From: Segatella cerevisiae
GTDB taxonomy: Bacteria; Bacteroidota; Bacteroidia; Bacteroidales; Bacteroidaceae
Length of the DNA: 64,000 nt
Reading direction: 5' to 3'
Assembly: GCF_024054555.1 (NCBI RefSeq)
Contig: NZ_JAMXLY010000014.1
Coordinates: forward strand, 1 to 64,000
The position numbers and the translations under genes are program-made. Under the pieces are notes generated by a model. That model was not told the origin of the DNA. It saw only the letters and a program-made list of their open reading frames with translations, and did not search any database. Shown one piece after another: positions 1 through 64,000 of this stretch; position 1 is the stretch's first letter; each line of letters opens with the position of its first letter.

Positions 1-8
1 GCATAGAA

Positions 9-120
9 GTCAACCTTTATCAGGATTAGAAGATAAAATGTCAACCATATGTAGGATTAAGGAAAATAATGAACAACTTAATTCAGGCTTAAGGAGAAAA
101 GTGGTCAACCAATATTAGGC
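9..120 (+). repeat. Four direct repeats with 31-33 bp period upstream of nifH
   Basis: Four copies of a motif start at 9, 40, 71 and 104. Three read GTCAACC-N6-AGG; the third is degenerate (GAACAAC, then AGG seven bases on). In copies 1-3 the AGG is followed by ATTA or CTTA and a purine-rich tail. Spacings are 31, 31 and 33 bp, about three helical turns, so all copies would face the same side of the DNA. The array lies roughly 130-240 bp upstream of the start site predicted from the -24/-12 element, the usual distance for sigma-54 activator sites. Binding by the NifA-like protein is an inference; the motif is not the classical TGT-N10-ACA site. The array may begin before the window. Confidence 0.7.
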
Positions 121-219
121 TACCACAATCTCTAGATATAGATAACGTAAGTCAATTAACAATTATCTTATAATCAGTAAGTTGTATACTTCTTTTCTAT
201 TTTCCTCCAATCATATTGA

Positions 220-1113
<894 letters not shown>

Positions 1114-1176
1114 AAAAGCGCCTCTCCGCTGATAGACCGTAGTACAGGATATTTACACAAAACAAAAAGAATAATT

Positions 1177-2829
1177 ATGGCAGAACTCAAGAATACAGAG
1201 CGGGATGTAGATACAATTCTGGAAGACATGAAGTCTTTCCGTGATGAGATCATCACGAAGTATCCCCCTAAAGTAGCGAAGAAACGGGCGAAGTCGATGG
1301 TGATCAATGAGGATCCGAACAACCCTCCTGAAATACAGGCTAACGTAAGAACCGTACCAGGCATCATCACTCAAAGAGGATGCACTTACGCAGGATGCAA
1401 GGGTGTAGTCATGGGACCAACAAGAGATATTGTGCATATTGTCCACGGTCCTATCGGGTGTAGTTTCTATGCTTGGCTGACCCGGAGAAACGAAACGCTT
1501 CCGACAAGTGACAGCGACCCCAACTTCATCAATTACTGTTTTTCGACGGATATGCAGGAGAAGAACATCGTATTTGGAGGAGAGAAAAAACTGAAACAGG
1601 CCATCCGGGAAGCTTACGAACTCTTTCATCCTAAGACCATTGCCATTTACACGACTTGCCCGGTGGGATTGATAGGTGATGACGTCCACCGAGCTGCAAA
1701 ACAGATGATGAAGGAACTGGACAACAAAGTCAACATCTTCGGTTTCTCCTGCGAAGGTTACCGGGGCGTATCCCAGTCAGCCGGGCACCACATCGCCAAC
1801 AACGGTCTATTCCGAAATATCATCGAAAAGGGCGACTATGAGGTCAAGAAAGATGAGAAGAAATACCGCATTAACCTTATGGGAGAATATAATATAGGTG
1901 GTGATGAATTCGAGATGGAACGTATTTTCAAAGAATGCGGAATCAACCTCGTAGCCACCCTGAGCGGAAATGGGACAGTGGAAAAATACCACAAGGCCAA
2001 CACTGCTGACCTCAATTTAGTGGTATGTCACAGATCGATCAATTATGTAGCAGAAATGATGGAAACAGCCTATGGGATTCCTTGGATCAAGGTCGATCCA
2101 CTGGGAGCTACTTCTACTGTCAAGATGCTTCGGAAGATCTGCAAGTATTTTGATGACAAAGAACTGACTGACCGGGTAGAGAAAGTGATTGCCGAAGAAA
2201 TGGACAAGGTAGAAAAAGTACGGGAGGAGATCTATCCCAAGACTCGAGGCAAGTTGGCCATGCTCTTCGTAGGAGGTTCACGGGCTCACCATTACCAAGC
2301 CCTATTTGATGAACTGGGCATGAAAACGATCTCGGCAGGATACGAGTTTGCCCATCGGGATGACTATGAAGGCCGGAGGGTCATTCCGACCATCAAGATT
2401 GATGCCGACAGCCGTAATATCGAAGAGATTACGGTAACAAAAGACGAAAAGAAATTCCACCCGAGAAAGACCCAGGAAGAAATAGATCAACTCAGCAAAG
2501 AGGGAGTAGACCTGAACGATTACAAGGGAATGATGCACGATATGTCAAAGGGCACCCTCGTCATCGATGACATCAGTTTGTACGAAATGGACAAACTCAT
2601 TGAAAGATATCATCCCAATGTATTCTGTGCTGGCATCAAGGAGAAATTCTGCGTACAGAAATTGGGTATTCCTCTGAAGCAACTCCATAATTATGACTCA
2701 GGAGGTCCGTATGCCGGATTCAAGGGAGCCATCAACTTCTATAGAGACATTGAAGCCATGGTCGGTGCAAGTATATGGAAAGAAATTAAAGCCCCATGGG
2801 AAAAGAAGACTTATGCCCAGGCACAATAA
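1177..2829 (+). CDS. nifD: Nitrogenase MoFe protein alpha subunit NifD
   Basis: The catalytic alpha subunit of molybdenum dinitrogenase, pairing with NifK and holding the FeMo-cofactor. P-cluster ligands are Cys69 (RGCTYAG), Cys95 (GPIGCS) and Cys161 (TTCPVGLIGDD). The cofactor ligands Cys284 (VVCHRSINY) and His504 (LHNYDSGGPY) are present, as are Gln200 and His204 (GVSQSAGHH) and Arg369 (GGSR), matching alpha-Gln191, His195 and Arg359 of Azotobacter. At 550 residues it is longer than proteobacterial NifD. Much of the excess is an insertion around residues 410-460, as in clostridial and other anaerobe NifD. The full ligand set argues for a functional Mo enzyme rather than a VnfD, AnfD or Nif-like protein. 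It lies 63 bp after nifH. Confidence 0.96.
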   Translation: MAELKNTERDVDTILEDMKSFRDEIITKYPPKVAKKRAKSMVINEDPNNPPEIQANVRTVPGIITQRGCTYAGCKGVVMGPTRDIVHIVHGPIGCSFYAWLTRRNETLPTSDSDPNFINYCFSTDMQEKNIVFGGEKKLKQAIREAYELFHPKTIAIYTTCPVGLIGDDVHRAAKQMMKELDNKVNIFGFSCEGYRGVSQSAGHHIANNGLFRNIIEKGDYEVKKDEKKYRINLMGEYNIGGDEFEMERIFKECGINLVATLSGNGTVEKYHKANTADLNLVVCHRSINYVAEMMETAYGIPWIKVDPLGATSTVKMLRKICKYFDDKELTDRVEKVIAEEMDKVEKVREEIYPKTRGKLAMLFVGGSRAHHYQALFDELGMKTISAGYEFAHRDDYEGRRVIPTIKIDADSRNIEEITVTKDEKKFHPRKTQEEIDQLSKEGVDLNDYKGMMHDMSKGTLVIDDISLYEMDKLIERYHPNVFCAGIKEKFCVQKLGIPLKQLHNYDSGGPYAGFKGAINFYRDIEAMVGASIWKEIKAPWEKKTYAQAQ

Positions 2830-2909
2830 CATCCTTCTCCATAGAATGAGTTAATAGGGAGATCCTCTGATCTTTCTCCAGTTCAAAACGATTATTAAAA
2901 CGGAAAATT

Positions 2910-4292
2910 ATGCTATTACGTCACACAACAGCTAAGGAGATTGACAGACATGCCTTGACCATCAATCCGGCTAAGATCTGTCAGCCCATAGGGGCAATGT
3001 ATGCAGCTTTAGGACTTCACGGTTGCTTACCTCACAGCCATGGGTCCCAAGGGTGCTGCTCCTACCACAGAAGTACCCTGACCAGACATTTCAAAGAACC
3101 TGTACTGGCCTCAACGAGTTCCTTCTCAGAAGGTTCTTCCGTATTTGGAGGTTCCGCCAACCTGCTTTCAGCCATTGAAACGATATTCACGGTCTATAAT
3201 CCCGATGTCATTGCAGTCCACACCACCTGCCTCTCCGAAACCATCGGTGATGACCTTCACGAAATCGTGGAAAAAGCAAAAGAAGAAGGAAAGGTGCCGG
3301 AAGGTAAGGAAGTTATCTATTGCAATACTCCCAGTTACAAGGGTACGCACATCACAGGTTATTCCAATCAGACAGCCGCGTTCGTCAAGTTCTTTTCACA
3401 GACGACTGGGAAAAAGGACAATACCATCAATCTGGTTGCGGGATGGATGGAGCCTTCTGACATAAATGAAATCAAAAGGATTGCCAAGGTGATGAATATC
3501 AAGACCATCGTGTTCCCCGATCTGACCAATGTTCTGGACACTCCTCTGACAGGGACTTTCAACATGTTCCCCAAAGGCGGAACGACAATTCCGGAGATGA
3601 AGGCCACAGGAGACAGCAAATGTTCTCTAGGCATCGGTCCTTACAGCACCCTAGACGCCTGTACCAAATTGAAAGAGAAGTGCGGTGTAGATTTTGAGAC
3701 TGTAGAAATTCCCATCGGATTAAAAGCTACTGACCGGTTTCTCATGACCTTGAGCAAACTGGCCGGAGTTTCAATTCCCGACAGTCTGACGGAAGAGCGT
3801 GGACGGCTGGTGGATTTCATTGCAGATAATGCCAAATATTTCTGGGGAAAACGGGTCGCTTTATTCGGGGATCCCGACATACTCATCCCAACCGTGGAAT
3901 TTCTGCTGACACTCGACATGAAACCAGTCTACTTGGTTACAGGTACACCGGGAAAGCATTTTGACGAGAAGATGGTTGAGTTGTTAAAGGACAAGGTTCC
4001 CGAAGCCAAATTCAAGAGTGGTGAACAAGCAGATATGTTCCAGTTGCACCAGTGGATCAAGCAAAAACCCGTAGACCTATTGATGGGTAACACCTATGGC
4101 AAATACATTGCGCGCGACGAGAACGTTCCTTTCGTCAGATTGGGATTCCCCATCGTAGACCGGGCCGGACATAACTTTTTCCCGAAGACAGGATACATCG
4201 GATCGGAAAACTTAGCCATCAACATCTTGAGAGAACTCCTCGACTTCCAAGACAGAACTTGTCGTGAGGAGAAAATGGAATTCCAGATGTAG
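2910..4292 (+). CDS. nifK: Nitrogenase MoFe protein beta subunit NifK
   Basis: Beta subunit of dinitrogenase, which shares the [8Fe-7S] P-cluster with NifD at the subunit interface. The three P-cluster cysteines are Cys24 (AKICQPIGA), Cys49 (GSQGCC) and Cys107 (TTCLSETIGDD). At 460 residues it is the short form that lacks the roughly 50-residue N-terminal extension of Azotobacter NifK. This matches the clostridial-type NifD with its insertion, since those two traits occur together in anaerobe nitrogenases. It follows nifD by 80 bp without an obvious terminator, so co-transcription is likely. Confidence 0.96.
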   Translation: MLLRHTTAKEIDRHALTINPAKICQPIGAMYAALGLHGCLPHSHGSQGCCSYHRSTLTRHFKEPVLASTSSFSEGSSVFGGSANLLSAIETIFTVYNPDVIAVHTTCLSETIGDDLHEIVEKAKEEGKVPEGKEVIYCNTPSYKGTHITGYSNQTAAFVKFFSQTTGKKDNTINLVAGWMEPSDINEIKRIAKVMNIKTIVFPDLTNVLDTPLTGTFNMFPKGGTTIPEMKATGDSKCSLGIGPYSTLDACTKLKEKCGVDFETVEIPIGLKATDRFLMTLSKLAGVSIPDSLTEERGRLVDFIADNAKYFWGKRVALFGDPDILIPTVEFLLTLDMKPVYLVTGTPGKHFDEKMVELLKDKVPEAKFKSGEQADMFQLHQWIKQKPVDLLMGNTYGKYIARDENVPFVRLGFPIVDRAGHNFFPKTGYIGSENLAINILRELLDFQDRTCREEKMEFQM

Positions 4293-4347
4293 TTGTCTGC
4301 AAAGACCATGTACCCATTAGAAAATCAAATGTGTTTATAGTTATAGT

Positions 4348-5685
4348 ATGGTAAAATTCTTACAAGACAGAGAAGGTCAGATCATCACCAAGGGTAAGGA
4401 CTCCGGGGATTTGATAGGAGGAAGACCCAGCCTGGCAGGTTCCGTCAGTCAGAGAGCTTGCGTGTTCTGCGGGTCCAGGGTCGTCCTCTACCCCATTGCC
4501 GATGCCCTGCATCTTATACACGGTCCTATCGGATGCGCCTCCTACACCTGGGATATCAGAGGCTCTCTTTCCTCCGGTCCCCAATTGTACAGAAGCAGCT
4601 ATTCTACTGATCTGCGGGAACAGCATGTCATCTTCGGAGGTGAGAAACGGTTGTACAAAGCTCTGAGCGACCTGATTACCGAACTTCATCCGAAAGCAGC
4701 ATTCGTCTATTCCACATGCATTGTGGGGGTCATCGGAGACGATGTGGAGTCGGTTTGTAAAAAAGTCCAGGCCGAGAAGAATATTCCCGTGATTCCCGTG
4801 ATGGCTGAAGGCTTCCAAGGCTCCAAGAAAGATGGCTATAAGATTGCCTGCGAAGCTTTGGCACGCCTGATCGGAACAGATGACAGCAAGGAAGCTTCCC
4901 CCTATAGTATCAACATACTGGGAGACTTCAACCTGGCTGGAGAACTATGGACGCTCCAAGACTATTATAGCCGGATAGGCGTGCAAATCATGACAACTCT
5001 GACAGGAGACGGAAGAGTCAAAGACATCAGGAATGCCCATCGGGCAAAATTGAATGTCGTCCAATGCTCCGGTTCCATGATTTACCTTGCCAAACTCATG
5101 AAAGAGAAATACGGTATCCCCTATATGAAAGTTTCCTATTTCGGAATAGAAGACATGTCGGACGCTTTATACGATGTGGCCAAGTTCTTCAAGAACGATG
5201 AGATCATGGAAAAGGCAAGGCGACTCGTCACGTCAGAACTCTCGCGGCTGGTCCCTGCATTGGCCCCTTACAAGAAAGCTTTGGAAGGCAAGAAAGCAGC
5301 CATTTATGTAGGAGGGGCTTTCAAGGCCATTTCCCTCGTGAAAGCCCTCCGCCTGATTGGCGTAAAAACGGTCATAGCCGGAACTCAGACCGGTAATACA
5401 GAAGACTATAAATTGCTGAAGGCCATCTGTGACGACGGGTGTATTCTGGTAGATGACTCCAATCCTGTGGAATTGTCTGAATTTGTCAAACGGACCGGAG
5501 CTGATCTGTTTATTGGCGGAGTCAAGGAACGCCCCATCGCTCACAAACTCGGAATCGGTTTTGTGGACCACAACCACGAAAGGAAGCATGCCCTGTCCGG
5601 CTATAACGGCATGCTGAATTTTGCGAAGGAAGTGTATGCCACAGTCATGAGTCCGGTATGGAGATTTGTGAGAGACGTGAAATAA
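4348..5685 (+). CDS. nifE: FeMo-cofactor scaffold protein NifE
   Basis: NifE and NifN form the scaffold on which the NifB product (L-cluster) is converted to FeMo-cofactor before transfer to NifDK. The 445-residue protein is a NifD paralogue with Cys38 (RACVFCG), Cys63 (GPIGCAS) and Cys124 (STCIVGVIGDD) at P-cluster-like positions and Cys240 (VVQCSGSM) at the place of the NifD cofactor ligand. It lacks the NifD cofactor histidine (the matching region reads HALSGYNGM) and the NifD insertion, which separates it from NifD. It lies 55 bp after nifK and 27 bp before nifN. Confidence 0.94.
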   Translation: MVKFLQDREGQIITKGKDSGDLIGGRPSLAGSVSQRACVFCGSRVVLYPIADALHLIHGPIGCASYTWDIRGSLSSGPQLYRSSYSTDLREQHVIFGGEKRLYKALSDLITELHPKAAFVYSTCIVGVIGDDVESVCKKVQAEKNIPVIPVMAEGFQGSKKDGYKIACEALARLIGTDDSKEASPYSINILGDFNLAGELWTLQDYYSRIGVQIMTTLTGDGRVKDIRNAHRAKLNVVQCSGSMIYLAKLMKEKYGIPYMKVSYFGIEDMSDALYDVAKFFKNDEIMEKARRLVTSELSRLVPALAPYKKALEGKKAAIYVGGAFKAISLVKALRLIGVKTVIAGTQTGNTEDYKLLKAICDDGCILVDDSNPVELSEFVKRTGADLFIGGVKERPIAHKLGIGFVDHNHERKHALSGYNGMLNFAKEVYATVMSPVWRFVRDVK

Positions 5686-5712
5686 TAACTTACGGTCCAT
5701 AATATTCATTTT

Positions 5713-7146
5713 ATGAGAGAAAACGTATTCAAGACACTTAACGGCTCTACCGAAGAAATCGGAGAATTTGCCTATTCCTGCAATGCCTGCAAGCAATGCG
5801 CTCCCCTGGGAGCCTGTATTGCCTTCAGGGGCATCGAAGGATCCCTGCCCATGCTGCACGGTTCACAAGGCTGCGCTACATATATCCGGCGGTATCTGAT
5901 CAGCCATTTCAGGGAGCCTATGGATATTGCCTCGTCAAATTTCAGTGAAGAGACGACAATCTTCGGAGGAAACAGAAACTTCAATACCGGCATTGACAAC
6001 ATCATCTCCCAGTATCACCCCAAAGTCATCGCCATAGCCAGTACTTGTCTGAGCGAAACCATAGGTGAGGACGTTCCGAGGCTCATCCACGAATACAAGT
6101 CTATTCACCACGGTCAACCGGATTTGCCGGAGATGGTCTTTGCCTCTACTCCCAGTTACCAGGGAACTCACTACGATGGTTTCCTCGAAGCAGTATGCGC
6201 TGCGGTAAAGGCTTTGGCCAAAACTTCAGGAAAGACTGACGGACACATTAACGTCTTCTCCAATTTTATCTCACCCGAGGATATTCGGCACTTGAAGGAA
6301 ATTACGTCCGACTTTGGCATCGATGCCATGGTATTCCCGGATTATTCAGATACCCTCGACAGCACCTCGTGGGACCATTACTACCGGATACCAAAAGGCG
6401 GAACCTCGCTGGCTGACCTTAGGCGGAGCGCGGATGCTATCGTTTCCATAGAACTGGGATATATCCTCAATTCAGGTGGGCGGAACGGAAAACTCAAAGA
6501 GAATGTGAAGTCGCAGTCTGCAGGGGAATATCTTGAGAAGGCCTTTGGCGTCCACTGCCAAAAGACGGGACTGCCAATAGGTATCAATGAAAGTGATAAA
6601 TTTTTCAAGTTGCTTTCTCTCATTACCCACAAGGACATTCCTGAGAAATATCAGATGCAACGGGGCCGACTCATCGACCTCTATGTAGACGGACACAAAT
6701 ATGTCTCCGGCAAGAGGGCGATGATTTACGGAGAAGAGGATCTGGTCGTAGCCTTGGCCGCATTCGCTGCAGAAGTTGGTATCCAACCTGTATTCTGCTT
6801 TACCGGAGGAGAAAGCGGAAAACTTGAACAGACTTTACGAAAGACTTTAGGAGACCTCTATCCTGAAGGAGCAGTAATCGGACAAGGGATGAGTTTCGGG
6901 AGAGCCGAAAGGATTGCCCAAGAGATGAATCTGGACCTGCTCATCGGGAACAGCAAAGGGTATTACATTGCCCGCAAGTTGGACATCCCTATCGTCAGGA
7001 CAGGTTTTCCCATCCACGACAGGATCGGTGCACAACACAATCGGATATTAGGCTACGAAGGTACTGCCATCCTATTCGAAAACATCGTCAACACCCTACT
7101 TGAGAATATCCAGAGGAAATCTCCCATAGGTTATAAATATATGTAA
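5713..7146 (+). CDS. nifN: FeMo-cofactor scaffold protein NifN
   Basis: Partner of NifE in the scaffold complex. The 477-residue protein is a NifK paralogue with the conserved LHGSQGCATYIRR segment (Cys54) and STCLSETIGED (Cys112). The N-terminal region is rich in cysteine: Cys23, Cys26, Cys29 and Cys35 around CNACKQCAPLGAC. Two of these fit the usual NifN pattern (CKxCxPLGA); Cys23 and Cys35 look extra. Position directly after nifE and before nifB supports NifN over a second NifK. It is not fused to NifB, unlike the clostridial arrangement. Confidence 0.9.
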   Translation: MRENVFKTLNGSTEEIGEFAYSCNACKQCAPLGACIAFRGIEGSLPMLHGSQGCATYIRRYLISHFREPMDIASSNFSEETTIFGGNRNFNTGIDNIISQYHPKVIAIASTCLSETIGEDVPRLIHEYKSIHHGQPDLPEMVFASTPSYQGTHYDGFLEAVCAAVKALAKTSGKTDGHINVFSNFISPEDIRHLKEITSDFGIDAMVFPDYSDTLDSTSWDHYYRIPKGGTSLADLRRSADAIVSIELGYILNSGGRNGKLKENVKSQSAGEYLEKAFGVHCQKTGLPIGINESDKFFKLLSLITHKDIPEKYQMQRGRLIDLYVDGHKYVSGKRAMIYGEEDLVVALAAFAAEVGIQPVFCFTGGESGKLEQTLRKTLGDLYPEGAVIGQGMSFGRAERIAQEMNLDLLIGNSKGYYIARKLDIPIVRTGFPIHDRIGAQHNRILGYEGTAILFENIVNTLLENIQRKSPIGYKYM

Positions 7147-7160
7147 ACCCACTAAAGGAC

Positions 7161-8432
7161 ATGAATATGCAAAAAGATATCACAAGACATCCATGTTTCA
7201 ATCTTGAAGCAAGAGCGAAATTCGCCCGAGTACACCTGCCCGTAGCCCCCAAATGCAATATCCAGTGCAACTACTGCAACCGCAAATACGACTGTACCAA
7301 TGAGAGTCGGCCGGGAGTGACCAGCAGTGTCCTGTCTCCTCTTCAGGCCGTGCATTACATGAAAGCTCTCCGTAAGAAGATGCCGAATATCAGTGTGATC
7401 GGTATCGCCGGACCGGGAGATCCTTTTGCCAACCCTGAAGAGACATTGATGACGATGAAACTGGCCCATAAGGAATTCCCGGATCTGCTGTTCTGCCTGT
7501 CAACTAACGGACTAGACCTGGAACCCTATATCGATCAACTCGCAGAGATCGGCGTGTCCCACGTGACTTTAACCATCAATTCCCTGCACCCCGAGACCTT
7601 GGGCAAAATTTACCGTTGGGTACGATACAAGCGCCGAGTTTACAGAGGGGCCGAAGGGGGAAAGATTCTCTTGGAACAACAACTCAAATGTATCCCGTTG
7701 CTCAAGAAGAAAAATATCATTGTCAAAATCAATACGGTCGTCTGTCCGGGAATCAACGACGGGGAGATAGAAGAACTGGCCAAAACAGTGGGAAAACTCG
7801 GCGCCGACACGATGAACTGTATTCCTATGTACCCGACAGAGAACACCGACTTCGAAAGACTTGGCGAACCCTCCAAGTTAGAGATGAAAGAAATCAAGTC
7901 AAAAATATGCCATTATATCCGACCCATGACCCACTGCGCAAGATGCAGGGCTGATGCCGCCGGACTTTTAGGGCACGACAATCTGGAAGCTATGAATATG
8001 ATCGGACAATTTTCAACCATGGTCGTCAACAAAGGTGAAGGACGCACACGCGTAGCCGTCGCAAGCTACGAAGGTTTGTTAGTTAACATGCACTTGGGTG
8101 AAGCCGATAAAGTATACATCTTCGAGCAGACCCCTAACGGATACCATTTTGTAGAAACCCGTAATACGCCACCCGAAGGAAGGGGGATGGAACGATGGAA
8201 AGAACTGGCACGAAAGACATTAGTAGACTGCCAGGCCATCCTCGTAGCAGGTATCGGGTCAACCCCGATGAAGGTCCTGCAAGGCAACGGGGTAAAGGTG
8301 ATTCAAATGACCGGACTAATTGATGCAGGACTTGACGCCATCTATCTGAATCTGCCTATCCGCACCCTATGCAAAGGAGATTATACCCGATGCGGGGAAT
8401 CCTGTCGAGGAACAGGAAACGGTTGCGGATGA
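7161..8432 (+). CDS. nifB: FeMo-cofactor biosynthesis radical SAM protein NifB
   Basis: NifB fuses two [4Fe-4S] clusters and inserts a SAM-derived carbide to give the [8Fe-9S-C] precursor of FeMo-cofactor. The radical SAM motif CNIQCNYC supplies Cys32, Cys36 and Cys39; a second cluster motif, CARCRADAAGLLG, is near residue 258. After residue about 285 comes a NifX/NafY-like domain that could hold the cofactor precursor. It ends in a Cys-rich tail (CGESCRGTGNGCG). The 423-residue length fits NifB with this C-terminal domain. It starts 15 bp after nifN; a second ATG two codons in is an equally possible start. Confidence 0.95.
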   Translation: MNMQKDITRHPCFNLEARAKFARVHLPVAPKCNIQCNYCNRKYDCTNESRPGVTSSVLSPLQAVHYMKALRKKMPNISVIGIAGPGDPFANPEETLMTMKLAHKEFPDLLFCLSTNGLDLEPYIDQLAEIGVSHVTLTINSLHPETLGKIYRWVRYKRRVYRGAEGGKILLEQQLKCIPLLKKKNIIVKINTVVCPGINDGEIEELAKTVGKLGADTMNCIPMYPTENTDFERLGEPSKLEMKEIKSKICHYIRPMTHCARCRADAAGLLGHDNLEAMNMIGQFSTMVVNKGEGRTRVAVASYEGLLVNMHLGEADKVYIFEQTPNGYHFVETRNTPPEGRGMERWKELARKTLVDCQAILVAGIGSTPMKVLQGNGVKVIQMTGLIDAGLDAIYLNLPIRTLCKGDYTRCGESCRGTGNGCG

Positions 8433-8495
8433 GCACACAAAAGAAGAAAGATTGTAAGGGATAGAAAAAGGTAAAGGACACAGAAGGAGGATAAC

Positions 8496-9629
8496 ATGCA
8501 AATAGATTTAACGAGTCCCTATCTTATTGATTCAACTCTCCGGGATGGAGAACAGGCACCAGGAATAGCTTTTACAAGAGAAGAAAAACTAAAACTGGCT
8601 CAAATGCTCGACGAAACGGGGATTGACGAAATAGAAGCAGGGACACCGGCAATGGGCGAAGAAGTTCGCCAGACCATACGCCAGATGTGCGAGTTACGAC
8701 TTCATGCCAGGATTTGTGTCTGGAGCCGGGCACTAAAGGAAGATATTGATGCAGCTGCAACCACGGGAGCAGTTGCCATACATATTGCTTTTCCCGTTTC
8801 CGAAATTCAATTACAGGCGATGCATAAAGACGGTCAGTGGATCTCAGCAACACTCCCCAAAGTACTGGCTTACGCGCGGGAAAAGTTTCAGTATGTCAGT
8901 CTCGGGGCTCAGGATGCCAGTCGAAGCAATCCGGAAAGGTTAAGACAGTTTATACAACTAGCTGCCAAATTTCATGTCTACCGCATCCGACTTGCCGATA
9001 CAACAGGTATTCTGAGTCCCCTCTCTACCCAAAGTCTCATCCAACATGTCAAGTCGTACTGTGGAAACATACTCATTGACTTCCATGGTCATAATGATCT
9101 CGGCATGGCCACAGCCAATACTGTGACAGCATGGCAATCAGGAGCAGAACATTTGAGTGTTACAGTCAACGGAATAGGAGAAAGAGCGGGTAATGCCGCA
9201 CTGGAAGAAGTTATCACGGCCATTACCCTAATAACCCGGAAACGGAAATATCATACCGAAAAACTATATGATCTCTGCCGTTTCGTGTCCAGCATATCGG
9301 GAAGGCCTATTCCTGAAGGGAAACCGATCTGTGGAAAAATGGCAGTTAGTCATGAATCCGGTATACACACTCAAGGAACTCTATTTGACGTGACAGCTTT
9401 CCAAGCATTTGACGGGCGGCTCATCGGACGGCAAAGTACGTCTTTGCTATTCGGGAAACATTCCGGCAGGAATCTGCTGAGACGGTTTCTGAAGGGCCAA
9501 GACGAGAATGTCAATGATACCCAGTTGATGCAGATCATGAACGAAATCCACAAGACTGCCCAGATGACAAAGAGAAGTGTATCTCCGGATGAAGTAGCCC
9601 GTATTTGCAAGCGGATAGTCAGATCATAA
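8496..9629 (+). CDS. nifV: Homocitrate synthase NifV
   Basis: Condenses acetyl-CoA with 2-oxoglutarate to make homocitrate, the organic ligand of the FeMo-cofactor molybdenum. The 377-residue protein has the DRE-TIM metallolyase signature STLRDGEQAPG near the N-terminus and the metal-binding HGHNDLGMA motif near residue 199, followed by the NGIGERAGN segment. The C-terminal region has the HESGIHTQG histidines seen in homocitrate and isopropylmalate synthases. It lacks the regulatory domain of LeuA. Position after nifB decides NifV over other family members. The start is preceded by a strong Shine-Dalgarno match (AAGGAGG at 8484-8490), uncommon in Bacteroidota. Confidence 0.9.
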   Translation: MQIDLTSPYLIDSTLRDGEQAPGIAFTREEKLKLAQMLDETGIDEIEAGTPAMGEEVRQTIRQMCELRLHARICVWSRALKEDIDAAATTGAVAIHIAFPVSEIQLQAMHKDGQWISATLPKVLAYAREKFQYVSLGAQDASRSNPERLRQFIQLAAKFHVYRIRLADTTGILSPLSTQSLIQHVKSYCGNILIDFHGHNDLGMATANTVTAWQSGAEHLSVTVNGIGERAGNAALEEVITAITLITRKRKYHTEKLYDLCRFVSSISGRPIPEGKPICGKMAVSHESGIHTQGTLFDVTAFQAFDGRLIGRQSTSLLFGKHSGRNLLRRFLKGQDENVNDTQLMQIMNEIHKTAQMTKRSVSPDEVARICKRIVRS

Positions 9630-9666
9630 AAAAGAAGTCACTCTGCTCGATTTTATCCGATTAAAC

Positions 9667-9698
9667 TTTCATTTATCGAATAAAAGATGTTATCTTTG
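9667..9698 (+). promoter_or_regulatory. Housekeeping promoter of the nifA-like gene
   Basis: TATCTTTG at 9691-9698 is a perfect Bacteroidota -7 box (TAnnTTTG). TTTC at 9667-9670, 20 bp upstream, is a one-mismatch -33 box (TTTG). Transcription would start near 9705. The activator thus appears to be transcribed by the primary sigma factor, separately from the sigma-54-driven nif genes. Confidence 0.75.
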
Positions 9699-9735
9699 CA
9701 TCAGAAGTCTCACTTTTTAACAGGAAGGATAACCT

Positions 9736-11301
9736 ATGTATTGTGACAAATACAAAAGAAATTGCTATGCCGATTCTGATCTAACATTCCTAGTAGATAT
9801 CAGTCACACGATCAGTCACGGGACAGACTTGGACAGGGATCTGGAAGTTGTAATGAAAAAGTTATGTGAGTTTTTAGGTGCAAAGCGGGGAGCTATCACA
9901 ATCATTGACCAGGATAACGAGACGATTATGATCAACGCTGCCTATGGACTTACAGAAGAAGAAAAGCGAAGGGGAGTCTATAAAATCGGTGAAGGGATTA
10001 CCGGGAAAGTAGTAGAGACGGGGCATCCTGTCATCATCAGGGATATTACGACTAATGACCATTTCCTCAATAAAACGGGAGTAATTATTAAGGAAGGAGA
10101 AATTGTGGCCTTTCTCTGTGTGCCCGTCATTATGAAAAACGAAGTCAGAGGCACACTGTCTATCCACAAAATACATACCGGAAATATTGACTTCAACGCC
10201 GAAATCAAGTTTCTGAGCATCATCGGGATGCTGATCGGTCAGAATGTATCTGCACGAAGCCGGCAAATCGAAGAACTCAACCAACTTAGAGCAGAAAACA
10301 GACACTTAAAGAATGGGACGAGCAACCGTCCGGAGAATATCATAGGCAATACGGCTATCATGCGCAACTTGTACGACCTGATAGAAAAAGTTGCCCCAAA
10401 GAATACAACCGTCATGATCAGGGGGGAAAGCGGTGTAGGCAAGGAACTGATTGCTGAAGCCATCCACAATGCCAGTCGCCGTGCGGATAAACCTTTTATC
10501 AAGATCAACTGCTCTGCCTTTCCTGAGAACCTCATTGAAAGTGAACTTTTCGGACATGAAAAAGGGTCTTTTACAGGCGCGACAAATCAGCACATCGGAA
10601 AATTCGAAATGGCGAACAAAGGTACGCTTTTCCTGGATGAAATCGGAGAACTCTCCCCTGCCATCCAGGTCAAATTATTGAGGGTGATCCAACAGCGGCA
10701 AATCGAACGGATCGGCGGTACGAAACCGATAGACATTGATGTGAGGATCATTACGGCAACCAACCGGAATCTGGAACAACTCATCAAGGACAACCTATTT
10801 CGCGAAGACTTGTATTACCGTCTTAATGTCTTCCCCATCTATGTCCCCGCCCTACGTGAACGCACTGCTGACATTCCGATGCTCACCGACTATTTCATAG
10901 TCAAGATCAACAAGAAAAACGGAACGAAGGTCAAACGTATCACCGGTTCTGCACTGGACATGCTGATGACCTATTCGTGGCCCGGGAATATCAGAGAACT
11001 GGAAAATGTCATCGAAAGGGCCATGATTCTCAGTGCAGACGGTGTCATCCACTCCTATGACCTGCCCCCGACACTGCAGACCGGCGTATCTTCCAACACC
11101 ATGCATAAAGGGACTCTGCATATCATCTTGGACAAAGTGGAGAAACAGATGATTATTGATACCCTCATTCTAACGAAAGGAAATATTTCCAAAGCTGCCA
11201 TACAACTCGGTATCACAGAACGGGTATTAGGACTGCGGATCGCCAAATACAATTTGGAAATCCAAAAATATAAAAATTCATACAAACAGGAAACATCATG
11301 A
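9736..11301 (+). CDS. nifA: NifA-like sigma-54-dependent transcriptional activator
   Basis: An enhancer-binding protein of 521 residues with NifA architecture. A GAF sensor domain occupies about residues 20-175, then a short helical linker rich in Glu, Arg and Asn. The AAA+ domain (about 200-430) has Walker A GESGVGKE (230-237), the sigma-54 contact loop GSFTGA (277-282, usually GAFTGA), Walker B GTLFLDEIGE and the R-finger region FREDLYYRLNVFP. A Fis-type helix-turn-helix ends the protein (about 480-512). The AAA+/HTH linker lacks the Cys-x4-Cys motif of oxygen-sensing alphaproteobacterial NifA, so redox sensing by that route is unlikely. Cys3 and Cys10 are near the N-terminus. Assignment as NifA rests on domain order and position; its target is probably the nifH promoter. 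Its stop overlaps the next gene's start. Confidence 0.85.
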   Translation: MYCDKYKRNCYADSDLTFLVDISHTISHGTDLDRDLEVVMKKLCEFLGAKRGAITIIDQDNETIMINAAYGLTEEEKRRGVYKIGEGITGKVVETGHPVIIRDITTNDHFLNKTGVIIKEGEIVAFLCVPVIMKNEVRGTLSIHKIHTGNIDFNAEIKFLSIIGMLIGQNVSARSRQIEELNQLRAENRHLKNGTSNRPENIIGNTAIMRNLYDLIEKVAPKNTTVMIRGESGVGKELIAEAIHNASRRADKPFIKINCSAFPENLIESELFGHEKGSFTGATNQHIGKFEMANKGTLFLDEIGELSPAIQVKLLRVIQQRQIERIGGTKPIDIDVRIITATNRNLEQLIKDNLFREDLYYRLNVFPIYVPALRERTADIPMLTDYFIVKINKKNGTKVKRITGSALDMLMTYSWPGNIRELENVIERAMILSADGVIHSYDLPPTLQTGVSSNTMHKGTLHIILDKVEKQMIIDTLILTKGNISKAAIQLGITERVLGLRIAKYNLEIQKYKNSYKQETS

Positions 11302-11930
11302 AACCATCTATTATCAAAATCTCAAAACTCTTTATCGGCAACGGATTTGGAGTCGGGAAATCGAAAGGCCGCTATCTGTTTGCCAAAGACATCACAAAAG
11401 GTTATATGCTCTCTATCAGTGACAATGGGACGGATATCCTTTCACCTGTCGATCCTGACACTCTGGAAAGAAATACGATTGCCAGAATGAAAGAAGTAGA
11501 TGAAAAGACCTTGTCTGATTATTTCCACTTGGATGAGCACAAACAGTCGCATATCGACTGGATCGGCGCGACAGTAAATGTCCTCCTCCTGACACCGGAA
11601 AAGGATAAGGAAAAACTGAAGAATTATATTATCTATAGTACATGGCCTGCTATCCGCATTGCTTTTGTTGAGGCTCCGACCAAAAACTGCCTGATCATAT
11701 TCGATCGGACGTGCACCCGGGAAACACGCCAGCACGTTGTCGATGACATTTACCAAAAGGGACTGGAGACCGTTACGGATATCTGGTCTATGACCAAACT
11801 ACTGGCCATGACAGACCACTTTGGGATATTGGCGCCTGAGATGTGTATGGAAGTTGTCTTGCGATTAGCTTTTGGAAAATCCAATAACGCCCACAAAACG
11901 CCTTCTCTTACTGCACCTCAAAAACAATAA
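11298..11930 (+). CDS. Unrecognised protein translationally coupled to the nifA-like gene
   Basis: This 210-residue protein matches no family I can name. Its ATG overlaps the nifA-like stop codon (ATGA at 11298-11301), so the two are almost certainly translated together. It looks soluble: there is no signal peptide and no membrane segment. The N-terminal half is rich in charged residues and Gly (IGNGFGVGKSKGR); a central hydrophobic segment lies near residues 91-99. Cysteines are at 131, 139 and 183. The C-terminus is a low-complexity tail rich in Asn, Thr, Pro and Gln. A role in modulating the activator, analogous to NifL but unrelated in sequence, is a guess from coupling alone. Confidence 0.8.
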   Translation: MKPSIIKISKLFIGNGFGVGKSKGRYLFAKDITKGYMLSISDNGTDILSPVDPDTLERNTIARMKEVDEKTLSDYFHLDEHKQSHIDWIGATVNVLLLTPEKDKEKLKNYIIYSTWPAIRIAFVEAPTKNCLIIFDRTCTRETRQHVVDDIYQKGLETVTDIWSMTKLLAMTDHFGILAPEMCMEVVLRLAFGKSNNAHKTPSLTAPQKQ

Positions 11931-11960
11931 CGGTGATCCTCATTCGCCAATTTATCAGGA

Positions 11961-13007
11961 TCATCTATTGTCTTCTTTCATTGACAAAAGGAGTCTCTCG
12001 AACATCCTTTTCAGATCATATTCAGGTGCCCAGCCCAAGGCACGGATCTTTTGAGTGGACAAGCGTAATTTTGTAGTAGGCGGATAACCCATATTTTCTT
12101 TCAGTTCGATGACAGGTTGGAGTTGGGGATTGAATTCACGACAAAGGAATCTTGCCATATCTATGATAGATATATAAGTCTGTTCATTCGCCACATTATA
12201 AGCCTCGCCATCCTTTCCGTGCAATAGGATATACAAAATCCCGCTCACAGCATCCATTGTATAGCAATAGCAATGTTTAACCTCACCTTTCGTGTAAAGT
12301 TGAATATTTTTCCCTTCAAGTACAGCTCTAGAGAACTGGGCAAAGACCCGGTGATCATCCTTAGAGACACCCGCTCCGAAAGTTTGAGCCAACCGGGCGA
12401 CCTTTACTGGTACCTGATACTCTTCATAAAAGCATCGGCAAAAACATTCTGCAGCCCGCTTTGCCATCGGATAACTGCTCCGCGTCAACATCGGGTCCAA
12501 AAATCCTTGCTCACTCTCCTGCAAAGATTTACTGTCGTCATACACCGAACCGTAAACTTCCATAGAAGAAATAAAGACCACAGAATCCAAAGGATTCTTA
12601 CGGGCGAAGTCCAGCACTCTTTCAATACCGTTCACCCCTGTCTGCAACGTTTCTACAGGATGTTCGACAAAATATTTGGAAGCCGTAGGACTGGCAAAAT
12701 GTATCAGATAGTCTGTATGAGGGGGTACGAATGAAGTGACCGATGAGAAATCACATACATAATAGGAAAGGATCCCATCCTCCTTTCCAAACATCAGTTG
12801 AGCTTTTTCTACATTTCTTACGACTGCCACGATCCTGATATCGAGATGATATTTCGTATTCAAAGCCAGCAAGCACCTCACCATGCAAGATCCCAACAGA
12901 CCCGTTGCGCCTGTTATGGTCAGTGACTTTCCTCGTAATTCCTCATAAAGAGAAAAGTGGGAAACAAAAAGATTGATATCCTCTTCTAATATTCTATTAA
13001 CCGTCAT
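11961..13007 (-). CDS. NAD-dependent epimerase/dehydratase (extended SDR)
   Basis: A 348-residue extended short-chain dehydrogenase. The Rossmann nucleotide-binding motif TGATGLLGS is near residue 33, and the catalytic pattern is Ser in FISSMEVYGS followed by YPMAK (YxxxK). Such enzymes usually act on nucleotide-activated sugars. It is the last gene of a minus-strand operon with a TarI/IspD-like cytidylyltransferase and a LicD protein, so its substrate may be a CDP-linked sugar or polyol; the exact reaction cannot be read from sequence. It ends 30 bp from the convergent gene coupled to nifA. Confidence 0.85.
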   Translation of the reverse strand: MTVNRILEEDINLFVSHFSLYEELRGKSLTITGATGLLGSCMVRCLLALNTKYHLDIRIVAVVRNVEKAQLMFGKEDGILSYYVCDFSSVTSFVPPHTDYLIHFASPTASKYFVEHPVETLQTGVNGIERVLDFARKNPLDSVVFISSMEVYGSVYDDSKSLQESEQGFLDPMLTRSSYPMAKRAAECFCRCFYEEYQVPVKVARLAQTFGAGVSKDDHRVFAQFSRAVLEGKNIQLYTKGEVKHCYCYTMDAVSGILYILLHGKDGEAYNVANEQTYISIIDMARFLCREFNPQLQPVIELKENMGYPPTTKLRLSTQKIRALGWAPEYDLKRMFERLLLSMKEDNR

Positions 13008-13040
13008 GCTTCACGAATTATCTTTAGTGTTATTCGGAAA

Positions 13041-13763
13041 TTATAAAATACCAAATATCTGTTGGTCTTCATGAACCTTGATCATTGCCCTTAAGATAAA
13101 ATAATCCGTAGGTGTCGTAATCTTGATATTCTCCATAGGTCCCAATATCGTACCCAATTTATAACCATAAGAACTCATCATCGTACAGGAATCTATAAAG
13201 TCATGATGCCCTTCTTCCCTCGCCTGCCGGTGAGCTTTCCAAATATCTTGCAAGTAAAAACTCTGCGGTGCTCTGGCAATCAGGGAATCTGAGCGCTTCG
13301 GAATCTCCAGGTAATCATCTTTTTTCTTCACGATGAAAGTTTCTGTTGCCGGAACGCACGTAATACAAGAGCCGCACTCTTTCACCTTATTTATATTATC
13401 CGTAATCGTCTGATCCGTAATCAGCGGTCTCACGCCGTCATGGATCAGGACGATATCGTCTTTGGATTTTGAGAATTCACAAGCAGCCTCTAGACCATTG
13501 TAGATGGAGTCCTGGCCCGTAGTCCCACCCGGGACAATCTTCATCACTTTCGTGATCTCAAATTTACGCAGTTGCTTTTTCAAGAAAGGTATCCAACCTT
13601 CAATGCAAGCCACCACAATGCCATCAATCAAAGGATGATCATCAAACAGTTCCAGCGTATAGATGATAATCGGTTTTCCATTTAGATCCAAAAACTGTTT
13701 AGGTTTCGATTTCGTATGCATCCGGGCACCTGAACCTCCGGCAAAAATAACGGCTATATTCAT
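13041..13763 (-). CDS. IspD/TarI-family cytidylyltransferase
   Basis: A 240-residue nucleotidyltransferase that joins CTP to a phosphorylated polyol or sugar. The N-terminal motif FAGGSGARM and the KSKPKQFL segment bind CTP, and the LIHDGVRPL motif is conserved across the family. The KPKQFLDLNGKPIIIYTLE pattern is closer to ribitol-5-phosphate cytidylyltransferase (TarI) than to typical IspD, and the neighbours are LicD and an SDR enzyme rather than MEP-pathway genes. I therefore favour a surface-glycan role (CDP-ribitol or a similar donor), but IspD activity cannot be excluded. The gap to LicD is 17 bp and to the SDR gene 33 bp. Confidence 0.8.
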   Translation of the reverse strand: MNIAVIFAGGSGARMHTKSKPKQFLDLNGKPIIIYTLELFDDHPLIDGIVVACIEGWIPFLKKQLRKFEITKVMKIVPGGTTGQDSIYNGLEAACEFSKSKDDIVLIHDGVRPLITDQTITDNINKVKECGSCITCVPATETFIVKKKDDYLEIPKRSDSLIARAPQSFYLQDIWKAHRQAREEGHHDFIDSCTMMSSYGYKLGTILGPMENIKITTPTDYFILRAMIKVHEDQQIFGIL

Positions 13764-13780
13764 AAGAATCTCTTTTTATT

Positions 13781-14614
13781 TTATTCATCAATGACGATAT
13801 CCACCTTGTGGCGGTCACGCTGATCCAAGGGGGGAAGTTCCATGTAATTCCCATAAGCTATACGACAGAATGCTTCTGGTTGTGCAGGGCCTTCAAAATG
13901 ATGTCCTTCAAACACCAAATTCCCGTGAGGGACTAAATATCGTTTCGGATGCCGCTCGTAGAACCATGCGCCATAGGAATGCATACAAGACTGTTTATCC
14001 CCGAACAGATGACCGAAAAGACGAAATACAGGGAAGAGCAAATGATGTAATACCTCATAGGAAAACTGGGCCATATGCGGATGTACGCCTGCAAATTTCA
14101 GATTGACATTCACTGACAATTTCCCGGCCAGCCGTTGCAACCATGGGATCATATGATCTTCATAAGGGAAGATATCGATGTGCAAACCATTGTATTTTTG
14201 TGCTTCAAAGCATCTGCGATCTTGGCTGTCATGCGACTCATGACTGACGGTGTGGCTTTTCAAGTCTCTCAGCATCGCCCACTCTTTATAGTAGCCTTTA
14301 TCTGTTTCATTGTCCTGCAAGACATATTGGGGGTGCGGATGGTCTTTCAGATAACGGCAAAGTCGCTTGAAATCCTGATGCGCCACCACAAAATCCATAT
14401 CATCATCCCAAGGGATAAATCCACCATGACGGAGTGCCCCCAGCACGTTTCCGCCATCCAGACGACAAGGGATGCCTAACTTTTTAGCAGTCTCCTGCAG
14501 ATAGACGGCCATATCGACCATCCTCAATTGTGCCTTCCTGAGTGTCGAGCCGTCGGGATTGTATTTTCTCCGGAGCTCTTCCTCTGTCTCGCCTGTATTA
14601 TAAACTTTCGACAT
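13781..14614 (-). CDS. LicD-family phosphotransferase
   Basis: A 277-residue LicD protein. LicD enzymes move a phospho-substituent such as phosphocholine or phosphoribitol from a CDP donor to a glycan. The hallmark segment GGNVLGALRHGGFIPWDDD is present near residue 58, with the DDD metal site, followed by DMDFVV. Preceding residues include the conserved Leu-rich helix around MVDMAVYLQE. Gene order LicD, cytidylyltransferase, SDR suggests one pathway that makes a CDP-activated substituent and attaches it to surface polysaccharide. It is the first gene of this operon, with a -7 box about 24 bp upstream. Confidence 0.85.
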   Translation of the reverse strand: MSKVYNTGETEEELRRKYNPDGSTLRKAQLRMVDMAVYLQETAKKLGIPCRLDGGNVLGALRHGGFIPWDDDMDFVVAHQDFKRLCRYLKDHPHPQYVLQDNETDKGYYKEWAMLRDLKSHTVSHESHDSQDRRCFEAQKYNGLHIDIFPYEDHMIPWLQRLAGKLSVNVNLKFAGVHPHMAQFSYEVLHHLLFPVFRLFGHLFGDKQSCMHSYGAWFYERHPKRYLVPHGNLVFEGHHFEGPAQPEAFCRIAYGNYMELPPLDQRDRHKVDIVIDE

Positions 14615-14637
14615 TGTGGTTCATATATTATTTTCTA

Positions 14638-14645
14638 CAAAGATA
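14638..14645 (-). promoter_or_regulatory. Minus-strand -7 box upstream of licD
   Basis: On the minus strand this reads TATCTTTG, a perfect Bacteroidota -7 box, 24 bp before the licD-type start at 14614. No clear -33 TTTG is seen at the right distance. It suggests the licD operon can be transcribed independently of the glycosyltransferase gene upstream. Confidence 0.55.
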
Positions 14646-14789
14646 GCATCAAATCCTTTAAGTTCCTAGACTTTCCTTCAGTTATCTCAAAAAAGCCGTA
14701 TCGATAGCTGCATATCTGAAGAACGGGTCTGCCAAAGGCAATCATCTTCTCTGAAAGACAAAAAGATTGGAATGTAAGAGTCCTGCCGA

Positions 14790-15851
14790 TCATTTTTTCA
14801 AATTCAGTCGGTGTAGGATATCTGCAACTTCCCTGGCACATTCCCGGTCATTATAATATTTCTCAGCTAAAGCACGCCCCCGTTGACCCATTTTCAGGGC
14901 CTCTTCAGGATGAGAGGAGATGTACCGGATAGCCTTGACCCAGCCGTCTACATCCCCATAACCTACTGTCAGTCCACATCCTTCTTTCTCGATGTCCATA
15001 GGCAACTGGACATTTTTACTGCAAATGATGGGGACCCCTAAAGCCAAAGCCTCGACTATCGTCGTCAACCCGACGGTATAGTTGGATTCCCGGCAACAGA
15101 TGACTGCACAGGCGGATTGATACACTTTTCTGGCAAGGTCAACGATGACGTTACCCGAAATATAATGCACTTTTACATTCGGATGCAGAGACAGAGATTC
15201 GAAGAGTTGCTCATAGTTGAATCCCCTGTCTATCCTGCAGATATAGATATCCAAAGGTGCTTCCGTCAAATTAAAAGCCTTGACCAATGTAGGCATGTCC
15301 CGACGTTCCTTACCGGTAGAAACGAACCCGTGATGCTGTATGCCGGGCATAGAAGCCATCAGCCGGTCATAGAAGTCCAAGTCAGCTCCCCAACGGACGA
15401 CATGAGCGTGCTCGGCATGGATTTTCCCGGTTTTCAGGGAATCCTTTACCAGTTTCTCAGAAAAGAAAATCGTTTCATCAAGTCCCTTATAAAACAGTCT
15501 TGCGAGAATCTCCCGAATGGGATTTCGGGCAGTAACGGCAGGCTGATGATGCCAACAGACGACTGGATGAGGAAACAGACCGAGCGCCCGCAGGAAGATG
15601 ATCAGTTCGAGGCCCCTGAAGGTAGTGGCATACACGGCATCAATCTCTTTCCGACGCCTCCAGATGCGCCAGGCAGTATGCAAAGACAATTTCCACCGAT
15701 AGGGGGTCATCACCGGTTGGTGATAGATCACGCGCACATGGTATTCATGAAGATGAGTAGCGCCATAAAGCAGATGTCCGGGCAATAATCCTTCAGTCCA
15801 TTTCTTATAAACTGTGAAAGCCGGAATATTATGATAATAATATATTGTCAT
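14790..15851 (-). CDS. Glycosyltransferase family 4-like protein
   Basis: A 353-residue cytoplasmic glycosyltransferase of GT-B fold. The C-terminal half has the nucleotide-sugar-binding pattern of GT4: VGLTTIVEALALGVPIIC with the conserved Glu, followed by GCGLTVGYGDVDGW and a terminal helix with YYNDRECAREVADIL. The N-terminal half (YYYHNIPAFTVYKKW) is diverged, as is usual for the acceptor domain. Donor and acceptor cannot be assigned. It lies upstream of the LicD operon and is divergent from the flippase gene, fitting an O-antigen or capsule locus. Confidence 0.85.
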   Translation of the reverse strand: MTIYYYHNIPAFTVYKKWTEGLLPGHLLYGATHLHEYHVRVIYHQPVMTPYRWKLSLHTAWRIWRRRKEIDAVYATTFRGLELIIFLRALGLFPHPVVCWHHQPAVTARNPIREILARLFYKGLDETIFFSEKLVKDSLKTGKIHAEHAHVVRWGADLDFYDRLMASMPGIQHHGFVSTGKERRDMPTLVKAFNLTEAPLDIYICRIDRGFNYEQLFESLSLHPNVKVHYISGNVIVDLARKVYQSACAVICCRESNYTVGLTTIVEALALGVPIICSKNVQLPMDIEKEGCGLTVGYGDVDGWVKAIRYISSHPEEALKMGQRGRALAEKYYNDRECAREVADILHRLNLKK

Positions 15852-15942
15852 TACTTCTTTCTAAAGATATTGAGGAATAAGGCCTTACAGCCCCTTAGAC
15901 CATCAACGAGGGCAACTCTTTTTGCAAAAATACATTTTTTTC

Positions 15943-15973
15943 TTTGAAATTCAATGATTAAACACTACTTTTG
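15943..15973 (+). promoter_or_regulatory. Promoter of the flippase gene
   Basis: TTTG at 15943-15946 and TACTTTTG at 15966-15973, separated by 19 bp, make a textbook Bacteroidota -33/-7 promoter. Transcription would start near 15980. This rules out a possible TTG start at 15971, which lies inside the -7 box, in favour of the ATG at 15998. Confidence 0.8.
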
Positions 15974-15997
15974 CACTATTCATTTAGCAAACACGCC

Positions 15998-17440
15998 ATG
16001 AGTTCCCTTAAAGAAAAAACTGCCTCAGGCCTATTATGGGCGGCAATGAATAACGGTTGCATGCAAATCTTGAATGCTGTCATCGGCATTTTCCTGGCCA
16101 GATTACTTTTACCAGCAGATTATGGGCTCATCGGGATGCTGACCATATTCAGCGCGATTGCGACGACCTTGCAGGAGAGTGGTTTTACTTCCGCTCTTAC
16201 GAATAAGAAACATCCCACGGACAATGATTACAACTCCGTTTTCTGGTTTTGTAATATCATGGGGATCATCTTGTATATCATCTTGTTTTTCTGTGCTCCG
16301 CTGATTGCGGATTTCTTTCACCAACCTAAACTGATCCTCTTGTCAAGAGTCGACTTCCTGTGCATTCTCCTTTCTGCTCTCGGCATCGTGCCACAGGCCT
16401 ACTTGTATAAGTATCTGATGATCAAACAGACTTCCATCTTGAGAGTGTCTGTTTTGGCATTGTCCGGTGTAGGCGGAATCATCATGGCCTTTTGCGGAAT
16501 GGGGTATTGGAGCATCGTGACACAACAACTCATTTATGTCGGTCTGCAAAGTCTGGGTAAATTTTTCTTCATCCCTTGGAGACCTTCACTGCACATCGAC
16601 TTCCAACCTGTGAAAGAGATGTTCGGTTTCAGCAGTAAGATTCTGATTACCAATGTCATCGGACAAATCAGCGGCAATATTCTGACCGTCATTTTCGGCA
16701 GGATTCTATCGGTCAAGACGGTAGGTAATTTCACACAGGCCAGCAAATGGAATGGGATGGCTTCCTCGACAGTATCGGGAATGATCGCGCAAGTAGCACA
16801 ACCTGTATTTGCTTCCATCCAGGATCAGAAAGACCGGCAATTGAACATTCTGAGGAAAATGATGCGTTTTACTTCTTATCTTGTTTTCCCCGCCATGTTC
16901 GGATTAGCGATCGTTGCCCCCGAATTCATCATTCTCCTGATTTCGGACAAGTGGGCAGACAGTATCCCCATTCTCCAACTCCTCTGCATCAGCGGCGCCA
17001 TGTCACCGCTCTACCTTCCACTTCAGAACCTACTGATCAGTCACGGCAGGTCTGATCTGTTCATGTGGGTCAACATTATCCAGATCATTCTGCAATGTGC
17101 GATTATCCTGGCATTCTCACGCTATGGAATACTTACCATGATCACTGTCTATTCTCTCTTTTACATGGTTTGGACTGTAGCATGGCAAATCCCTCTTAAG
17201 AAGATCATCGGTTATACTTTCTTCAACCTCCTTCAGGACAGTATCCCTTTCATGCTCTCTGCGCTCATCGCGGTAGGCTTGGCTTATGCGGCAACACTGA
17301 CCATCGATAGCCTCATCATCAAACTGATTCTGAAAATCATCATCGCTGTAGCGGTCTATTACCTGATCATGAGGTTCGGACATGCCAAAATCCAAAGGGA
17401 CTGCCTGAACTATGTGTTCCATCGTAAAGGAGGACATTGA
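15998..17440 (+). CDS. Wzx-type polysaccharide/lipid-linked oligosaccharide flippase
   Basis: A 480-residue integral membrane protein of the MOP exporter superfamily that likely moves undecaprenyl-linked repeat units across the inner membrane. It begins with the typical amphipathic segment and first helix (KTASGLLWAAMNNGCMQILNAVIGIFLARLLLP) [read across residues 6-38] and has about 12-14 hydrophobic segments, including a cytosolic YGLIGMLTIFSAIA stretch after helix 1. The start at 15998 follows the promoter evidence; nine upstream codons are rejected. It is the only plus-strand gene of the surface locus and is divergent from the glycosyltransferase. Confidence 0.87.
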   Translation: MSSLKEKTASGLLWAAMNNGCMQILNAVIGIFLARLLLPADYGLIGMLTIFSAIATTLQESGFTSALTNKKHPTDNDYNSVFWFCNIMGIILYIILFFCAPLIADFFHQPKLILLSRVDFLCILLSALGIVPQAYLYKYLMIKQTSILRVSVLALSGVGGIIMAFCGMGYWSIVTQQLIYVGLQSLGKFFFIPWRPSLHIDFQPVKEMFGFSSKILITNVIGQISGNILTVIFGRILSVKTVGNFTQASKWNGMASSTVSGMIAQVAQPVFASIQDQKDRQLNILRKMMRFTSYLVFPAMFGLAIVAPEFIILLISDKWADSIPILQLLCISGAMSPLYLPLQNLLISHGRSDLFMWVNIIQIILQCAIILAFSRYGILTMITVYSLFYMVWTVAWQIPLKKIIGYTFFNLLQDSIPFMLSALIAVGLAYAATLTIDSLIIKLILKIIIAVAVYYLIMRFGHAKIQRDCLNYVFHRKGGH

Positions 17441-17497
17441 CGACAGAACCGATCCTCTTGCCTGACTTCTTGAACGGGAAATGACCTTTCAGAACAT

Positions 17498-17512
17498 GAG
17501 TTTCACAAACTC
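17498..17512 (+). terminator. Small hairpin after the flippase gene
   Basis: GAGTTT-CAC-AAACTC forms a 6-bp stem with a 3-base loop, followed by GTTTATTG. It is placed 58 bp after the flippase stop. The U-run is short, so it is a weak terminator candidate. Confidence 0.35.
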
Positions 17513-17598
17513 GTTTATTGATAACTTTTTCACAAAATAATGCCGGCTATCAAGGATTGAAGGGAACGTACTGGCACTAGAAAATGACCAAATGGTAG

Positions 17599-17675
17599 TT
17601 TCTCGAAACTTGACCGCTTCTTTCGAGAAACAGAGCGCCGACTTTCTCGAAAGTATGAAGTGCTATTTCTCGAGA
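17599..17675. repeat. Regularly spaced 10-bp element array, copy 1
   Basis: Four near-identical elements start at 17599, 17621, 17643 and 17666: TTTCTCGAAA, TTTCGAGAAA, TTTCTCGAAA and TTTCTCGAGA. The first and second are reverse complements, so both orientations occur. Spacing is 22, 22 and 23 bp; the 12-13 bp spacers are unrelated to one another. The pattern is TTTC-N2-GAAA every two helical turns. It occupies the 384-bp gap between two convergent genes (17441-17824), in which no credible coding region is seen. A second array of the same element lies near 44.0 kb. The repeat is too short for CRISPR and no cas gene is present. Confidence 0.85.
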
Positions 17676-17824
17676 CATCCAAGTCCTCTTTGATTCGATA
17701 AAAGAGGAGGCATTTTGAAGTTGCAAAGGCACGTCTACTCTACCCTCGATCTTCTGTCTATGCAGAAAAAGAATGTTGCTTGCTGTGCCTATCAATCGGC
17801 TTGATTTTCAGTGGAAACTTCCAT

Positions 17825-19261
17825 TTATTGCATCCCCCGCAATAAATAATCGGTTAATTGGATTCCATTATAAAGCCAAAGATAAACTGTCAAAATGATC
17901 AGGAAGATTCTCAAATACTTTCTCGGACCTTCTTGCATGCCTTTTATCAAATAGGCTATTGAGACTGGGATAATGAACGCCCATCCTGACGTCATGATAT
18001 AGACCTCTCCAATACCGAAACCCAAGATCAAATGCAAGGTCACGTCACAGGCGAACCAAGTGAGCAGCATCTGTAGGAATCTGGAATGTATACCCCGCCA
18101 GATTCCACAAACGAACAAACCCACTATCAGTCCTTCTACGATATAATTCAATACCCAGTTATATGCCACGAAGACTGGTCTGTTCCACGACAGATCTTCC
18201 ATCAAATGCTGCTGATGCAACTGGAATGATTCCCCGAAGAAATTCTCTATCAGTGTTTTACCACGAGGAGTTTCAAAATTCATCATACTCGTCAACAGAC
18301 CCTTTCCCGATGATACCACTCCGTGCGAACGCAGCCATTGATTACGACTGGCTTGATGCGCCATGACGTGTACAGAGTCCTTTCTCCATTTTGCCTCTTC
18401 GATCTTATGGATGGCTTCCTGCTGCGGGACCTCCACTGCATGGTATTGGCAGCGTTGTATTCCCAAAAGTAGAGCAAGGGGAAGAACCACGCCCAACAAG
18501 ACATTTTTCCACGTAAAGAAGCGACGGCCGTTTGCAAAGACACCTGCCAGGATGATCTTTGCGCCATTGGTCGCAGAAATTCCGGCAGAGAGGAACACCA
18601 AGACAAAGGACCAGATTGCAGGAAACAGTTTTCCGGTTTTCATCTTCATACCGGCAACATACATCGTCAATGTCAGCAACAGCATCGAAATCACGAAATG
18701 GTCAGGCACCATTGTTGGGATCAACACATGGGCAAATGAAAAAAACAAAAATGTCAGAAGACTGGAATCCGATCTGTTTAATCCTACGACTTCATGGAAC
18801 ACCCGGAACATGAACAGGAAAGAATAAACAGCACAGAAAACCAGTACAACGGCAATCATGAAGACGGTGAGGTTCACTCCCGTCAAATGAATTAACGTAT
18901 GATCGAGTAAATAAAACGGGTACAGTATCGTCATCAGCAGAGGGTGGCGGATGGTCTCAAAATGGATACGCCACCCGGAAGCAGCAATCCACGACCAACA
19001 GTCATATCCCGACATCTGGAAATGCTTATAGAAAATGGTGTAAAACCCGCCCTTTGCTCCTAAAGTATAAAGTTTGAAATGACTTGCTATGACCAGAGCA
19101 TTGAAGAAAGTAAATATCAACAAACTTACTACCGCCAACCAGCATTCATCCCTTCGAATCTTGAATATTTTAATCAGGTTGTCAGATTTCCACGAATGGG
19201 AGCAGGCAAGAGCCGATCGATCTCCAAGATTTGATTTACTGTTTCTCTTTATAACGTTCAC
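17825..19261 (-). CDS. Multispanning membrane protein, tandem paralogue 1 of 3
   Basis: A 478-residue integral membrane protein with about ten hydrophobic segments. It shares with the next two genes a cytosolic N-terminus (KIFRIRRDE-like), a short loop after the first helix containing HFQMSGYD (FHVSGFDP in the paralogues), IRHPLL after it, VPDHFVISMLLL in the middle, a large soluble loop ending FGESFQLHQQHLMED, and a helix starting NYIVEGLIVGLF. The layout resembles GT-C membrane glycosyltransferases, which use polyprenyl-phosphate sugars, but no diagnostic motif proves this. It may belong to a Bacteroidota family of unknown function. It is the most diverged of the three and is the last gene in a long minus-strand run. 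Confidence 0.8.
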   Translation of the reverse strand: MNVIKRNSKSNLGDRSALACSHSWKSDNLIKIFKIRRDECWLAVVSLLIFTFFNALVIASHFKLYTLGAKGGFYTIFYKHFQMSGYDCWSWIAASGWRIHFETIRHPLLMTILYPFYLLDHTLIHLTGVNLTVFMIAVVLVFCAVYSFLFMFRVFHEVVGLNRSDSSLLTFLFFSFAHVLIPTMVPDHFVISMLLLTLTMYVAGMKMKTGKLFPAIWSFVLVFLSAGISATNGAKIILAGVFANGRRFFTWKNVLLGVVLPLALLLGIQRCQYHAVEVPQQEAIHKIEEAKWRKDSVHVMAHQASRNQWLRSHGVVSSGKGLLTSMMNFETPRGKTLIENFFGESFQLHQQHLMEDLSWNRPVFVAYNWVLNYIVEGLIVGLFVCGIWRGIHSRFLQMLLTWFACDVTLHLILGFGIGEVYIMTSGWAFIIPVSIAYLIKGMQEGPRKYLRIFLIILTVYLWLYNGIQLTDYLLRGMQ

Positions 19262-19271
19262 TTTTTCTCAA

Positions 19272-20750
19272 TTATAGCAAATACGAAGTTATCAATACGA
19301 TATTATGCATGAACAGGAAGGTAGTGATGCAAAGGATCAGCATTCTCATCCCTACCCGCTTTCTCCCCTCCAATATCTTGAGGAGATAACCTATGACAAG
19401 AGGAATGATGAAAAGCCAATGTGGGCTCATAATGTATATCTCATTAATACCGAACCCCAATCCCAAATGAATAAACATGTCAAAAGCGAAAAAACTCAGG
19501 CACATCCACATCACCCGATGCTTTCGTCCACACCATATCCCCAGCCCGAACAAGGCGACAATCAGTCCTTCTACGATATAGTTCCACACATGACTATAAT
19601 GGACAATGACCGGCCTTGAATCCAAGACATCTTCCAGCAGATGGTGCTTGTGCAATTGAAGGGATTCCCCGAACAGATTCTCCACAATGGTCTGTGATCT
19701 GGATGTAGAGATGTCCGTCCAATCCAAGAACATCTTGTGTTTGATCGGTTTCCCTGTATGCAGTGTACTGACTGAGTGCTCAGCCTTCAGTTCACGCTGT
19801 TTTTTCAAGTTAGAGAGGATTCCCTGAACCCTCGACTGAATGACTTCCGGATCTTTCAAACTCGTTGTATCACGGAAGTGCTGGGCGATTCTGAGATCCT
19901 TATTCTCCCGAATCTGCTCCATCTTCGCTTTATGCCTTTGCTCCCGTGGAATCACGATACAGTGGTACTCCAAGAAGGCAAAGAAGAAGATACAGAAGGA
20001 TGGTATAAAAACTGCCGAAAGAAAATACTTGGCAGAAAAGAACTTTTTCTTATTGGAGAACAGAGCCGCGAGAAATACCTTGACACCATTATTCAAGGAT
20101 ACGCCTGCCGTCAACAGAAACAAGACCAGGGTCTGCCAAATCTTTAAAACTTTTCCATATTTTATCTGCCGTCCCACGATATAGACAACGAAGATCAGCA
20201 GGGACATTGAAATTCCAAAGTGATCGGGCACCATGAGAGAGACCATGACATAGGCAAACGAATAATGCAGTGCAGAAAGGATGAGGGAATCAACTCTTGT
20301 CAACCTGATGATTTCCCTGAATATGCGATACAGAAAGATAAATGAATAGAGGCCGCAAACCAGCAGAATGGCTGCGATGACAAACTGTGCACAATTGATT
20401 CCCGTGATCAAAATCAGCAGTTGGTTTACCGCATAAGGAATATACATGAAGAATGCGAGTAAAGGATGGCGGTAAACGTCATAGAGCAATCCCCATGATG
20501 AAAGGGCAGCATAGGTCAACGGGTCAAAACCGGATACATGGAAATCCCGGATAAAGATCCAGCGATAATCTCTGTACAACAAAGAAAAATCATCAAAATA
20601 ATGATTGATGCAGAGAAAATTCAGGAACAGCAAAAGGATGACTAGCACCAGTGCGGGCCAGCGTTCTTCCTTTCGTATCTCAAATATCTTGAAACGCTTA
20701 AAACTCAATTTCATTTTTGTTTTCCGTATTGGAGCCTCATCATTGACCAA
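19272..20750 (-). CDS. Multispanning membrane protein, tandem paralogue 2 of 3
   Basis: A 492-residue paralogue of its two neighbours, closest to the upstream one. Shared landmarks are RKEERWPALV at the first helix, RDFHVSGFDPLTY in the first loop, YRHPLLAFFMYIPY, ITGINCAQFVIAA, SFAYVMVSLMVPDHF, GVSLNNGVKVFLAALF, NLFGESLQLHKHHLLED and HVWNYIVEGLIVALF, and a final YIMSPHWLFIIP region. About ten membrane segments flank a basic soluble region near residues 255-360. It starts 27 bp after the preceding gene and ends 10 bp before the next, so the three are co-transcribed. Function is not known; a GT-C-like glycosyltransferase role is an inference. Confidence 0.8.
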   Translation of the reverse strand: MVNDEAPIRKTKMKLSFKRFKIFEIRKEERWPALVLVILLLFLNFLCINHYFDDFSLLYRDYRWIFIRDFHVSGFDPLTYAALSSWGLLYDVYRHPLLAFFMYIPYAVNQLLILITGINCAQFVIAAILLVCGLYSFIFLYRIFREIIRLTRVDSLILSALHYSFAYVMVSLMVPDHFGISMSLLIFVVYIVGRQIKYGKVLKIWQTLVLFLLTAGVSLNNGVKVFLAALFSNKKKFFSAKYFLSAVFIPSFCIFFFAFLEYHCIVIPREQRHKAKMEQIRENKDLRIAQHFRDTTSLKDPEVIQSRVQGILSNLKKQRELKAEHSVSTLHTGKPIKHKMFLDWTDISTSRSQTIVENLFGESLQLHKHHLLEDVLDSRPVIVHYSHVWNYIVEGLIVALFGLGIWCGRKHRVMWMCLSFFAFDMFIHLGLGFGINEIYIMSPHWLFIIPLVIGYLLKILEGRKRVGMRMLILCITTFLFMHNIVLITSYLL

Positions 20751-20777
20751 ATTCTTCGACCATCTAAATGATGACGT

Positions 20778-22235
20778 CTAGCTCAACATATATTGGGCAA
20801 TGAGGGTCCCGTTGTAAATAAACAAATAAACTGTCAACGCACTGACCAAACCAAATAAAGACCAGCGGATTTTCGGAGGCCGGGACTTGGCCGCTTTCAT
20901 CAAAAAGCCAATGGCTATAGGAATGACAAAGATCCAATGGGCTGACATCAAATAAACTTCGCTGATGCCAAAGCCCAGTCCGACGTGCAGCATCAAATCC
21001 AATCCGAACCAACTCATTGACAGCCACAAGAACAAGGAATGGCGCCCACACCATATACCCCCCAGAAACAACAAGACTAACAGGGATTCTACGGCATAAT
21101 GGTATTTCCACTGATAGTGCACGATGATAGGACGCTTGATGAATTCGTCCTCCAGCAAATGAGAATGATGCAATTGGATGGACTCGCCGAACAAGTTTTC
21201 GACGATACTCTGCCAGCGATTCGTCGTCACGTCTGTCCAACGCATAAATTCCCCGTGTGAAATAGGAGCTCCCTGTATCTGTCGATGTATCTTCTTTTGG
21301 GGAACTTTGTGCATTTTCCGGAGTGCAGGTGCAGAATCAGTACGTTTCACGATAGGTCTGGCCTGAACTTTCTGCTCATTCGCCATGGCGAGACGAGCGA
21401 TGGAATCCTTTCTTACTTTCTCCGCTTTCTTCTTTGCCATGGCAGCATGGCGGGCTGTCTCTGTTGGCCAGACAAAATAGCGGTATTCAAACCGGCAGAA
21501 CACCCAGATCAAAAGGGCGGGTACGATAACGGCAAAGCAAAAATAATTCCAGCGAAAGAACTTCTTCCCATTTACAAAGAGACCGGAAAGGAACACTTTC
21601 AAACCATTGTTGAGTGAGACTCCACCGGTCAATAGGAACAGTAAGATGGTATGCCACATCTTCATCGGCTTTCCGGACTTGATCAAGCGCCCTGAGACAT
21701 AAAGTGTAAGCAATAGGGCGAATAGGGAAAAGACAAAGTGATCCGGAACCATACACGACAGCATCACATAGGCAAACGAGAACAGCAGACCCGTCAACAA
21801 GACAGACTCTGGCCTCTCCAAATCGATCACTTCCCGGAAGATCCTGTAAATAAAGACAACGGAATAAAAGGCACAGAAGATGACCATTGCCGCAACGACA
21901 AACTGTGCACAATTGATTCCGGTCAGAGCGATCAACCCACGATTGACCAGATAGGGAACATACATGAGAAACGCCAGAAAGGGGTGTCTGTACACATTAA
22001 AGCGGGCTTCCCAATGGGATACGACATCATAGGCTATGGGATCAAATCCGGAAACATGAAACCTACCGATAAACAGATGCCAGTAATCAGGACGAATCGG
22101 TGTGAACACACCGTAATACCGATAGATCGTCAGCGCATTCAATAATAAGAAAAAGATGAAAGCGATGACAGCCAGCCCTCTTTCTTCCCTCCTAATTCTG
22201 AATATATTCAGTATGGTCTTCATTCGTGATTGCAA
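20778..22235 (-). CDS. Multispanning membrane protein, tandem paralogue 3 of 3
   Basis: A 485-residue membrane protein, first of the three tandem paralogues in transcription order. It has RREERGLAVI, GRFHVSGFDPIAY, YRHPFLAFLMYVPY, ITGINCAQFVVAA, SFAYVMLSCMVPDHF, GVSLNNGLKVFLSGLF, NLFGESIQLHHSHLLED and YHYAVESLLVLLFLGGIWCG. Residues about 260-335 form a Lys/Ala-rich soluble insert that differs between paralogues, while the membrane core is conserved. It follows gtrA by about 95 bp. The paralogues may have arisen by tandem duplication and diverged in acceptor specificity. Confidence 0.8.
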   Translation of the reverse strand: MQSRMKTILNIFRIRREERGLAVIAFIFFLLLNALTIYRYYGVFTPIRPDYWHLFIGRFHVSGFDPIAYDVVSHWEARFNVYRHPFLAFLMYVPYLVNRGLIALTGINCAQFVVAAMVIFCAFYSVVFIYRIFREVIDLERPESVLLTGLLFSFAYVMLSCMVPDHFVFSLFALLLTLYVSGRLIKSGKPMKMWHTILLFLLTGGVSLNNGLKVFLSGLFVNGKKFFRWNYFCFAVIVPALLIWVFCRFEYRYFVWPTETARHAAMAKKKAEKVRKDSIARLAMANEQKVQARPIVKRTDSAPALRKMHKVPQKKIHRQIQGAPISHGEFMRWTDVTTNRWQSIVENLFGESIQLHHSHLLEDEFIKRPIIVHYQWKYHYAVESLLVLLFLGGIWCGRHSLFLWLSMSWFGLDLMLHVGLGFGISEVYLMSAHWIFVIPIAIGFLMKAAKSRPPKIRWSLFGLVSALTVYLFIYNGTLIAQYMLS

Positions 22236-22329
22236 AATTAATACTTTTTAGCCGAAAAGAGGCGAATAAGGCAGATTTTACCAGTATACAGGAATATACA
22301 GCAAGAGAACATCTGATCTTCGGACTACC

Positions 22330-22761
22330 CTATACGCGAGTCAGGAAGAAGCGTACCAACAGGAAATTAACCGGCACACAGATACAGAACATCGGAATCG
22401 GAGCCCAGGAATGTCCCATGCCCATCAAGAGGAAAAGATTCAATGTCGCCATCTGCAGAAAATAATTGACGATATGACTGAAGAGAAACCCTGCCCCTCG
22501 CTTGGCATTAGCCTTGACCTGAAAAGTGAAGTGTGTACTGGCAATAAAATTAAAGACAAAACTGATAAGGTAGGCGATGGTCATAGCTGCTGTCAACCAG
22601 AGATGGGTATGTCCGGGGAAACGGATCAGATGGATCAATAGCCAATAGATGCCATACTGAATGAGTGTGGCACAAAAACCGACAATGCCAAACCGCACGA
22701 TCTGTTTGAGATTCCTGCGCGAATGGTCATTCTGATGATCTGTTTGCTCTTCTTGCATCAC
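22330..22761 (-). CDS. GtrA-family membrane protein
   Basis: A 143-residue protein with four predicted membrane helices, typical of GtrA. GtrA proteins are linked to translocation of polyprenyl-phosphate-linked sugars across the inner membrane. The family start pattern QIVRFGIVGFCATLIQYGIY [residues 23-42] and the NFIASTHFTF segment (typically NF..nr.wTF) are present. It starts 5 bp after the HAD phosphatase gene and sits with a UbiA-type prenyltransferase, which supports a role in flipping the lipid-linked sugar made by those enzymes. Confidence 0.88.
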   Translation of the reverse strand: MMQEEQTDHQNDHSRRNLKQIVRFGIVGFCATLIQYGIYWLLIHLIRFPGHTHLWLTAAMTIAYLISFVFNFIASTHFTFQVKANAKRGAGFLFSHIVNYFLQMATLNLFLLMGMGHSWAPIPMFCICVPVNFLLVRFFLTRV

Positions 22762-22766
22762 TCTAA

Positions 22767-23363
22767 CTAATCTCTGAACGGTTTATAGAAACCTTTATCT
22801 GCAAAATCCAGCATTTCCTTGTCTCCTCTACTGTCTCCATAAGCGAAGATCTCATAATGCTCCCTTGGATCCTTCAAAACCTCCTTGATACGGTTCACCT
22901 TCTCCTGACCATAACAGTTCTTGGTCTTAAACCGACCTGTCAACCGCCCGTCAACCACTTCCAACTGAGTGCCGATGACGACGGGTCCTTCTCCCACAAA
23001 CGGTCTGACCCATGAATCAGGGCTTGCGCTGACGATCATCACTTGAGCGCCTTGGCGCAGAACTTCCGCTATTTTGAGAAAGGCCTGCCAGCGTAACAAG
23101 TTCGAACGGTCATTGGCGAAAGCATGGCAGAGTTGATCGAAATACCCAACTCTCATCCCTTTATAATATAAGGTGAAAATCTTCTGTTTGACTTTCCAGT
23201 TCGGATAAAGGTGCAACTTCATCAGGATCAGCAAAGGACTATAAAAGAGGAAACCGGCAAAGAGGGATAGAGTGCCCTTGCTGTACCGGATAAATTCGAT
23301 CAAAGTATCCTTATACGTCAAGGTCCCGTCAAAATCAAAGCAATAAATCTTTTCCTTCTTCAT
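22767..23363 (-). CDS. HAD-IB family phosphatase
   Basis: A 198-residue HAD hydrolase related to SerB-type phosphatases. Motif I is FDFDGTLT (nucleophile Asp near residue 10), motif II SAS near residue 112 (VSASPDSW), and motif III/IV GDSRGDKEMLDFAD near the C-terminus. A helical cap lies between motif I and II. Next to the UbiA-type phosphoribosyltransferase it probably removes the 5-phosphate from the lipid-linked pentose phosphate, as in decaprenyl-phosphoribose metabolism. The assignment of substrate is inferred from context. Confidence 0.85.
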   Translation of the reverse strand: MKKEKIYCFDFDGTLTYKDTLIEFIRYSKGTLSLFAGFLFYSPLLILMKLHLYPNWKVKQKIFTLYYKGMRVGYFDQLCHAFANDRSNLLRWQAFLKIAEVLRQGAQVMIVSASPDSWVRPFVGEGPVVIGTQLEVVDGRLTGRFKTKNCYGQEKVNRIKEVLKDPREHYEIFAYGDSRGDKEMLDFADKGFYKPFRD

Positions 23364-23398
23364 ATTCTGTCACGAGAATTTTCTTCTATCCTTTCGCA

Positions 23399-24280
23399 TC
23401 ATCCGATAACATAAATGATCAGCAAGAACACGATCAGCCAAGCAACAATGTCTAGTTGTATGAAATGGTCTTTCATCAAGACCTCGGTAGGATTGCCGCT
23501 CTTATGGTCGACCACCGTAATCTGAATATACCTCAGCAGTCCCAAGAGCACAAAGACGCTGGTCAGATAGAGATGATCCGTATGGAAATGCATCATCACC
23601 TCAGGACTGACCGTATACATCGTATAACACACCAAGGTAACGGAAGCTGTAATGGTAATCGCCTGATTGATGAAAGTCAGGTTATACCTGCCTGTATTTT
23701 TCCTAGGGGCTTCACCGGTCTCATTCATTTTCAGGACATCGTCACGCCGCTTGGCGAGACTCATGAAAAGGGCGATCAGGAATGTCATCAGCACGATCCA
23801 CTTGCTCAATTCTATATCGGCTGCATTACCGCCTGCAAAGAGTCTGAGGACAAAACCGAAGGCCACGATACAGACATCAATGATGGCAAACTGTTTGAGT
23901 TTTGCACAATACAGTAAGTTCATCAACCAGTAAAACAGGATGACTGCTCCGGTCTGCAATTGGTGATCAGGCAACAAGAACAGGACCAAAAGCGAAAAGA
24001 TGAACATCAATGCCATCAGACCATAGGCCTGGGGGATGCTCACTTTACCTGAAGCTATCGGACGATGGCACTTTTCCGGATGCCAACGGTCATCTCCTAC
24101 ATCCCGGATATCATTGAAGCAATAGACCGAGGAGGCTGCAAAACTGAAAGAGACTGCCGCTATCGCAGAAGCCCATAAATACCGTATATCAAAGAGTGCT
24201 CCTCCGAAAAACACTGGGATGAGTACAAAAAGATTTTTCAGCCACTGCTGCGGCCTGATCAATTTCAAGATATCTTTCAT
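23399..24280 (-). CDS. UbiA-family prenyltransferase (polyprenyl-phosphate phosphoribosyltransferase-like)
   Basis: A 293-residue, roughly nine-helix membrane enzyme. The first metal-binding motif is NDIRDVGDD (UbiA NDxxDxxxD) and the following RPIASGKVS loop is conserved. The N-terminal MKDILKLIRPQQWLKN and the LAKRRDD segment are typical of decaprenyl-phosphate phosphoribosyltransferase homologues, which transfer 5-phosphoribose from PRPP to a polyprenyl phosphate. The open frame extends upstream to 24487, but the ATG at 24280 is preferred: it overlaps the stop of the acyltransferase gene as ATGA and gives the family N-terminus. With the HAD and GtrA genes it forms a lipid-linked pentose module. 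Confidence 0.87.
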   Translation of the reverse strand: MKDILKLIRPQQWLKNLFVLIPVFFGGALFDIRYLWASAIAAVSFSFAASSVYCFNDIRDVGDDRWHPEKCHRPIASGKVSIPQAYGLMALMFIFSLLVLFLLPDHQLQTGAVILFYWLMNLLYCAKLKQFAIIDVCIVAFGFVLRLFAGGNAADIELSKWIVLMTFLIALFMSLAKRRDDVLKMNETGEAPRKNTGRYNLTFINQAITITASVTLVCYTMYTVSPEVMMHFHTDHLYLTSVFVLLGLLRYIQITVVDHKSGNPTEVLMKDHFIQLDIVAWLIVFLLIIYVIG

Positions 24281-25287
24281 ATTCGTATACGAGTTTCTAT
24301 GGTCCGTGTTATATAACTGGTGACAAGATGCAGAAGCCATGCTATCGGGAGTGTAATGACGACACATAGCAGAAACGTCTCCCAATAACTCAACGAATCG
24401 GATATATAGACTAATACAAAATGCAAATGTATCAGGTATGCCTCCAAACTCAGGGAGCCGATCCAACTGAAGATGCGGTTGAACCATTTAGGGGTCCTGC
24501 GAAAGACCCGGTTAAGTAGAAGGATCGTCGTGACAGTCAAAGGGATGTAGAGCATACGCTCCACATAGAGGGGAAACTGGCCGTGCAAGTTCTGTTCCAG
24601 GAAGATACTGGACAGCAATGTCATCAGGAACATCAGTACGATCATCCATATTGACTCTCCGTCCAACTTATATTTCTGCCTTGTCATTTCTCCCATGTCA
24701 ACCCCTATGAAGAAGATCGGCATCCGACTCCAGAAGATTTCCAAGTGTCCCACGAAATGATGAATAGGCGGGATATATTGCACCAGGATGCACCATAAGA
24801 TCATTATGACGGGCAACCAGCGATACACTGGATGACGCTTGATCAACTTCATGTACGGCGGTGCCAGGACATAAAGTGCCATGATTGCAGGGATATACCA
24901 GAAAGTCAGTTCGTCATGAATCCAAAATCCACTGTTGATGGTAATCTCTCCTATCAGCCACAACCATTGATGAATGTCTCCACCATGAAACTGAGGGATA
25001 TAGAACAGACAGGCAATGATCAACCAACAAGGATAGACACGGAGAAAGCGTCGGAAATAGAAGTGTTTGACAGAAGCGTTTTTAGACCAGGAGAACCACA
25101 GTCCGATACCACTGAGGAACAAGAACATATCCACACCTATATTTCCCATTCTTCGAAGCCCGAAAAACAGATCATAGCGTGGGAGACCTACATGGAAGAG
25201 GATTACGAAAAGCATGGCCACTCCCATCAGTTCGCCCCGAAAACGACTGATATTCTCTAATTCTATGTCCTTTATTTTATAACTCAT
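24277..25287 (-). CDS. Acyltransferase 3 family membrane protein
   Basis: A 336-residue protein with about ten membrane helices, of the acyltransferase 3 (OafA-like) family that acetylates or otherwise acylates surface glycans. The family start is visible: RFRGELMGVAMLFVILFHVG with the conserved Arg and His, and the second motif region FLFLSGIGLWFSW. The stop codon overlaps the UbiA-type start by four bases, indicating translational coupling. It is one of two such enzymes in this operon; substrates are unknown. Confidence 0.87.
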   Translation of the reverse strand: MSYKIKDIELENISRFRGELMGVAMLFVILFHVGLPRYDLFFGLRRMGNIGVDMFLFLSGIGLWFSWSKNASVKHFYFRRFLRVYPCWLIIACLFYIPQFHGGDIHQWLWLIGEITINSGFWIHDELTFWYIPAIMALYVLAPPYMKLIKRHPVYRWLPVIMILWCILVQYIPPIHHFVGHLEIFWSRMPIFFIGVDMGEMTRQKYKLDGESIWMIVLMFLMTLLSSIFLEQNLHGQFPLYVERMLYIPLTVTTILLLNRVFRRTPKWFNRIFSWIGSLSLEAYLIHLHFVLVYISDSLSYWETFLLCVVITLPIAWLLHLVTSYITRTIETRIRI

Positions 25288-25416
25288 TCTAACATCATTA
25301 GATCATACTTGCATCTCCCCGGGAGAATTTCACTCCCGTATCTTTCTTTCCACCTGACAAAGAACTGCTAAATTCCAATAAGACCACTACTCGTATTAAT
25401 TTGAAATGTCGATTGA

Positions 25417-26559
25417 TCACATGACAGGTTTAGGGACTTTCTTCATCATCTGTCTCCAGATCCACGCCAGACAGATACTGGCAATAATGTACAAGAGCAG
25501 CCCAGTATACAATGCTCCGTCGCGACTGATCGGTATAAAGATCTTTCGTGTTATAGGATGACAGACGAAGAGGGCTGCGCTGATTTGACCCAGCCCTACC
25601 AATATCCGGTTAATTGAATTCAGATGGCAATATCGTAAGGTTTTCACTAAGGCAATACAGAAAGTACAGATGAAGACGGGTACAAATGCCCACGTAAAGA
25701 AATTCAGACTGAAGACATAGATGAAGACAAAGGAAAGGATCAGTGCAGACCAATCAAATTGACAGGGTCCGATCCGCTTCCTCCAGTTCATTATCGCTTC
25801 CTGATTCCGTGCAAAGAGAATTCCACCGCAGAATGGCAGCATACTCCCCATAAAATTATACCTATACCAGTTTAACGCTCCTCTCTCAGGATCGAACAGA
25901 AATTGTCCCAAAATGCAGATGACCATCAAGATAGCCGTCCAACTGTTACTCCTCTTATAGATCAGCAAACGGTAAAGCACATAGAGTTGGAAGAGCATTC
26001 CGAAGAACCAATAGGGACCTGGCCAGATCACTTTGTCAGGATGGGGGAAGAGGTTATTGAACAGGCCTAACTGTCCGATGATATCTACCACTTGATAGTG
26101 GAAGGGGGCTGGCGTGATCTGGTCGACAATGATAAAAGCAGCAAAACCTGCGATCATCATCCTGAAGAGTTTCAGGAAATGATAACGGATGAAGGAGACA
26201 CGGGGAATGTGGGGCGAAGGCCTATTCGGTGTTTTCCGCTCATATTTCATCACCAGTCCGTAAGCGCTCAAGAAGAGAAAGACGGGTACGCCATAGTGTC
26301 CGAAGAAAGACAGAAAATGCATCGGCAGTTTCTCATCAGGACTCAAGAGGGCATGATTGAAAGCATCCACATTGCCCTGGAAAAACTGGTATTCATTCTC
26401 TCTGACTATCCCCGGCAGCCAGTGGCAATAGTTATGCAGGAAGATACCGAGAATGGCGAGACCTCTTAAAGCATGACATTCCATCTGAGAAAGCAATTCC
26501 TTAGATTCTTCTTTTACCTGAAGAGAAGAGCTGTTCCTATCTTGATTTAATAATCCCAC
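25417..26559 (-). CDS. Acyltransferase 3 family membrane protein
   Basis: A 380-residue acyltransferase 3 family member with about ten membrane helices. The family motif begins at CHALRGLAILGIFLHNYCHW, with the conserved Arg and His, and continues with the VFLFLSAYGLVMKYE segment. It is only distantly similar to the downstream acyltransferase, so the two probably modify different acceptors or positions. A preceding cytosolic segment of about 27 residues is rich in Ser, Lys and Glu. It lies 129 bp upstream of the next gene; that gap holds a small C/G-rich hairpin and no gene. Confidence 0.85.
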   Translation of the reverse strand: MGLLNQDRNSSSLQVKEESKELLSQMECHALRGLAILGIFLHNYCHWLPGIVRENEYQFFQGNVDAFNHALLSPDEKLPMHFLSFFGHYGVPVFLFLSAYGLVMKYERKTPNRPSPHIPRVSFIRYHFLKLFRMMIAGFAAFIIVDQITPAPFHYQVVDIIGQLGLFNNLFPHPDKVIWPGPYWFFGMLFQLYVLYRLLIYKRSNSWTAILMVICILGQFLFDPERGALNWYRYNFMGSMLPFCGGILFARNQEAIMNWRKRIGPCQFDWSALILSFVFIYVFSLNFFTWAFVPVFICTFCIALVKTLRYCHLNSINRILVGLGQISAALFVCHPITRKIFIPISRDGALYTGLLLYIIASICLAWIWRQMMKKVPKPVM

Positions 26560-26618
26560 GATATTAATTGTAATAGTTGATGATCAATACTTTAAAATCG
26601 AAAAACTGTCCTTCCCTT

Positions 26619-28511
26619 TCATTCTTTCCGGTCATTCATGGGTCGGTTACGCCTGAGTTTGTCATAGTCCGTTGTATTTTTCAGGATTCGCGGTCTGTTC
26701 TCATCGTATTCCGGACTCAGAAGATTATATTTTGCATGATAGTATTTTGTGTGGATACCCGCAAGATAAAGCAACATATGGGGCAAAGCATCTGTCATGA
26801 ATTTACGATGACGGGCTTCGATGACAGCCTGGAACATCTCCGGATTATGACGGATATACTCTTTCGAGCAATATATCCAGAAAGGTATCTCAAATTCATA
26901 ATGGGCCAGAGGCCAGTCAATCACTGCTGAGTGGTTGCGGCAGATAAATCCCCGACTCCCTTCATAGCACTCTTCACCGTGATCGGGCATATAGATCACT
27001 ATCGCATTCTGATGGGCAAAGCGCCGGACGATCTGATTGACGATGGAGTCATTGTACAGACAGGCATTGTCATAATAGCTTAGCATCTTCCGCTGTTTCG
27101 GGGTCAGGTCAGAGCGTACATCATCATATTGGGAGGCAAAGAAATGTGTCTGATTCTGAGGATAACGGTCTTTATAACTGACATGCTGTCCGATGAGATG
27201 GAAGATAATGAGATTATGTGATAACTGCTTGGGGTTCTTCGGATCAAAATTGAATTTCCGCTCTTTCAGGTTATTGTCATAATCCTCAAGAAGACCGGAA
27301 TCATACTGATGCAATTCGGTGTTACGGGTATCAAATTCCTGATGACTCAGATCCGGATGGTTGAGGAAGAACCCGCCGCTGAAGTCATAGACCTCTTCAT
27401 GCGCTTTGGGCAAGAACTGGTTGGTCAGGAAGGTCACATGGTATCCTGACTTCCGGAATATCTGCGGGAAGAGGGGATAATCACACCACTCTCCCTTCTC
27501 GCCGATGACATGCATGGAAAAGACATTCTTGAAGACATAACTCGTCAGATTCCAGCAGGACACGACATCATCGTAGTTGACCAGCAGACCTGACTTGCGT
27601 AAAGCGACCTGACGTGGAGTCGTCGGCATGAAATAGCCATCCAACTGCGAATGTACTTTGCCATAACTTTCTCCTATGATCAGTACAATATTCGGAGAAT
27701 CATACGAGCAACTGTCTATCTTGACGTTTTTGGAAGCTTCAAGCAATTGTCCCAGTTGTTTCCCTGCCAAGTGGTTGGCATAAAGGCTGAACACGAGACG
27801 AGAGAAAGGTGTATAGAGTTGGGCATGATTGGATTCTGTCAACGTATGTTCGACCTGTCCTATTGAATTTCCTGAGAAAAGGTGTAAGATTTCCTTTTGA
27901 TTCGTTGAACTTATCTGTCCGCACCAGATGAAGAGCAGGAGGACCACAGTCCCCACAACAGGATAAATAACAGGTTTTCCCATATTCAGGTCCCGTCTCC
28001 AACGTGTCGAGAAGACCTTCATGTTTACCGGCAGCAATTTCAGAATAAAACGCCGACAGGCATACAAGACATGAATCAGGATCAGTAAGAGTACCCATCC
28101 GACTTTACTGAAAATCACGCTGAAGGAGAACAACGAAGATATAGCTTCGCCGGCTTCTCTCCCATTGGTCTCACCTACCAGCATCAAGATGGACGGATTC
28201 AGTGTAGAACTGAAATTCACGTAGCAATAGATATCTGCCAGTGACGTGAAATAAAAGACAAAATACAGTATACCTCTGACAACGCGGCGTGCTTTTAATG
28301 GGATCAGAGCCAGAATGCAGCATAAGAGATATAGATCAAAGAACAGTTCTGCATACATGAACTCTGGTGAATTGTTTCCTCTGTGATCGGGCAGTACACA
28401 CAAGGCACTTACCACGGCAAGAATAAACATAAACACGAAGAAACCTGAGTTTGCTTTGAGGGGATACAGGAATTTCCCCATCAAATGAGCAATCTTATTT
28501 AAATATCTCAT
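26619..28511 (-). CDS. Phosphoethanolamine transferase-like sulfatase-fold enzyme
   Basis: A 630-residue inner-membrane enzyme with about five N-terminal membrane helices (residues 10-200) and a periplasmic alkaline-phosphatase-fold domain. The domain starts with the metal-binding GESYGK motif (NIVLIIGESYGK), then a nucleophile region SCWNLTS whose Thr matches the catalytic Thr of EptA enzymes, and ends with the metal-binding YMPDHGEE motif. EptA-like proteins move phosphoethanolamine to lipid A or other glycans. The open frame can start at 28535, but that codon lies inside the -7 promoter box; the ATG at 28511 is chosen. First gene of the long minus-strand surface operon. Confidence 0.85.
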   Translation of the reverse strand: MRYLNKIAHLMGKFLYPLKANSGFFVFMFILAVVSALCVLPDHRGNNSPEFMYAELFFDLYLLCCILALIPLKARRVVRGILYFVFYFTSLADIYCYVNFSSTLNPSILMLVGETNGREAGEAISSLFSFSVIFSKVGWVLLLILIHVLYACRRFILKLLPVNMKVFSTRWRRDLNMGKPVIYPVVGTVVLLLFIWCGQISSTNQKEILHLFSGNSIGQVEHTLTESNHAQLYTPFSRLVFSLYANHLAGKQLGQLLEASKNVKIDSCSYDSPNIVLIIGESYGKVHSQLDGYFMPTTPRQVALRKSGLLVNYDDVVSCWNLTSYVFKNVFSMHVIGEKGEWCDYPLFPQIFRKSGYHVTFLTNQFLPKAHEEVYDFSGGFFLNHPDLSHQEFDTRNTELHQYDSGLLEDYDNNLKERKFNFDPKNPKQLSHNLIIFHLIGQHVSYKDRYPQNQTHFFASQYDDVRSDLTPKQRKMLSYYDNACLYNDSIVNQIVRRFAHQNAIVIYMPDHGEECYEGSRGFICRNHSAVIDWPLAHYEFEIPFWIYCSKEYIRHNPEMFQAVIEARHRKFMTDALPHMLLYLAGIHTKYYHAKYNLLSPEYDENRPRILKNTTDYDKLRRNRPMNDRKE

Positions 28512-28532
28512 TGAAAATCCGCTATTTAGATG

Positions 28533-28563
28533 CAAAGATAATTGAAATCAGGCAGAGAACAAA
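28533..28563 (-). promoter_or_regulatory. Promoter of the surface-modification operon
   Basis: On the minus strand, TTTG (28560-28563) and TATCTTTG (28533-28540) are 19 bp apart, a perfect Bacteroidota -33/-7 pair. Transcription would start near 28526, leaving a leader of about 15 bases before the ATG at 28511. Confidence 0.8.
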
Positions 28564-28716
28564 ATTATTTCTCATTTTTTCACACACCGTAGAAATGAAG
28601 GAAACCGCTTTCTTACTGAACTTCAATCCAATCCGGCATATTCACTAATTTTACCGCATCTTCTTAACAAAACCCTTCAGATTCTAACCTTTCTTGGCTG
28701 AACAAGTATCTTGATT

Positions 28717-29304
28717 TTACTCGCCCTGATAATCTCCGTCTCTTTCCATTTCTTCAGCGACGACTTTCGGCACCAAATCGTCAATGGGCTGATGGTTCTG
28801 AATCCGGCGGCGGATATCTGTACTGCTGATATGTATGAGGGGGGCGTGCAAGACGCTCACGTGTTCTGGAAGCGTCCGCTCATCAATTGTGATACCTTCT
28901 CTAGGATAAACACATACAGAATAGTTGTCCAGAATATCCTGATAATGGTACCAGTCATCAAAATAGGCCCAATTGTCTCCTCCCACGAGCAGGACAAATT
29001 CCCTGTCCGGAAAATCCTTACTGAGTTCCTTCAAGGTATTCCATGTATAGGATGGCCGGGGGAGATGAAACTCATAATCTTTTGCCACCAAACCCGTTTC
29101 TCCTTTCAGCGCAAGTTGCATCAGATGAAACCGTTTGTCATCATCTAGAAGAGCCTCGTGCTTCTTCCAGGGATTTTGAGGAGTAACCATCAACCACACC
29201 TCATCCAATCCTCCCTTTTCCAGGAACTGGCGAGCCAATTCTATGTGTCCGTTGTGGATAGGATTAAAAGAACCTCCGTAAATGCCGGTTTTTATTTTCT
29301 TCAT
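28717..29304 (-). CDS. nadD: Nicotinate-nucleotide adenylyltransferase NadD
   Basis: Adenylates nicotinate mononucleotide in NAD synthesis. The 195-residue protein has the nucleotidyltransferase motif GGSFNPIHNGH at the N-terminus, the QNPWKK segment, and the C-terminal ISSTDIRRRI motif (ISST/SxxxR) that binds the phosphate. Length and motifs fit NadD rather than CoaD. It lies between gmk and the surface operon on the minus strand. Confidence 0.95.
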   Translation of the reverse strand: MKKIKTGIYGGSFNPIHNGHIELARQFLEKGGLDEVWLMVTPQNPWKKHEALLDDDKRFHLMQLALKGETGLVAKDYEFHLPRPSYTWNTLKELSKDFPDREFVLLVGGDNWAYFDDWYHYQDILDNYSVCVYPREGITIDERTLPEHVSVLHAPLIHISSTDIRRRIQNHQPIDDLVPKVVAEEMERDGDYQGE

Positions 29305-29475
29305 AATAGAGTTGTCCTATTGGGTTCTAGCAGAAAAGCACTTCATTCTAGAACAGTGTTACCTTTCAAAATTCAATGTATTCTGAATGGAATGGTTTTC
29401 AAGCAGGTGACTTCTACATAGCATAGAACTGGGTACAAAAAGCATATCTTTTACCACTAAAACCTATGGCCATCA

Positions 29476-30060
29476 TCAATGATTTTCTTCTTCCACGAAA
29501 CGCCTGACAAGTTCAAAAGCTTCTTTCTCTGCATCAGGAAGGACGGAATTGACGATGACATGATCGAATTTCGATGCAAAGGACAACTCGTATCCGGCTT
29601 TTGACAAACGTTGCTCTATCACTTCTGGTTGATCCGTATGGCGAGCTATCAGACGACGACGGAGTTCATCGATAGACGGTGGCTGAACGAACAAACTCAA
29701 TGCTTTGTTACCATACTTCTTCTTAATATTGCACCCTCCTTTGACGTCTACATCGAAAACCACGTTCTGGCCTTCAGCCATCTGATGCTCAACTTGAGAC
29801 TTCAATGTCCCGTAAAAGCGACCGGGATAGACTTCCTCATATTCGAGAAACTCTCCATTCCGGATTTTATTACGGAATTCATCTGCCGTCAGAAAGAAAT
29901 ATTCTACTCCATTTCTCTCAGTACCACGTGGTGCACGGCTCGTACAACTTATCGAGAAAGCCAACCGCAATTCAGGATGCTTCTCCATAAGGAAATTTAC
30001 AATAGTACTTTTCCCGCTTCCGCTCGGAGCACTGAAGATAATTAATTTGCCTTGTCTCAT
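29476..30060 (-). CDS. gmk: Guanylate kinase
   Basis: Phosphorylates GMP to GDP with ATP. The 194-residue protein has the P-loop APSGSGKST (residues 10-18), the GMP-binding segment SCTSRAPRGTERNGVEYFF and the EYEEVYPGRFYGT region. Size is typical for bacterial Gmk. The yicC-gmk-nadD order is common in Bacteroidota and suggests co-transcription, although a hairpin lies between yicC and gmk. The 171-bp gap to nadD holds no recognisable gene. Confidence 0.97.
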   Translation of the reverse strand: MRQGKLIIFSAPSGSGKSTIVNFLMEKHPELRLAFSISCTSRAPRGTERNGVEYFFLTADEFRNKIRNGEFLEYEEVYPGRFYGTLKSQVEHQMAEGQNVVFDVDVKGGCNIKKKYGNKALSLFVQPPSIDELRRRLIARHTDQPEVIEQRLSKAGYELSFASKFDHVIVNSVLPDAEKEAFELVRRFVEEENH

Positions 30061-30141
30061 CGTCCTATTATCACGGTCTGAAGATACGGTTTGTGGTCTG
30101 TCGCAAACCCATCAGACCAATAATTAAATTTTGACACGAAA

Positions 30142-30170
30142 GGCTCAACAGATGTTTTGTCTGCTGAGCC
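30142..30170 (-). terminator. Hairpin between yicC and gmk
   Basis: An 11-bp stem with one mismatch (minus strand GGCTCAGCAGA / TCTGTTGAGCC) around a 7-base loop, followed by TTTCGTGTC. It lies about 75 bp after the yicC stop. The U-run is short, so it may attenuate rather than fully stop transcription. Confidence 0.5.
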
Positions 30171-30243
30171 CAGCTATTGTATTTCTATTTAGATATTGAT
30201 TTTTTCAGTAGTATATGACAACCGGCAGTTTTAAACGTCTTTT

Positions 30244-31119
30244 TTACAAGGCATTTAGCACCTGCTCCTTGATCTGTTCCAGTTCGTCTTTCATCTTGAC
30301 CACGATGTTCTGCATCTCAGCCTGATTACTCTTAGAACCGGTCGTATTGATTTCACGTCCCATTTCCTGAGCGATAAAACCGAGTTTCTTTCCCACAGGA
30401 CGGTCTTCATTCATCGTCTCTCTGAAGTATTTCAGATGGTTGGTCAACCGCTGTTTCTCTTCGCTGATATCCAGTTTTTCTATATAGTAAACCAACTCCT
30501 CTTCCAGGCGATTATTGTTATATTCGATTTCAGGTATCTCTTTCAGATGCTTGATGATATCTTCTTTTATCATTGGAACGCGAGCCTTCTCATAAGGTTC
30601 TATACCGGCCAGCAACTTCTCGATATTATCGACTTTCTCAGTAAACTTTTTCTGGAGGGCAGCACCTTCCTGCTTGCGGAAATCGATCAGATGTGTGAGG
30701 GCTTCTCGGATAACGCCTTGTGCGACGGCCCATTCCTCATCGTCCAGGTCAGTTGTATCAGGTTTGGTCGTCACATCCGGCATATTAATCAATATAGAAT
30801 ACCAGTCATGTGGTTCCGGAATCCCTGTACGATTGGATATTTCCTTGATTTGCTTGTAATAGTTATCTATCAGATCGGCATTGATTGGAGAAGCCTCCAC
30901 AACAGTGTCCTGCTCTATCCAAATGGAAAAATCTATTTTACCGCGTTGCAATGCTTTCCCGATTGTTTGACGGATTTCCATTTCTTTTTCACGATAAACC
31001 GGAGCAATACGAGTGGAAAGATCAAGGCTCTTGGAGTTCAAGGATTTGATCTCAACATTGATTTTCTTTTCTTTGTAGGTTGCAACCGCTTTGCCGTAAC
31101 CGGTCATTGACTGTATCAT
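30244..31119 (-). CDS. yicC: YicC-family endoribonuclease-like protein
   Basis: A 291-residue cytosolic protein of the YicC family; E. coli YicC is an endoribonuclease linked to stress and small-RNA turnover. The family start MIQSMTGYGKA is exact, the NSKSLDLSTR segment follows near residue 28, and the C-terminal half carries the RPVGKKLGFIAQEMGREINT motif conserved in the DUF1732 domain. It is divergent from tsaB with overlapping promoter regions. Confidence 0.93.
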   Translation of the reverse strand: MIQSMTGYGKAVATYKEKKINVEIKSLNSKSLDLSTRIAPVYREKEMEIRQTIGKALQRGKIDFSIWIEQDTVVEASPINADLIDNYYKQIKEISNRTGIPEPHDWYSILINMPDVTTKPDTTDLDDEEWAVAQGVIREALTHLIDFRKQEGAALQKKFTEKVDNIEKLLAGIEPYEKARVPMIKEDIIKHLKEIPEIEYNNNRLEEELVYYIEKLDISEEKQRLTNHLKYFRETMNEDRPVGKKLGFIAQEMGREINTTGSKSNQAEMQNIVVKMKDELEQIKEQVLNAL

Positions 31120-31142
31120 ACTTACTTAGCGTTAATTTTCTG

Positions 31143-31150
31143 CAAAACTA
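31143..31150 (-). promoter_or_regulatory. Minus-strand -7 box for yicC
   Basis: Minus strand TAGTTTTG matches TAnnTTTG, 24 bp before the yicC ATG at 31119. No good -33 box was found. Confidence 0.5.
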
Positions 31151-31172
31151 CAAAAAAATCGGGAAATTTGAT

Positions 31173-31180
31173 TAACTTTG
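31173..31180 (+). promoter_or_regulatory. -7 box for tsaB
   Basis: TAACTTTG matches TAnnTTTG and lies 28 bp before the tsaB start at 31208. With the yicC box 22 bp away on the other strand it makes a compact divergent promoter. Confidence 0.6.
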
Positions 31181-31207
31181 CGTCCTAATTAAGAAATTAT
31201 TTTATCT

Positions 31208-31900
31208 ATGTCGTGTATATTAAACATTGAGACGAGCACTAAATCCTGCTCTGTAGCTGTCAGCAATGACGGCAAAGTTATATTTAACGATGAAGATCAT
31301 AGTGGCGCCAATCATAATGTAAAACTCGGAGCCTTTGTAGACGAAGCATTATCTTTTACTGATAACCATGCCATACCTTTGGATGCTGTATCTGTCAGCA
31401 GCGGTCCCGGCTCATACACCGGACTGCGTATCGGAACAAGTATGGCCAAAGGTCTCTGCTATGGACGCAGTGTCAAACTGCTCGGTATCCCGACATTGGA
31501 AGTGTTATGTGTCCCTGTACTGCTGCAGGAAATGATCAAGGAAGAAAATGCATTATTAGTCCCAATGCTTGATGCTCGAAGAATGGAAGTTTATTCTCAA
31601 GTCTTCGACCGTTCTTTGAAAGAAGTGAGGAAGATCGAAGCAAATGTTGTCACGGCCGATACCTATAAGATCTATTTGGACAAGGGGCCTGTCTATTTCT
31701 TCGGTGACGGAGCTGCCAAATGCATGGACATCATCAATCACCCCAACGCACATTTGATAAAGGGTATCGAACCGCTGGCCAAGAATATGATGCCTCTGGC
31801 AGAAAAGAGAATAGCAGAAGGGAAATTCGAAGATGTCGCTTATTTCGTTCCGTTCTACTTGAAAGATTTTGTTGCCACAAAGCCCCGCAAATTGCTCTAA
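31208..31900 (+). CDS. tsaB: tRNA threonylcarbamoyladenosine biosynthesis protein TsaB
   Basis: TsaB partners TsaD and TsaE in forming the t6A modification at position 37 of ANN-decoding tRNAs. The 230-residue protein has the ASKHA-fold N-terminus NIETSTKSCSVAV and the SSGPGSYTGLRIG motif near residue 65, both diagnostic of TsaB. Length is normal. It heads the plus-strand housekeeping run. Confidence 0.95.
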   Translation: MSCILNIETSTKSCSVAVSNDGKVIFNDEDHSGANHNVKLGAFVDEALSFTDNHAIPLDAVSVSSGPGSYTGLRIGTSMAKGLCYGRSVKLLGIPTLEVLCVPVLLQEMIKEENALLVPMLDARRMEVYSQVFDRSLKEVRKIEANVVTADTYKIYLDKGPVYFFGDGAAKCMDIINHPNAHLIKGIEPLAKNMMPLAEKRIAEGKFEDVAYFVPFYLKDFVATKPRKLL

Positions 31901-31922
31901 AACTGTCTCATACCGGAATAGT

Positions 31923-31975
31923 GGTGATAGGGACAACACAACTGGTGGTAGTGACAAGACAACTGGTGACAGAAC
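31923..31975 (+). repeat. Imperfect 21-bp tandem repeat
   Basis: Two 21-bp units beginning GGTGATAGGGACAAC and GGTGGTAGTGACAAG, both ending ACAACT, are followed by a partial third starting GGTGACAGAACAG. The units lie between the tsaB stop and the next gene and are not part of either frame used. Confidence 0.7.
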
Positions 31976-32038
31976 AGATCCTCAAGAGGAAGAATTAACG
32001 GTCCGGAAGCGATGATGATTATAATTAAATCGTAAAAA

Positions 32039-32662
32039 ATGAATTTAGAAGGATTAGATTACAATACACAGCGTAGCAAACTTGTTCTGCCGGAGTATGG
32101 GAGGACTGTTCAGAAGATGGTCGACTATGCTATGACGATAGAGGACCGTGAAAAGCGGCAGAAATGCGCAGAGGCCATCATTGCGATCATGGACCGAATG
32201 TACCCTGAAGGACAGGATACAGAAGATCATCTGCACAAACTCTGGGATCACTTGGCTTTGATGAGTGGATTCAAGTTAGACGTAGATTATCCCTATGATA
32301 TCCGGGAAGTCAAGAGTATGACGACATCCAAGCCGAAGCCGTTGCCTTACCCTATGCAAAAGATACCAGTGAAACACTATGGAAGTTTAATGTTCGAAAC
32401 TTTCGACAAACTGAAGGACATGGAGCCGGGAGAAGAGCGTGACGAGTTGACCAGGATCGTCGCCAATCAAATGAAGCGCGATCTCGTGCAATGGAGTCAC
32501 GGGCTGAATGATGACGAAAAGATAGCAGCCGATCTGGCAAAATTTACAGACGGAAAGATTCAATTGGACATCGACAAATTTGAATTTGACCGTAACCCGA
32601 TGCAACAACCGTCACAGGTCCCTCTGGAGAACAATAGTAACAACAAGAGAAAGAGAAAATAA
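32039..32662 (+). CDS. DUF4290 family protein
   Basis: A 207-residue soluble protein conserved in Bacteroidota and usually found directly upstream of murA, as here. The start region LDYNTQRSKLVLPEYGR is typical of the family. The fold appears mainly helical, and the C-terminal tail is basic and Asn-rich (NNSNNKRKRK). Function is not established. It ends 4 bp before the murA ATG, so the pair is probably translated together. Confidence 0.85.
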   Translation: MNLEGLDYNTQRSKLVLPEYGRTVQKMVDYAMTIEDREKRQKCAEAIIAIMDRMYPEGQDTEDHLHKLWDHLALMSGFKLDVDYPYDIREVKSMTTSKPKPLPYPMQKIPVKHYGSLMFETFDKLKDMEPGEERDELTRIVANQMKRDLVQWSHGLNDDEKIAADLAKFTDGKIQLDIDKFEFDRNPMQQPSQVPLENNSNNKRKRK

Positions 32663-32666
32663 GCCT

Positions 32667-33977
32667 ATGGAATCGTTCATCATCGAAGGTGGTCATCCCT
32701 TAAAAGGTACGATTACTCCTCAAGGTGCAAAGAACGAGGCGCTTGAAGTGATCTGTGCATCTATACTCACTTCAGAACCGGTAAGGATTCAAAATATTCC
32801 CGATATCCTTGATGTCAACAACCTTATTCAATTGTTGGTCGATATCGGCATGAAAGTAACACGAAATACAAGACACGATTATACCTTCCAAGCTGACCAT
32901 CTCAACCTGGACTATCTGGGAAGCCAGGAGTTTGTCAACAAATGTTCAAAACTCCGCGGAAGTGTTCTGCTGATCGGTCCTCTATTGAGTCGTTTCGGCA
33001 AGGCGACTATAGCCAAACCGGGAGGAGATAAGATAGGTCGCCGCAGACTGGACACTCATTTCCAGGGATTCAAGGCACTGGGAGCAAGATTTGTCTACGA
33101 TGAGAACCGCAGTACTTTCGAGATACAAGCAAAAAAACTTAAGGGAACTTACATGCTTCTCGGTGAAGCTTCTGTGACCGGAACTGCAAATATCATTATG
33201 TCTGCTGTTTTGGCAGAAGGGACCACAACCATATATAATGCCGCTTGTGAACCTTATATCCAGCAACTCTGCCACCTTCTTAATGCAATGGGCGCCAATA
33301 TCAGTGGAATTGCCAGCAATCTGATCACAGTCGTGGGGGTGAAAGTACTCCACGGTGCCAAGCATGAGATATTGCCGGACATGATTGAGATCGGCTCGTT
33401 CATCGGCATGGCAGCTATGGTCGGAGAAGGTGTACGGATCAAGAATGTATCCTTGCAAAACCTAGGGATCATCCCGGATACGTTCAGACGCATCGGGGTC
33501 AAGATCAATGTCGACGGCAATGATCTGGTGATCCCCCAACAGAAACATTATGCTGTAGACACTTTCCTGGATGGGACCATTCTCACCCTAAGCGACGCAC
33601 CATGGCCGGGACTGACGCCTGACCTGCTCTCAGTACTCCTGGTCGTAGCAACCCAAGCGCGTGGAACGGTACTCATCCATCAGAAGATGTTCGAAAGTCG
33701 GTTGTTCTTCGTAGATAAACTGATTGACATGGGAGCCCAAATCATTCTTTGTGACCCCCATAGGGCCGTTGTCGTCGGGCATGACAGAAAGAGGCAACTG
33801 AGGGCAGGACGCATGACCAGTCCTGATATTCGTGCCGGTATTGCTCTGTTGATTGCAGCGATGAATGCCAAGGGGACCAGTCGCATTGACAACATAGAAC
33901 AGATCGACCGCGGGTATCAGAACATCGAGCAACGCCTCAACCACATCGGCGCAAAGATTACACGAGTCACTGAATAG
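32667..33977 (+). CDS. murA: UDP-N-acetylglucosamine 1-carboxyvinyltransferase MurA
   Basis: First committed step of peptidoglycan synthesis: adds enolpyruvate to UDP-GlcNAc. The 436-residue protein keeps the catalytic-site residues of the family (GGHPLKGTI...AKNEAL) but the active-site loop reads PGGDKIGRR, so the usual Cys115 is Asp121 here. Cys-to-Asp MurA enzymes remain active and are intrinsically insensitive to fosfomycin in other bacteria. The open frame runs up to 32580, but the ATG at 32667 gives the family N-terminus; the longer version would overlap the DUF4290 gene. Confidence 0.95.
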   Translation: MESFIIEGGHPLKGTITPQGAKNEALEVICASILTSEPVRIQNIPDILDVNNLIQLLVDIGMKVTRNTRHDYTFQADHLNLDYLGSQEFVNKCSKLRGSVLLIGPLLSRFGKATIAKPGGDKIGRRRLDTHFQGFKALGARFVYDENRSTFEIQAKKLKGTYMLLGEASVTGTANIIMSAVLAEGTTTIYNAACEPYIQQLCHLLNAMGANISGIASNLITVVGVKVLHGAKHEILPDMIEIGSFIGMAAMVGEGVRIKNVSLQNLGIIPDTFRRIGVKINVDGNDLVIPQQKHYAVDTFLDGTILTLSDAPWPGLTPDLLSVLLVVATQARGTVLIHQKMFESRLFFVDKLIDMGAQIILCDPHRAVVVGHDRKRQLRAGRMTSPDIRAGIALLIAAMNAKGTSRIDNIEQIDRGYQNIEQRLNHIGAKITRVTE

Positions 33978-34016
33978 TTTGCCGGACAGAGTCAAAAGGA
34001 CAGAACAATATCCATC

Positions 34017-34535
34017 ATGAAGGAAGACGAAGTATTTTATATCGGACGGTTAGGGAAGCATCATGGCGTAAAGGGAGAGATCAACTTCTTTTACGAGGAT
34101 GATGTGTTCGACCAAGTCCAAGCAGACTATCTGATCCTCAAGATGGAAGGCATTCTTGTTCCGTTTTACTTGGAGAGTTACCGGTTTCAGAATGAAGGCA
34201 CCGCTTACGTTAAATTCGAGGACATCGATACCGTAGACCAAGCCTGCGAACTGACAGGTTGTGAGGTCTTTTTCCCTAAGTCTCTAGCGGAAGAAACGGA
34301 TGGTCCGCGTTTAGGAGCAGAGTTGGTGAATTATCAACTGACTGACGCCCAAAGCGGGAAAGTCATTGGAACCATCAAAGGCATCGATGACTCCACGGCA
34401 AATCTGCTTTTCCAGGTAGAGACAGCAGAAGGCAACTCTATACTTATCCCTGCATCTGAAAATTTGATCAACAATATAAATACAGAGGGGCATATCATTG
34501 AGATGAACCTGCCCGACGGACTATTGGACCTTTAG
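34017..34535 (+). CDS. rimM: 16S rRNA processing protein RimM
   Basis: RimM binds ribosomal protein uS19 and helps mature the 30S subunit head. The 172-residue protein has the start pattern FYIGRLGKHHGVKGEI and a C-terminal PRC-barrel domain (about residues 95-170) including the ILIPASENLI segment. It lies between murA and dxr, a usual order in Bacteroidota, and starts 39 bp after murA. Confidence 0.93.
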   Translation: MKEDEVFYIGRLGKHHGVKGEINFFYEDDVFDQVQADYLILKMEGILVPFYLESYRFQNEGTAYVKFEDIDTVDQACELTGCEVFFPKSLAEETDGPRLGAELVNYQLTDAQSGKVIGTIKGIDDSTANLLFQVETAEGNSILIPASENLINNINTEGHIIEMNLPDGLLDL

Positions 34536-34633
34536 GTCTTGGATCGCCGCGAGAAACGGCACTCTTAGCCCAAAGAGAATACACCCCATCCGTTCGAAAG
34601 ACTTAGTCCGCTTATTCATAATATCCTACAGAA

Positions 34634-35800
34634 ATGAAGAAACAACAAATATGCATTCTCGGTTCCACAGGCAGTATCGGCACCCAGGCACTAGACGTCA
34701 TCCGGCAACACGATGACCGGTATGAAGTGTATTGCCTTACTGCCAACCGCTCCGTTGAGAAACTGGCCCAACAGGCCCGCTTGTTCAACCCCGCTGCTGT
34801 CGTGATAGCCGATGAAAGTTATTATGCCCAACTCAAGCAAATGCTTGCAGATCATCCGGATATCAAAGTATATGCTGGGAAGAAGGCTCTGGATGAAATT
34901 GTGGAAGCAGGTCCGATAGATATGGTATTAGCAGCCATGACCGGTTTTGCTGGCCTCACCCCTACTATCCATGCCATTAAAGCGCACAAGAAGATATGTC
35001 TGGCAAATAAAGAGACCCTTGTCGTTGCAGGAGAACTCATCTGTAATCTGGCAAAAGAGTACCACGCTCCTATCCTGCCGGTAGACAGCGAGCATTCCGC
35101 CATTTTCCAAAGTATCGTAGGTGAAGGTGACAATCAGATTGAGAAAATCCTCTTAACCTGTTCAGGAGGACCATTCAGATTGTTCTCTTATGAGCAACTC
35201 CAGCACGTTACGGCAGCGCAGGCACTGAACCACCCGACATGGAATATGGGACCGAAGATCACGATAGACTCCGCTTCGCTTATCAACAAAGGGTTTGAAG
35301 TGATGGAGGCGAAATGGCTGTTCGGGGTACCTGCCACCAAAATACAGGTTCTCGTCCACCCGCAAAGTATCGTACATAGCGCCGTGCAATTTGTAGACGG
35401 TGCGGTCAAAGCCCAACTGGGCGTCCCTGACATGAGACTGCCTATCCAATATGCCTTCTCTTATCCTGACCGATTGCCCCTCAACGGAAAGCGGCTTGAC
35501 CTGATACAAGTCGGCAAACTCGAATTCTTCGCCCCGGACGTGAAGAAGTTCAAATGCCTGGCACTGGCTTTCGATGCTATCCGAAAGGGAGGAAACATGC
35601 CCTGCATCCTCAACGCTGCCAACGAGATTGCGAATGCCGGTTTCCGTCAAGGAAAATGCTCTTTTATGGGAATGGCAGACATCATTGAGAAGACCATGCA
35701 GAAAGCGACCTTCGACAGTCATCCTGACTACGACATCTATATGAGTACCGATGCGGAATCACGTCAGATCGCGACAGAAATCATGGCGGGTCTTTCCTAA
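34634..35800 (+). CDS. dxr: 1-deoxy-D-xylulose 5-phosphate reductoisomerase
   Basis: Converts DXP to MEP in the non-mevalonate isoprenoid pathway using NADPH. The 388-residue protein has the dinucleotide motif GSTGSIGTQALDVI at residues 9-22, the metal-binding PVDSEHSAIFQ (Asp and Glu ligands) and SASLINKGFEVMEA substrate-binding segment. Length and motifs are standard. The 213-bp gap before rseP holds no convincing gene. Confidence 0.97.
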   Translation: MKKQQICILGSTGSIGTQALDVIRQHDDRYEVYCLTANRSVEKLAQQARLFNPAAVVIADESYYAQLKQMLADHPDIKVYAGKKALDEIVEAGPIDMVLAAMTGFAGLTPTIHAIKAHKKICLANKETLVVAGELICNLAKEYHAPILPVDSEHSAIFQSIVGEGDNQIEKILLTCSGGPFRLFSYEQLQHVTAAQALNHPTWNMGPKITIDSASLINKGFEVMEAKWLFGVPATKIQVLVHPQSIVHSAVQFVDGAVKAQLGVPDMRLPIQYAFSYPDRLPLNGKRLDLIQVGKLEFFAPDVKKFKCLALAFDAIRKGGNMPCILNAANEIANAGFRQGKCSFMGMADIIEKTMQKATFDSHPDYDIYMSTDAESRQIATEIMAGLS

Positions 35801-36013
35801 TCAGAAAAGGGAATCAAGGATATCATACAGTCAAATGACTGTCATTCATACCACTTTCACCTATAAGACAGAAGAAAAGAAGAATCCGTCTCCACAGTCT
35901 ACAACAGCCAAGAGGGACGTTCTCAGCAATATAATAGTATTACGAAAATTTTGGGAGGACATCAACTGATATCCTTTTAAAAGGAACAATAACAAGTAAA
36001 TTCTTAAACAACA

Positions 36014-37393
36014 ATGGAAGTATTTTTGATCAGATTGCTCCAGTTCATATTGTCAATCTCTCTCCTGGTACTGCTTCACGAACTCGGTCACTTCACAGCT
36101 GCCAAGATTTTTGGGGTAAGAGTACTGAAATTCTATCTTTTCTTTGATCCTTGGTTTCATCTTTTCGAGTTTAAGCCGAAGAACAGCGAGACGACTTATG
36201 GAATAGGCTGGCTTCCTCTGGGAGGATACACCGAAATAGCCGGTATGGTCGATGAGAGTTTCGATACGGAGCAGTTACATAAACCTGCCCAACCTTGGGA
36301 ATTTCGGAGCAAACCGGCCTGGCAGCGCCTCATCATCATGGTGGCAGGCGTATTCGTCAATTTCATATTGGCACTATTCATCTACTCAATGATCATGTTC
36401 CATTGGGGAGATACCTATATCGCAGCAAAGGACATGACATACGGTTTCCAGTTTAATCAGGAAGCCAAATCTTACGGTTTCCAGGACCACGACATTCTTC
36501 TAGGTACAGACCGGGGAACCTTCAAGGACTTCAATGCCGACCTGTACAGAAACCTCAGCAAGGCGAAGACCTGTGATGTCCTGCGCAAAGGCCGTAAGGT
36601 GACGATCAAACTTCCCGGCGGCATGAACATGTTGGAAATGCTCAAGACATCCCCACAGTTCGTCCGTCCCTACTATCCTGCCAAGATCGACAGCGTAGCG
36701 AAGGGTGTCCCGGCAGCAAAGATCGGTATGAGGAAAGGGGACATCATCCTGGCTGTCAACGGTAAGAAGGTAGAAACTACTTTTGACGTCACTGACATAC
36801 TGAAAGCAAAGTCACAGGATGTCAATAAGGGCATGACCCATCAGGACAGTGTCAACATCCTGACGATCCCCATCGTGTTCCGCCATGCCGGCAGTGCGAA
36901 AGTAGATACGACGAAGGTGACACTTACGGGAGATGCAAAACTGGGCGTCGTCTTCGCTACGCCCACCATCAACCAATATAAGAAGACCCACACCAGTTAT
37001 GGCTTCCTCGCCAGTTTCCCTGCAGGAGTCAAGTACGGTTGGGATGTGCTGAAAGGTTATGTCGGAGACATGAAATACATATTCTCCAGTGACGGCGTAA
37101 AGAGTTTAGGCGGTTTCGGTGCCATCGGCAGTCTGTTTCCACCTACCTGGGACTGGTATATGTTCTGGAAAATGACCGCTTTCCTCAGTATCATCCTGGC
37201 ATTCATGAACATTCTGCCTATCCCCGCATTGGATGGCGGGCACGTCTTATTCCTGCTCTATGAGATCATCACACATCGAAAACCGAGTGAGAAATTCCTC
37301 GTCAGGGCAGAAGCGGTCGGAATAGGTATTCTACTGTTGCTACTGGTAGTCGCGAATCTGAATGATGTCCTGCGATGGCTGGGCGTCATGTAG
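36014..37393 (+). CDS. rseP: Site-2 intramembrane zinc metalloprotease RseP
   Basis: Cleaves membrane-embedded substrates such as anti-sigma factors. The 459-residue protein has the HELGH zinc motif at residues 22-26 in the first membrane helix and the third ligand motif ALDGGHVLF near the C-terminus. Between them lie a degenerate PDZ region and a better PDZ domain (about residues 225-300, GMRKGDIILAVNGKK). Last gene of the murA-rimM-dxr-rseP run and followed by a strong terminator. Confidence 0.95.
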   Translation: MEVFLIRLLQFILSISLLVLLHELGHFTAAKIFGVRVLKFYLFFDPWFHLFEFKPKNSETTYGIGWLPLGGYTEIAGMVDESFDTEQLHKPAQPWEFRSKPAWQRLIIMVAGVFVNFILALFIYSMIMFHWGDTYIAAKDMTYGFQFNQEAKSYGFQDHDILLGTDRGTFKDFNADLYRNLSKAKTCDVLRKGRKVTIKLPGGMNMLEMLKTSPQFVRPYYPAKIDSVAKGVPAAKIGMRKGDIILAVNGKKVETTFDVTDILKAKSQDVNKGMTHQDSVNILTIPIVFRHAGSAKVDTTKVTLTGDAKLGVVFATPTINQYKKTHTSYGFLASFPAGVKYGWDVLKGYVGDMKYIFSSDGVKSLGGFGAIGSLFPPTWDWYMFWKMTAFLSIILAFMNILPIPALDGGHVLFLLYEIITHRKPSEKFLVRAEAVGIGILLLLLVVANLNDVLRWLGVM

Positions 37394-37456
37394 CGGCACA
37401 TCTGTCAAACACGGAGACAAGCATCGGGAAATACTTCACGGAATACCATAATTGAC

Positions 37457-37499
37457 AAAGAGAAAGGATCCTCTATCACGGGGGATCCTTTCTCTTTTT
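37457..37499 (+). terminator. Intrinsic terminator after rseP
   Basis: A perfect 15-bp stem (left arm AAAGAGAAAGGATCC at 37457-37471, right arm at 37483-37497) with an 11-base loop, ending in TTTTT. It closes the housekeeping run. Confidence 0.9.
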
Positions 37500-37534
37500 A
37501 TATTCAAACCCTAAAGAGTATCAGATAGCCGAGA

Positions 37535-37644
37535 CACCATCAGAAAGGTCGACCTTCTTCCATTCAACTCCATCCTCGTTCATTTCTGACATAAGATCCA
37601 ATATCACCCATCAGAAGGTCGACCTTATTCCATTCAACTCCATC
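37535..37644. repeat. Pair of 40-bp direct repeats with 12-bp palindromes
   Basis: Two copies of a 40-bp unit lie at 37535-37574 and 37605-37644, 70 bp apart, differing by one substitution and two single-base indels. Each contains the perfect 12-bp palindrome AAGGTCGACCTT (37545-37556 and 37615-37626) followed by CCATTCAACTCCATC. They sit in the 472-bp gap between rseP and gltB, downstream of the terminator and 175-285 bp upstream of the gltB promoter. The rest of the gap, A+T-rich, holds nothing else recognised. Confidence 0.85.
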
Positions 37645-37818
37645 TCTATTTTCATCATCGAAAAACAGTTCAGAATAGAGAAGAGATTCTAAAGCAATCC
37701 TAAAGGATTTTTATGACAAAAATGCTTATATTTATTAATTTCTGATGCAGAATGAGAAATATTCAAAGAAATCCCGCATATTTTATCAATTTCATATTGC
37801 AATCTGAAAGTTTATTTG

Positions 37819-37826
37819 TACTTTTG
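37819..37826 (+). promoter_or_regulatory. -7 box for gltBD
   Basis: TACTTTTG matches TAnnTTTG, 39 bp before the gltB ATG at 37866. The -33 region is poor (TTGC rather than TTTG near 37797), which would be consistent with a promoter needing an activator. Confidence 0.65.
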
Positions 37827-37865
37827 TATCCCATTTGATAGAGAAATCAGCAAAACCCGAATTAT

Positions 37866-40800
37866 ATGCAACAAGTAAAGAGAGATGGATTGTATGATGC
37901 CGCCAATGAGCATGATGCTTGTGGTGTCGGCATGGTAGTAAATATCCATGGAAACAAAAGTCATGAACTCGTCGACAATGCCCTGAAGGTTTTGGAAAAT
38001 CTTCGCCATCGTGGTGCTGAAGGAGCAGATGGAAAGACCGGAGATGGTGCCGGCATACTGCTCCAGATCCCTCATGAGTTCATTCTGCTTCAAGGTATTC
38101 CTGTTCCAGAAAAAGGCAAATATGGCACAGGATTAGTTTTTTTGCCCAAAGATGAAAAACGCCAACAAGAGATCCTCGCCATTATGATCGAGGAAATCGA
38201 ACGTGAAGGTCTCTCGCTGATGCATCTGAGAAATGTCCCCACCAACTCAGACTGTCTTGGCGAGGCTGCATCTGCCAGTGAACCTGACATCAAACAGGTT
38301 TTCATCACAGGCGTGACAGATGACAAACTCGATTCTTTCGAACGCATGCTCTACACGGTCAGGAAAAAGATCGAGCAACGCGTACCTGATAAAGACTTTT
38401 ATATCTGTTCCTTATCGAGCAAGACCATTGTTTACAAGGGGATGCTCTCCAGCCTCCAATTGCGCCAGTACTATCCTGACCTGACCAACAACTACTTTAC
38501 CAGTGGTCTAGCACTTGTACACAGTCGGTTCAGCACGAATACCTTCCCGACATGGAGTCTGGCACAACCTTTCCGCTTTCTCTGTCACAATGGTGAGATC
38601 AACACCATCCGAGGCAACAGGAGTTGGATGAAAGCCCGTGAATCTGTCCTTTCTTCCAAGGCACTCGGAAATATCAAGAACATATCCCCTATCCTGCAAC
38701 CCGGAATGAGTGATTCCGCCAGTTTGGACAATGCATTGGAATTCTTCGTCATGAGCGGATTGTCATTGCCCCATGCAATGGCAGTGCTCATACCTGAGAG
38801 TTTTAATGACAAGAACCCTATCTCTGACGAACTCAAGGCTTTCTATGAGTACTACTCCATCCTGATGGAGCCGTGGGACGGCCCGGCAGCACTGATGTTC
38901 AGTGACGGCCGTTATGCAGGAGGCATGCTGGACCGTAACGGCCTCAGACCTGCACGCTATGTCATCACTAAGAATGACACGATGGTTGTCGCCTCTGAAG
39001 TGGGTGTCATGGATTTCGAGGCGAGTGAGGTCGTCAAGAAAGGCCGCCTGAAACCGGGTAAGATACTTTTGGTAGATACGAAAGAGGGCAAGATCTACTA
39101 TGATGATGAAATCAAGGAACAATTAGCCGCTGAACACCCCTATCGGGAATGGCTGAAAGAGAACCGGATACAATTAGAAAACATACACAGCGGGCGTAAG
39201 GTTCCTAACAATATCGACAACCTGATCAGAAAAGAAGTTGAATTCGGCTTTGGTGCCGAGGATGTCAACGATACCATCATCCCGATGGCTACACAAGCCA
39301 AGGAACCTACCAGTTCAATGGGAAATGATACCCCTCTGGCAGTCTTGTCTGACAAACCTCAGACTTTCTTCAACTATTTCAGGCAGCAATTCGCCCAAGT
39401 GACCAACCCGGCAATCGATCCTATCCGCGAAAAACTCGTCATGAGTCTGACGGAATATATCGGCAGGGTCGGAAGGGGCATATTGAATCCGGACGCTTCC
39501 AACTGCAAGATGGTCAGATTGCCTTATCCTATTTTGACGAACGGACAACTCGACCTTCTGTGCAATATCAGATACAAAGGATTCAAGACCATCAAACTCC
39601 CGATTCTCTTCGAGCGCTCCAAGGGTGAAGAAGGTCTCCATGAAGCCTTGGAAGACTTGTGTCAGAAAGCAGAAAAGAGCGTTGACGACGGATACAATTA
39701 TATCATCCTCAGCGACCGCAATGTCGATGAGGAACATGTTGCCATCCCATCGCTGCTCGCCACCAGTGCTGTACACCACTATCTGATAGAGGTGGGCAAA
39801 CGTGTGCAGACGGCTTTGATTGTGGAGAGTGCTGAGATCCGAGAGGTTACTCATGCCGCCTTACTACTGGGTTATGGAGCATCGGCTCTATGTCCTTACT
39901 TGACTTATGCTATCCTCTACGACCTCGTCAAACGGGGGAAGATCCAGGAAAACTATGCTACAGCTGAAAGCAACTATATCGAGGCTGTCAAGAAGGGCCT
40001 GTTGAAGATCATGGCAAAAATGGGCATCTCCACTATCAGGAGTTACCGCGGTGCACAGATCTTCGAAGCCATCGGGCTGTCCGAGAACCTGCTCAAGGCC
40101 TATTTCGGGACAGACATCAGTACGATCGGCGGCATCGGCCTCAAGCAAATCGCCAAAGACGCCATCGCCATGCACGACAAAGCTTTCGACAAGAAAGAGA
40201 AATACGATTTCCTTCCGAATCTCGGAGAGCAGCATTATCGCAAAGACGGTATCCTGCATGCCTGGAATCCGGAAACGATTGCAACGTTACAACTTGCGAC
40301 GCGTACAGGAGACTATCAGTTGTTCAAGAAATTCGAGAATCTAGTCGATCAGAAACCTAAGCCAATATTCCTGCGCGACTTTCTGGAAGTCAAGAGCAAC
40401 CGCAAACCTATTCCAATCGATGAAGTAGAGCCTGTAGAGCAGATCGTCAAGCATTTCGTCACCGCAGCTATGAGTTTCGGAGCACTTTCCAAGGAAGCCC
40501 ACGAATCGCTGACATTGGCAATGAACTCCTTGGGAACGCGGAGCAATACGGGTGAAGGCGGAGAAGACAGTTACCGCTTCCACAATACGATAGACGGTAT
40601 CAGTTTGTCGAACAAGACCAAGCAGGTTGCCAGTGGTCGTTTCGGTGTGACAACAGAATATCTGATCAATGCAGAAGAAATCCAAATCAAGATAGCACAG
40701 GGTGCAAAACCTGGAGAAGGCGGACAATTGCCCGGTTTTAAGGTGGATGAAGTGATCGCCCGGACGCGCCACTCCATTCCCGGCATTTCCCTGATCTCTC

Positions 40801-42353
40801 CTCCCCCACACCACGACATCTATTCGATTGAAGACCTGAAACAGTTGATCTTCGACCTGAAGAATGTCAATCCAAATGCTATCATCAGTGTCAAACTCGC
40901 AGCAGAAAGCGGTGTAGGCACAATCGCCGCAGGAGTTGTAAAGGCCAAGGCTGACCTTGTGGCGATCTCCGGTGCCGAAGGTGGTACGGGTGCCACACCT
41001 GCGTCCAGCAGACGCTGGGCAGGCATCTCTCCCGAGATAGGACTGTCTGAGACCCAACAGACATTGGTCAAGAACGGTCTCCGCTCTTTGGTGCGCCTGC
41101 AAGTCGACGGTCAGTTGAAGACCGGACGGGACATCATCGTCATGGCTTTGCTGGGTGCAGAGGAATTCAGTTTCGGAACGGCACCCCTGATCACTCTGGG
41201 CTGTGTCATGATGAGGAAATGCAACAAGAACACATGCCCGATGGGTGTCGCTACCCAGGATCCCAAACTGCGTGCGCATTTCCGCGGCGACTACCATTAC
41301 GTCATCAACTATTTCACGTTCCTGGCCCAACAGGTGCGGGAGTATCTGGCTGAAATGGGATACAAGACATTAAATGAAATTGTCGGACATACCGAGTTCT
41401 TGTCACAAAAGAAGGTGACTAATCCTAAATATGAGACACTCGACTTCAGTAGAATGCTCTTTAAGGAAAAGGGAGACTCCAGTCTATACTGCACGAAGAA
41501 ACAGGATAACGACTTGAGCAATATCCTCGATCACCAGTTGATCAACGGCTCTCAAAAGGCTATCGATCATCAGGAAGAAGTCAATCTGGACTTCACGATC
41601 CGCAATACAGACCGTGCCGTTGGCACCATGCTCAGTGGCGTCATCACGAAGAAATACGGAGCAGAAGGACTCCCTGAAGATACCATCAATGTCAAATTCA
41701 AAGGGTCTGCAGGACAGAGTTTCGGCGCCTTTCTGGTCAAAGGCGTTGACTTCAAACTGGAAGGTGAGACCAACGATTACTTCGGCAAAGGCTTGAGTGG
41801 CGGAAGAATATCCATCGCTCCTCCTATCCGCTCCAACTACAATGCTGAGGACAATGTCATCGCAGGTAACACAGGACTCTACGGAGCCACAAGCGGAGAA
41901 CTCTATATCAATGGTCAGGTGGGCGAACGCTTCGCCGTACGCAATTCCGGTGCCATTGCTGTCATAGAAGGCGCAGGTGACCACTGCTGCGAGTATATGA
42001 CAGGAGGAAGAGTCGTCGTACTGGGGACCACCGGCCGCAACTTTGCAGCAGGTATGAGTGGCGGTGTCGCATACGTATGGGACAAGAAGCACAATTTCGA
42101 CTACTTCTGCAATATGGATATGGTCGAAATCAATCTCGTAGAGGAGACCAGTTACAGAAAAGAACTGCATGAACTCATCCGACAGCATTATCTCTATACG
42201 GGTTCCAAACTTGCCCGTATGATGGTGGATGACTGGAACCACTATGTGGAAGAATTCATCCAGGTAGTACCTATCGAATACAAGAGGGTACTGCAGGAAG
42301 AACAAGTCAGAAAACTGCAACAGAAGATTGCAGATATGCAACGTGATTATTAA
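37866..42353 (+). CDS. gltB: Glutamate synthase large subunit
   Basis: Transfers the amide nitrogen of glutamine to 2-oxoglutarate, giving two glutamates. The 1495-residue protein has an N-terminal class II glutaminase domain whose nucleophile is Cys19 (HDACGVGMVV), so 18 residues are removed on maturation. A central domain, an FMN-binding synthase domain (about residues 800-1200) and a beta-helix C-terminal domain follow. The [3Fe-4S] motif CNKNTCPMG is near residue 1120, and the GAEGGTGATPAS segment binds FMN/2-oxoglutarate. It is followed by gltD after 66 bp. Pairs with glnN in this window for the GS-GOGAT cycle. Confidence 0.97.
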   Translation: MQQVKRDGLYDAANEHDACGVGMVVNIHGNKSHELVDNALKVLENLRHRGAEGADGKTGDGAGILLQIPHEFILLQGIPVPEKGKYGTGLVFLPKDEKRQQEILAIMIEEIEREGLSLMHLRNVPTNSDCLGEAASASEPDIKQVFITGVTDDKLDSFERMLYTVRKKIEQRVPDKDFYICSLSSKTIVYKGMLSSLQLRQYYPDLTNNYFTSGLALVHSRFSTNTFPTWSLAQPFRFLCHNGEINTIRGNRSWMKARESVLSSKALGNIKNISPILQPGMSDSASLDNALEFFVMSGLSLPHAMAVLIPESFNDKNPISDELKAFYEYYSILMEPWDGPAALMFSDGRYAGGMLDRNGLRPARYVITKNDTMVVASEVGVMDFEASEVVKKGRLKPGKILLVDTKEGKIYYDDEIKEQLAAEHPYREWLKENRIQLENIHSGRKVPNNIDNLIRKEVEFGFGAEDVNDTIIPMATQAKEPTSSMGNDTPLAVLSDKPQTFFNYFRQQFAQVTNPAIDPIREKLVMSLTEYIGRVGRGILNPDASNCKMVRLPYPILTNGQLDLLCNIRYKGFKTIKLPILFERSKGEEGLHEALEDLCQKAEKSVDDGYNYIILSDRNVDEEHVAIPSLLATSAVHHYLIEVGKRVQTALIVESAEIREVTHAALLLGYGASALCPYLTYAILYDLVKRGKIQENYATAESNYIEAVKKGLLKIMAKMGISTIRSYRGAQIFEAIGLSENLLKAYFGTDISTIGGIGLKQIAKDAIAMHDKAFDKKEKYDFLPNLGEQHYRKDGILHAWNPETIATLQLATRTGDYQLFKKFENLVDQKPKPIFLRDFLEVKSNRKPIPIDEVEPVEQIVKHFVTAAMSFGALSKEAHESLTLAMNSLGTRSNTGEGGEDSYRFHNTIDGISLSNKTKQVASGRFGVTTEYLINAEEIQIKIAQGAKPGEGGQLPGFKVDEVIARTRHSIPGISLISPPPHHDIYSIEDLKQLIFDLKNVNPNAIISVKLAAESGVGTIAAGVVKAKADLVAISGAEGGTGATPASSRRWAGISPEIGLSETQQTLVKNGLRSLVRLQVDGQLKTGRDIIVMALLGAEEFSFGTAPLITLGCVMMRKCNKNTCPMGVATQDPKLRAHFRGDYHYVINYFTFLAQQVREYLAEMGYKTLNEIVGHTEFLSQKKVTNPKYETLDFSRMLFKEKGDSSLYCTKKQDNDLSNILDHQLINGSQKAIDHQEEVNLDFTIRNTDRAVGTMLSGVITKKYGAEGLPEDTINVKFKGSAGQSFGAFLVKGVDFKLEGETNDYFGKGLSGGRISIAPPIRSNYNAEDNVIAGNTGLYGATSGELYINGQVGERFAVRNSGAIAVIEGAGDHCCEYMTGGRVVVLGTTGRNFAAGMSGGVAYVWDKKHNFDYFCNMDMVEINLVEETSYRKELHELIRQHYLYTGSKLARMMVDDWNHYVEEFIQVVPIEYKRVLQEEQVRKLQQKIADMQRDY

Positions 42354-42419
42354 ATTCGCCCCACGCCTGTCAGGAACCTTCAAGGCAAACTGGCAGGCAG
42401 GGAATGAAAGGAAAAGAAA

Positions 42420-43766
42420 ATGGGAAATCCAAAAGTATTTTTAACTATACCGAGAAAAGAAGCCGGTTACAGACCAGTTCACGACCGAATACATGATTTC
42501 GGGGAAGTGGAACAGACTTTGAACAGCAATGACCGCCAGTTACAGGCATCCCGATGCATGGACTGTGGTGTCCCTTTTTGCAATTGGTCCTGCCCTTTGG
42601 ACAATAAGATTCCGGAATGGAATGACGCTGTCTATAAAGGTGACTGGCAGTTGGCTTATAAGATCCTGACCTCCACCAATGACTTTCCTGAGTTTACAGG
42701 ACGCATTTGTCCGGGCCTATGCGAAAAGGCGTGTGTATTGAACCTCATGCTTCATGAGCCGACCACGAACAGGGAAAACGAGTGTGCCATCGTAGAGCAT
42801 GCTTTCGAAGAGAATTTCGTCCAGCCCAATATCCCTGAACGCAATGGGATGAAGGTGTGTGTCATAGGCGCAGGACCTGCAGGTTTATCCGCTGCAACGC
42901 GATTGAATCAGGCCGGTTATCAGGTGACCGTACTCGAAGCTCGTGAAAACAATGGCGGGCTGCTGCGCTTCGGCATTCCGAATTTCAAACTGAACAAGGA
43001 GATCATTGACCGCAGGATCAAGATTCTTGAGAAGGAAGGGATCGTATTCAAATACAATCAGAAAATAGACACGACTAAACTCCCCGGGAATTATGATGCG
43101 TACGTCATCGCAACGGGAACACCGGTCGCACGTGACATGAAAGTACCGGGCAGAGACCTGGACGGCATCTATTTGGCACTGCAATTGCTGTCCCAGCAGA
43201 ACCGTGTCCTTGCCGGACAGGAATTCAGCAAAGAAGAACGCATTACAGGAAAAGGAAAAGACGTGCTTGTCATCGGCGGCGGCGATACCGGATCGGATTG
43301 TATCGGAACCGTTCACAGGCAAGGTGCCAAGAGCGTGACGCAAATAGAGATCATGCCCAAACCGCCTGTAGGTCCTGAAGATCCCAAGAATCCTTGGCCG
43401 AATTGGCCGAGAACATTGAAGGTCACTTCAAGTCATGAAGAAGGCTGTACACGGCGATGGAACATCAACACTTTGGAATTCCTCGGCAAGAACGGCAAAC
43501 TGACGGGTGTTAAGGTCCAACCCATCACATGGGTGCCTAATCCTGAGGGAGGACGCCCACTAATGAAACCTGCAGGCGAACCTGAGATCATCAAGGCGCA
43601 AATGGTCCTGCTGGCAATGGGATTCCTCCGGCCACAGCAACCTGATTTTGCAAAGAATGTGTTTGTTGCAGGTGATGCTGCCAGCGGTGCGTCATTGGTC
43701 GTACGGGCTATGGCCAGTGGCCGTGAAGCAGCGGAGAAAGTAGACGCATTTCTGCAGAAGAAGTAA
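42420..43766 (+). CDS. gltD: Glutamate synthase small subunit
   Basis: Supplies electrons from NAD(P)H through FAD and two [4Fe-4S] clusters to the large subunit. The 448-residue protein has the N-terminal cluster motifs CMDCGVPFCNWSCPLDN and CPGLCEKAC, the FAD motif GAGPAGLSAATRL near residue 150 and the NAD(P)H motif GGGDTGSD near residue 285. The C-terminal FVAGDAASGASLVVRAM closes the FAD site. A strong terminator lies 85 bp downstream. Confidence 0.97.
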   Translation: MGNPKVFLTIPRKEAGYRPVHDRIHDFGEVEQTLNSNDRQLQASRCMDCGVPFCNWSCPLDNKIPEWNDAVYKGDWQLAYKILTSTNDFPEFTGRICPGLCEKACVLNLMLHEPTTNRENECAIVEHAFEENFVQPNIPERNGMKVCVIGAGPAGLSAATRLNQAGYQVTVLEARENNGGLLRFGIPNFKLNKEIIDRRIKILEKEGIVFKYNQKIDTTKLPGNYDAYVIATGTPVARDMKVPGRDLDGIYLALQLLSQQNRVLAGQEFSKEERITGKGKDVLVIGGGDTGSDCIGTVHRQGAKSVTQIEIMPKPPVGPEDPKNPWPNWPRTLKVTSSHEEGCTRRWNINTLEFLGKNGKLTGVKVQPITWVPNPEGGRPLMKPAGEPEIIKAQMVLLAMGFLRPQQPDFAKNVFVAGDAASGASLVVRAMASGREAAEKVDAFLQKK

Positions 43767-43850
43767 GCAGAATATGACTTTTGCATAAAAACTCAAATAG
43801 AGACGGATTGTTGCTGTCAAAAAAGGCTGCATCAATCAGATAGAGAAAAG

Positions 43851-43891
43851 GCCATTGACAACCCCATGAGGGTGTGCCAATGGCTTTTTTA
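43851..43891 (+). terminator. Intrinsic terminator after gltD
   Basis: Outer stem GCCATTG (43851-43857) with CAATGGC (43878-43884), inner ACCC/GGGT stem, then a run of T. It closes the gltBD operon. Confidence 0.85.
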
Positions 43892-43951
43892 TTTTCAGGA
43901 AACGCCCTCACCAATTTTTCTTCAAGTATAAATCTACAACCGATTCAGGGG

Positions 43952-44094
43952 GTTCGGAAAGGTCTAATCTACCCTTCGAGAAAGGGAGGTTCTACCATTC
44001 GAGAAAGGCAGGCCCTTGTTTCGAGAAAGTCAGCGCTCTCTTTCTCGAAAGATAAAATCGTTTTTCGAGAAAGGCTTTCGGCGCCTTTTCGCTG
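43952..44094. repeat. Regularly spaced 10-bp element array, copy 2
   Basis: Clear elements start at 43974, 43997, 44019, 44041 and 44063: CTTCGAGAAA, ATTCGAGAAA, TTTCGAGAAA, TTTCTCGAAA and TTTCGAGAAA. Spacing is 23, 22, 22 and 22 bp. Degenerate copies fit the same phase at 43952 (GTTCGGAAAG) and 44085 (CTTTTCGCTG). Spacers are 12-13 bp and unrelated. Four of five point one way and one (44041) is inverted. It fills much of the 518-bp gap between gltD and the phosphate transporter, after the gltD terminator and before the transporter promoter. This is the same element and the same period as the array near 17.6 kb. Confidence 0.87.
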
Positions 44095-44260
44095 AGGTGT
44101 CAGAAGTATTGGGAAAAGGACAACTTTCACTAATAACCGTTTGCTCTATCCCCACGATGTCGCGCCTTTACATCTTTAGAAAGGCTTCAACAAAATCATT
44201 AAAAAATCTTCCGTAATCAGATTGTAACTTACATTTAAACATCCCGTAACATCCGTGACT

Positions 44261-44268
44261 TATCTTTG
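44261..44268 (+). promoter_or_regulatory. -7 box for the phosphate transporter gene
   Basis: TATCTTTG is a perfect -7 box 16 bp before the ATG at 44285. The -33 box is not convincing. Confidence 0.65.
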
Positions 44269-44284
44269 CACTTAAAATAACGGA

Positions 44285-46537
44285 ATGATGAGTATCATTT
44301 ATTTGTGCATGATCATATTTCTATTATGCCTTGCTCTATTCGATCTTTCAGTCGGTGTAAGCAATGATGCGGTCAACTTTCTGCAGCCGTCTATCGGGGC
44401 CAGGGCAGTGAAGTTTAGGACGATGATGATCGTTGCCTCATGTGGCGTAATAGTAGGGGCTATGTTGTCATCGGGAATGATAGATATCGCCAGGAACGGG
44501 ATCATGATGCCGGCTCAATTCTCTTTTAAGGATGTGATGATCATCTTTCTTGCCGTCATGGTAACAGATGTCATAGCTTTGGATGCCTTCAACTCATTGG
44601 GATTGCCTACCTCTACGACAGTTTCCATCGTGTTTGACTTGCTCGGAGGGACTTTTGCTCTGTCGACCATTAAGGTAATCTCCGACAGTTCTCTGTCTTA
44701 TAATACCCTGCTCAATTCCGGCAAAGCATTGAATATCATCATCGCGCTGTTCGTCTCTGTGGTGATTGCCTTCGTTCTCGGTCTAATCGTCATGTGGGTG
44801 GCACGAATTTTATTTACTTTCAGTTATAAGAAACATCTCAAATATATCATCGCCGTTTTCGGCGGTCTCGCGTTTACCGTCCTCGCCTATTTCATCTTCT
44901 TCAAAGGTCTGAGAACAAGTCCCTATTGTTCTGAATCATCTGGTAATTTTATAGAAGCCCATACGCTGTGGTTGCTTCCCGTTACCTTCGTCGTATCTAC
45001 AATCGTCATAGAACTTCTCCATCTGCTGCACGTCAATATTTTCAAGTTGATCGTGCTCTTTGGGACTTTTGCGCTGGCACTGGCTTTCACGAGGAATGAT
45101 CTCGTCAACTTTATCGGCGTTCCCCTTGCAGGATTAAGTTCCTATCAGGACTTCATGAACAATGCCCACAACATAACTCCATCGGATTTTATGATGAACA
45201 CCCTGACGCCCAATGTCAAGACACCGCCACTCTATCTGCTCATCGCCGGCATCATCATGCTCATTGCTATGGGCAGGTCGCAGAGAGTACAGAAGGTCAT
45301 CCAGACTTCCGTCGATTTATCCAGGCAGGATGAAGGGGATGAGATGTTCGGCAGTTCCAAAACTGCCCGGGCCCTGGTCCGCTTCACGCAGAACACGGGG
45401 AATACTCTCAACCGGTTTGTTCCTACCCCACTGAAGAATTGGATCAGTTCCCGCTTTGACAAAGACAATATCATCCTATCAGATGACAAGGCTGCCTTTG
45501 ATCTCGTCAGGGCATCGGTCAATCTGGTCTTGAGCGCCGTATTGATCACGATCGGGACCAACTGCAAATTGCCGCTTTCGACCACCTATATTGCTTTTAT
45601 GGTTGCTATGGGCACTTCTCTCGCAGACCGGGCGTGGAGTCGTGATACGGCAGTTTTCCGTGTGACGGGTGTCCTGAGTGTCATCGGGGGCTGGTTCATT
45701 ACCGCAGGCGCCGCCTTCATCATAACGGGTCTGGTATGTCTGCTGATGTATTTCGGGGGCTTTCCTGTACAACTCCTTTTCGTGGTTCTTATCGTTTTCC
45801 AAATCATCCGTTCCAACCGCAAACCTGTCAGCAAGGAGAAAACGCAGAACCAGGATGAGGATTCTTTCAGACTGATGATGCGTGTCAGGGATCCGGAGCT
45901 GGTCTGGGATATCTTAAAGAAACATGTCAGCCGGACCCAAAGTCACGAGAACCGCTTTGCGCTGAAAGAGTATAATCAGATCATGAACGGACTGGCAAAT
46001 GAAGATATGAAAGGTCTTCAGCATGCGGATAAAGAGTTGAAGAGCGAACAGAACAATTTGAAGAAATACAGACGCCAGGAGATGCTTGGACTGAAGAGGA
46101 GCCCGCAGGATATTGCCATTGAGCGGAACACCTGGCTCCACTTGGGAGCCAACGCTAACCAGCAATTCCTCTATAGCCTGAGACGGATGCTCGATCCGAT
46201 CAAGGAGCATGTGGACAACAGTTTCAGTCCGCTACCGGCCAATTATGTCCAGGAATTTCTGCCGATGCTGCAGCATATCAATGACTTGATGAAAAATACG
46301 GAGGCCGAGATTTCTGAAGGGCATTATCATAATTACCGGGAGATACTGGCTGAAGCTGACGAATGTAAGGATGAACTTGCCATCCTCCGCAAGAAACACC
46401 TCAAACGGATACAGGAGGGTGATACCAGTCAGATGCAGATCAATCTGCTCTATCTCAACATCCTGCAGGAGAGTCAGGAATTCCTGAGTGTGATGCGACA
46501 CCAACTCAGGGCTGCCAAGAGATTCATGGAAAACTGA
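44285..46537 (+). CDS. PiT-family inorganic phosphate transporter with C-terminal PhoU-like domain
   Basis: A 750-residue inner-membrane low-affinity phosphate permease. The two PiT signature repeats are visible: GVSNDAVNFLQPSIGARAV in the first helix pair, and a second copy around residues 430-455 (TIGTNCKLPLSTTYIAFMVAMG). The GLPTSTTVS and LPLSTTYIA loops bind phosphate. After about residue 520 a cytosolic helical extension of some 230 residues resembles PhoU-type bundles, seen in many Bacteroidota homologues. A shorter start two codons in is possible. Length is greater than PitA because of the extension. Confidence 0.85.
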   Translation: MMSIIYLCMIIFLLCLALFDLSVGVSNDAVNFLQPSIGARAVKFRTMMIVASCGVIVGAMLSSGMIDIARNGIMMPAQFSFKDVMIIFLAVMVTDVIALDAFNSLGLPTSTTVSIVFDLLGGTFALSTIKVISDSSLSYNTLLNSGKALNIIIALFVSVVIAFVLGLIVMWVARILFTFSYKKHLKYIIAVFGGLAFTVLAYFIFFKGLRTSPYCSESSGNFIEAHTLWLLPVTFVVSTIVIELLHLLHVNIFKLIVLFGTFALALAFTRNDLVNFIGVPLAGLSSYQDFMNNAHNITPSDFMMNTLTPNVKTPPLYLLIAGIIMLIAMGRSQRVQKVIQTSVDLSRQDEGDEMFGSSKTARALVRFTQNTGNTLNRFVPTPLKNWISSRFDKDNIILSDDKAAFDLVRASVNLVLSAVLITIGTNCKLPLSTTYIAFMVAMGTSLADRAWSRDTAVFRVTGVLSVIGGWFITAGAAFIITGLVCLLMYFGGFPVQLLFVVLIVFQIIRSNRKPVSKEKTQNQDEDSFRLMMRVRDPELVWDILKKHVSRTQSHENRFALKEYNQIMNGLANEDMKGLQHADKELKSEQNNLKKYRRQEMLGLKRSPQDIAIERNTWLHLGANANQQFLYSLRRMLDPIKEHVDNSFSPLPANYVQEFLPMLQHINDLMKNTEAEISEGHYHNYREILAEADECKDELAILRKKHLKRIQEGDTSQMQINLLYLNILQESQEFLSVMRHQLRAAKRFMEN

Positions 46538-46678
46538 CCCGTTCTGTCCCATACCGGTCAAGACAAGAGGGAACATCCGACAAATGATTGAGACGAACTC
46601 TATCTGTCAATGTTTTATTAATTAACGAAAAAGAAAGATAAATTATCAGTAACCCTAGGGTATAAAGAAAAGATTTTA

Positions 46679-46686
46679 TAATTTTG
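46679..46686 (+). promoter_or_regulatory. -7 box for the HD-domain gene
   Basis: TAATTTTG matches TAnnTTTG. Transcription would start near 46693, 53 bp before the ATG at 46746. Confidence 0.6.
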
Positions 46687-46745
46687 CAATGAGTCTATAA
46701 GCCTTCAGAAGGCGTTACCAATTGAAAAATTTAACCCTATCACCA

Positions 46746-47252
46746 ATGAATTTACAACATGCTCAACTCATTGCGGCAATGATCGACTACGATCAAGGAG
46801 ATCCTGTTCGCATCCAACATTTCATGAAAGTCCACAACTTTGCTGCAGCTATCGGGACACTAGAGGGAATCGATGCAGAGACCCAGTTTGTCCTCGAGAC
46901 TGCCGCTATCGTCCATGACATCGGCATCCACATGGCAGAGAAGAAATACGGCAGCAGCAATGGCAAGTTCCAAGAGAAAGAAGGTCCTGCAGAAGCTCAA
47001 AAACTCCTGAACGAAATCGGAGGCTATACGCCTGAACAAATCAACCGGGTCATGTTCCTGATCGGACATCACCACACCTATAATCATATCACGGGCATCG
47101 ACTACCAGATCCTCGTGGAAGCGGATTTTCTAGTGAACATTCTGGAGGACCAACTCGGTATCTCTGCCGCTGAAAGCATAAAGGAAAAGATATTCAAGAC
47201 AAAAACTGGCATACGGTTTCTGGAAAAGCAATTCGAGGCAAAAAGGAAATAA
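46746..47252 (+). CDS. HD-domain phosphohydrolase-like protein
   Basis: A 168-residue HD-superfamily protein. Metal-binding residues are visible: His in FMKVHNFAA, the HD pair in AAIVHDIGIH, His residues in LIGHHHTYN and Asp in VEADFLVN. The substrate is unknown; small HD proteins often hydrolyse nucleotides. An in-frame TTG at 46722 could add eight residues, but the ATG at 46746 is more likely. It stands alone, convergent with asnB. Confidence 0.85.
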   Translation: MNLQHAQLIAAMIDYDQGDPVRIQHFMKVHNFAAAIGTLEGIDAETQFVLETAAIVHDIGIHMAEKKYGSSNGKFQEKEGPAEAQKLLNEIGGYTPEQINRVMFLIGHHHTYNHITGIDYQILVEADFLVNILEDQLGISAAESIKEKIFKTKTGIRFLEKQFEAKRK

Positions 47253-47280
47253 AAAAACGCCGCGACGTCTACCGACGGCG
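47251..47280 (-). terminator. Terminator for asnB
   Basis: On the minus strand a short G/C-rich hairpin (CGCCG / CGGCG arms) is followed by a run of seven T. It lies about 140 bp after the asnB stop and directly after the convergent HD-domain gene. No other gene lies in that gap. Confidence 0.5.
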
Positions 47281-47420
47281 CGAGCGCTACTTATTAGAAT
47301 ATTGAAAGATAGATTGATTATCTTCTTAGGTCCCGCAAAGCCTTCAACCATACGGGGATATATATGTTATTACAAAAGGTTATTGTCGAATATTTATCTA
47401 TAACTAGGAAACGATACACA

Positions 47421-49115
47421 TCATTTTTGCTGATCTTCATGAATATCGGCAATAGCTCGTCCACTGGGTTCATTGACCTTCTTGAAACGGGCATCCCAGG
47501 CTAAGGCTTCAGCTGTAGAGCAAGCGACACTCGGAACGGAAGGCACAGAACGTGCGGCACTGTCTGATGGGAAATGCTCTGCAAAAATACTTCTGTAATA
47601 GTATTCTTCTTTATTGCGTGGCGGATTGATGGGGAAACGCTCTGCAGCATGCTTCATCTGGTCATCGCTGACCGCAGAGGCCGTAACTTGCTTCAAAGTA
47701 TCTATCCAAGAATATCCTACACCGTCAGAAAACTGTTCCTTCTGTCTCCACGCAACTTCCTCGGGCAACATGTCCGCAAAAGCCTCACGGACGATTTTCT
47801 TTTCTATTGTCTTCCCCGGACACATCTTGGCTTTGGGGTTCGTTCGCATGGCGACATCCAAAAACTCTTTATCCAGGAAAGGTACTCTGCCTTCTACACC
47901 CCAAGCTGCCAAACTCTTGTTGGCTCTCAAACAGTCATACTGATAAAGTTTGGCGAGTTTGCGGACTGTTTCTTCATGAAAAGCCTGTGGACTCGGTGCC
48001 TTATGGAAATAGAGGTAGCCTCCGAAAATCTCGTCAGCTCCCTCACCGGAGAGAACCATCTTGATGCCCATCGACTTAATCACGCGTGCCAACAGATACA
48101 TCGGGGTAGAGGCACGGACGGTCGTCACATCATAACTTTCGATAAAGTAGATGACGTCCCTGATGGCATCCAACCCTTCCTGAATGGTATAGTTGATCTC
48201 ATGGTGCACAGTACCGATATAGTCGGCGACAAGTTTTGCCTTAGCCAGATCTGGTGCACCTTTCAGCCCAATGGCAAAAGAGTGCAGACGGGGCCACCAT
48301 GCTACGGAATTGCCGTTGTCCTCTACACGATGACCGACAAACTTCTCTGCTACTGCTGCTATGATCGAGGAGTCCAGTCCGCCGCTGAGCAATACCCCAT
48401 AAGGGACATCGCTCATCAACTGATGCTTGACGGCTCCCTCCAAAGAATCGTGAATGGCCTTTACACTGGAGTCATTGTCCTTTACGGCATCATAACTGAA
48501 CCAGTCTCTGACATAATAGCGCTTCATGCCCGGGTTCTTGCTCCAATAATAATGCCCAGGAAGAAAGGGTTCATAATGGTCACACTCCCCTTCCAAAGCT
48601 TTCAATTCACTGGCAGTATACACTTTCCCGTCTTTGTCATATCCGATGTAAAGTGGAATGACGCCAATAGGATCACGGGCGATCAGAAAACTGTCATCCT
48701 CGGCATCATATAAAGCAAAGGCAAAAATTCCACTGAGTTTCTCCAGCAGTTTTTCTATGCCTTTCTCCGTAATTCCCGACTTTTTCAGTTCACGGTAGAG
48801 AGCGAGGATAACCTCACAATCACTGCCGGTCTGAAACTGATATACGCCTGCGAACTCTTTGCGGATAGCCTGATGGTTGTAGATCTCTCCATTGACGGAA
48901 AGGATCTGCTTCTTATCAGGTGAGAACAAAGGTTGCTTTCCTGATTCAGGATCGACAATACTGAGTCGTTCATGAGTCAGAATAGCAGACTTCCCACAAT
49001 AAATGCCACTCCAGTCCGGTCCGCGATGACGAATCTTACGACTCATAGTCAGAGCTTTCTGACGGAGTTCTGGAGTTTGTTCCTTAATATTGAAGATGGA
49101 TACTATTCCACACAT
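47421..49115 (-). CDS. asnB: Glutamine-hydrolysing asparagine synthetase B
   Basis: Makes asparagine from aspartate, ATP and glutamine. The 564-residue protein begins MCGIVSIF, so Cys2 is the class II amidotransferase nucleophile after Met removal. The synthetase domain has the ATP pyrophosphatase loop LLSGGLDSS near residue 243. The C-terminal segment holds the EGRVPFLDKEF motif. Length matches AsnB. It follows amtB on the same strand, separated by a strong hairpin. Confidence 0.95.
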   Translation of the reverse strand: MCGIVSIFNIKEQTPELRQKALTMSRKIRHRGPDWSGIYCGKSAILTHERLSIVDPESGKQPLFSPDKKQILSVNGEIYNHQAIRKEFAGVYQFQTGSDCEVILALYRELKKSGITEKGIEKLLEKLSGIFAFALYDAEDDSFLIARDPIGVIPLYIGYDKDGKVYTASELKALEGECDHYEPFLPGHYYWSKNPGMKRYYVRDWFSYDAVKDNDSSVKAIHDSLEGAVKHQLMSDVPYGVLLSGGLDSSIIAAVAEKFVGHRVEDNGNSVAWWPRLHSFAIGLKGAPDLAKAKLVADYIGTVHHEINYTIQEGLDAIRDVIYFIESYDVTTVRASTPMYLLARVIKSMGIKMVLSGEGADEIFGGYLYFHKAPSPQAFHEETVRKLAKLYQYDCLRANKSLAAWGVEGRVPFLDKEFLDVAMRTNPKAKMCPGKTIEKKIVREAFADMLPEEVAWRQKEQFSDGVGYSWIDTLKQVTASAVSDDQMKHAAERFPINPPRNKEEYYYRSIFAEHFPSDSAARSVPSVPSVACSTAEALAWDARFKKVNEPSGRAIADIHEDQQK

Positions 49116-49266
49116 ATATTATAAATCTATTTATGTTATTAAAGTTTGCTGACTTTTTCAAATTAAAAAGGGTCTCCGGATCATTTCCGGATTCCAAGAG
49201 AAATGCTTGACGTCTTTCAATTTTCAATGGACCGATATATTTTCTTACGATCGGAATGAGTAACAA

Positions 49267-49308
49267 GGGCCTTCCATCGAGGACTCACCATCCTCGACGG
49301 AACGGCCT
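49267..49308 (-). terminator. Strong hairpin between amtB and asnB
   Basis: A stem of about 16 bp with one bulged base and one position that pairs as G-U only in the minus-strand RNA, closing a 7-base loop. It lies 54 bp after the amtB stop. No proper U-run follows (TTGTTACTC), so it may be a terminator, an RNA-stability element or an attenuator. The 246-bp gap holds no gene. Confidence 0.5.
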
Positions 49309-49361
49309 ATCAATTTGGCATCAAAAACATATAAGTTATTTTCCTCAAAGGCATCCGGAGA

Positions 49362-50687
49362 TCAATAATTATAAGCAGATTCTCCATGTTCATAAATATC
49401 GACACCCTCCTCTTCCTCACGTGGGGCAACTCTGATTCCGACAAGTTTATCCACGATCTTGAATAAGATAAATGTAATCACGGCACTATAAACGATTGAG
49501 AACAATGTGGCGGCCAACTGCACCCCTAACTGATGCCAGTTCCCATAGAGTGCACCGTCAACGCCTCCTGTCACTGCCTTGGTAGCAAAGACACCGGTAA
49601 GTATAGATCCTACAATACCTCCGATACCATGAACGCCGAAAGCATCCAGTGAATCATCGTATTTAAATTTCGTCTTGACCACTGCCACCATAAAGAAGCA
49701 GACGATGCCTGTGGCGAGGCCGATGGCACAAGCTCCCAGTAGTCCTACTGATCCTGAAGCCGGAGTAATGGCTACAAGTCCTGCGACCGCACCTGTACAT
49801 ACACCTACTGTCGTCGGCTTGCGATTGAATATCCAGTCAATGGTCATCCATGTCAGTGCTGCAACACAAGTGGCGACATGTGTCACCAGGAAAGCATTGG
49901 CATCCAACCCGTCAGCAGTCAAACCACTGCCAGCATTGAATCCGAACCAACCCAGCCAAAGACAGGCAGCGCCGATGAATACGAAGGGGACACTATGTCC
50001 CGGAATAGGTTTGCCGGGGCGATAATCCCTGCGTTTGCCTAATAACAAAGCCATCATAAGGGCAGAAATACCTGCATTGATATGAACGACTGTGCCACCT
50101 GCGAAATCGATGACACCCAGTTGCTGCATCCAGCCACCGCCCCAGACAAAATGTGCCATTGGGTAATAGGCGAAGATCGACCATAAGATCGTAAAGAGCA
50201 AAAATCCGGAAAACCTTATCCGCTCAGCAAAGGCGCCGATGATCAAGGCGGGCGTGATAACAGCGAACATACACTGGAACAGGACAAAACTTATCTCCGG
50301 GACATTAGCCGGAGTGACGACTGAAGAAGTCGTGACACCATGTAAGAACAATTTGTCAAATCCTCCTATGAAGAATCCTGGCAGAGTACCGCTCAAACTT
50401 TTGCCAAAGACAAAACTATAACCGAAAAATACCCATAAAAGACTGACGACTGCCGTACACATCAGGCATTGCATGAGGATACTCAGGACATTTTTCTGAC
50501 GAACTAATCCACCATAAAACAAAGCCAGTCCCGGAATGGTCATAAACATCACCAATACTGTCGCCATTGTCAGCCATGCCGTATTGCCACTATTAATCGC
50601 AGGTGTTGCACCTTGAGCAAAAATCGTCATTGGCATAGTAAACATCAATACAGTCAAAGCTTCTATTTTCTTTTTAAACTGTTTCAT
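49362..50687 (-). CDS. amtB: Ammonium transporter AmtB
   Basis: A 441-residue inner-membrane ammonium channel with about 11 membrane helices after a signal-like N-terminal segment ending near AQG (residues 1-26). Twin pore histidines lie in GGTVVHINAG and FGVHGIGG. The AFAERIRFSGF and FFGYSFVFG segments are family landmarks. It is 29 bp downstream of glnK, the usual AmtB/PII pair in which PII blocks the channel when ammonium is plentiful. It complements the nif genes by recovering leaked ammonium. Confidence 0.95.
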   Translation of the reverse strand: MKQFKKKIEALTVLMFTMPMTIFAQGATPAINSGNTAWLTMATVLVMFMTIPGLALFYGGLVRQKNVLSILMQCLMCTAVVSLLWVFFGYSFVFGKSLSGTLPGFFIGGFDKLFLHGVTTSSVVTPANVPEISFVLFQCMFAVITPALIIGAFAERIRFSGFLLFTILWSIFAYYPMAHFVWGGGWMQQLGVIDFAGGTVVHINAGISALMMALLLGKRRDYRPGKPIPGHSVPFVFIGAACLWLGWFGFNAGSGLTADGLDANAFLVTHVATCVAALTWMTIDWIFNRKPTTVGVCTGAVAGLVAITPASGSVGLLGACAIGLATGIVCFFMVAVVKTKFKYDDSLDAFGVHGIGGIVGSILTGVFATKAVTGGVDGALYGNWHQLGVQLAATLFSIVYSAVITFILFKIVDKLVGIRVAPREEEEGVDIYEHGESAYNY

Positions 50688-50716
50688 ATTGTTTATCCTT
50701 TTTAATCTATTACCAA

Positions 50717-51073
50717 CTACTTTTCTTGTTCTGCATTATAAAGGGCAATATTCCCCCGCTCATGGGTTCTGATCCTGATGGCGTCTTCCACAGGAATGAC
50801 AAAGATCCGACCATCGCCGATCTCACCAGTATAAGCAGCTTTCTCAATGGCATCAATCGTCTTTTCAACATTCTTATCACGAACCACTACATTCACCAAC
50901 GTGCGTTCAATACAACTTGTCTTGTAACAAACTCCCCGGAAAATACGAGCCTGTCTCATTTTCCCTTCACCGCGGACATCATAGTAGGAAAACCACTCAA
51001 TGTCTGCAGCAAGTAAAGCTTCTCTCACATCCTCAAATCTTGTCTTCCGGATGATTGCCTCAATCTTCTTCAT
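50717..51073 (-). CDS. glnK: PII signal transduction protein GlnK
   Basis: A 118-residue trimeric PII protein that senses 2-oxoglutarate and ATP/ADP and binds AmtB. The start MKKIEAII, the B-loop TGEIGDGRIFV (with the GKIGDGKIF-type pattern) and the C-loop RIRTHERG are clear. In the T-loop (RQARIFRGVCYKTSCIERT) the uridylylated Tyr51 of E. coli is Phe45, so classical GlnD modification cannot occur at that site. Two T-loop cysteines (Cys49, Cys53) are unusual. It is in an operon with amtB, so GlnK is preferred over GlnB or NifI. Confidence 0.93.
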   Translation of the reverse strand: MKKIEAIIRKTRFEDVREALLAADIEWFSYYDVRGEGKMRQARIFRGVCYKTSCIERTLVNVVVRDKNVEKTIDAIEKAAYTGEIGDGRIFVIPVEDAIRIRTHERGNIALYNAEQEK

Positions 51074-51166
51074 ATCGTACCTCTCTTTTCAAATTTTATT
51101 GCAATTACCTTATTTATTCATGGTCAAATAAACAGCCATTTCGAAACATAACGATTATTATTTCTG

Positions 51167-51174
51167 CAAAGTTA
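51167..51174 (-). promoter_or_regulatory. -7 box for glnK-amtB
   Basis: Minus strand TAACTTTG matches TAnnTTTG, about 94 bp before the glnK start at 51073. No sigma-54 -24/-12 element was found upstream of glnK. The 355-bp divergent gap to dapF holds this and the dapF promoter; a 67-codon frame in it is not credible. Confidence 0.6.
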
Positions 51175-51371
51175 TATCTTTTTGTCATAAAGTAGAGCAT
51201 AAAGTATTCTTTTTGATATTTTATTTTGTATACTATTTCATACTGTTACATAATACGGGATATTATACTACAGATTGTAACAAATATGCTAGAATATCTA
51301 CCAAATGGAAATATCGTAAAAATTTTAATCATTTTTGTGCTTATTATGTTTCATATTCGAACTAAACGTTA

Positions 51372-51379
51372 TATATTTG
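51372..51379 (+). promoter_or_regulatory. -7 box for dapF
   Basis: TATATTTG matches TAnnTTTG, 50 bp before the dapF ATG at 51429. No clear -33 box. Confidence 0.6.
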
Positions 51380-51428
51380 CAGTGAGATATAAACGATTTT
51401 TACCAAAAACAAGAAAAAAGATAACATA

Positions 51429-52274
51429 ATGTCACAAACCATTCATTTCACCAAGATGCAAGGTGCGGGCAATGATTACATCTATATTAATACCTTATTA
51501 TATAAGATTCCAGACCCCGTTGCAGAGGCAATCAAGTGGAGTTCTTACCACACAGGGATAGGCAGCGATGGCTTGATCCTGATCGGTAAACCTGAGGCAG
51601 AGACAGGCGCTGACTTTTCCATGAGGATCTTCAATGCAGACGGTTCTGAAGCGATGATGTGCGGAAACGGAAGCCGATGTGTCGGGAAATACCTTTTTGA
51701 AAAGGGGATGACGACAAAGACTTCCATCCGACTCTTGACAAAATCGGGTATCAAAATCCTGCAACTCCATCTCTCAAAGGAAAAACCGGAGAAGGTTGAA
51801 TATGTTACCGTAGATATGGGTGAGCCCCAAACAGAGGTACCTGAACAATTCACAGGTCATCACCCTGAGTTGGAAGGTGCGTTGAAGGGTGTGAAAGGTG
51901 TATTTGTCTCAATGGGCAATCCGCATTATGTGTTGTTCGTCGATGATCTTTCCAAACTAGATATTGTCAAATACGGCAGCCAACTTGAAAGGAATGAGGC
52001 ATTCCCACAAAGATGCAATATAGAATTTGCACAGAAAACGGGACTGAATCAATACCGTACACGGGTATGGGAAAGAGGCAGCGGCGTCACCCAAGCTTGC
52101 GGAACAGGGGCTTGTGCCACAGCCGTAGCAGCCATCTCTACTTCCGGCAATACTGAAAAGAAAAAGATTGTCATGGATGGAGGGACTTTGGAGATAGAAT
52201 GGGACAAGAAGAGCAACCATATCTATCTGACCGGACCTGCAGAATTTGTCTTTGAGGGAGATATCCCCTTATAA
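51429..52274 (+). CDS. dapF: Diaminopimelate epimerase
   Basis: Converts LL-diaminopimelate to the meso form for lysine and peptidoglycan. The 281-residue protein has both catalytic cysteine motifs, MCGNGSRC (near residue 77) and ACGTGACA (near residue 222), and the N-terminal [10 protein letters not shown]. It starts 58 bp before dapL; the pair makes meso-DAP from tetrahydrodipicolinate in two steps. Confidence 0.96.
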
Positions 52275-52331
52275 CTTCAAAGAAAAGAAATAGAAATATA
52301 CAGCAAACTATAACAACAAGAGGAATCGATT

Positions 52332-53582
52332 ATGGCATTAGTAAACGAAAACTTTTTAAAATTACCAGGAAATTATTTATTCGCGGACATAGCAAAGAAA
52401 GTCAACGCCTACAAGGTATCACACCCGAAACAGCGGGTCATCAGTTTGGGAATCGGAGACGTAACCCGTCCGCTCTGCCCAGCTGTGATTGAAGCCATGC
52501 ATAAAGCCGTTGAAGAAATGGCTCATAAAGAGACTTTTAGAGGTTACGGACCGGAAAGAGGTTATGACTTTCTCCGAGAGGCAGTAGCAAAGAATGACTT
52601 TGCGCTCCGTGGTATTCATATAGATCCAAGTGAGATATTCATTAACGACGGTGCGAAAAGCGATACTGGAAACTTTCAGGATATCCTGCAACGGGACAAT
52701 ACGATCGGGGTTACAGACCCTATCTATCCTGTCTACATTGATTCAAATGTCATGGCAGGCAGAGCCGGAGAACTGAGAAACGGCAGTTGGAGTGACATCA
52801 CTTACATGCCTTGTACACAAGAGAACAATTTTATCCCTCAGATTCCGGATCACCGCGTCGACATGGTGTATTTGTGTTATCCGAATAACCCTACAGGCAC
52901 GGTCCTGAAGAAAGAAGAACTGAAGATGTGGGTGGACTACGCCCTGAAGAATGACTCTCTGATTCTCTATGATGCAGCTTATGAAGCATTTATCAGGGAA
53001 GAGGATGTTCCCCACTCCATTTACGAAATACGTGGGGCAAAGAAATGTGCCGTAGAATTCCACAGTTATTCCAAGACCGCCGGTTTTACCGGTGTCCGCT
53101 GTGGCTATACAGTCGTTCCTAAAGAGGTCACAACGACTACAGAAGACGGCAAGCAACGCGTGGCTCTCAACCAGATATGGATGCGCCGCCAAAGTACGAA
53201 ATTCAACGGAACAAGTTATATCAGTCAGCGTGCTGCCGAAGCTATCTATACAAAGGAAGGGAAAAGGCAGACCCGTGAGACGATCGACTATTATCTGGAG
53301 AATGCACGCATCATGCGCGAAGCTCTGACCCAATTGGGATTTACTGTCTATGGTGGAGTTAATGCTCCTTACCTCTGGGTCAAGACACCAGACAACACCC
53401 CGGGATGGAAATTCTTTGACCAACTCCTTTTCGGTGCCTCTGTCGTATGTACACCGGGTGTAGGTTTTGGTCCTAGCGGGGAAGGATACATTCGTCTGAC
53501 GTCCTTCGGAGAACGCGAAGATGTAGAAGAAGCCATGCAGAGAATATCAGACTGCATGAAACTTGGGAAATGCAATAAATAA
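52332..53582 (+). CDS. dapL: LL-diaminopimelate aminotransferase
   Basis: A 416-residue PLP enzyme that converts tetrahydrodipicolinate directly to LL-DAP using glutamate, bypassing the acylated DapD/C/E route. The PLP lysine is in [11 protein letters not shown] (near residue 240); the N-terminal [14 protein letters not shown] and GIGDVTRPL are family landmarks. Adjacent dapF makes the assignment secure. Its glutamate need ties it to the GS-GOGAT genes nearby. Confidence 0.95.
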
Positions 53583-53998
53583 CAATGACTATAAAAAGGG
53601 ACTGGAGAGATTAACAATAGTTCGATGACCCTCAGTTGGAGACAGGCAATTTCGCCACAGGCGAACGTAAAAAGCCTAGTGATAGGCCTACTCCCAATCT
53701 GTTATCATTCAGAACAAGACGACTTTACAGAAACTGTTATCTGTCGGAGAACAGCAAAATGCATCTCCTTTCCCTGACTTTTCATTACGGGTCACGGCGA
53801 GAGCCAAGACTATACAAGAAAATGAGAAGGATAACATCATATCAGGTTTTACCTTTCAGTCTTAAAGTATTGATACAATCGGCATAAATCCGGCAAATAT
53901 ACAATACATTCATAAAGATTACAAAGACTCTATATAAGAGAGAACAATTAATAACAGGACACCCCATCCACCTGTAAAAAGGACGGAAGGACCACAAA
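53583..53998 (+). other. 416-bp glnN leader region
   Basis: No gene and no TAnnTTTG promoter was recognised. It contains two short hairpins in a row, TTCGCC-ACAG-GCGAA (about 53651-53665) and GCCTA-GTGA-TAGGC (53674-53687), in the order expected of a structured leader or a terminator for dapL. The second is not followed by a U-run. I could not match it to a known riboswitch. Confidence 0.5.
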
Positions 53999-56197
53999 AT
54001 GCTTAGAAAGATGAACTTAAGATTTGACGCAGTCGCAGAGGCATCACGCAAAAAGCCTCTGGAAGTGAAAGCTCCAGCCGAAAGACCTTCAGAATATTTC
54101 GGCAAGTATGTCTTCAATCGTGCTAAGATGTATAAGTATCTTCCAGCCGACGTATTCACAAAACTTACTGATGTCATCGACAATGGGACTCATCTCGACC
54201 GTTCTATTGCAGATGCTGTTGCCACTGGAATGAAACAATGGGCTATCGAAAATGGTGTGACTCACTACACGCACTGGTTTCAGCCTTTGACTGAAGGTAC
54301 AGCCGAGAAGCATGATGCCTTTATCGAACACGATGGCAAGGGTGGCATGATCGAAGAGTTTTCTGGCAAACTCCTGGTCCAGCAAGAACCCGACGCATCC
54401 AGTTTCCCTTCTGGCGGAATCCGCAACACATTCGAAGCCCGTGGTTATTCCGCATGGGATCCGACGTCTCCTGTATTCATCATGGATGACACACTCTGCA
54501 TCCCGACCATCTTCATTTCCTATACCGGTGAGGCATTGGACTATAAAGCTCCTTTGCTCCGTGCGTTGCATGCCGTCAATGTAGCAGCAACGAATGTCTG
54601 CCAGTATTTCGGTTCTGACGTCAAACAATGCCATGCCAATTTGGGATGGGAACAAGAATATTTTCTGGTCGACTCTGACCTTTTTGCTGCTCGTCCTGAC
54701 CTGATTATGACAGGCAGAACGCTCATGGGGCATAACTCGGCCAAGAACCAACAGATGGATGACCACTATTTCGGAAGTATCCCCGAGAGAGTGCAGTCTT
54801 TCATGAAAGATCTGGAGATACAAGCCCTGGAACTTGGCATCCCTTGTAAGACCCGCCATAATGAAGTAGCTCCAAACCAGTTTGAATTGGCACCTATCTT
54901 CGAAGAGTGCAATCTGGCTGTAGACCACAATATGCTGCTGATGTCACTCATGAAGAAGGTTGCCCGCAAACACGGTTTTCAGGTTCTCCTTCATGAAAAA
55001 CCTTTTGACGGCATCAACGGAAGCGGTAAGCACAACAACTGGAGTCTGAGTACAGACACTGGCATCTTACTTTATAAACCGGGAAAGACACCTATGGAGA
55101 ATCTCCGTTTCGTTGTCTTCATCGTAGAAACCTTGATGGGTGTTTACAAGCACAATGGTCTGCTGAAGGCCTCTATCATGAGTGCCACCAACGCGCATCG
55201 TCTGGGCGCCAACGAAGCACCTCCAGCAATTATTTCCGCATTCGTCGGCAAACAGTTGAGTGATCTTCTGAATCACATTGAGAAATCTGACAAGAAAGAT
55301 CTATTCAAGTTAGAAGGCAAAGAGGGCGTCATATTGGATATCCCTGAGATCCCTGAGATCTTAAAGGATAACACTGACCGTAACCGTACATCTCCTTTCG
55401 CCTTTACCGGTAACCGCTTTGAATTCAGAGCTGTGGGTTCAGAAGCTAACTGTGCCTCAGCTATGATCGTGCTCAATACAGCCGTTGCTGAAGCATTGAC
55501 GAATTTCAAGAGTCGTGTAGACGCACTCATCAGCAAAGGTGAAGAAAAGACATCTGCCCTCATCGACGTCATCCGTGAGGACATCAAGACATCTACGCCA
55601 ATTCACTTTGAAGGTAACGGTTATAGTGACGAATGGATCGCCGAGGCTAAAAAGCGCGGTTTGGACTCTGAGTCATCTTGCCCGGTATGCTTTGACCGCT
55701 ATTTGGATGCTGACAGTATCCATATGTTCGAAGGTCAGAAAGTGTTGAGCCAGAACGAACTGACTGCCCGCAATGAAGTTAAGTGGGAGACTTATACGAA
55801 GAAGATCCAGATTGAAGCCCGTGTCATGGGTGATCTTGCGATGAATCATATTCTCCCCGTTACGACTCATTACCAGAGCCAGTTAGCCAGAAATGTACAA
55901 AGTATGATTGAAATCTTCGGTCGTGAAGAAGGCAAGGAACTGACTTCCAGGAACGTCAAACTCATCAAGGAGATTGCAGAACGGAATCAGAAGATTGAGA
56001 CAGGTGTTGAAGAACTGATCAATGCCCGTAAGGTAGCCAATAAGATCGAAGATCCTCGTACAAAGGCCGTTGCTTATCACGATACAGTCGCTCCTAAGAT
56101 GGAAGAAATCAGATATCAGATTGATCATCTGGAACTTCTCGTAAGTGATGAACTTTGGACTTTGCCTAAATACAGAGAGTTACTCTTTATTAGATAA
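53999..56197 (+). CDS. glnN: Type III glutamine synthetase GlnN
   Basis: Condenses ammonium with glutamate using ATP. At 732 residues it is the large GSIII type first known from Bacteroides, not the 470-residue GSI. The GSIII N-terminal domain includes HYTHWFQPLTEGTAEKHDAF; the catalytic domain has the metal and glutamate residues in WEQEYFLVD, NEVAPNQFELAP and SGKHNNWS, and the later NRTSPFAFTGNRFEFRAVG. A start four codons in (54011) is an alternative that matches related proteins equally well. It is followed by an intrinsic terminator. With gltBD it completes ammonium assimilation. Confidence 0.96.
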   Translation: MLRKMNLRFDAVAEASRKKPLEVKAPAERPSEYFGKYVFNRAKMYKYLPADVFTKLTDVIDNGTHLDRSIADAVATGMKQWAIENGVTHYTHWFQPLTEGTAEKHDAFIEHDGKGGMIEEFSGKLLVQQEPDASSFPSGGIRNTFEARGYSAWDPTSPVFIMDDTLCIPTIFISYTGEALDYKAPLLRALHAVNVAATNVCQYFGSDVKQCHANLGWEQEYFLVDSDLFAARPDLIMTGRTLMGHNSAKNQQMDDHYFGSIPERVQSFMKDLEIQALELGIPCKTRHNEVAPNQFELAPIFEECNLAVDHNMLLMSLMKKVARKHGFQVLLHEKPFDGINGSGKHNNWSLSTDTGILLYKPGKTPMENLRFVVFIVETLMGVYKHNGLLKASIMSATNAHRLGANEAPPAIISAFVGKQLSDLLNHIEKSDKKDLFKLEGKEGVILDIPEIPEILKDNTDRNRTSPFAFTGNRFEFRAVGSEANCASAMIVLNTAVAEALTNFKSRVDALISKGEEKTSALIDVIREDIKTSTPIHFEGNGYSDEWIAEAKKRGLDSESSCPVCFDRYLDADSIHMFEGQKVLSQNELTARNEVKWETYTKKIQIEARVMGDLAMNHILPVTTHYQSQLARNVQSMIEIFGREEGKELTSRNVKLIKEIAERNQKIETGVEELINARKVANKIEDPRTKAVAYHDTVAPKMEEIRYQIDHLELLVSDELWTLPKYRELLFIR

Positions 56198-56245
56198 TAC
56201 TCAGATAATGGCCCATCTATTTCTATGGGTTGTTAAAGTTTGCGG

Positions 56246-56279
56246 CGGGGCTGTGTCGGGAGACGTAGCCCCGTTTTTA
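56246..56279 (+). terminator. Intrinsic terminator after glnN
   Basis: CGGGGCT (56246-56252) pairs with AGCCCCG (56267-56273), followed by TTTTTA. A second small hairpin (CGGAA/TTCCG, then TTTTAT) lies at 56323-56341. The rest of the 404-bp gap up to the GH2 gene holds no gene. Confidence 0.85.
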
Positions 56280-56532
56280 TATGCTGTAAAAGTGATTTTT
56301 ATCTGCCTGTTTTGATATTGTGCGGAATGAGGTTCCGTTTTATATAGAGCTACTTGACAACTGATTCACATTTACTACGACAACAAGTACCAATCTGCCT
56401 GACCGTCTACCCAAAACATAGAGAGGATTTCAAAGTAAAGCGCAGGTTGCAATTGACTTATTCCTTAATCCACAGAAACAATATTTGTATTCTTAAACCG
56501 GTTTATTTCATCGAGCACATGCAAAACAAAAA

Positions 56533-56569
56533 TCCCGGCAGACTGTGGATTTCACACCATCAACCGGGA
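56533..56569 (-). terminator. Terminator for the GH2 gene
   Basis: On the minus strand, TCCCGG and CCGGGA arms enclose a loop with an inner TGTG/CACA stem, followed by TTTTTGTTTTG. It begins about 33 bp after the GH2 stop. Confidence 0.7.
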
Positions 56570-56601
56570 AATAGTCATAAAAGACTTAAAGCTCCTTTAT
56601 T

Positions 56602-59600
56602 TCATTGCTCGCCGGAAAGATTAAAACCGGTGACATCCACATGAGGCTCATCCCCCATGCCATCAGCCAATTTATAACTGATATTTATGGTCCGACGCTC
56701 ACCCGGCATCAAATGAAAATAGTTATCGCTATAAATGACCGGAAGGATCTGCTGTCCTCCGGATCTCAAGAGGTTCAGTCTCAACATCAAGGCGGGAGTT
56801 GTATTCGGATTCCAAATTGTCACAATGCCCCTACATTCGTCTCCCTCTTTCCGAAACACCTCTTTGTATTTCACATTCACTTTCGGCAGTGTATTCAGAG
56901 CCCTCCAATTATTCTCATCCCTTCCTTCAACATAAAAATTCTCAGAAATCAGTTGTTTCTTTTTCAAGAGTGTCAATCGGATATAATAGACGTCTTTGTC
57001 AGGAAGATCGAGTGACAACGCCTCTTTTGTTTCATCCTCCCCGATAGTTACAGGGACGACTTTCTCGCTGATTTTCTTTCCATACATGTCCAGAATCTGA
57101 GCCTTCACCGTCAGATTTCTCTGAGGACCTTTGGACACATTGACCACCTCAACGGACTTTTTAGCCGGATTGAACTGGACGTGCAATGGTTCGCAAGCCT
57201 TCTTGACACCAAAATAGGCTGCTGTCGGTTCAAAGAAATAATCATAAGTCTGCCAGACCATCGTCGGCCAACAAGGATGACTCATCCAGATCAGGAGTCC
57301 CAATCGATTCACTTCTGCACTCTCATACATAGCCCGATAACCGTCATAATTCAGCCACTGAGCCTGCTCAGTAAACTGCTTTGCATCTTTGGCAGCTCCG
57401 AAATGCTGTGCAAGTATATCGTTGAACGACTGGCCGTTCTGTGCACCATGGATAGTATAATCATGTTCACCCCAAGCTACATTCTGAGGCCAAAGGGACT
57501 CAGGCTCCAAAGTCCGGCACAAACTCTCGTAAGACATCACATTCGGCATCCCCTTTTCAGAATGGAGTTTATTATTCAAATTAGAGAAATAGAAAGAAGT
57601 TGGCTTTACCCCATAAGGGCCATGACCGCCAACGCCATAATCTGCAGAACTGGGGATATAGCCCAATTGAGGGTGCAAAGTTTTGACATATTCCTCTAAA
57701 GGTTTCTCCAAGGAAGCAGGAGGATCACCTTCGTTACGGCCGACATAAATTCCGAGGCAAGAGTGATTGCGTATTCTCAAGATATAATCCCTGGCATTGT
57801 CCAGGAACATCTTATCATCATAAGGATCGGGTCCATCCCAAGGATTGGCTAACCAGAAATCCTGCCAGACCATAATACCATATTTGTCACACGCACGATA
57901 GAACTCCTCGTCACCGATTTGCCCTACCCAGTCACGGATCATATTATAGTTCATTTCCTTATGATACCTTACTGCGGTATCATATTCGCGACCGCGGTAA
58001 TTCAAGTTGATTTCAGAGAATCCCCAGTTTCCACCCAAAGGATTGAAACGTTTCCCATTGATGTACATCTTGAAAACTGTTCTCATATCCTTGTAAGATA
58101 CCTCCCGTATTCCAGTTTGATAAATCAAGGTATCATTATAGACAGGCACAGTTCCCGTTTCACCTTCAACAGAAACAGCATAACCGGCTTGGTAGAGATA
58201 CGGTTCTCCGTAGCCATTCGGCCACCACAGACGCATGCGCCTCTGTTTCAATTGCGGAAACTCGTCCGGAGAGAAGGTCACTTCCTTATCTTCCAAAGGC
58301 TGCAGATCCACTTTCTTTTCAAAAGAGACAGTGCCGATCCAACCTTTCAAAGTAATCGTCTGAGATTTGTCCTCTTCATTCTTCACCATCAGTTGCGGTA
58401 GCATTGTCGCTAACGTATCAGGATGGTTAAGGGTGGTGGTCACCAGCGGGTCATGCAGATAAACCCCTCTGTCGGAAGAGAGATACACATCATTCCAAAT
58501 CCCTGCATCACGACCGGGCGTACTGGTTATCCAATCCCAGCCGATAGTCGGATGAAAAGTTGGGTTGTCAGCTCCTAATACACCTCCGTTGATATCAGTG
58601 CTCTCTGCATTCTTGATCTTTACAGGACCAATATGGGCATTATGGATGATCCTTACTTCAAGGGTATTCTCACCGTCTTTCAGGTATTTAGTCACATCAA
58701 AGCGGCCTCGCATGAAAGCACCGTTTATAGTCCCTAAATCATTCCCATTCAGAAAGACTCTAGCTTTCCAGTTAATGCCGTCAAAATTCAAATAGTATTT
58801 CTTCCCAACTCTGTTTTGATCTAAATGCTCGACAGTAAACTTATTCCGATACCAGAAATCAGAATTGAAATAAGACTCGGAGATCTGGCGCATATTATTG
58901 CCATAACGGTCATCCGGAACTGCCCCTATATTCATATAACTGGTCAAAACTGTTCCCGGAACAGTCCCGCTGATCCATCGGGAGTCACTATCCCGCCGAA
59001 TGAGCCAGTTGCGATCCAACTGAATGTTAGATCGGTCCAATTGCGAGGCATTGACGAGCAAAGTTCGAACGGAATCCTGCTTGACACTCAGTCCTCCTTT
59101 CCCCATAACTTGAACTTCCCTCAAGCCATAAGTCCAAGAACTATCAGGCTTTTCCATCAGAATCCGGACATAACGTCCGTGGGCATCGCAGGAGATGCTA
59201 TCATTATCAGACGCACCGGAATGTAGATTTGCCACATCAGTCCAAGTCTTGTTATCCTTTGAAACCTGCACCTTCCCAACTAAAGGTCGATGCAGCCAAA
59301 ACAACTTCACCAGGTTAAAGTCCACATCAGTACCTAAGTCAACACAGAGCCATTGGCTCAGATCAGAAAGACCTTTCAGGTATTTTGAAATCCATACGCT
59401 ATTAAAGTGGTACGAAGGCATCCAAGATTCATTGGCGAAATGACCGTTGGCTTTTGGACCTAACTCATATAGACGCCAATAAGCCACCCCAGGCATCAGA
59501 AAATTCAATTTCAGATGACTATACTCACCCGCATCCTTAATTGGCAAATCCAGATCCAAACGTCTCAAAGGGAGTTTTTCAATAGCCTCTTGTTTATTGG

Positions 59601-60174
59601 GATCAGAACTCACCATTTGTTGGGTAGCATTTCCAGGAAGACCAGTCCCCTCAAGTTTTCCAATCTCCTTCCAGTTTTTTCCGTCATCAGAAGCCAAGAT
59701 CTGTATTTGATATCCCTTCGTAGAAATATTGGGGTCAAATGCGACCTCTCCCAGAAGATGCAGAGTTGACAAATTCGTTTTACTGCCAGTCCAATCATAT
59801 TGGATAAAAGCGTGGTCACCCATCAAGACATTACTGGATACGACGTTCCCGTCAAAAGTTTTTTCGCGATCACGCAGATCCAAAAGACCAGTATTCGTCA
59901 GGACGGAAACTGCAGAAGGTTCTCCGGAAGAAAGGATGCCATCAGTTGCCAATTGGGCCGTCAGATTATAATCCAGGGAGGAAGAGGCATAAGCCATTCT
60001 ATTCAAAGCCACGTTCCTGTAAACGAAATCTTTGCCTAATATCGGAGCTTTGTTCTCGGCAGGATCACCAGGATAGAGACCTATACCCTTCGTATAATGA
60101 ATGTCTTTAGCTGAAAGAGATGAGGCAGTGCCAAAGGCAAGTACACCCAAGAGAAAAAGGGCTTTGTATTTCAT
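56602..60174 (-). CDS. Secreted glycoside hydrolase family 2-type enzyme with discoidin-like domains
   Basis: A 1190-residue exported enzyme. Residues 1-22 are a signal peptide (KALFLLGVLAFGTASSLSA). An N-terminal part with F5/8 discoidin-like segments (QILASDDGKNWKEIG, VQVSKDNKTWTDV) is followed by the GH2 sugar-binding domain (near 440-560), immunoglobulin-like domain and TIM barrel. The acid/base Glu is probably residue 815 (GRNEGDPP) and the nucleophile Glu883 (SYESLC), 68 apart, similar to exo-beta-glucosaminidases. Substrate is uncertain: exo-beta-D-glucosaminidase and beta-mannosidase-like activities are both possible. It is divergent from a SusC gene, typical of a glycan-use locus. 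Confidence 0.85.
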   Translation of the reverse strand: MKYKALFLLGVLAFGTASSLSAKDIHYTKGIGLYPGDPAENKAPILGKDFVYRNVALNRMAYASSSLDYNLTAQLATDGILSSGEPSAVSVLTNTGLLDLRDREKTFDGNVVSSNVLMGDHAFIQYDWTGSKTNLSTLHLLGEVAFDPNISTKGYQIQILASDDGKNWKEIGKLEGTGLPGNATQQMVSSDPNKQEAIEKLPLRRLDLDLPIKDAGEYSHLKLNFLMPGVAYWRLYELGPKANGHFANESWMPSYHFNSVWISKYLKGLSDLSQWLCVDLGTDVDFNLVKLFWLHRPLVGKVQVSKDNKTWTDVANLHSGASDNDSISCDAHGRYVRILMEKPDSSWTYGLREVQVMGKGGLSVKQDSVRTLLVNASQLDRSNIQLDRNWLIRRDSDSRWISGTVPGTVLTSYMNIGAVPDDRYGNNMRQISESYFNSDFWYRNKFTVEHLDQNRVGKKYYLNFDGINWKARVFLNGNDLGTINGAFMRGRFDVTKYLKDGENTLEVRIIHNAHIGPVKIKNAESTDINGGVLGADNPTFHPTIGWDWITSTPGRDAGIWNDVYLSSDRGVYLHDPLVTTTLNHPDTLATMLPQLMVKNEEDKSQTITLKGWIGTVSFEKKVDLQPLEDKEVTFSPDEFPQLKQRRMRLWWPNGYGEPYLYQAGYAVSVEGETGTVPVYNDTLIYQTGIREVSYKDMRTVFKMYINGKRFNPLGGNWGFSEINLNYRGREYDTAVRYHKEMNYNMIRDWVGQIGDEEFYRACDKYGIMVWQDFWLANPWDGPDPYDDKMFLDNARDYILRIRNHSCLGIYVGRNEGDPPASLEKPLEEYVKTLHPQLGYIPSSADYGVGGHGPYGVKPTSFYFSNLNNKLHSEKGMPNVMSYESLCRTLEPESLWPQNVAWGEHDYTIHGAQNGQSFNDILAQHFGAAKDAKQFTEQAQWLNYDGYRAMYESAEVNRLGLLIWMSHPCWPTMVWQTYDYFFEPTAAYFGVKKACEPLHVQFNPAKKSVEVVNVSKGPQRNLTVKAQILDMYGKKISEKVVPVTIGEDETKEALSLDLPDKDVYYIRLTLLKKKQLISENFYVEGRDENNWRALNTLPKVNVKYKEVFRKEGDECRGIVTIWNPNTTPALMLRLNLLRSGGQQILPVIYSDNYFHLMPGERRTINISYKLADGMGDEPHVDVTGFNLSGEQ

Positions 60175-60181
60175 ATTGTTA

Positions 60182-60199
60182 ATATTAAAATTTTAATAT
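60182..60199. repeat. 18-bp perfect A+T palindrome in the GH2 leader
   Basis: ATATTAAAATTTTAATAT is a perfect inverted repeat 7 bp upstream of the GH2 ATG. It could be a binding site or a leader hairpin. Confidence 0.6.
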
Positions 60200-60244
60200 A
60201 ATCTTAAAAACGAGTGTCTTTTTCAGATAATTCTTATTATTTCA

Positions 60245-60252
60245 CAAAGATA
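60245..60252 (-). promoter_or_regulatory. -7 box for the GH2 gene
   Basis: Minus strand TATCTTTG is a perfect -7 box, about 70 bp upstream of the ATG at 60174. The palindrome at 60182-60199 falls within the transcribed leader. Confidence 0.6.
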
Positions 60253-60803
60253 AGCAATAATAATGAATTGAAAAAGATTAAACGTTATTTTAGAGTTCGT
60301 TTGACCTTATTCTTAACAATATCGACAGTTTTACAGTTTACGTTCTTTGATAGTTTTGAGAAAGGAACATAAAACAGCCTTATCTATTGATGAAGCAGCC
60401 CCACCATTCAGGATAAAGCCATAGAAATCAGGAAAAGAGGGATGACATCATTTACCGCGAAATCAAACCATACACCATATTCATTTAACTTGAATGCAAT
60501 AAAATTCGATCCCTATTCCGTTAAATATAACACTAAACTCTTTCCCATTATTAACAGTTAAAATTATAATCCGGTCATGCAACAAAAAAGAAAGAGATAT
60601 CATATTGCCAATAGCATATCCATATATCATGGATATAAGTTATGTAATTAATAATATAAGATGCACTATGATCATCAATATATCAAAGCTCTTTCATATG
60701 TTAAATCTCGTCAACCTTTAGGAATTGGACAAAGAAAACTGTTAACGTTTTATAAATACTGGATATATTTCCATTAATTTAGACTACTTACTAAATTATT
60801 ATA

Positions 60804-60811
60804 TATATTTG
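60804..60811 (+). promoter_or_regulatory. -7 box for the susC-type gene and long leader
   Basis: TATATTTG matches TAnnTTTG; transcription would start near 60818, leaving a leader of about 290 bases before the ATG at 61110. The 935-bp divergent gap (60175-61109) is A+T-rich and has no convincing gene; a 67-codon frame at 60843 is rejected. Confidence 0.55.
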
Positions 60812-61109
60812 CATAAGTATTATAATAAAGTTATTTAGTATCTTGCATTTCGTAATAATATTTAATAATCAACTCCATACATTAAGTCAAACACGAGGTC
60901 TGAGTCAAGTGAAATGGCACATGAAAAGTGTATTTGATTTAGCAAAAGACCGGCTCTTGAAACGAGCTGCCAATAGATTTTCCAAATGCCCTAAAAAAGC
61001 ATCATATAAAACATGGCATCGTATTTCATTTATCATCACATCATAAAGAACTTCACCAGTACAAGTTTAGGACATTTATTGTGATATTCAATACCAAATA
61101 AAAAAGTCT

Positions 61110-64000
61110 ATGAAGATTTTACGGCTTAAAAGAACCCTTTCACAAAGGAAGAAGATTTTAATTATTCTTCCCATCCTGTTTCTATTTATTCTGCCATGCT
61201 TTGCTCAAAATGCAATAACAGGTATCATAAGAGACCACTCAGGGAATCCCCTTCCAGGTGTCTCTGTTTCAATAAAAGGCTCGTCAAAGACAGGTACGAT
61301 TTCCAGTATTGACGGGAAATATAACATTAATGCTCCTGATGAAGCAGTACTTGTCTTTTCCTATATCGGGATGAAGCCACAGCAAGAAAGCGTAAAGGGC
61401 AGAAAGACGATCGATGTAACCCTAAATGAAGATCACTCAACGCTGAATGATGTTGTCGTTGTAGGATACGGCATCGAGAAAAAGCAGTCACTTACCGGAG
61501 CAGTCTCATCCATCAAAGGAACAGAACTTCTGGAGTCCCCTTCGACAAACGTCTCTAGTTTGTTAGGTGGCAGACTCCCGGGAATATCCTCTATTCAGAC
61601 ATCCGGAGAGCCGGGGAATGACCAGGCGAGCCTTCGTGTCCGTGGTTCCCAATACAGTGTGCTGTATATCATAGATGGGATGCCGAGGGATATCAATGAT
61701 ATTGATCCAAATGACATCGAAAGTATTTCCGTGTTGAAAGATGGCGCTTCAGCAGCAGTATATGGATTAAATGCTGCGGGGGGCGTCGTTATCGTTACGA
61801 CCAAAAGCGGAAAAGAAGGCAAAACGACTCTACAATACGACGGGCAATTCGGTATTTCCGTCAACGCGAATTTCCCTAAATTCATGAATGGTCCTCAGTA
61901 TGCCCATTATTATAACATGGCAGATATGATGGATAAACTGGCGAACAAGAGCATCGCATCAGAAGATGATTATACACCCGTATTCTCGGATAAAGACATC
62001 AAGGCTATGACAAATGGTGATCCTAATGACGGCTGGGATAATGTCAATTACATTGATAAAGTATTTGGGACGGGATTCAACATGAAACATAATGTGTCAT
62101 TACAAGGTGGGACAGAAAGCACACATTATTATGTAGGTTCAGGATACATGGATCAAAAAGGCAATATCGACAATTTTACATACCGGCAGTACAATGTCCG
62201 CACAAATATAGATTCTAAAGTAGGCAAGCATTTTAGTGTTATATTCGGAGCCGCAGGTACAATCGGACGCCGTTCCACCCCAGGTTATTCTTCTGGAGGG
62301 GCAGATGACGGCTCAGAGGGGACAGGAGAAGTCGGTTATCTGTCTATCGTCCATCAAGTCATACAGATGCATCCTTTTCTACCAGAAACTTATAATGGGC
62401 AATATACCTCTACCCTGCCCAATAATTCAAGTGTCGCCTATAGTCCTCTGGCAGCCATTCATAAGTCCGGCTATAAAAAGACCCGGAGTTTTGAGTTGAA
62501 CAGTAATTTCAGCATTCAATATGACGCGCCATGGCTCACTGGCCTGACCTTAAAGGCTACCGGTTCGTATGATTATCTGTCGTCTTTGAGCAAAAACTTG
62601 GATACACCTTATAACACGTACTATAAAACATGGTCAGATTTAGACCATTTCAATTTGGCTACGGACCCTCGCGGATATACCACCAATCATGTCTCCGAAG
62701 GTCAATACAACACAGAGCAATTGGTCGGGCAGATCAGTGCGGAATATGCGAACAGATTCGGTTTGAACAACGTTGACGCAATGATCCTGGCAGAAGAACG
62801 GGACTGGAAATGTAATGATTTCGCAGCTTATGCCGAAAGGGTAGCTTTTGCAGAACTGCCGGAACTCAGTTTTGGAACGGCATTATCGACAGGTTCCCCT
62901 ATATCCAGTAGCAGTATCCATACCCGGTCTGCAGGATATGTCTTCCGATTGAAGTATGATTACGACAACACCTATCTCGCCGAGTTCAGCGGCAGATATG
63001 ACGGATCCTATAAATTCAACGGAAACATATCCAGCAAGCGTTGGGGGTTCTTTCCTTCACTTTCTTTAGGATGGCGTATCTCCAACATGCCTTTCCTGAA
63101 AAATGCAAGTTGGATCGATGACCTTAAACTCAGAACGTCTATAGGACTCTCCGGCAACTCAGATGACATCTCCGCTTTTTCATATCTGGACACCTATTCG
63201 TATGGGAGCAATGTCATACTCAACAATAATTCTTATTCATCCGTCTATACCTCAGTCATAGCGAATCCTAATCTGACCTGGGCAAAGGTCCGTTCACAGA
63301 ACATCGGTCTTGACGCAACCTTCTGGAGAGGTAAATTAGGCATTGAATTCGACTATTTCTACAACTTGAATTACGATCTGCTCTCTGCTATGGGAGCCGA
63401 CATGCCACCGTCTATGGGCGGATATTACATGACTTACGCGAACAATAACAGATATGATGTCAAAGGACTGGAACTGACTCTGTCTCATCGTAACGCGTTC
63501 AACGTCTGTTCAAAACCTTTCATCTATCAGATCAACTTGAACATCAGCACTGAAAAGAGTAAATGGCTGCGCTATCCTGACAGTCCCAATGCCCAATCAT
63601 GGCAAAAGACTGTCGGTACAAGTGTCGGCTCTTACAGTGCATGGATCGCAGACGGGATCTTCAAATCCGAAGACGAGATCACTCATTCCGCATGGTATGG
63701 GACAAGACCTAATGTGGGAGACATCAAGTATAAAGACCTCAACGGTGATGGTGTCATTGATTCCAAAGACGAAGCTATTACAGCACGTAGCAACAGACCT
63801 CAAATCACATCCGGCTTGAACCTTAGCGGGAGTTGGAATGGTTTTGATTGCGCCGTGTTGTTTACCGGAGGATTCAAGTTTGCGGTCTCCTTACTGGGCA
63901 CCTACTATAACGGTTATGATGACAACACGATCTGGACACAGACCTTTAAAGACGGAGCCAACTCACCCCTTTGGTTAGTCGAGAAATCATACAGTACTGA
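61110..64000 (+). CDS. SusC-family TonB-dependent outer-membrane receptor (partial, 3' end beyond window)
   Basis: Reads open from the ATG at 61110 to the window edge, 963 codons. SusC-type receptors import oligosaccharides with a SusD lipoprotein. A signal segment (about residues 15-32, ending CFAQ) precedes a carboxypeptidase-regulatory-like domain (GIIRDHSGNPLPGVSV) and the TonB plug: DVVVVGYGIEKKQSLTGAV and LKDGASAAVYGLNAAGGV. A typical Ca-binding-like loop DLNGDGVIDSKDE lies near residue 880. The susD partner would be expected just outside the window. It is divergent from the GH2 gene, so they probably serve one glycan. Confidence 0.93.
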   Translation, partial: MKILRLKRTLSQRKKILIILPILFLFILPCFAQNAITGIIRDHSGNPLPGVSVSIKGSSKTGTISSIDGKYNINAPDEAVLVFSYIGMKPQQESVKGRKTIDVTLNEDHSTLNDVVVVGYGIEKKQSLTGAVSSIKGTELLESPSTNVSSLLGGRLPGISSIQTSGEPGNDQASLRVRGSQYSVLYIIDGMPRDINDIDPNDIESISVLKDGASAAVYGLNAAGGVVIVTTKSGKEGKTTLQYDGQFGISVNANFPKFMNGPQYAHYYNMADMMDKLANKSIASEDDYTPVFSDKDIKAMTNGDPNDGWDNVNYIDKVFGTGFNMKHNVSLQGGTESTHYYVGSGYMDQKGNIDNFTYRQYNVRTNIDSKVGKHFSVIFGAAGTIGRRSTPGYSSGGADDGSEGTGEVGYLSIVHQVIQMHPFLPETYNGQYTSTLPNNSSVAYSPLAAIHKSGYKKTRSFELNSNFSIQYDAPWLTGLTLKATGSYDYLSSLSKNLDTPYNTYYKTWSDLDHFNLATDPRGYTTNHVSEGQYNTEQLVGQISAEYANRFGLNNVDAMILAEERDWKCNDFAAYAERVAFAELPELSFGTALSTGSPISSSSIHTRSAGYVFRLKYDYDNTYLAEFSGRYDGSYKFNGNISSKRWGFFPSLSLGWRISNMPFLKNASWIDDLKLRTSIGLSGNSDDISAFSYLDTYSYGSNVILNNNSYSSVYTSVIANPNLTWAKVRSQNIGLDATFWRGKLGIEFDYFYNLNYDLLSAMGADMPPSMGGYYMTYANNNRYDVKGLELTLSHRNAFNVCSKPFIYQINLNISTEKSKWLRYPDSPNAQSWQKTVGTSVGSYSAWIADGIFKSEDEITHSAWYGTRPNVGDIKYKDLNGDGVIDSKDEAITARSNRPQITSGLNLSGSWNGFDCAVLFTGGFKFAVSLLGTYYNGYDDNTIWTQTFKDGANSPLWLVEKSYST

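Follow-up and report, generated by a model that had tools for sequence, protein, structure and literature searches.

Dispersed 22-bp phased palindrome arrays near gene 3' ends in Segatella cerevisiae, with a dyad design kept across seven species: candidate docking sites for a DNA-binding protein

What kind of element is the run of short palindromes that stands between a gltD-like gene and a phosphate transporter gene of Segatella cerevisiae, and what might keep such elements in a genome? Extragenic palindromes have been known for decades, and what maintains them is unsettled. The locus lies in a stretch of 64,000 nucleotides (positions 1 to 64,000 of contig NZ_JAMXLY010000014.1), hereafter the window, where an initial annotation made from the letters alone had described five clear and two degenerate copies of one element in a 22-23 bp phase. 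The array proper occupies 43974-44073 and consists of five cores of the form TTTC(TC/GA)GAAA. A stretch of the window counted as a core when nine or more of its ten letters agreed with TTTCTCGAAA or with the reverse complement. The array, its setting and a second array of the same window are as follows:

42420..43766, + strand: gltD-like gene (Fer4_20, Pyr_redox_2), upstream; its stop is about 207 bp before the array
43846..43894, + strand: terminator-like hairpin with T run (-19.1 kcal/mol, T run near 43887), after gltD and upstream of the array
43974..43983, + strand: core 1, CTTCGAGAAA, 9/10
43997..44006, + strand: core 2, ATTCGAGAAA, 9/10, 23 bp after core 1
44019..44028, + strand: core 3, TTTCGAGAAA, exact, 22 bp after core 2
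44041..44050, - strand: core 4, exact, inverted, 22 bp after core 3
44063..44072, + strand: core 5, exact, 22 bp after core 4
44285..46537, + strand: PHO4-type phosphate transporter gene, downstream of the array
17599-17675, no strand assigned: the other array of the window, with four cores (17599, 17621, 17643, 17666) and the same period

The five clear copies and their phase are borne out by shuffling. The longest phased chain is five cores in the window and one in each of 60 dinucleotide shuffles, none of which put two cores in phase, and TTCGAGAAAG occurs in six exact copies against 0.25 expected, with six or more in 0 of 100 shuffles. The two degenerate end copies, at 43952 (6/10) and 44085 (5/10), are at chance level, 6/10 or better being reached at 4.5% of window positions. 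The hairpin after gltD was called by a folding script; a simpler terminator scan listed none near gltD. The second array sits between convergent genes (15971-17440, + strand, and 17825-19261, - strand). The gltB of S. cerevisiae shares 71% identity with the Bacteroides finegoldii gene. The transporter gene at 44285-46537 has a 72% identical paralogue at G000:C26:12512-14758, about 5 kb from another array (C26:7157). The window also holds 2.3 copies of a 21-bp tandem repeat, TGGTGATAGGGACAACACAAC, at 31922-31969, with a sequence unlike that of the arrays.

The S. cerevisiae genome (3,288,379 bases in 116 contigs) has 56 places that match the pair pattern TTTCKMGAAASN{9,11}STTTCKMGAAA, and the same pattern read backwards gives no match. 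With cores counted at 8/10 or better, 33 arrays account for 55 of the 56 places; eight contain three cores, 18 contain four and seven contain five, and successive cores are 22 bp apart in 73 cases, 23 bp in 19, 24 bp in three and 25 bp in three. The earlier suggestion of a genome-wide system, which was to fall if no further arrays were present, is thus supported, there being 33 in total, far above chance and mostly near gene 3' ends. Elsewhere the pattern found no match, either in 300 further genomes of the family or in 397 of the genus; the two sets overlap, and among the 398 genomes of the genus only that of S. cerevisiae has it. DNA searches of plasmids and phages returned no match to the array region. 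A phage or plasmid origin was rejected: the sole viral-contig match (L313) carries TTTCTAGAAA cores and looks like chance.

The repeat unit is a 10-bp core plus a 12-bp variable spacer, making 22 bp. Over 131 units, information per base is 1.36-1.92 bits in the cores and 0-0.9 bits in the spacers, the core values being inflated because the arrays were found by their cores. Each core is palindromic except at its centre, which is asymmetric and can point either way, neighbouring cores being opposite in 54 cases and the same in 44 (p 0.36). The initial picture of one element repeated in phase is corrected in this respect: the palindromic core flips freely. A head-to-tail minisatellite was discarded at this level, Tandem Repeats Finder giving only 2.6 units because core orientation flips. 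Two palindromes alternating every 11 bp were discarded as well, as such alternation is a necessary result of a palindrome with a 22-bp period and a control shows the same.

As a whole, the usual element is dyad-symmetric, with three palindromic cores 22 bp apart, TAG and CTA as bounds, and half-sites that follow outward at 23-bp steps. The TAG mark is found in 25 of the 33 arrays and the CTA mark in 20, and the span from TAG-core to core-CTA is 44 (three cores) in 14 of the 15 arrays with both. Thirty arrays are centred on the three-core dyad, some by one end mark only; the array at 43974, which has no TAG/CTA ends, is among the three without an assignable centre. In the dyad-centred arrays, information is highest at the centre and declines outward. 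Half-site positions were numbered from the first base of the boundary core in 45 halves. In the first outward rung, which in some halves partly consists of further full cores, T stands at +24, +25 and +26 in 39, 37 and 41 halves, respectively (p down to 2e-15), and in the second rung at +47, +48 and +49 in 32, 30 and 27 (p down to 4e-7); a third rung, at +89 from the dyad, is only suggestive. Outward of the boundary core, A is enriched at +16, +17, +31 and +39. A TTT periodogram of the flanks has its best periods at 12 and 26.5 bp, not 23 bp, and the half-site claim therefore rests on the position-wise counts. In these outward sites the near arm is well kept and the far arm mostly lost, the far-arm base at +31 nonetheless being enriched. 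Were whole copies simply decaying, loss of the far arm with the near arm kept would not be predicted. We infer that the centre acts as the anchor and that the half-sites grow weaker step by step away from it, as for a centre-nucleated protein assembly.

To place the arrays relative to genes, neighbours were called at ORF cut-offs of 130 and 160 aa, a cut-off of 70 aa having placed 14 of the 33 arrays inside spurious ORFs; at 130 aa, three arrays without a neighbour were left out (n = 30). Seventeen of these lie between convergent genes, 12 between genes of the same direction and one between divergent genes, compared with 22, 67 and 22, respectively, of 111 comparison intergenic regions of 150-1500 bp (Fisher's test: convergent excess, p 1.6e-4; divergent deficit, p 0.028). 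A master-regulator site, one of the roles first proposed, is unlikely because only 1 of 30 arrays has a divergent setting. Among the regions of six relatives, a convergent setting is seen for 20 of the 56 with an array and 68 of the 374 without (p 0.004); divergent regions are not significantly avoided there (9/56 versus 86/374, p 0.30), and in one relative, G413, none of the six array-bearing regions is convergent. A convergent bias is also expected of a harmless insertion.

At the loci open to comparison, array positions turn over between species. The genes flanking the S. cerevisiae arrays were matched at 60% identity or better in the sampled relatives, which gave 12 orthologous flanks (736-900 bp facing) from nine of the 33 arrays. 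None of the 12 carries a 22-bp array, and in one of them a 7-base stretch recurs once at 22 bp; as arrays occupy 13% of the relatives' regions (56/430), this result excludes strong, not weak, conservation of place. In the relative G150, about 90 bp separate gltD from the phosphate transporter gene, and no array stands between them; the distance in S. cerevisiae is 518 bp. The likely G150 orthologues of the genes beside the array at 17599-17675 (55% and 46% identical, below the 60% cut-off) are about 57 bp apart, again with no array. Arrays have thus been gained or lost between species, and no single array seems to be needed where it stands.

The spacing itself is found more widely than the letters. 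Relatives were sampled in evenly spaced stretches (400 kb each from G342, G150 and G314, 140 kb each from G357 and G380, and 120 kb from G413), and in all six, direct repeats at 22 and 44 bp are in excess in intergenic DNA. This peak is sharp in G150, G314, G357 and G380; other distances are raised too in G342 (14 and 21 bp) and in G413 (14, 16, 24 and 32 bp). Counts at 22 bp per 10 kb range from 15 to 57 in intergenic DNA versus 0.09-0.25 in coding DNA of the six relatives, and are 11 and 0.08, respectively, in S. cerevisiae, where the stretches were partly chosen for holding arrays and the density is biased accordingly. In 400 kb drawn from ten genomes of the phylum used as outgroup, none was found at 22 bp and one at 44 bp. 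Array-bearing intergenic regions number 56 of 430 in the six relatives versus 1 of 108 in the outgroup (p 3e-5). The array lists behind such counts were drawn up at different thresholds and vary in number; some of their entries are AT-rich or 21-bp stretches rather than clear arrays, and the outgroup figure is 0 arrays under one list's threshold and 1 of 108 regions under another's.

The letters differ from species to species, the units read by eye being centred around TTGACGCAA in G314, AAATTGGGCGAATTT in G357, TCTAGCCCCTAGA in G413 and TTTTGCnnnGCAAAA in G380. Dyad symmetry nonetheless exceeds a control that preserves the 22-bp period in all seven sets, for example 6.30 versus 5.75 (sd 0.10) in S. 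cerevisiae and 8.00 versus 6.02 (sd 0.21) in G150; it is weakest in G342, at 6.50 versus 5.94 (sd 0.27), or about 2 sd. The arrays of G380 are copies of one intergenic repeat of about 200 bp, internally phased at 22 bp (L321-L327, e.g. L322:2412-2501), with 15 clusters in 140 kb and 18 matches when a looser seed is used. This repeat is best conserved in its middle, and the dyad pairs 65% of 57 constrained positions. Fixed-order copies of one longer repeat fit plain copying too. Over the seven species examined, the spacing and the dyad symmetry are kept as letters and places change.

Farther afield, the open pattern TTTCNNGAAA, required in three phased copies, was searched in genome contigs and matched at least 102 stretches, which are pattern-selected and serve as leads only. 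Fifty-five of the at least 102 were rejected as members of the same system, being 21-bp repeats inside ORFs and, by eye, apparently coiled-coil heptads; among the matches listed, 39 lie outside ORFs, with periods of 21-23 bp or mixed, and eight lie inside ORFs with other periods. Tandem repeats of 21 bp whose unit resembles TTTCAGGAAACCGACCGCAAG occur in several phyla (L081, L111, L131, L173 and others) and are alike at the DNA level in distant bacteria; among the matches listed, 55 of the 72 stretches with an even 21-bp period lie inside ORFs. Also among the matches listed, three contigs of the Tannerellaceae MAG Kf353_bin89 each carry a 22-bp phased TTTC(GA/AA/CC/GG)GAAA array (L094:7080-7133, L096:5605-5658 and L137:15-68) with spacers of the type GATGCATACTC; two of these arrays are outside ORFs and one is inside a 101-aa ORF. 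Their design is similar to that of the S. cerevisiae arrays, and the genome is labelled as another family. Contigs L090, L124 and L139 of Ruminococcus MAGs, among the same matches, carry 22-bp phased TTTC(AC/AT/GT)GAAA arrays outside ORFs.

Several explanations compete for these observations. Tandem hairpins in 3' untranslated RNA, stabilising messages or ending transcription, would suit arrays that lie near gene 3' ends, and three strands of the two window arrays do fold modestly better than expected (z -1.6, -2.0 and -2.4). Such an RNA element is nevertheless very improbable: no pairing orientation is kept between neighbouring cores, random core flips leave folding unchanged over the 33 arrays (p 0.23), and exchange of spacers between arrays strengthens it (-35.1 versus -33.0, p 0.004). 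Moreover, of the 47 three-prime-facing flanks, 18 have a terminator-like hairpin after the gene and before the array by the folding script, that of gltD among them; no such hairpin lies inside an array and two follow one (only 60 bases were searched after the array), and no Rfam covariance model matches the arrays. These 18 hairpins also bear on transcription insulation after a terminator, another of the roles first proposed. Tandem duplication and slippage of a fortuitous 22-bp unit with no function could account for the longer arrays with gradual unit drift seen by eye in G342 and G314. We consider this origin improbable in view of the narrow size range of the S. cerevisiae arrays (three to five cores), the flips of core orientation, spacers that vary while cores stay, and a period common to different species that do not have the letters in common.

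The main rival is a purely selfish REP- or MITE-like repeat, copied in trans, in which the palindromes are enzyme sites, insertion is tolerated at gene ends and the host gains no function; we regard it as quite possible, while leaning away from it. Species-specific letters, dispersed copies, the lack of arrays at the compared orthologous flanks, TAG/CTA ends in many copies and the long copied repeat of G380 all fit it. Terminal inverted repeats are the conserved part of a MITE. Here conservation falls from the centre outward and the ends are least conserved, the opposite of that expectation, and an ordinary MITE fits poorly, the more so as the BrickBuilt inverted end (see below) is not enriched. 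Target site duplication was not found in 15 two-ended arrays (1.07 versus 0.78 +- 0.30), the boundaries of which are uncertain, and the persistence of the 22-bp dyad design through the change of letters also speaks against the selfish repeat. The Y1 (IS200-like) transposase, PF01797, has no match in the S. cerevisiae genome (99.43% complete); it is present in six of nine relatives and missing from G150, G380 and G343, in the last of which one array was seen. RAYT-driven REPs were rejected on these absences. According to the part of the REP literature drawn on here, RAYT-type transposase genes may be lost after REP dispersal (PMC3733652), so that their absence today leaves a past Y1 role conceivable.

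With the RNA, MITE and RAYT readings fitting poorly, helically phased recognition of double-stranded DNA, combined with dispersal, is what remains. The reading that we prefer, with slightly less than even confidence, is of dispersed BIME-like arrays of double-stranded DNA on which a putative multimeric protein docks in a topological or nucleoid role. Each array would be a copy of an extragenic element that is dispersed in the genome and specific to its species. The element would act at the level of double-stranded DNA, offering this putative DNA-binding protein sites for docking and wrapping. The 22-bp step would correspond to two helical turns and place the palindromes on one face of the DNA, where the protein could anchor at the central palindromes and extend outward. 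Near gene 3' ends, and especially between convergent genes, it might, like BIMEs, help with supercoil management or with bridging and organising the nucleoid; nucleoid organisation, which the initial annotation had listed, is kept among the possible roles. Copies would be dispersed within each species, their letters and positions turning over with the 22-bp dyad design retained. Positive supercoils gather at gene 3' ends. This, together with the enrichment of DNA gyrase downstream of transcribed units and in BIME-2 that is described for E. coli in the available part of one report (PMC6379681), leads us to prefer a topological or nucleoid role.

A broader proposal, which we think rather unlikely, is a genus-wide chromosome-organising system in which 22-bp phased dyad arrays and a putative protein that binds them evolve together and fast, with letters and positions peculiar to each species and the nucleoprotein geometry constant; central palindromes, outward half-sites and a length of about 140-200 bp would form that common geometry. 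Were it true, the arrays would be a bacterial counterpart of fast-evolving centromeres or of PRDM9-type pairs of site and protein. A kept geometry set against drifting sequence helps to tell apart what may be selected from what drifts, and the question is testable, as each species supplies its own bait DNA for pulling out a partner.

In kind, the array is a repetitive extragenic palindrome array. That no described family fits, as was first stated, is right only in part: elements of a similar kind are PINSR (PMC4755523), BrickBuilt (PMC4596501) and REP/BIMEs (PMC3733652), and none of them, as far as the available parts of these reports go, fits fully. Relative to those descriptions, the new features are the fixed 22-bp step, the dyad and half-site ladder at the level of the array, and a design kept while letters and places turn over. 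Titles and abstract openings of the open-licence literature yielded no description of 22-bp phased arrays across a genus. The DNA gyrase motif, as given in part of its report, has a central part and two periodic flanks, from -63 to +66, with helically phased G/C content (PMC6379681); it is degenerate and phased at 10 bp, whereas the cores described here are sharp, 22 bp apart and different between species.

BIMEs and GTAG-REPs, in the portion of their description consulted (PMC3733652), are grouped short palindromes that point either way, lie downstream of genes and between convergent ones, and occur in many copies, in some cases species-specific. The S. cerevisiae arrays are likewise dispersed extragenic palindromes, often in opposite orientation and downstream of genes. 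On the GTAG tag that marks one end of a GTAG-REP palindrome, the arrays give a mixed picture, with GTAG before a core in 16 of the 33 and CTAC after a core in 11. They differ in their strict 22-bp phase, array-level dyad and half-site ladder, and in the lack of a detected Y1 transposase. BrickBuilt, a minisatellite MITE of Porphyromonas gingivalis, is similarly intergenic, species-limited and of the same phylum; in the available part of its description it is built of 23-nt tandem units without spacers, with a leader and a tail bearing IS5-type inverted ends, GAGACCTTTGCA (PMC4596501), unlike our cores with their variable spacers. Within 150 bp of the S. cerevisiae arrays this end is not enriched (mean 7.94/12, largest 10; one shuffle per flank, 7.85, largest 9).

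The closest published repeat is PINSR of Prevotella intermedia, which the part of the report available here describes as a 188-bp intergenic element with 177 and 184 copies in two strains, about three quarters of the places being common to both, confined to a few related species and, according to its authors, without terminal inverted repeats (PMC4755523). Its intergenic place, high copy number and restriction to a lineage may be points in common with our arrays, and its length and abundance recall the G380 element, which is possibly PINSR and whose core differs from that of S. cerevisiae. The comparison is one of description: that part of the report mentions neither 22-bp phasing nor a dyad (PMC4755523), whereas the S. 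cerevisiae arrays, intergenic, in 33 copies and in one genome of 398, are dyad-symmetric with TAG/CTA ends. PINSR, reported for one Prevotella group, may nevertheless belong with the arrays described here to the same wider class of element.
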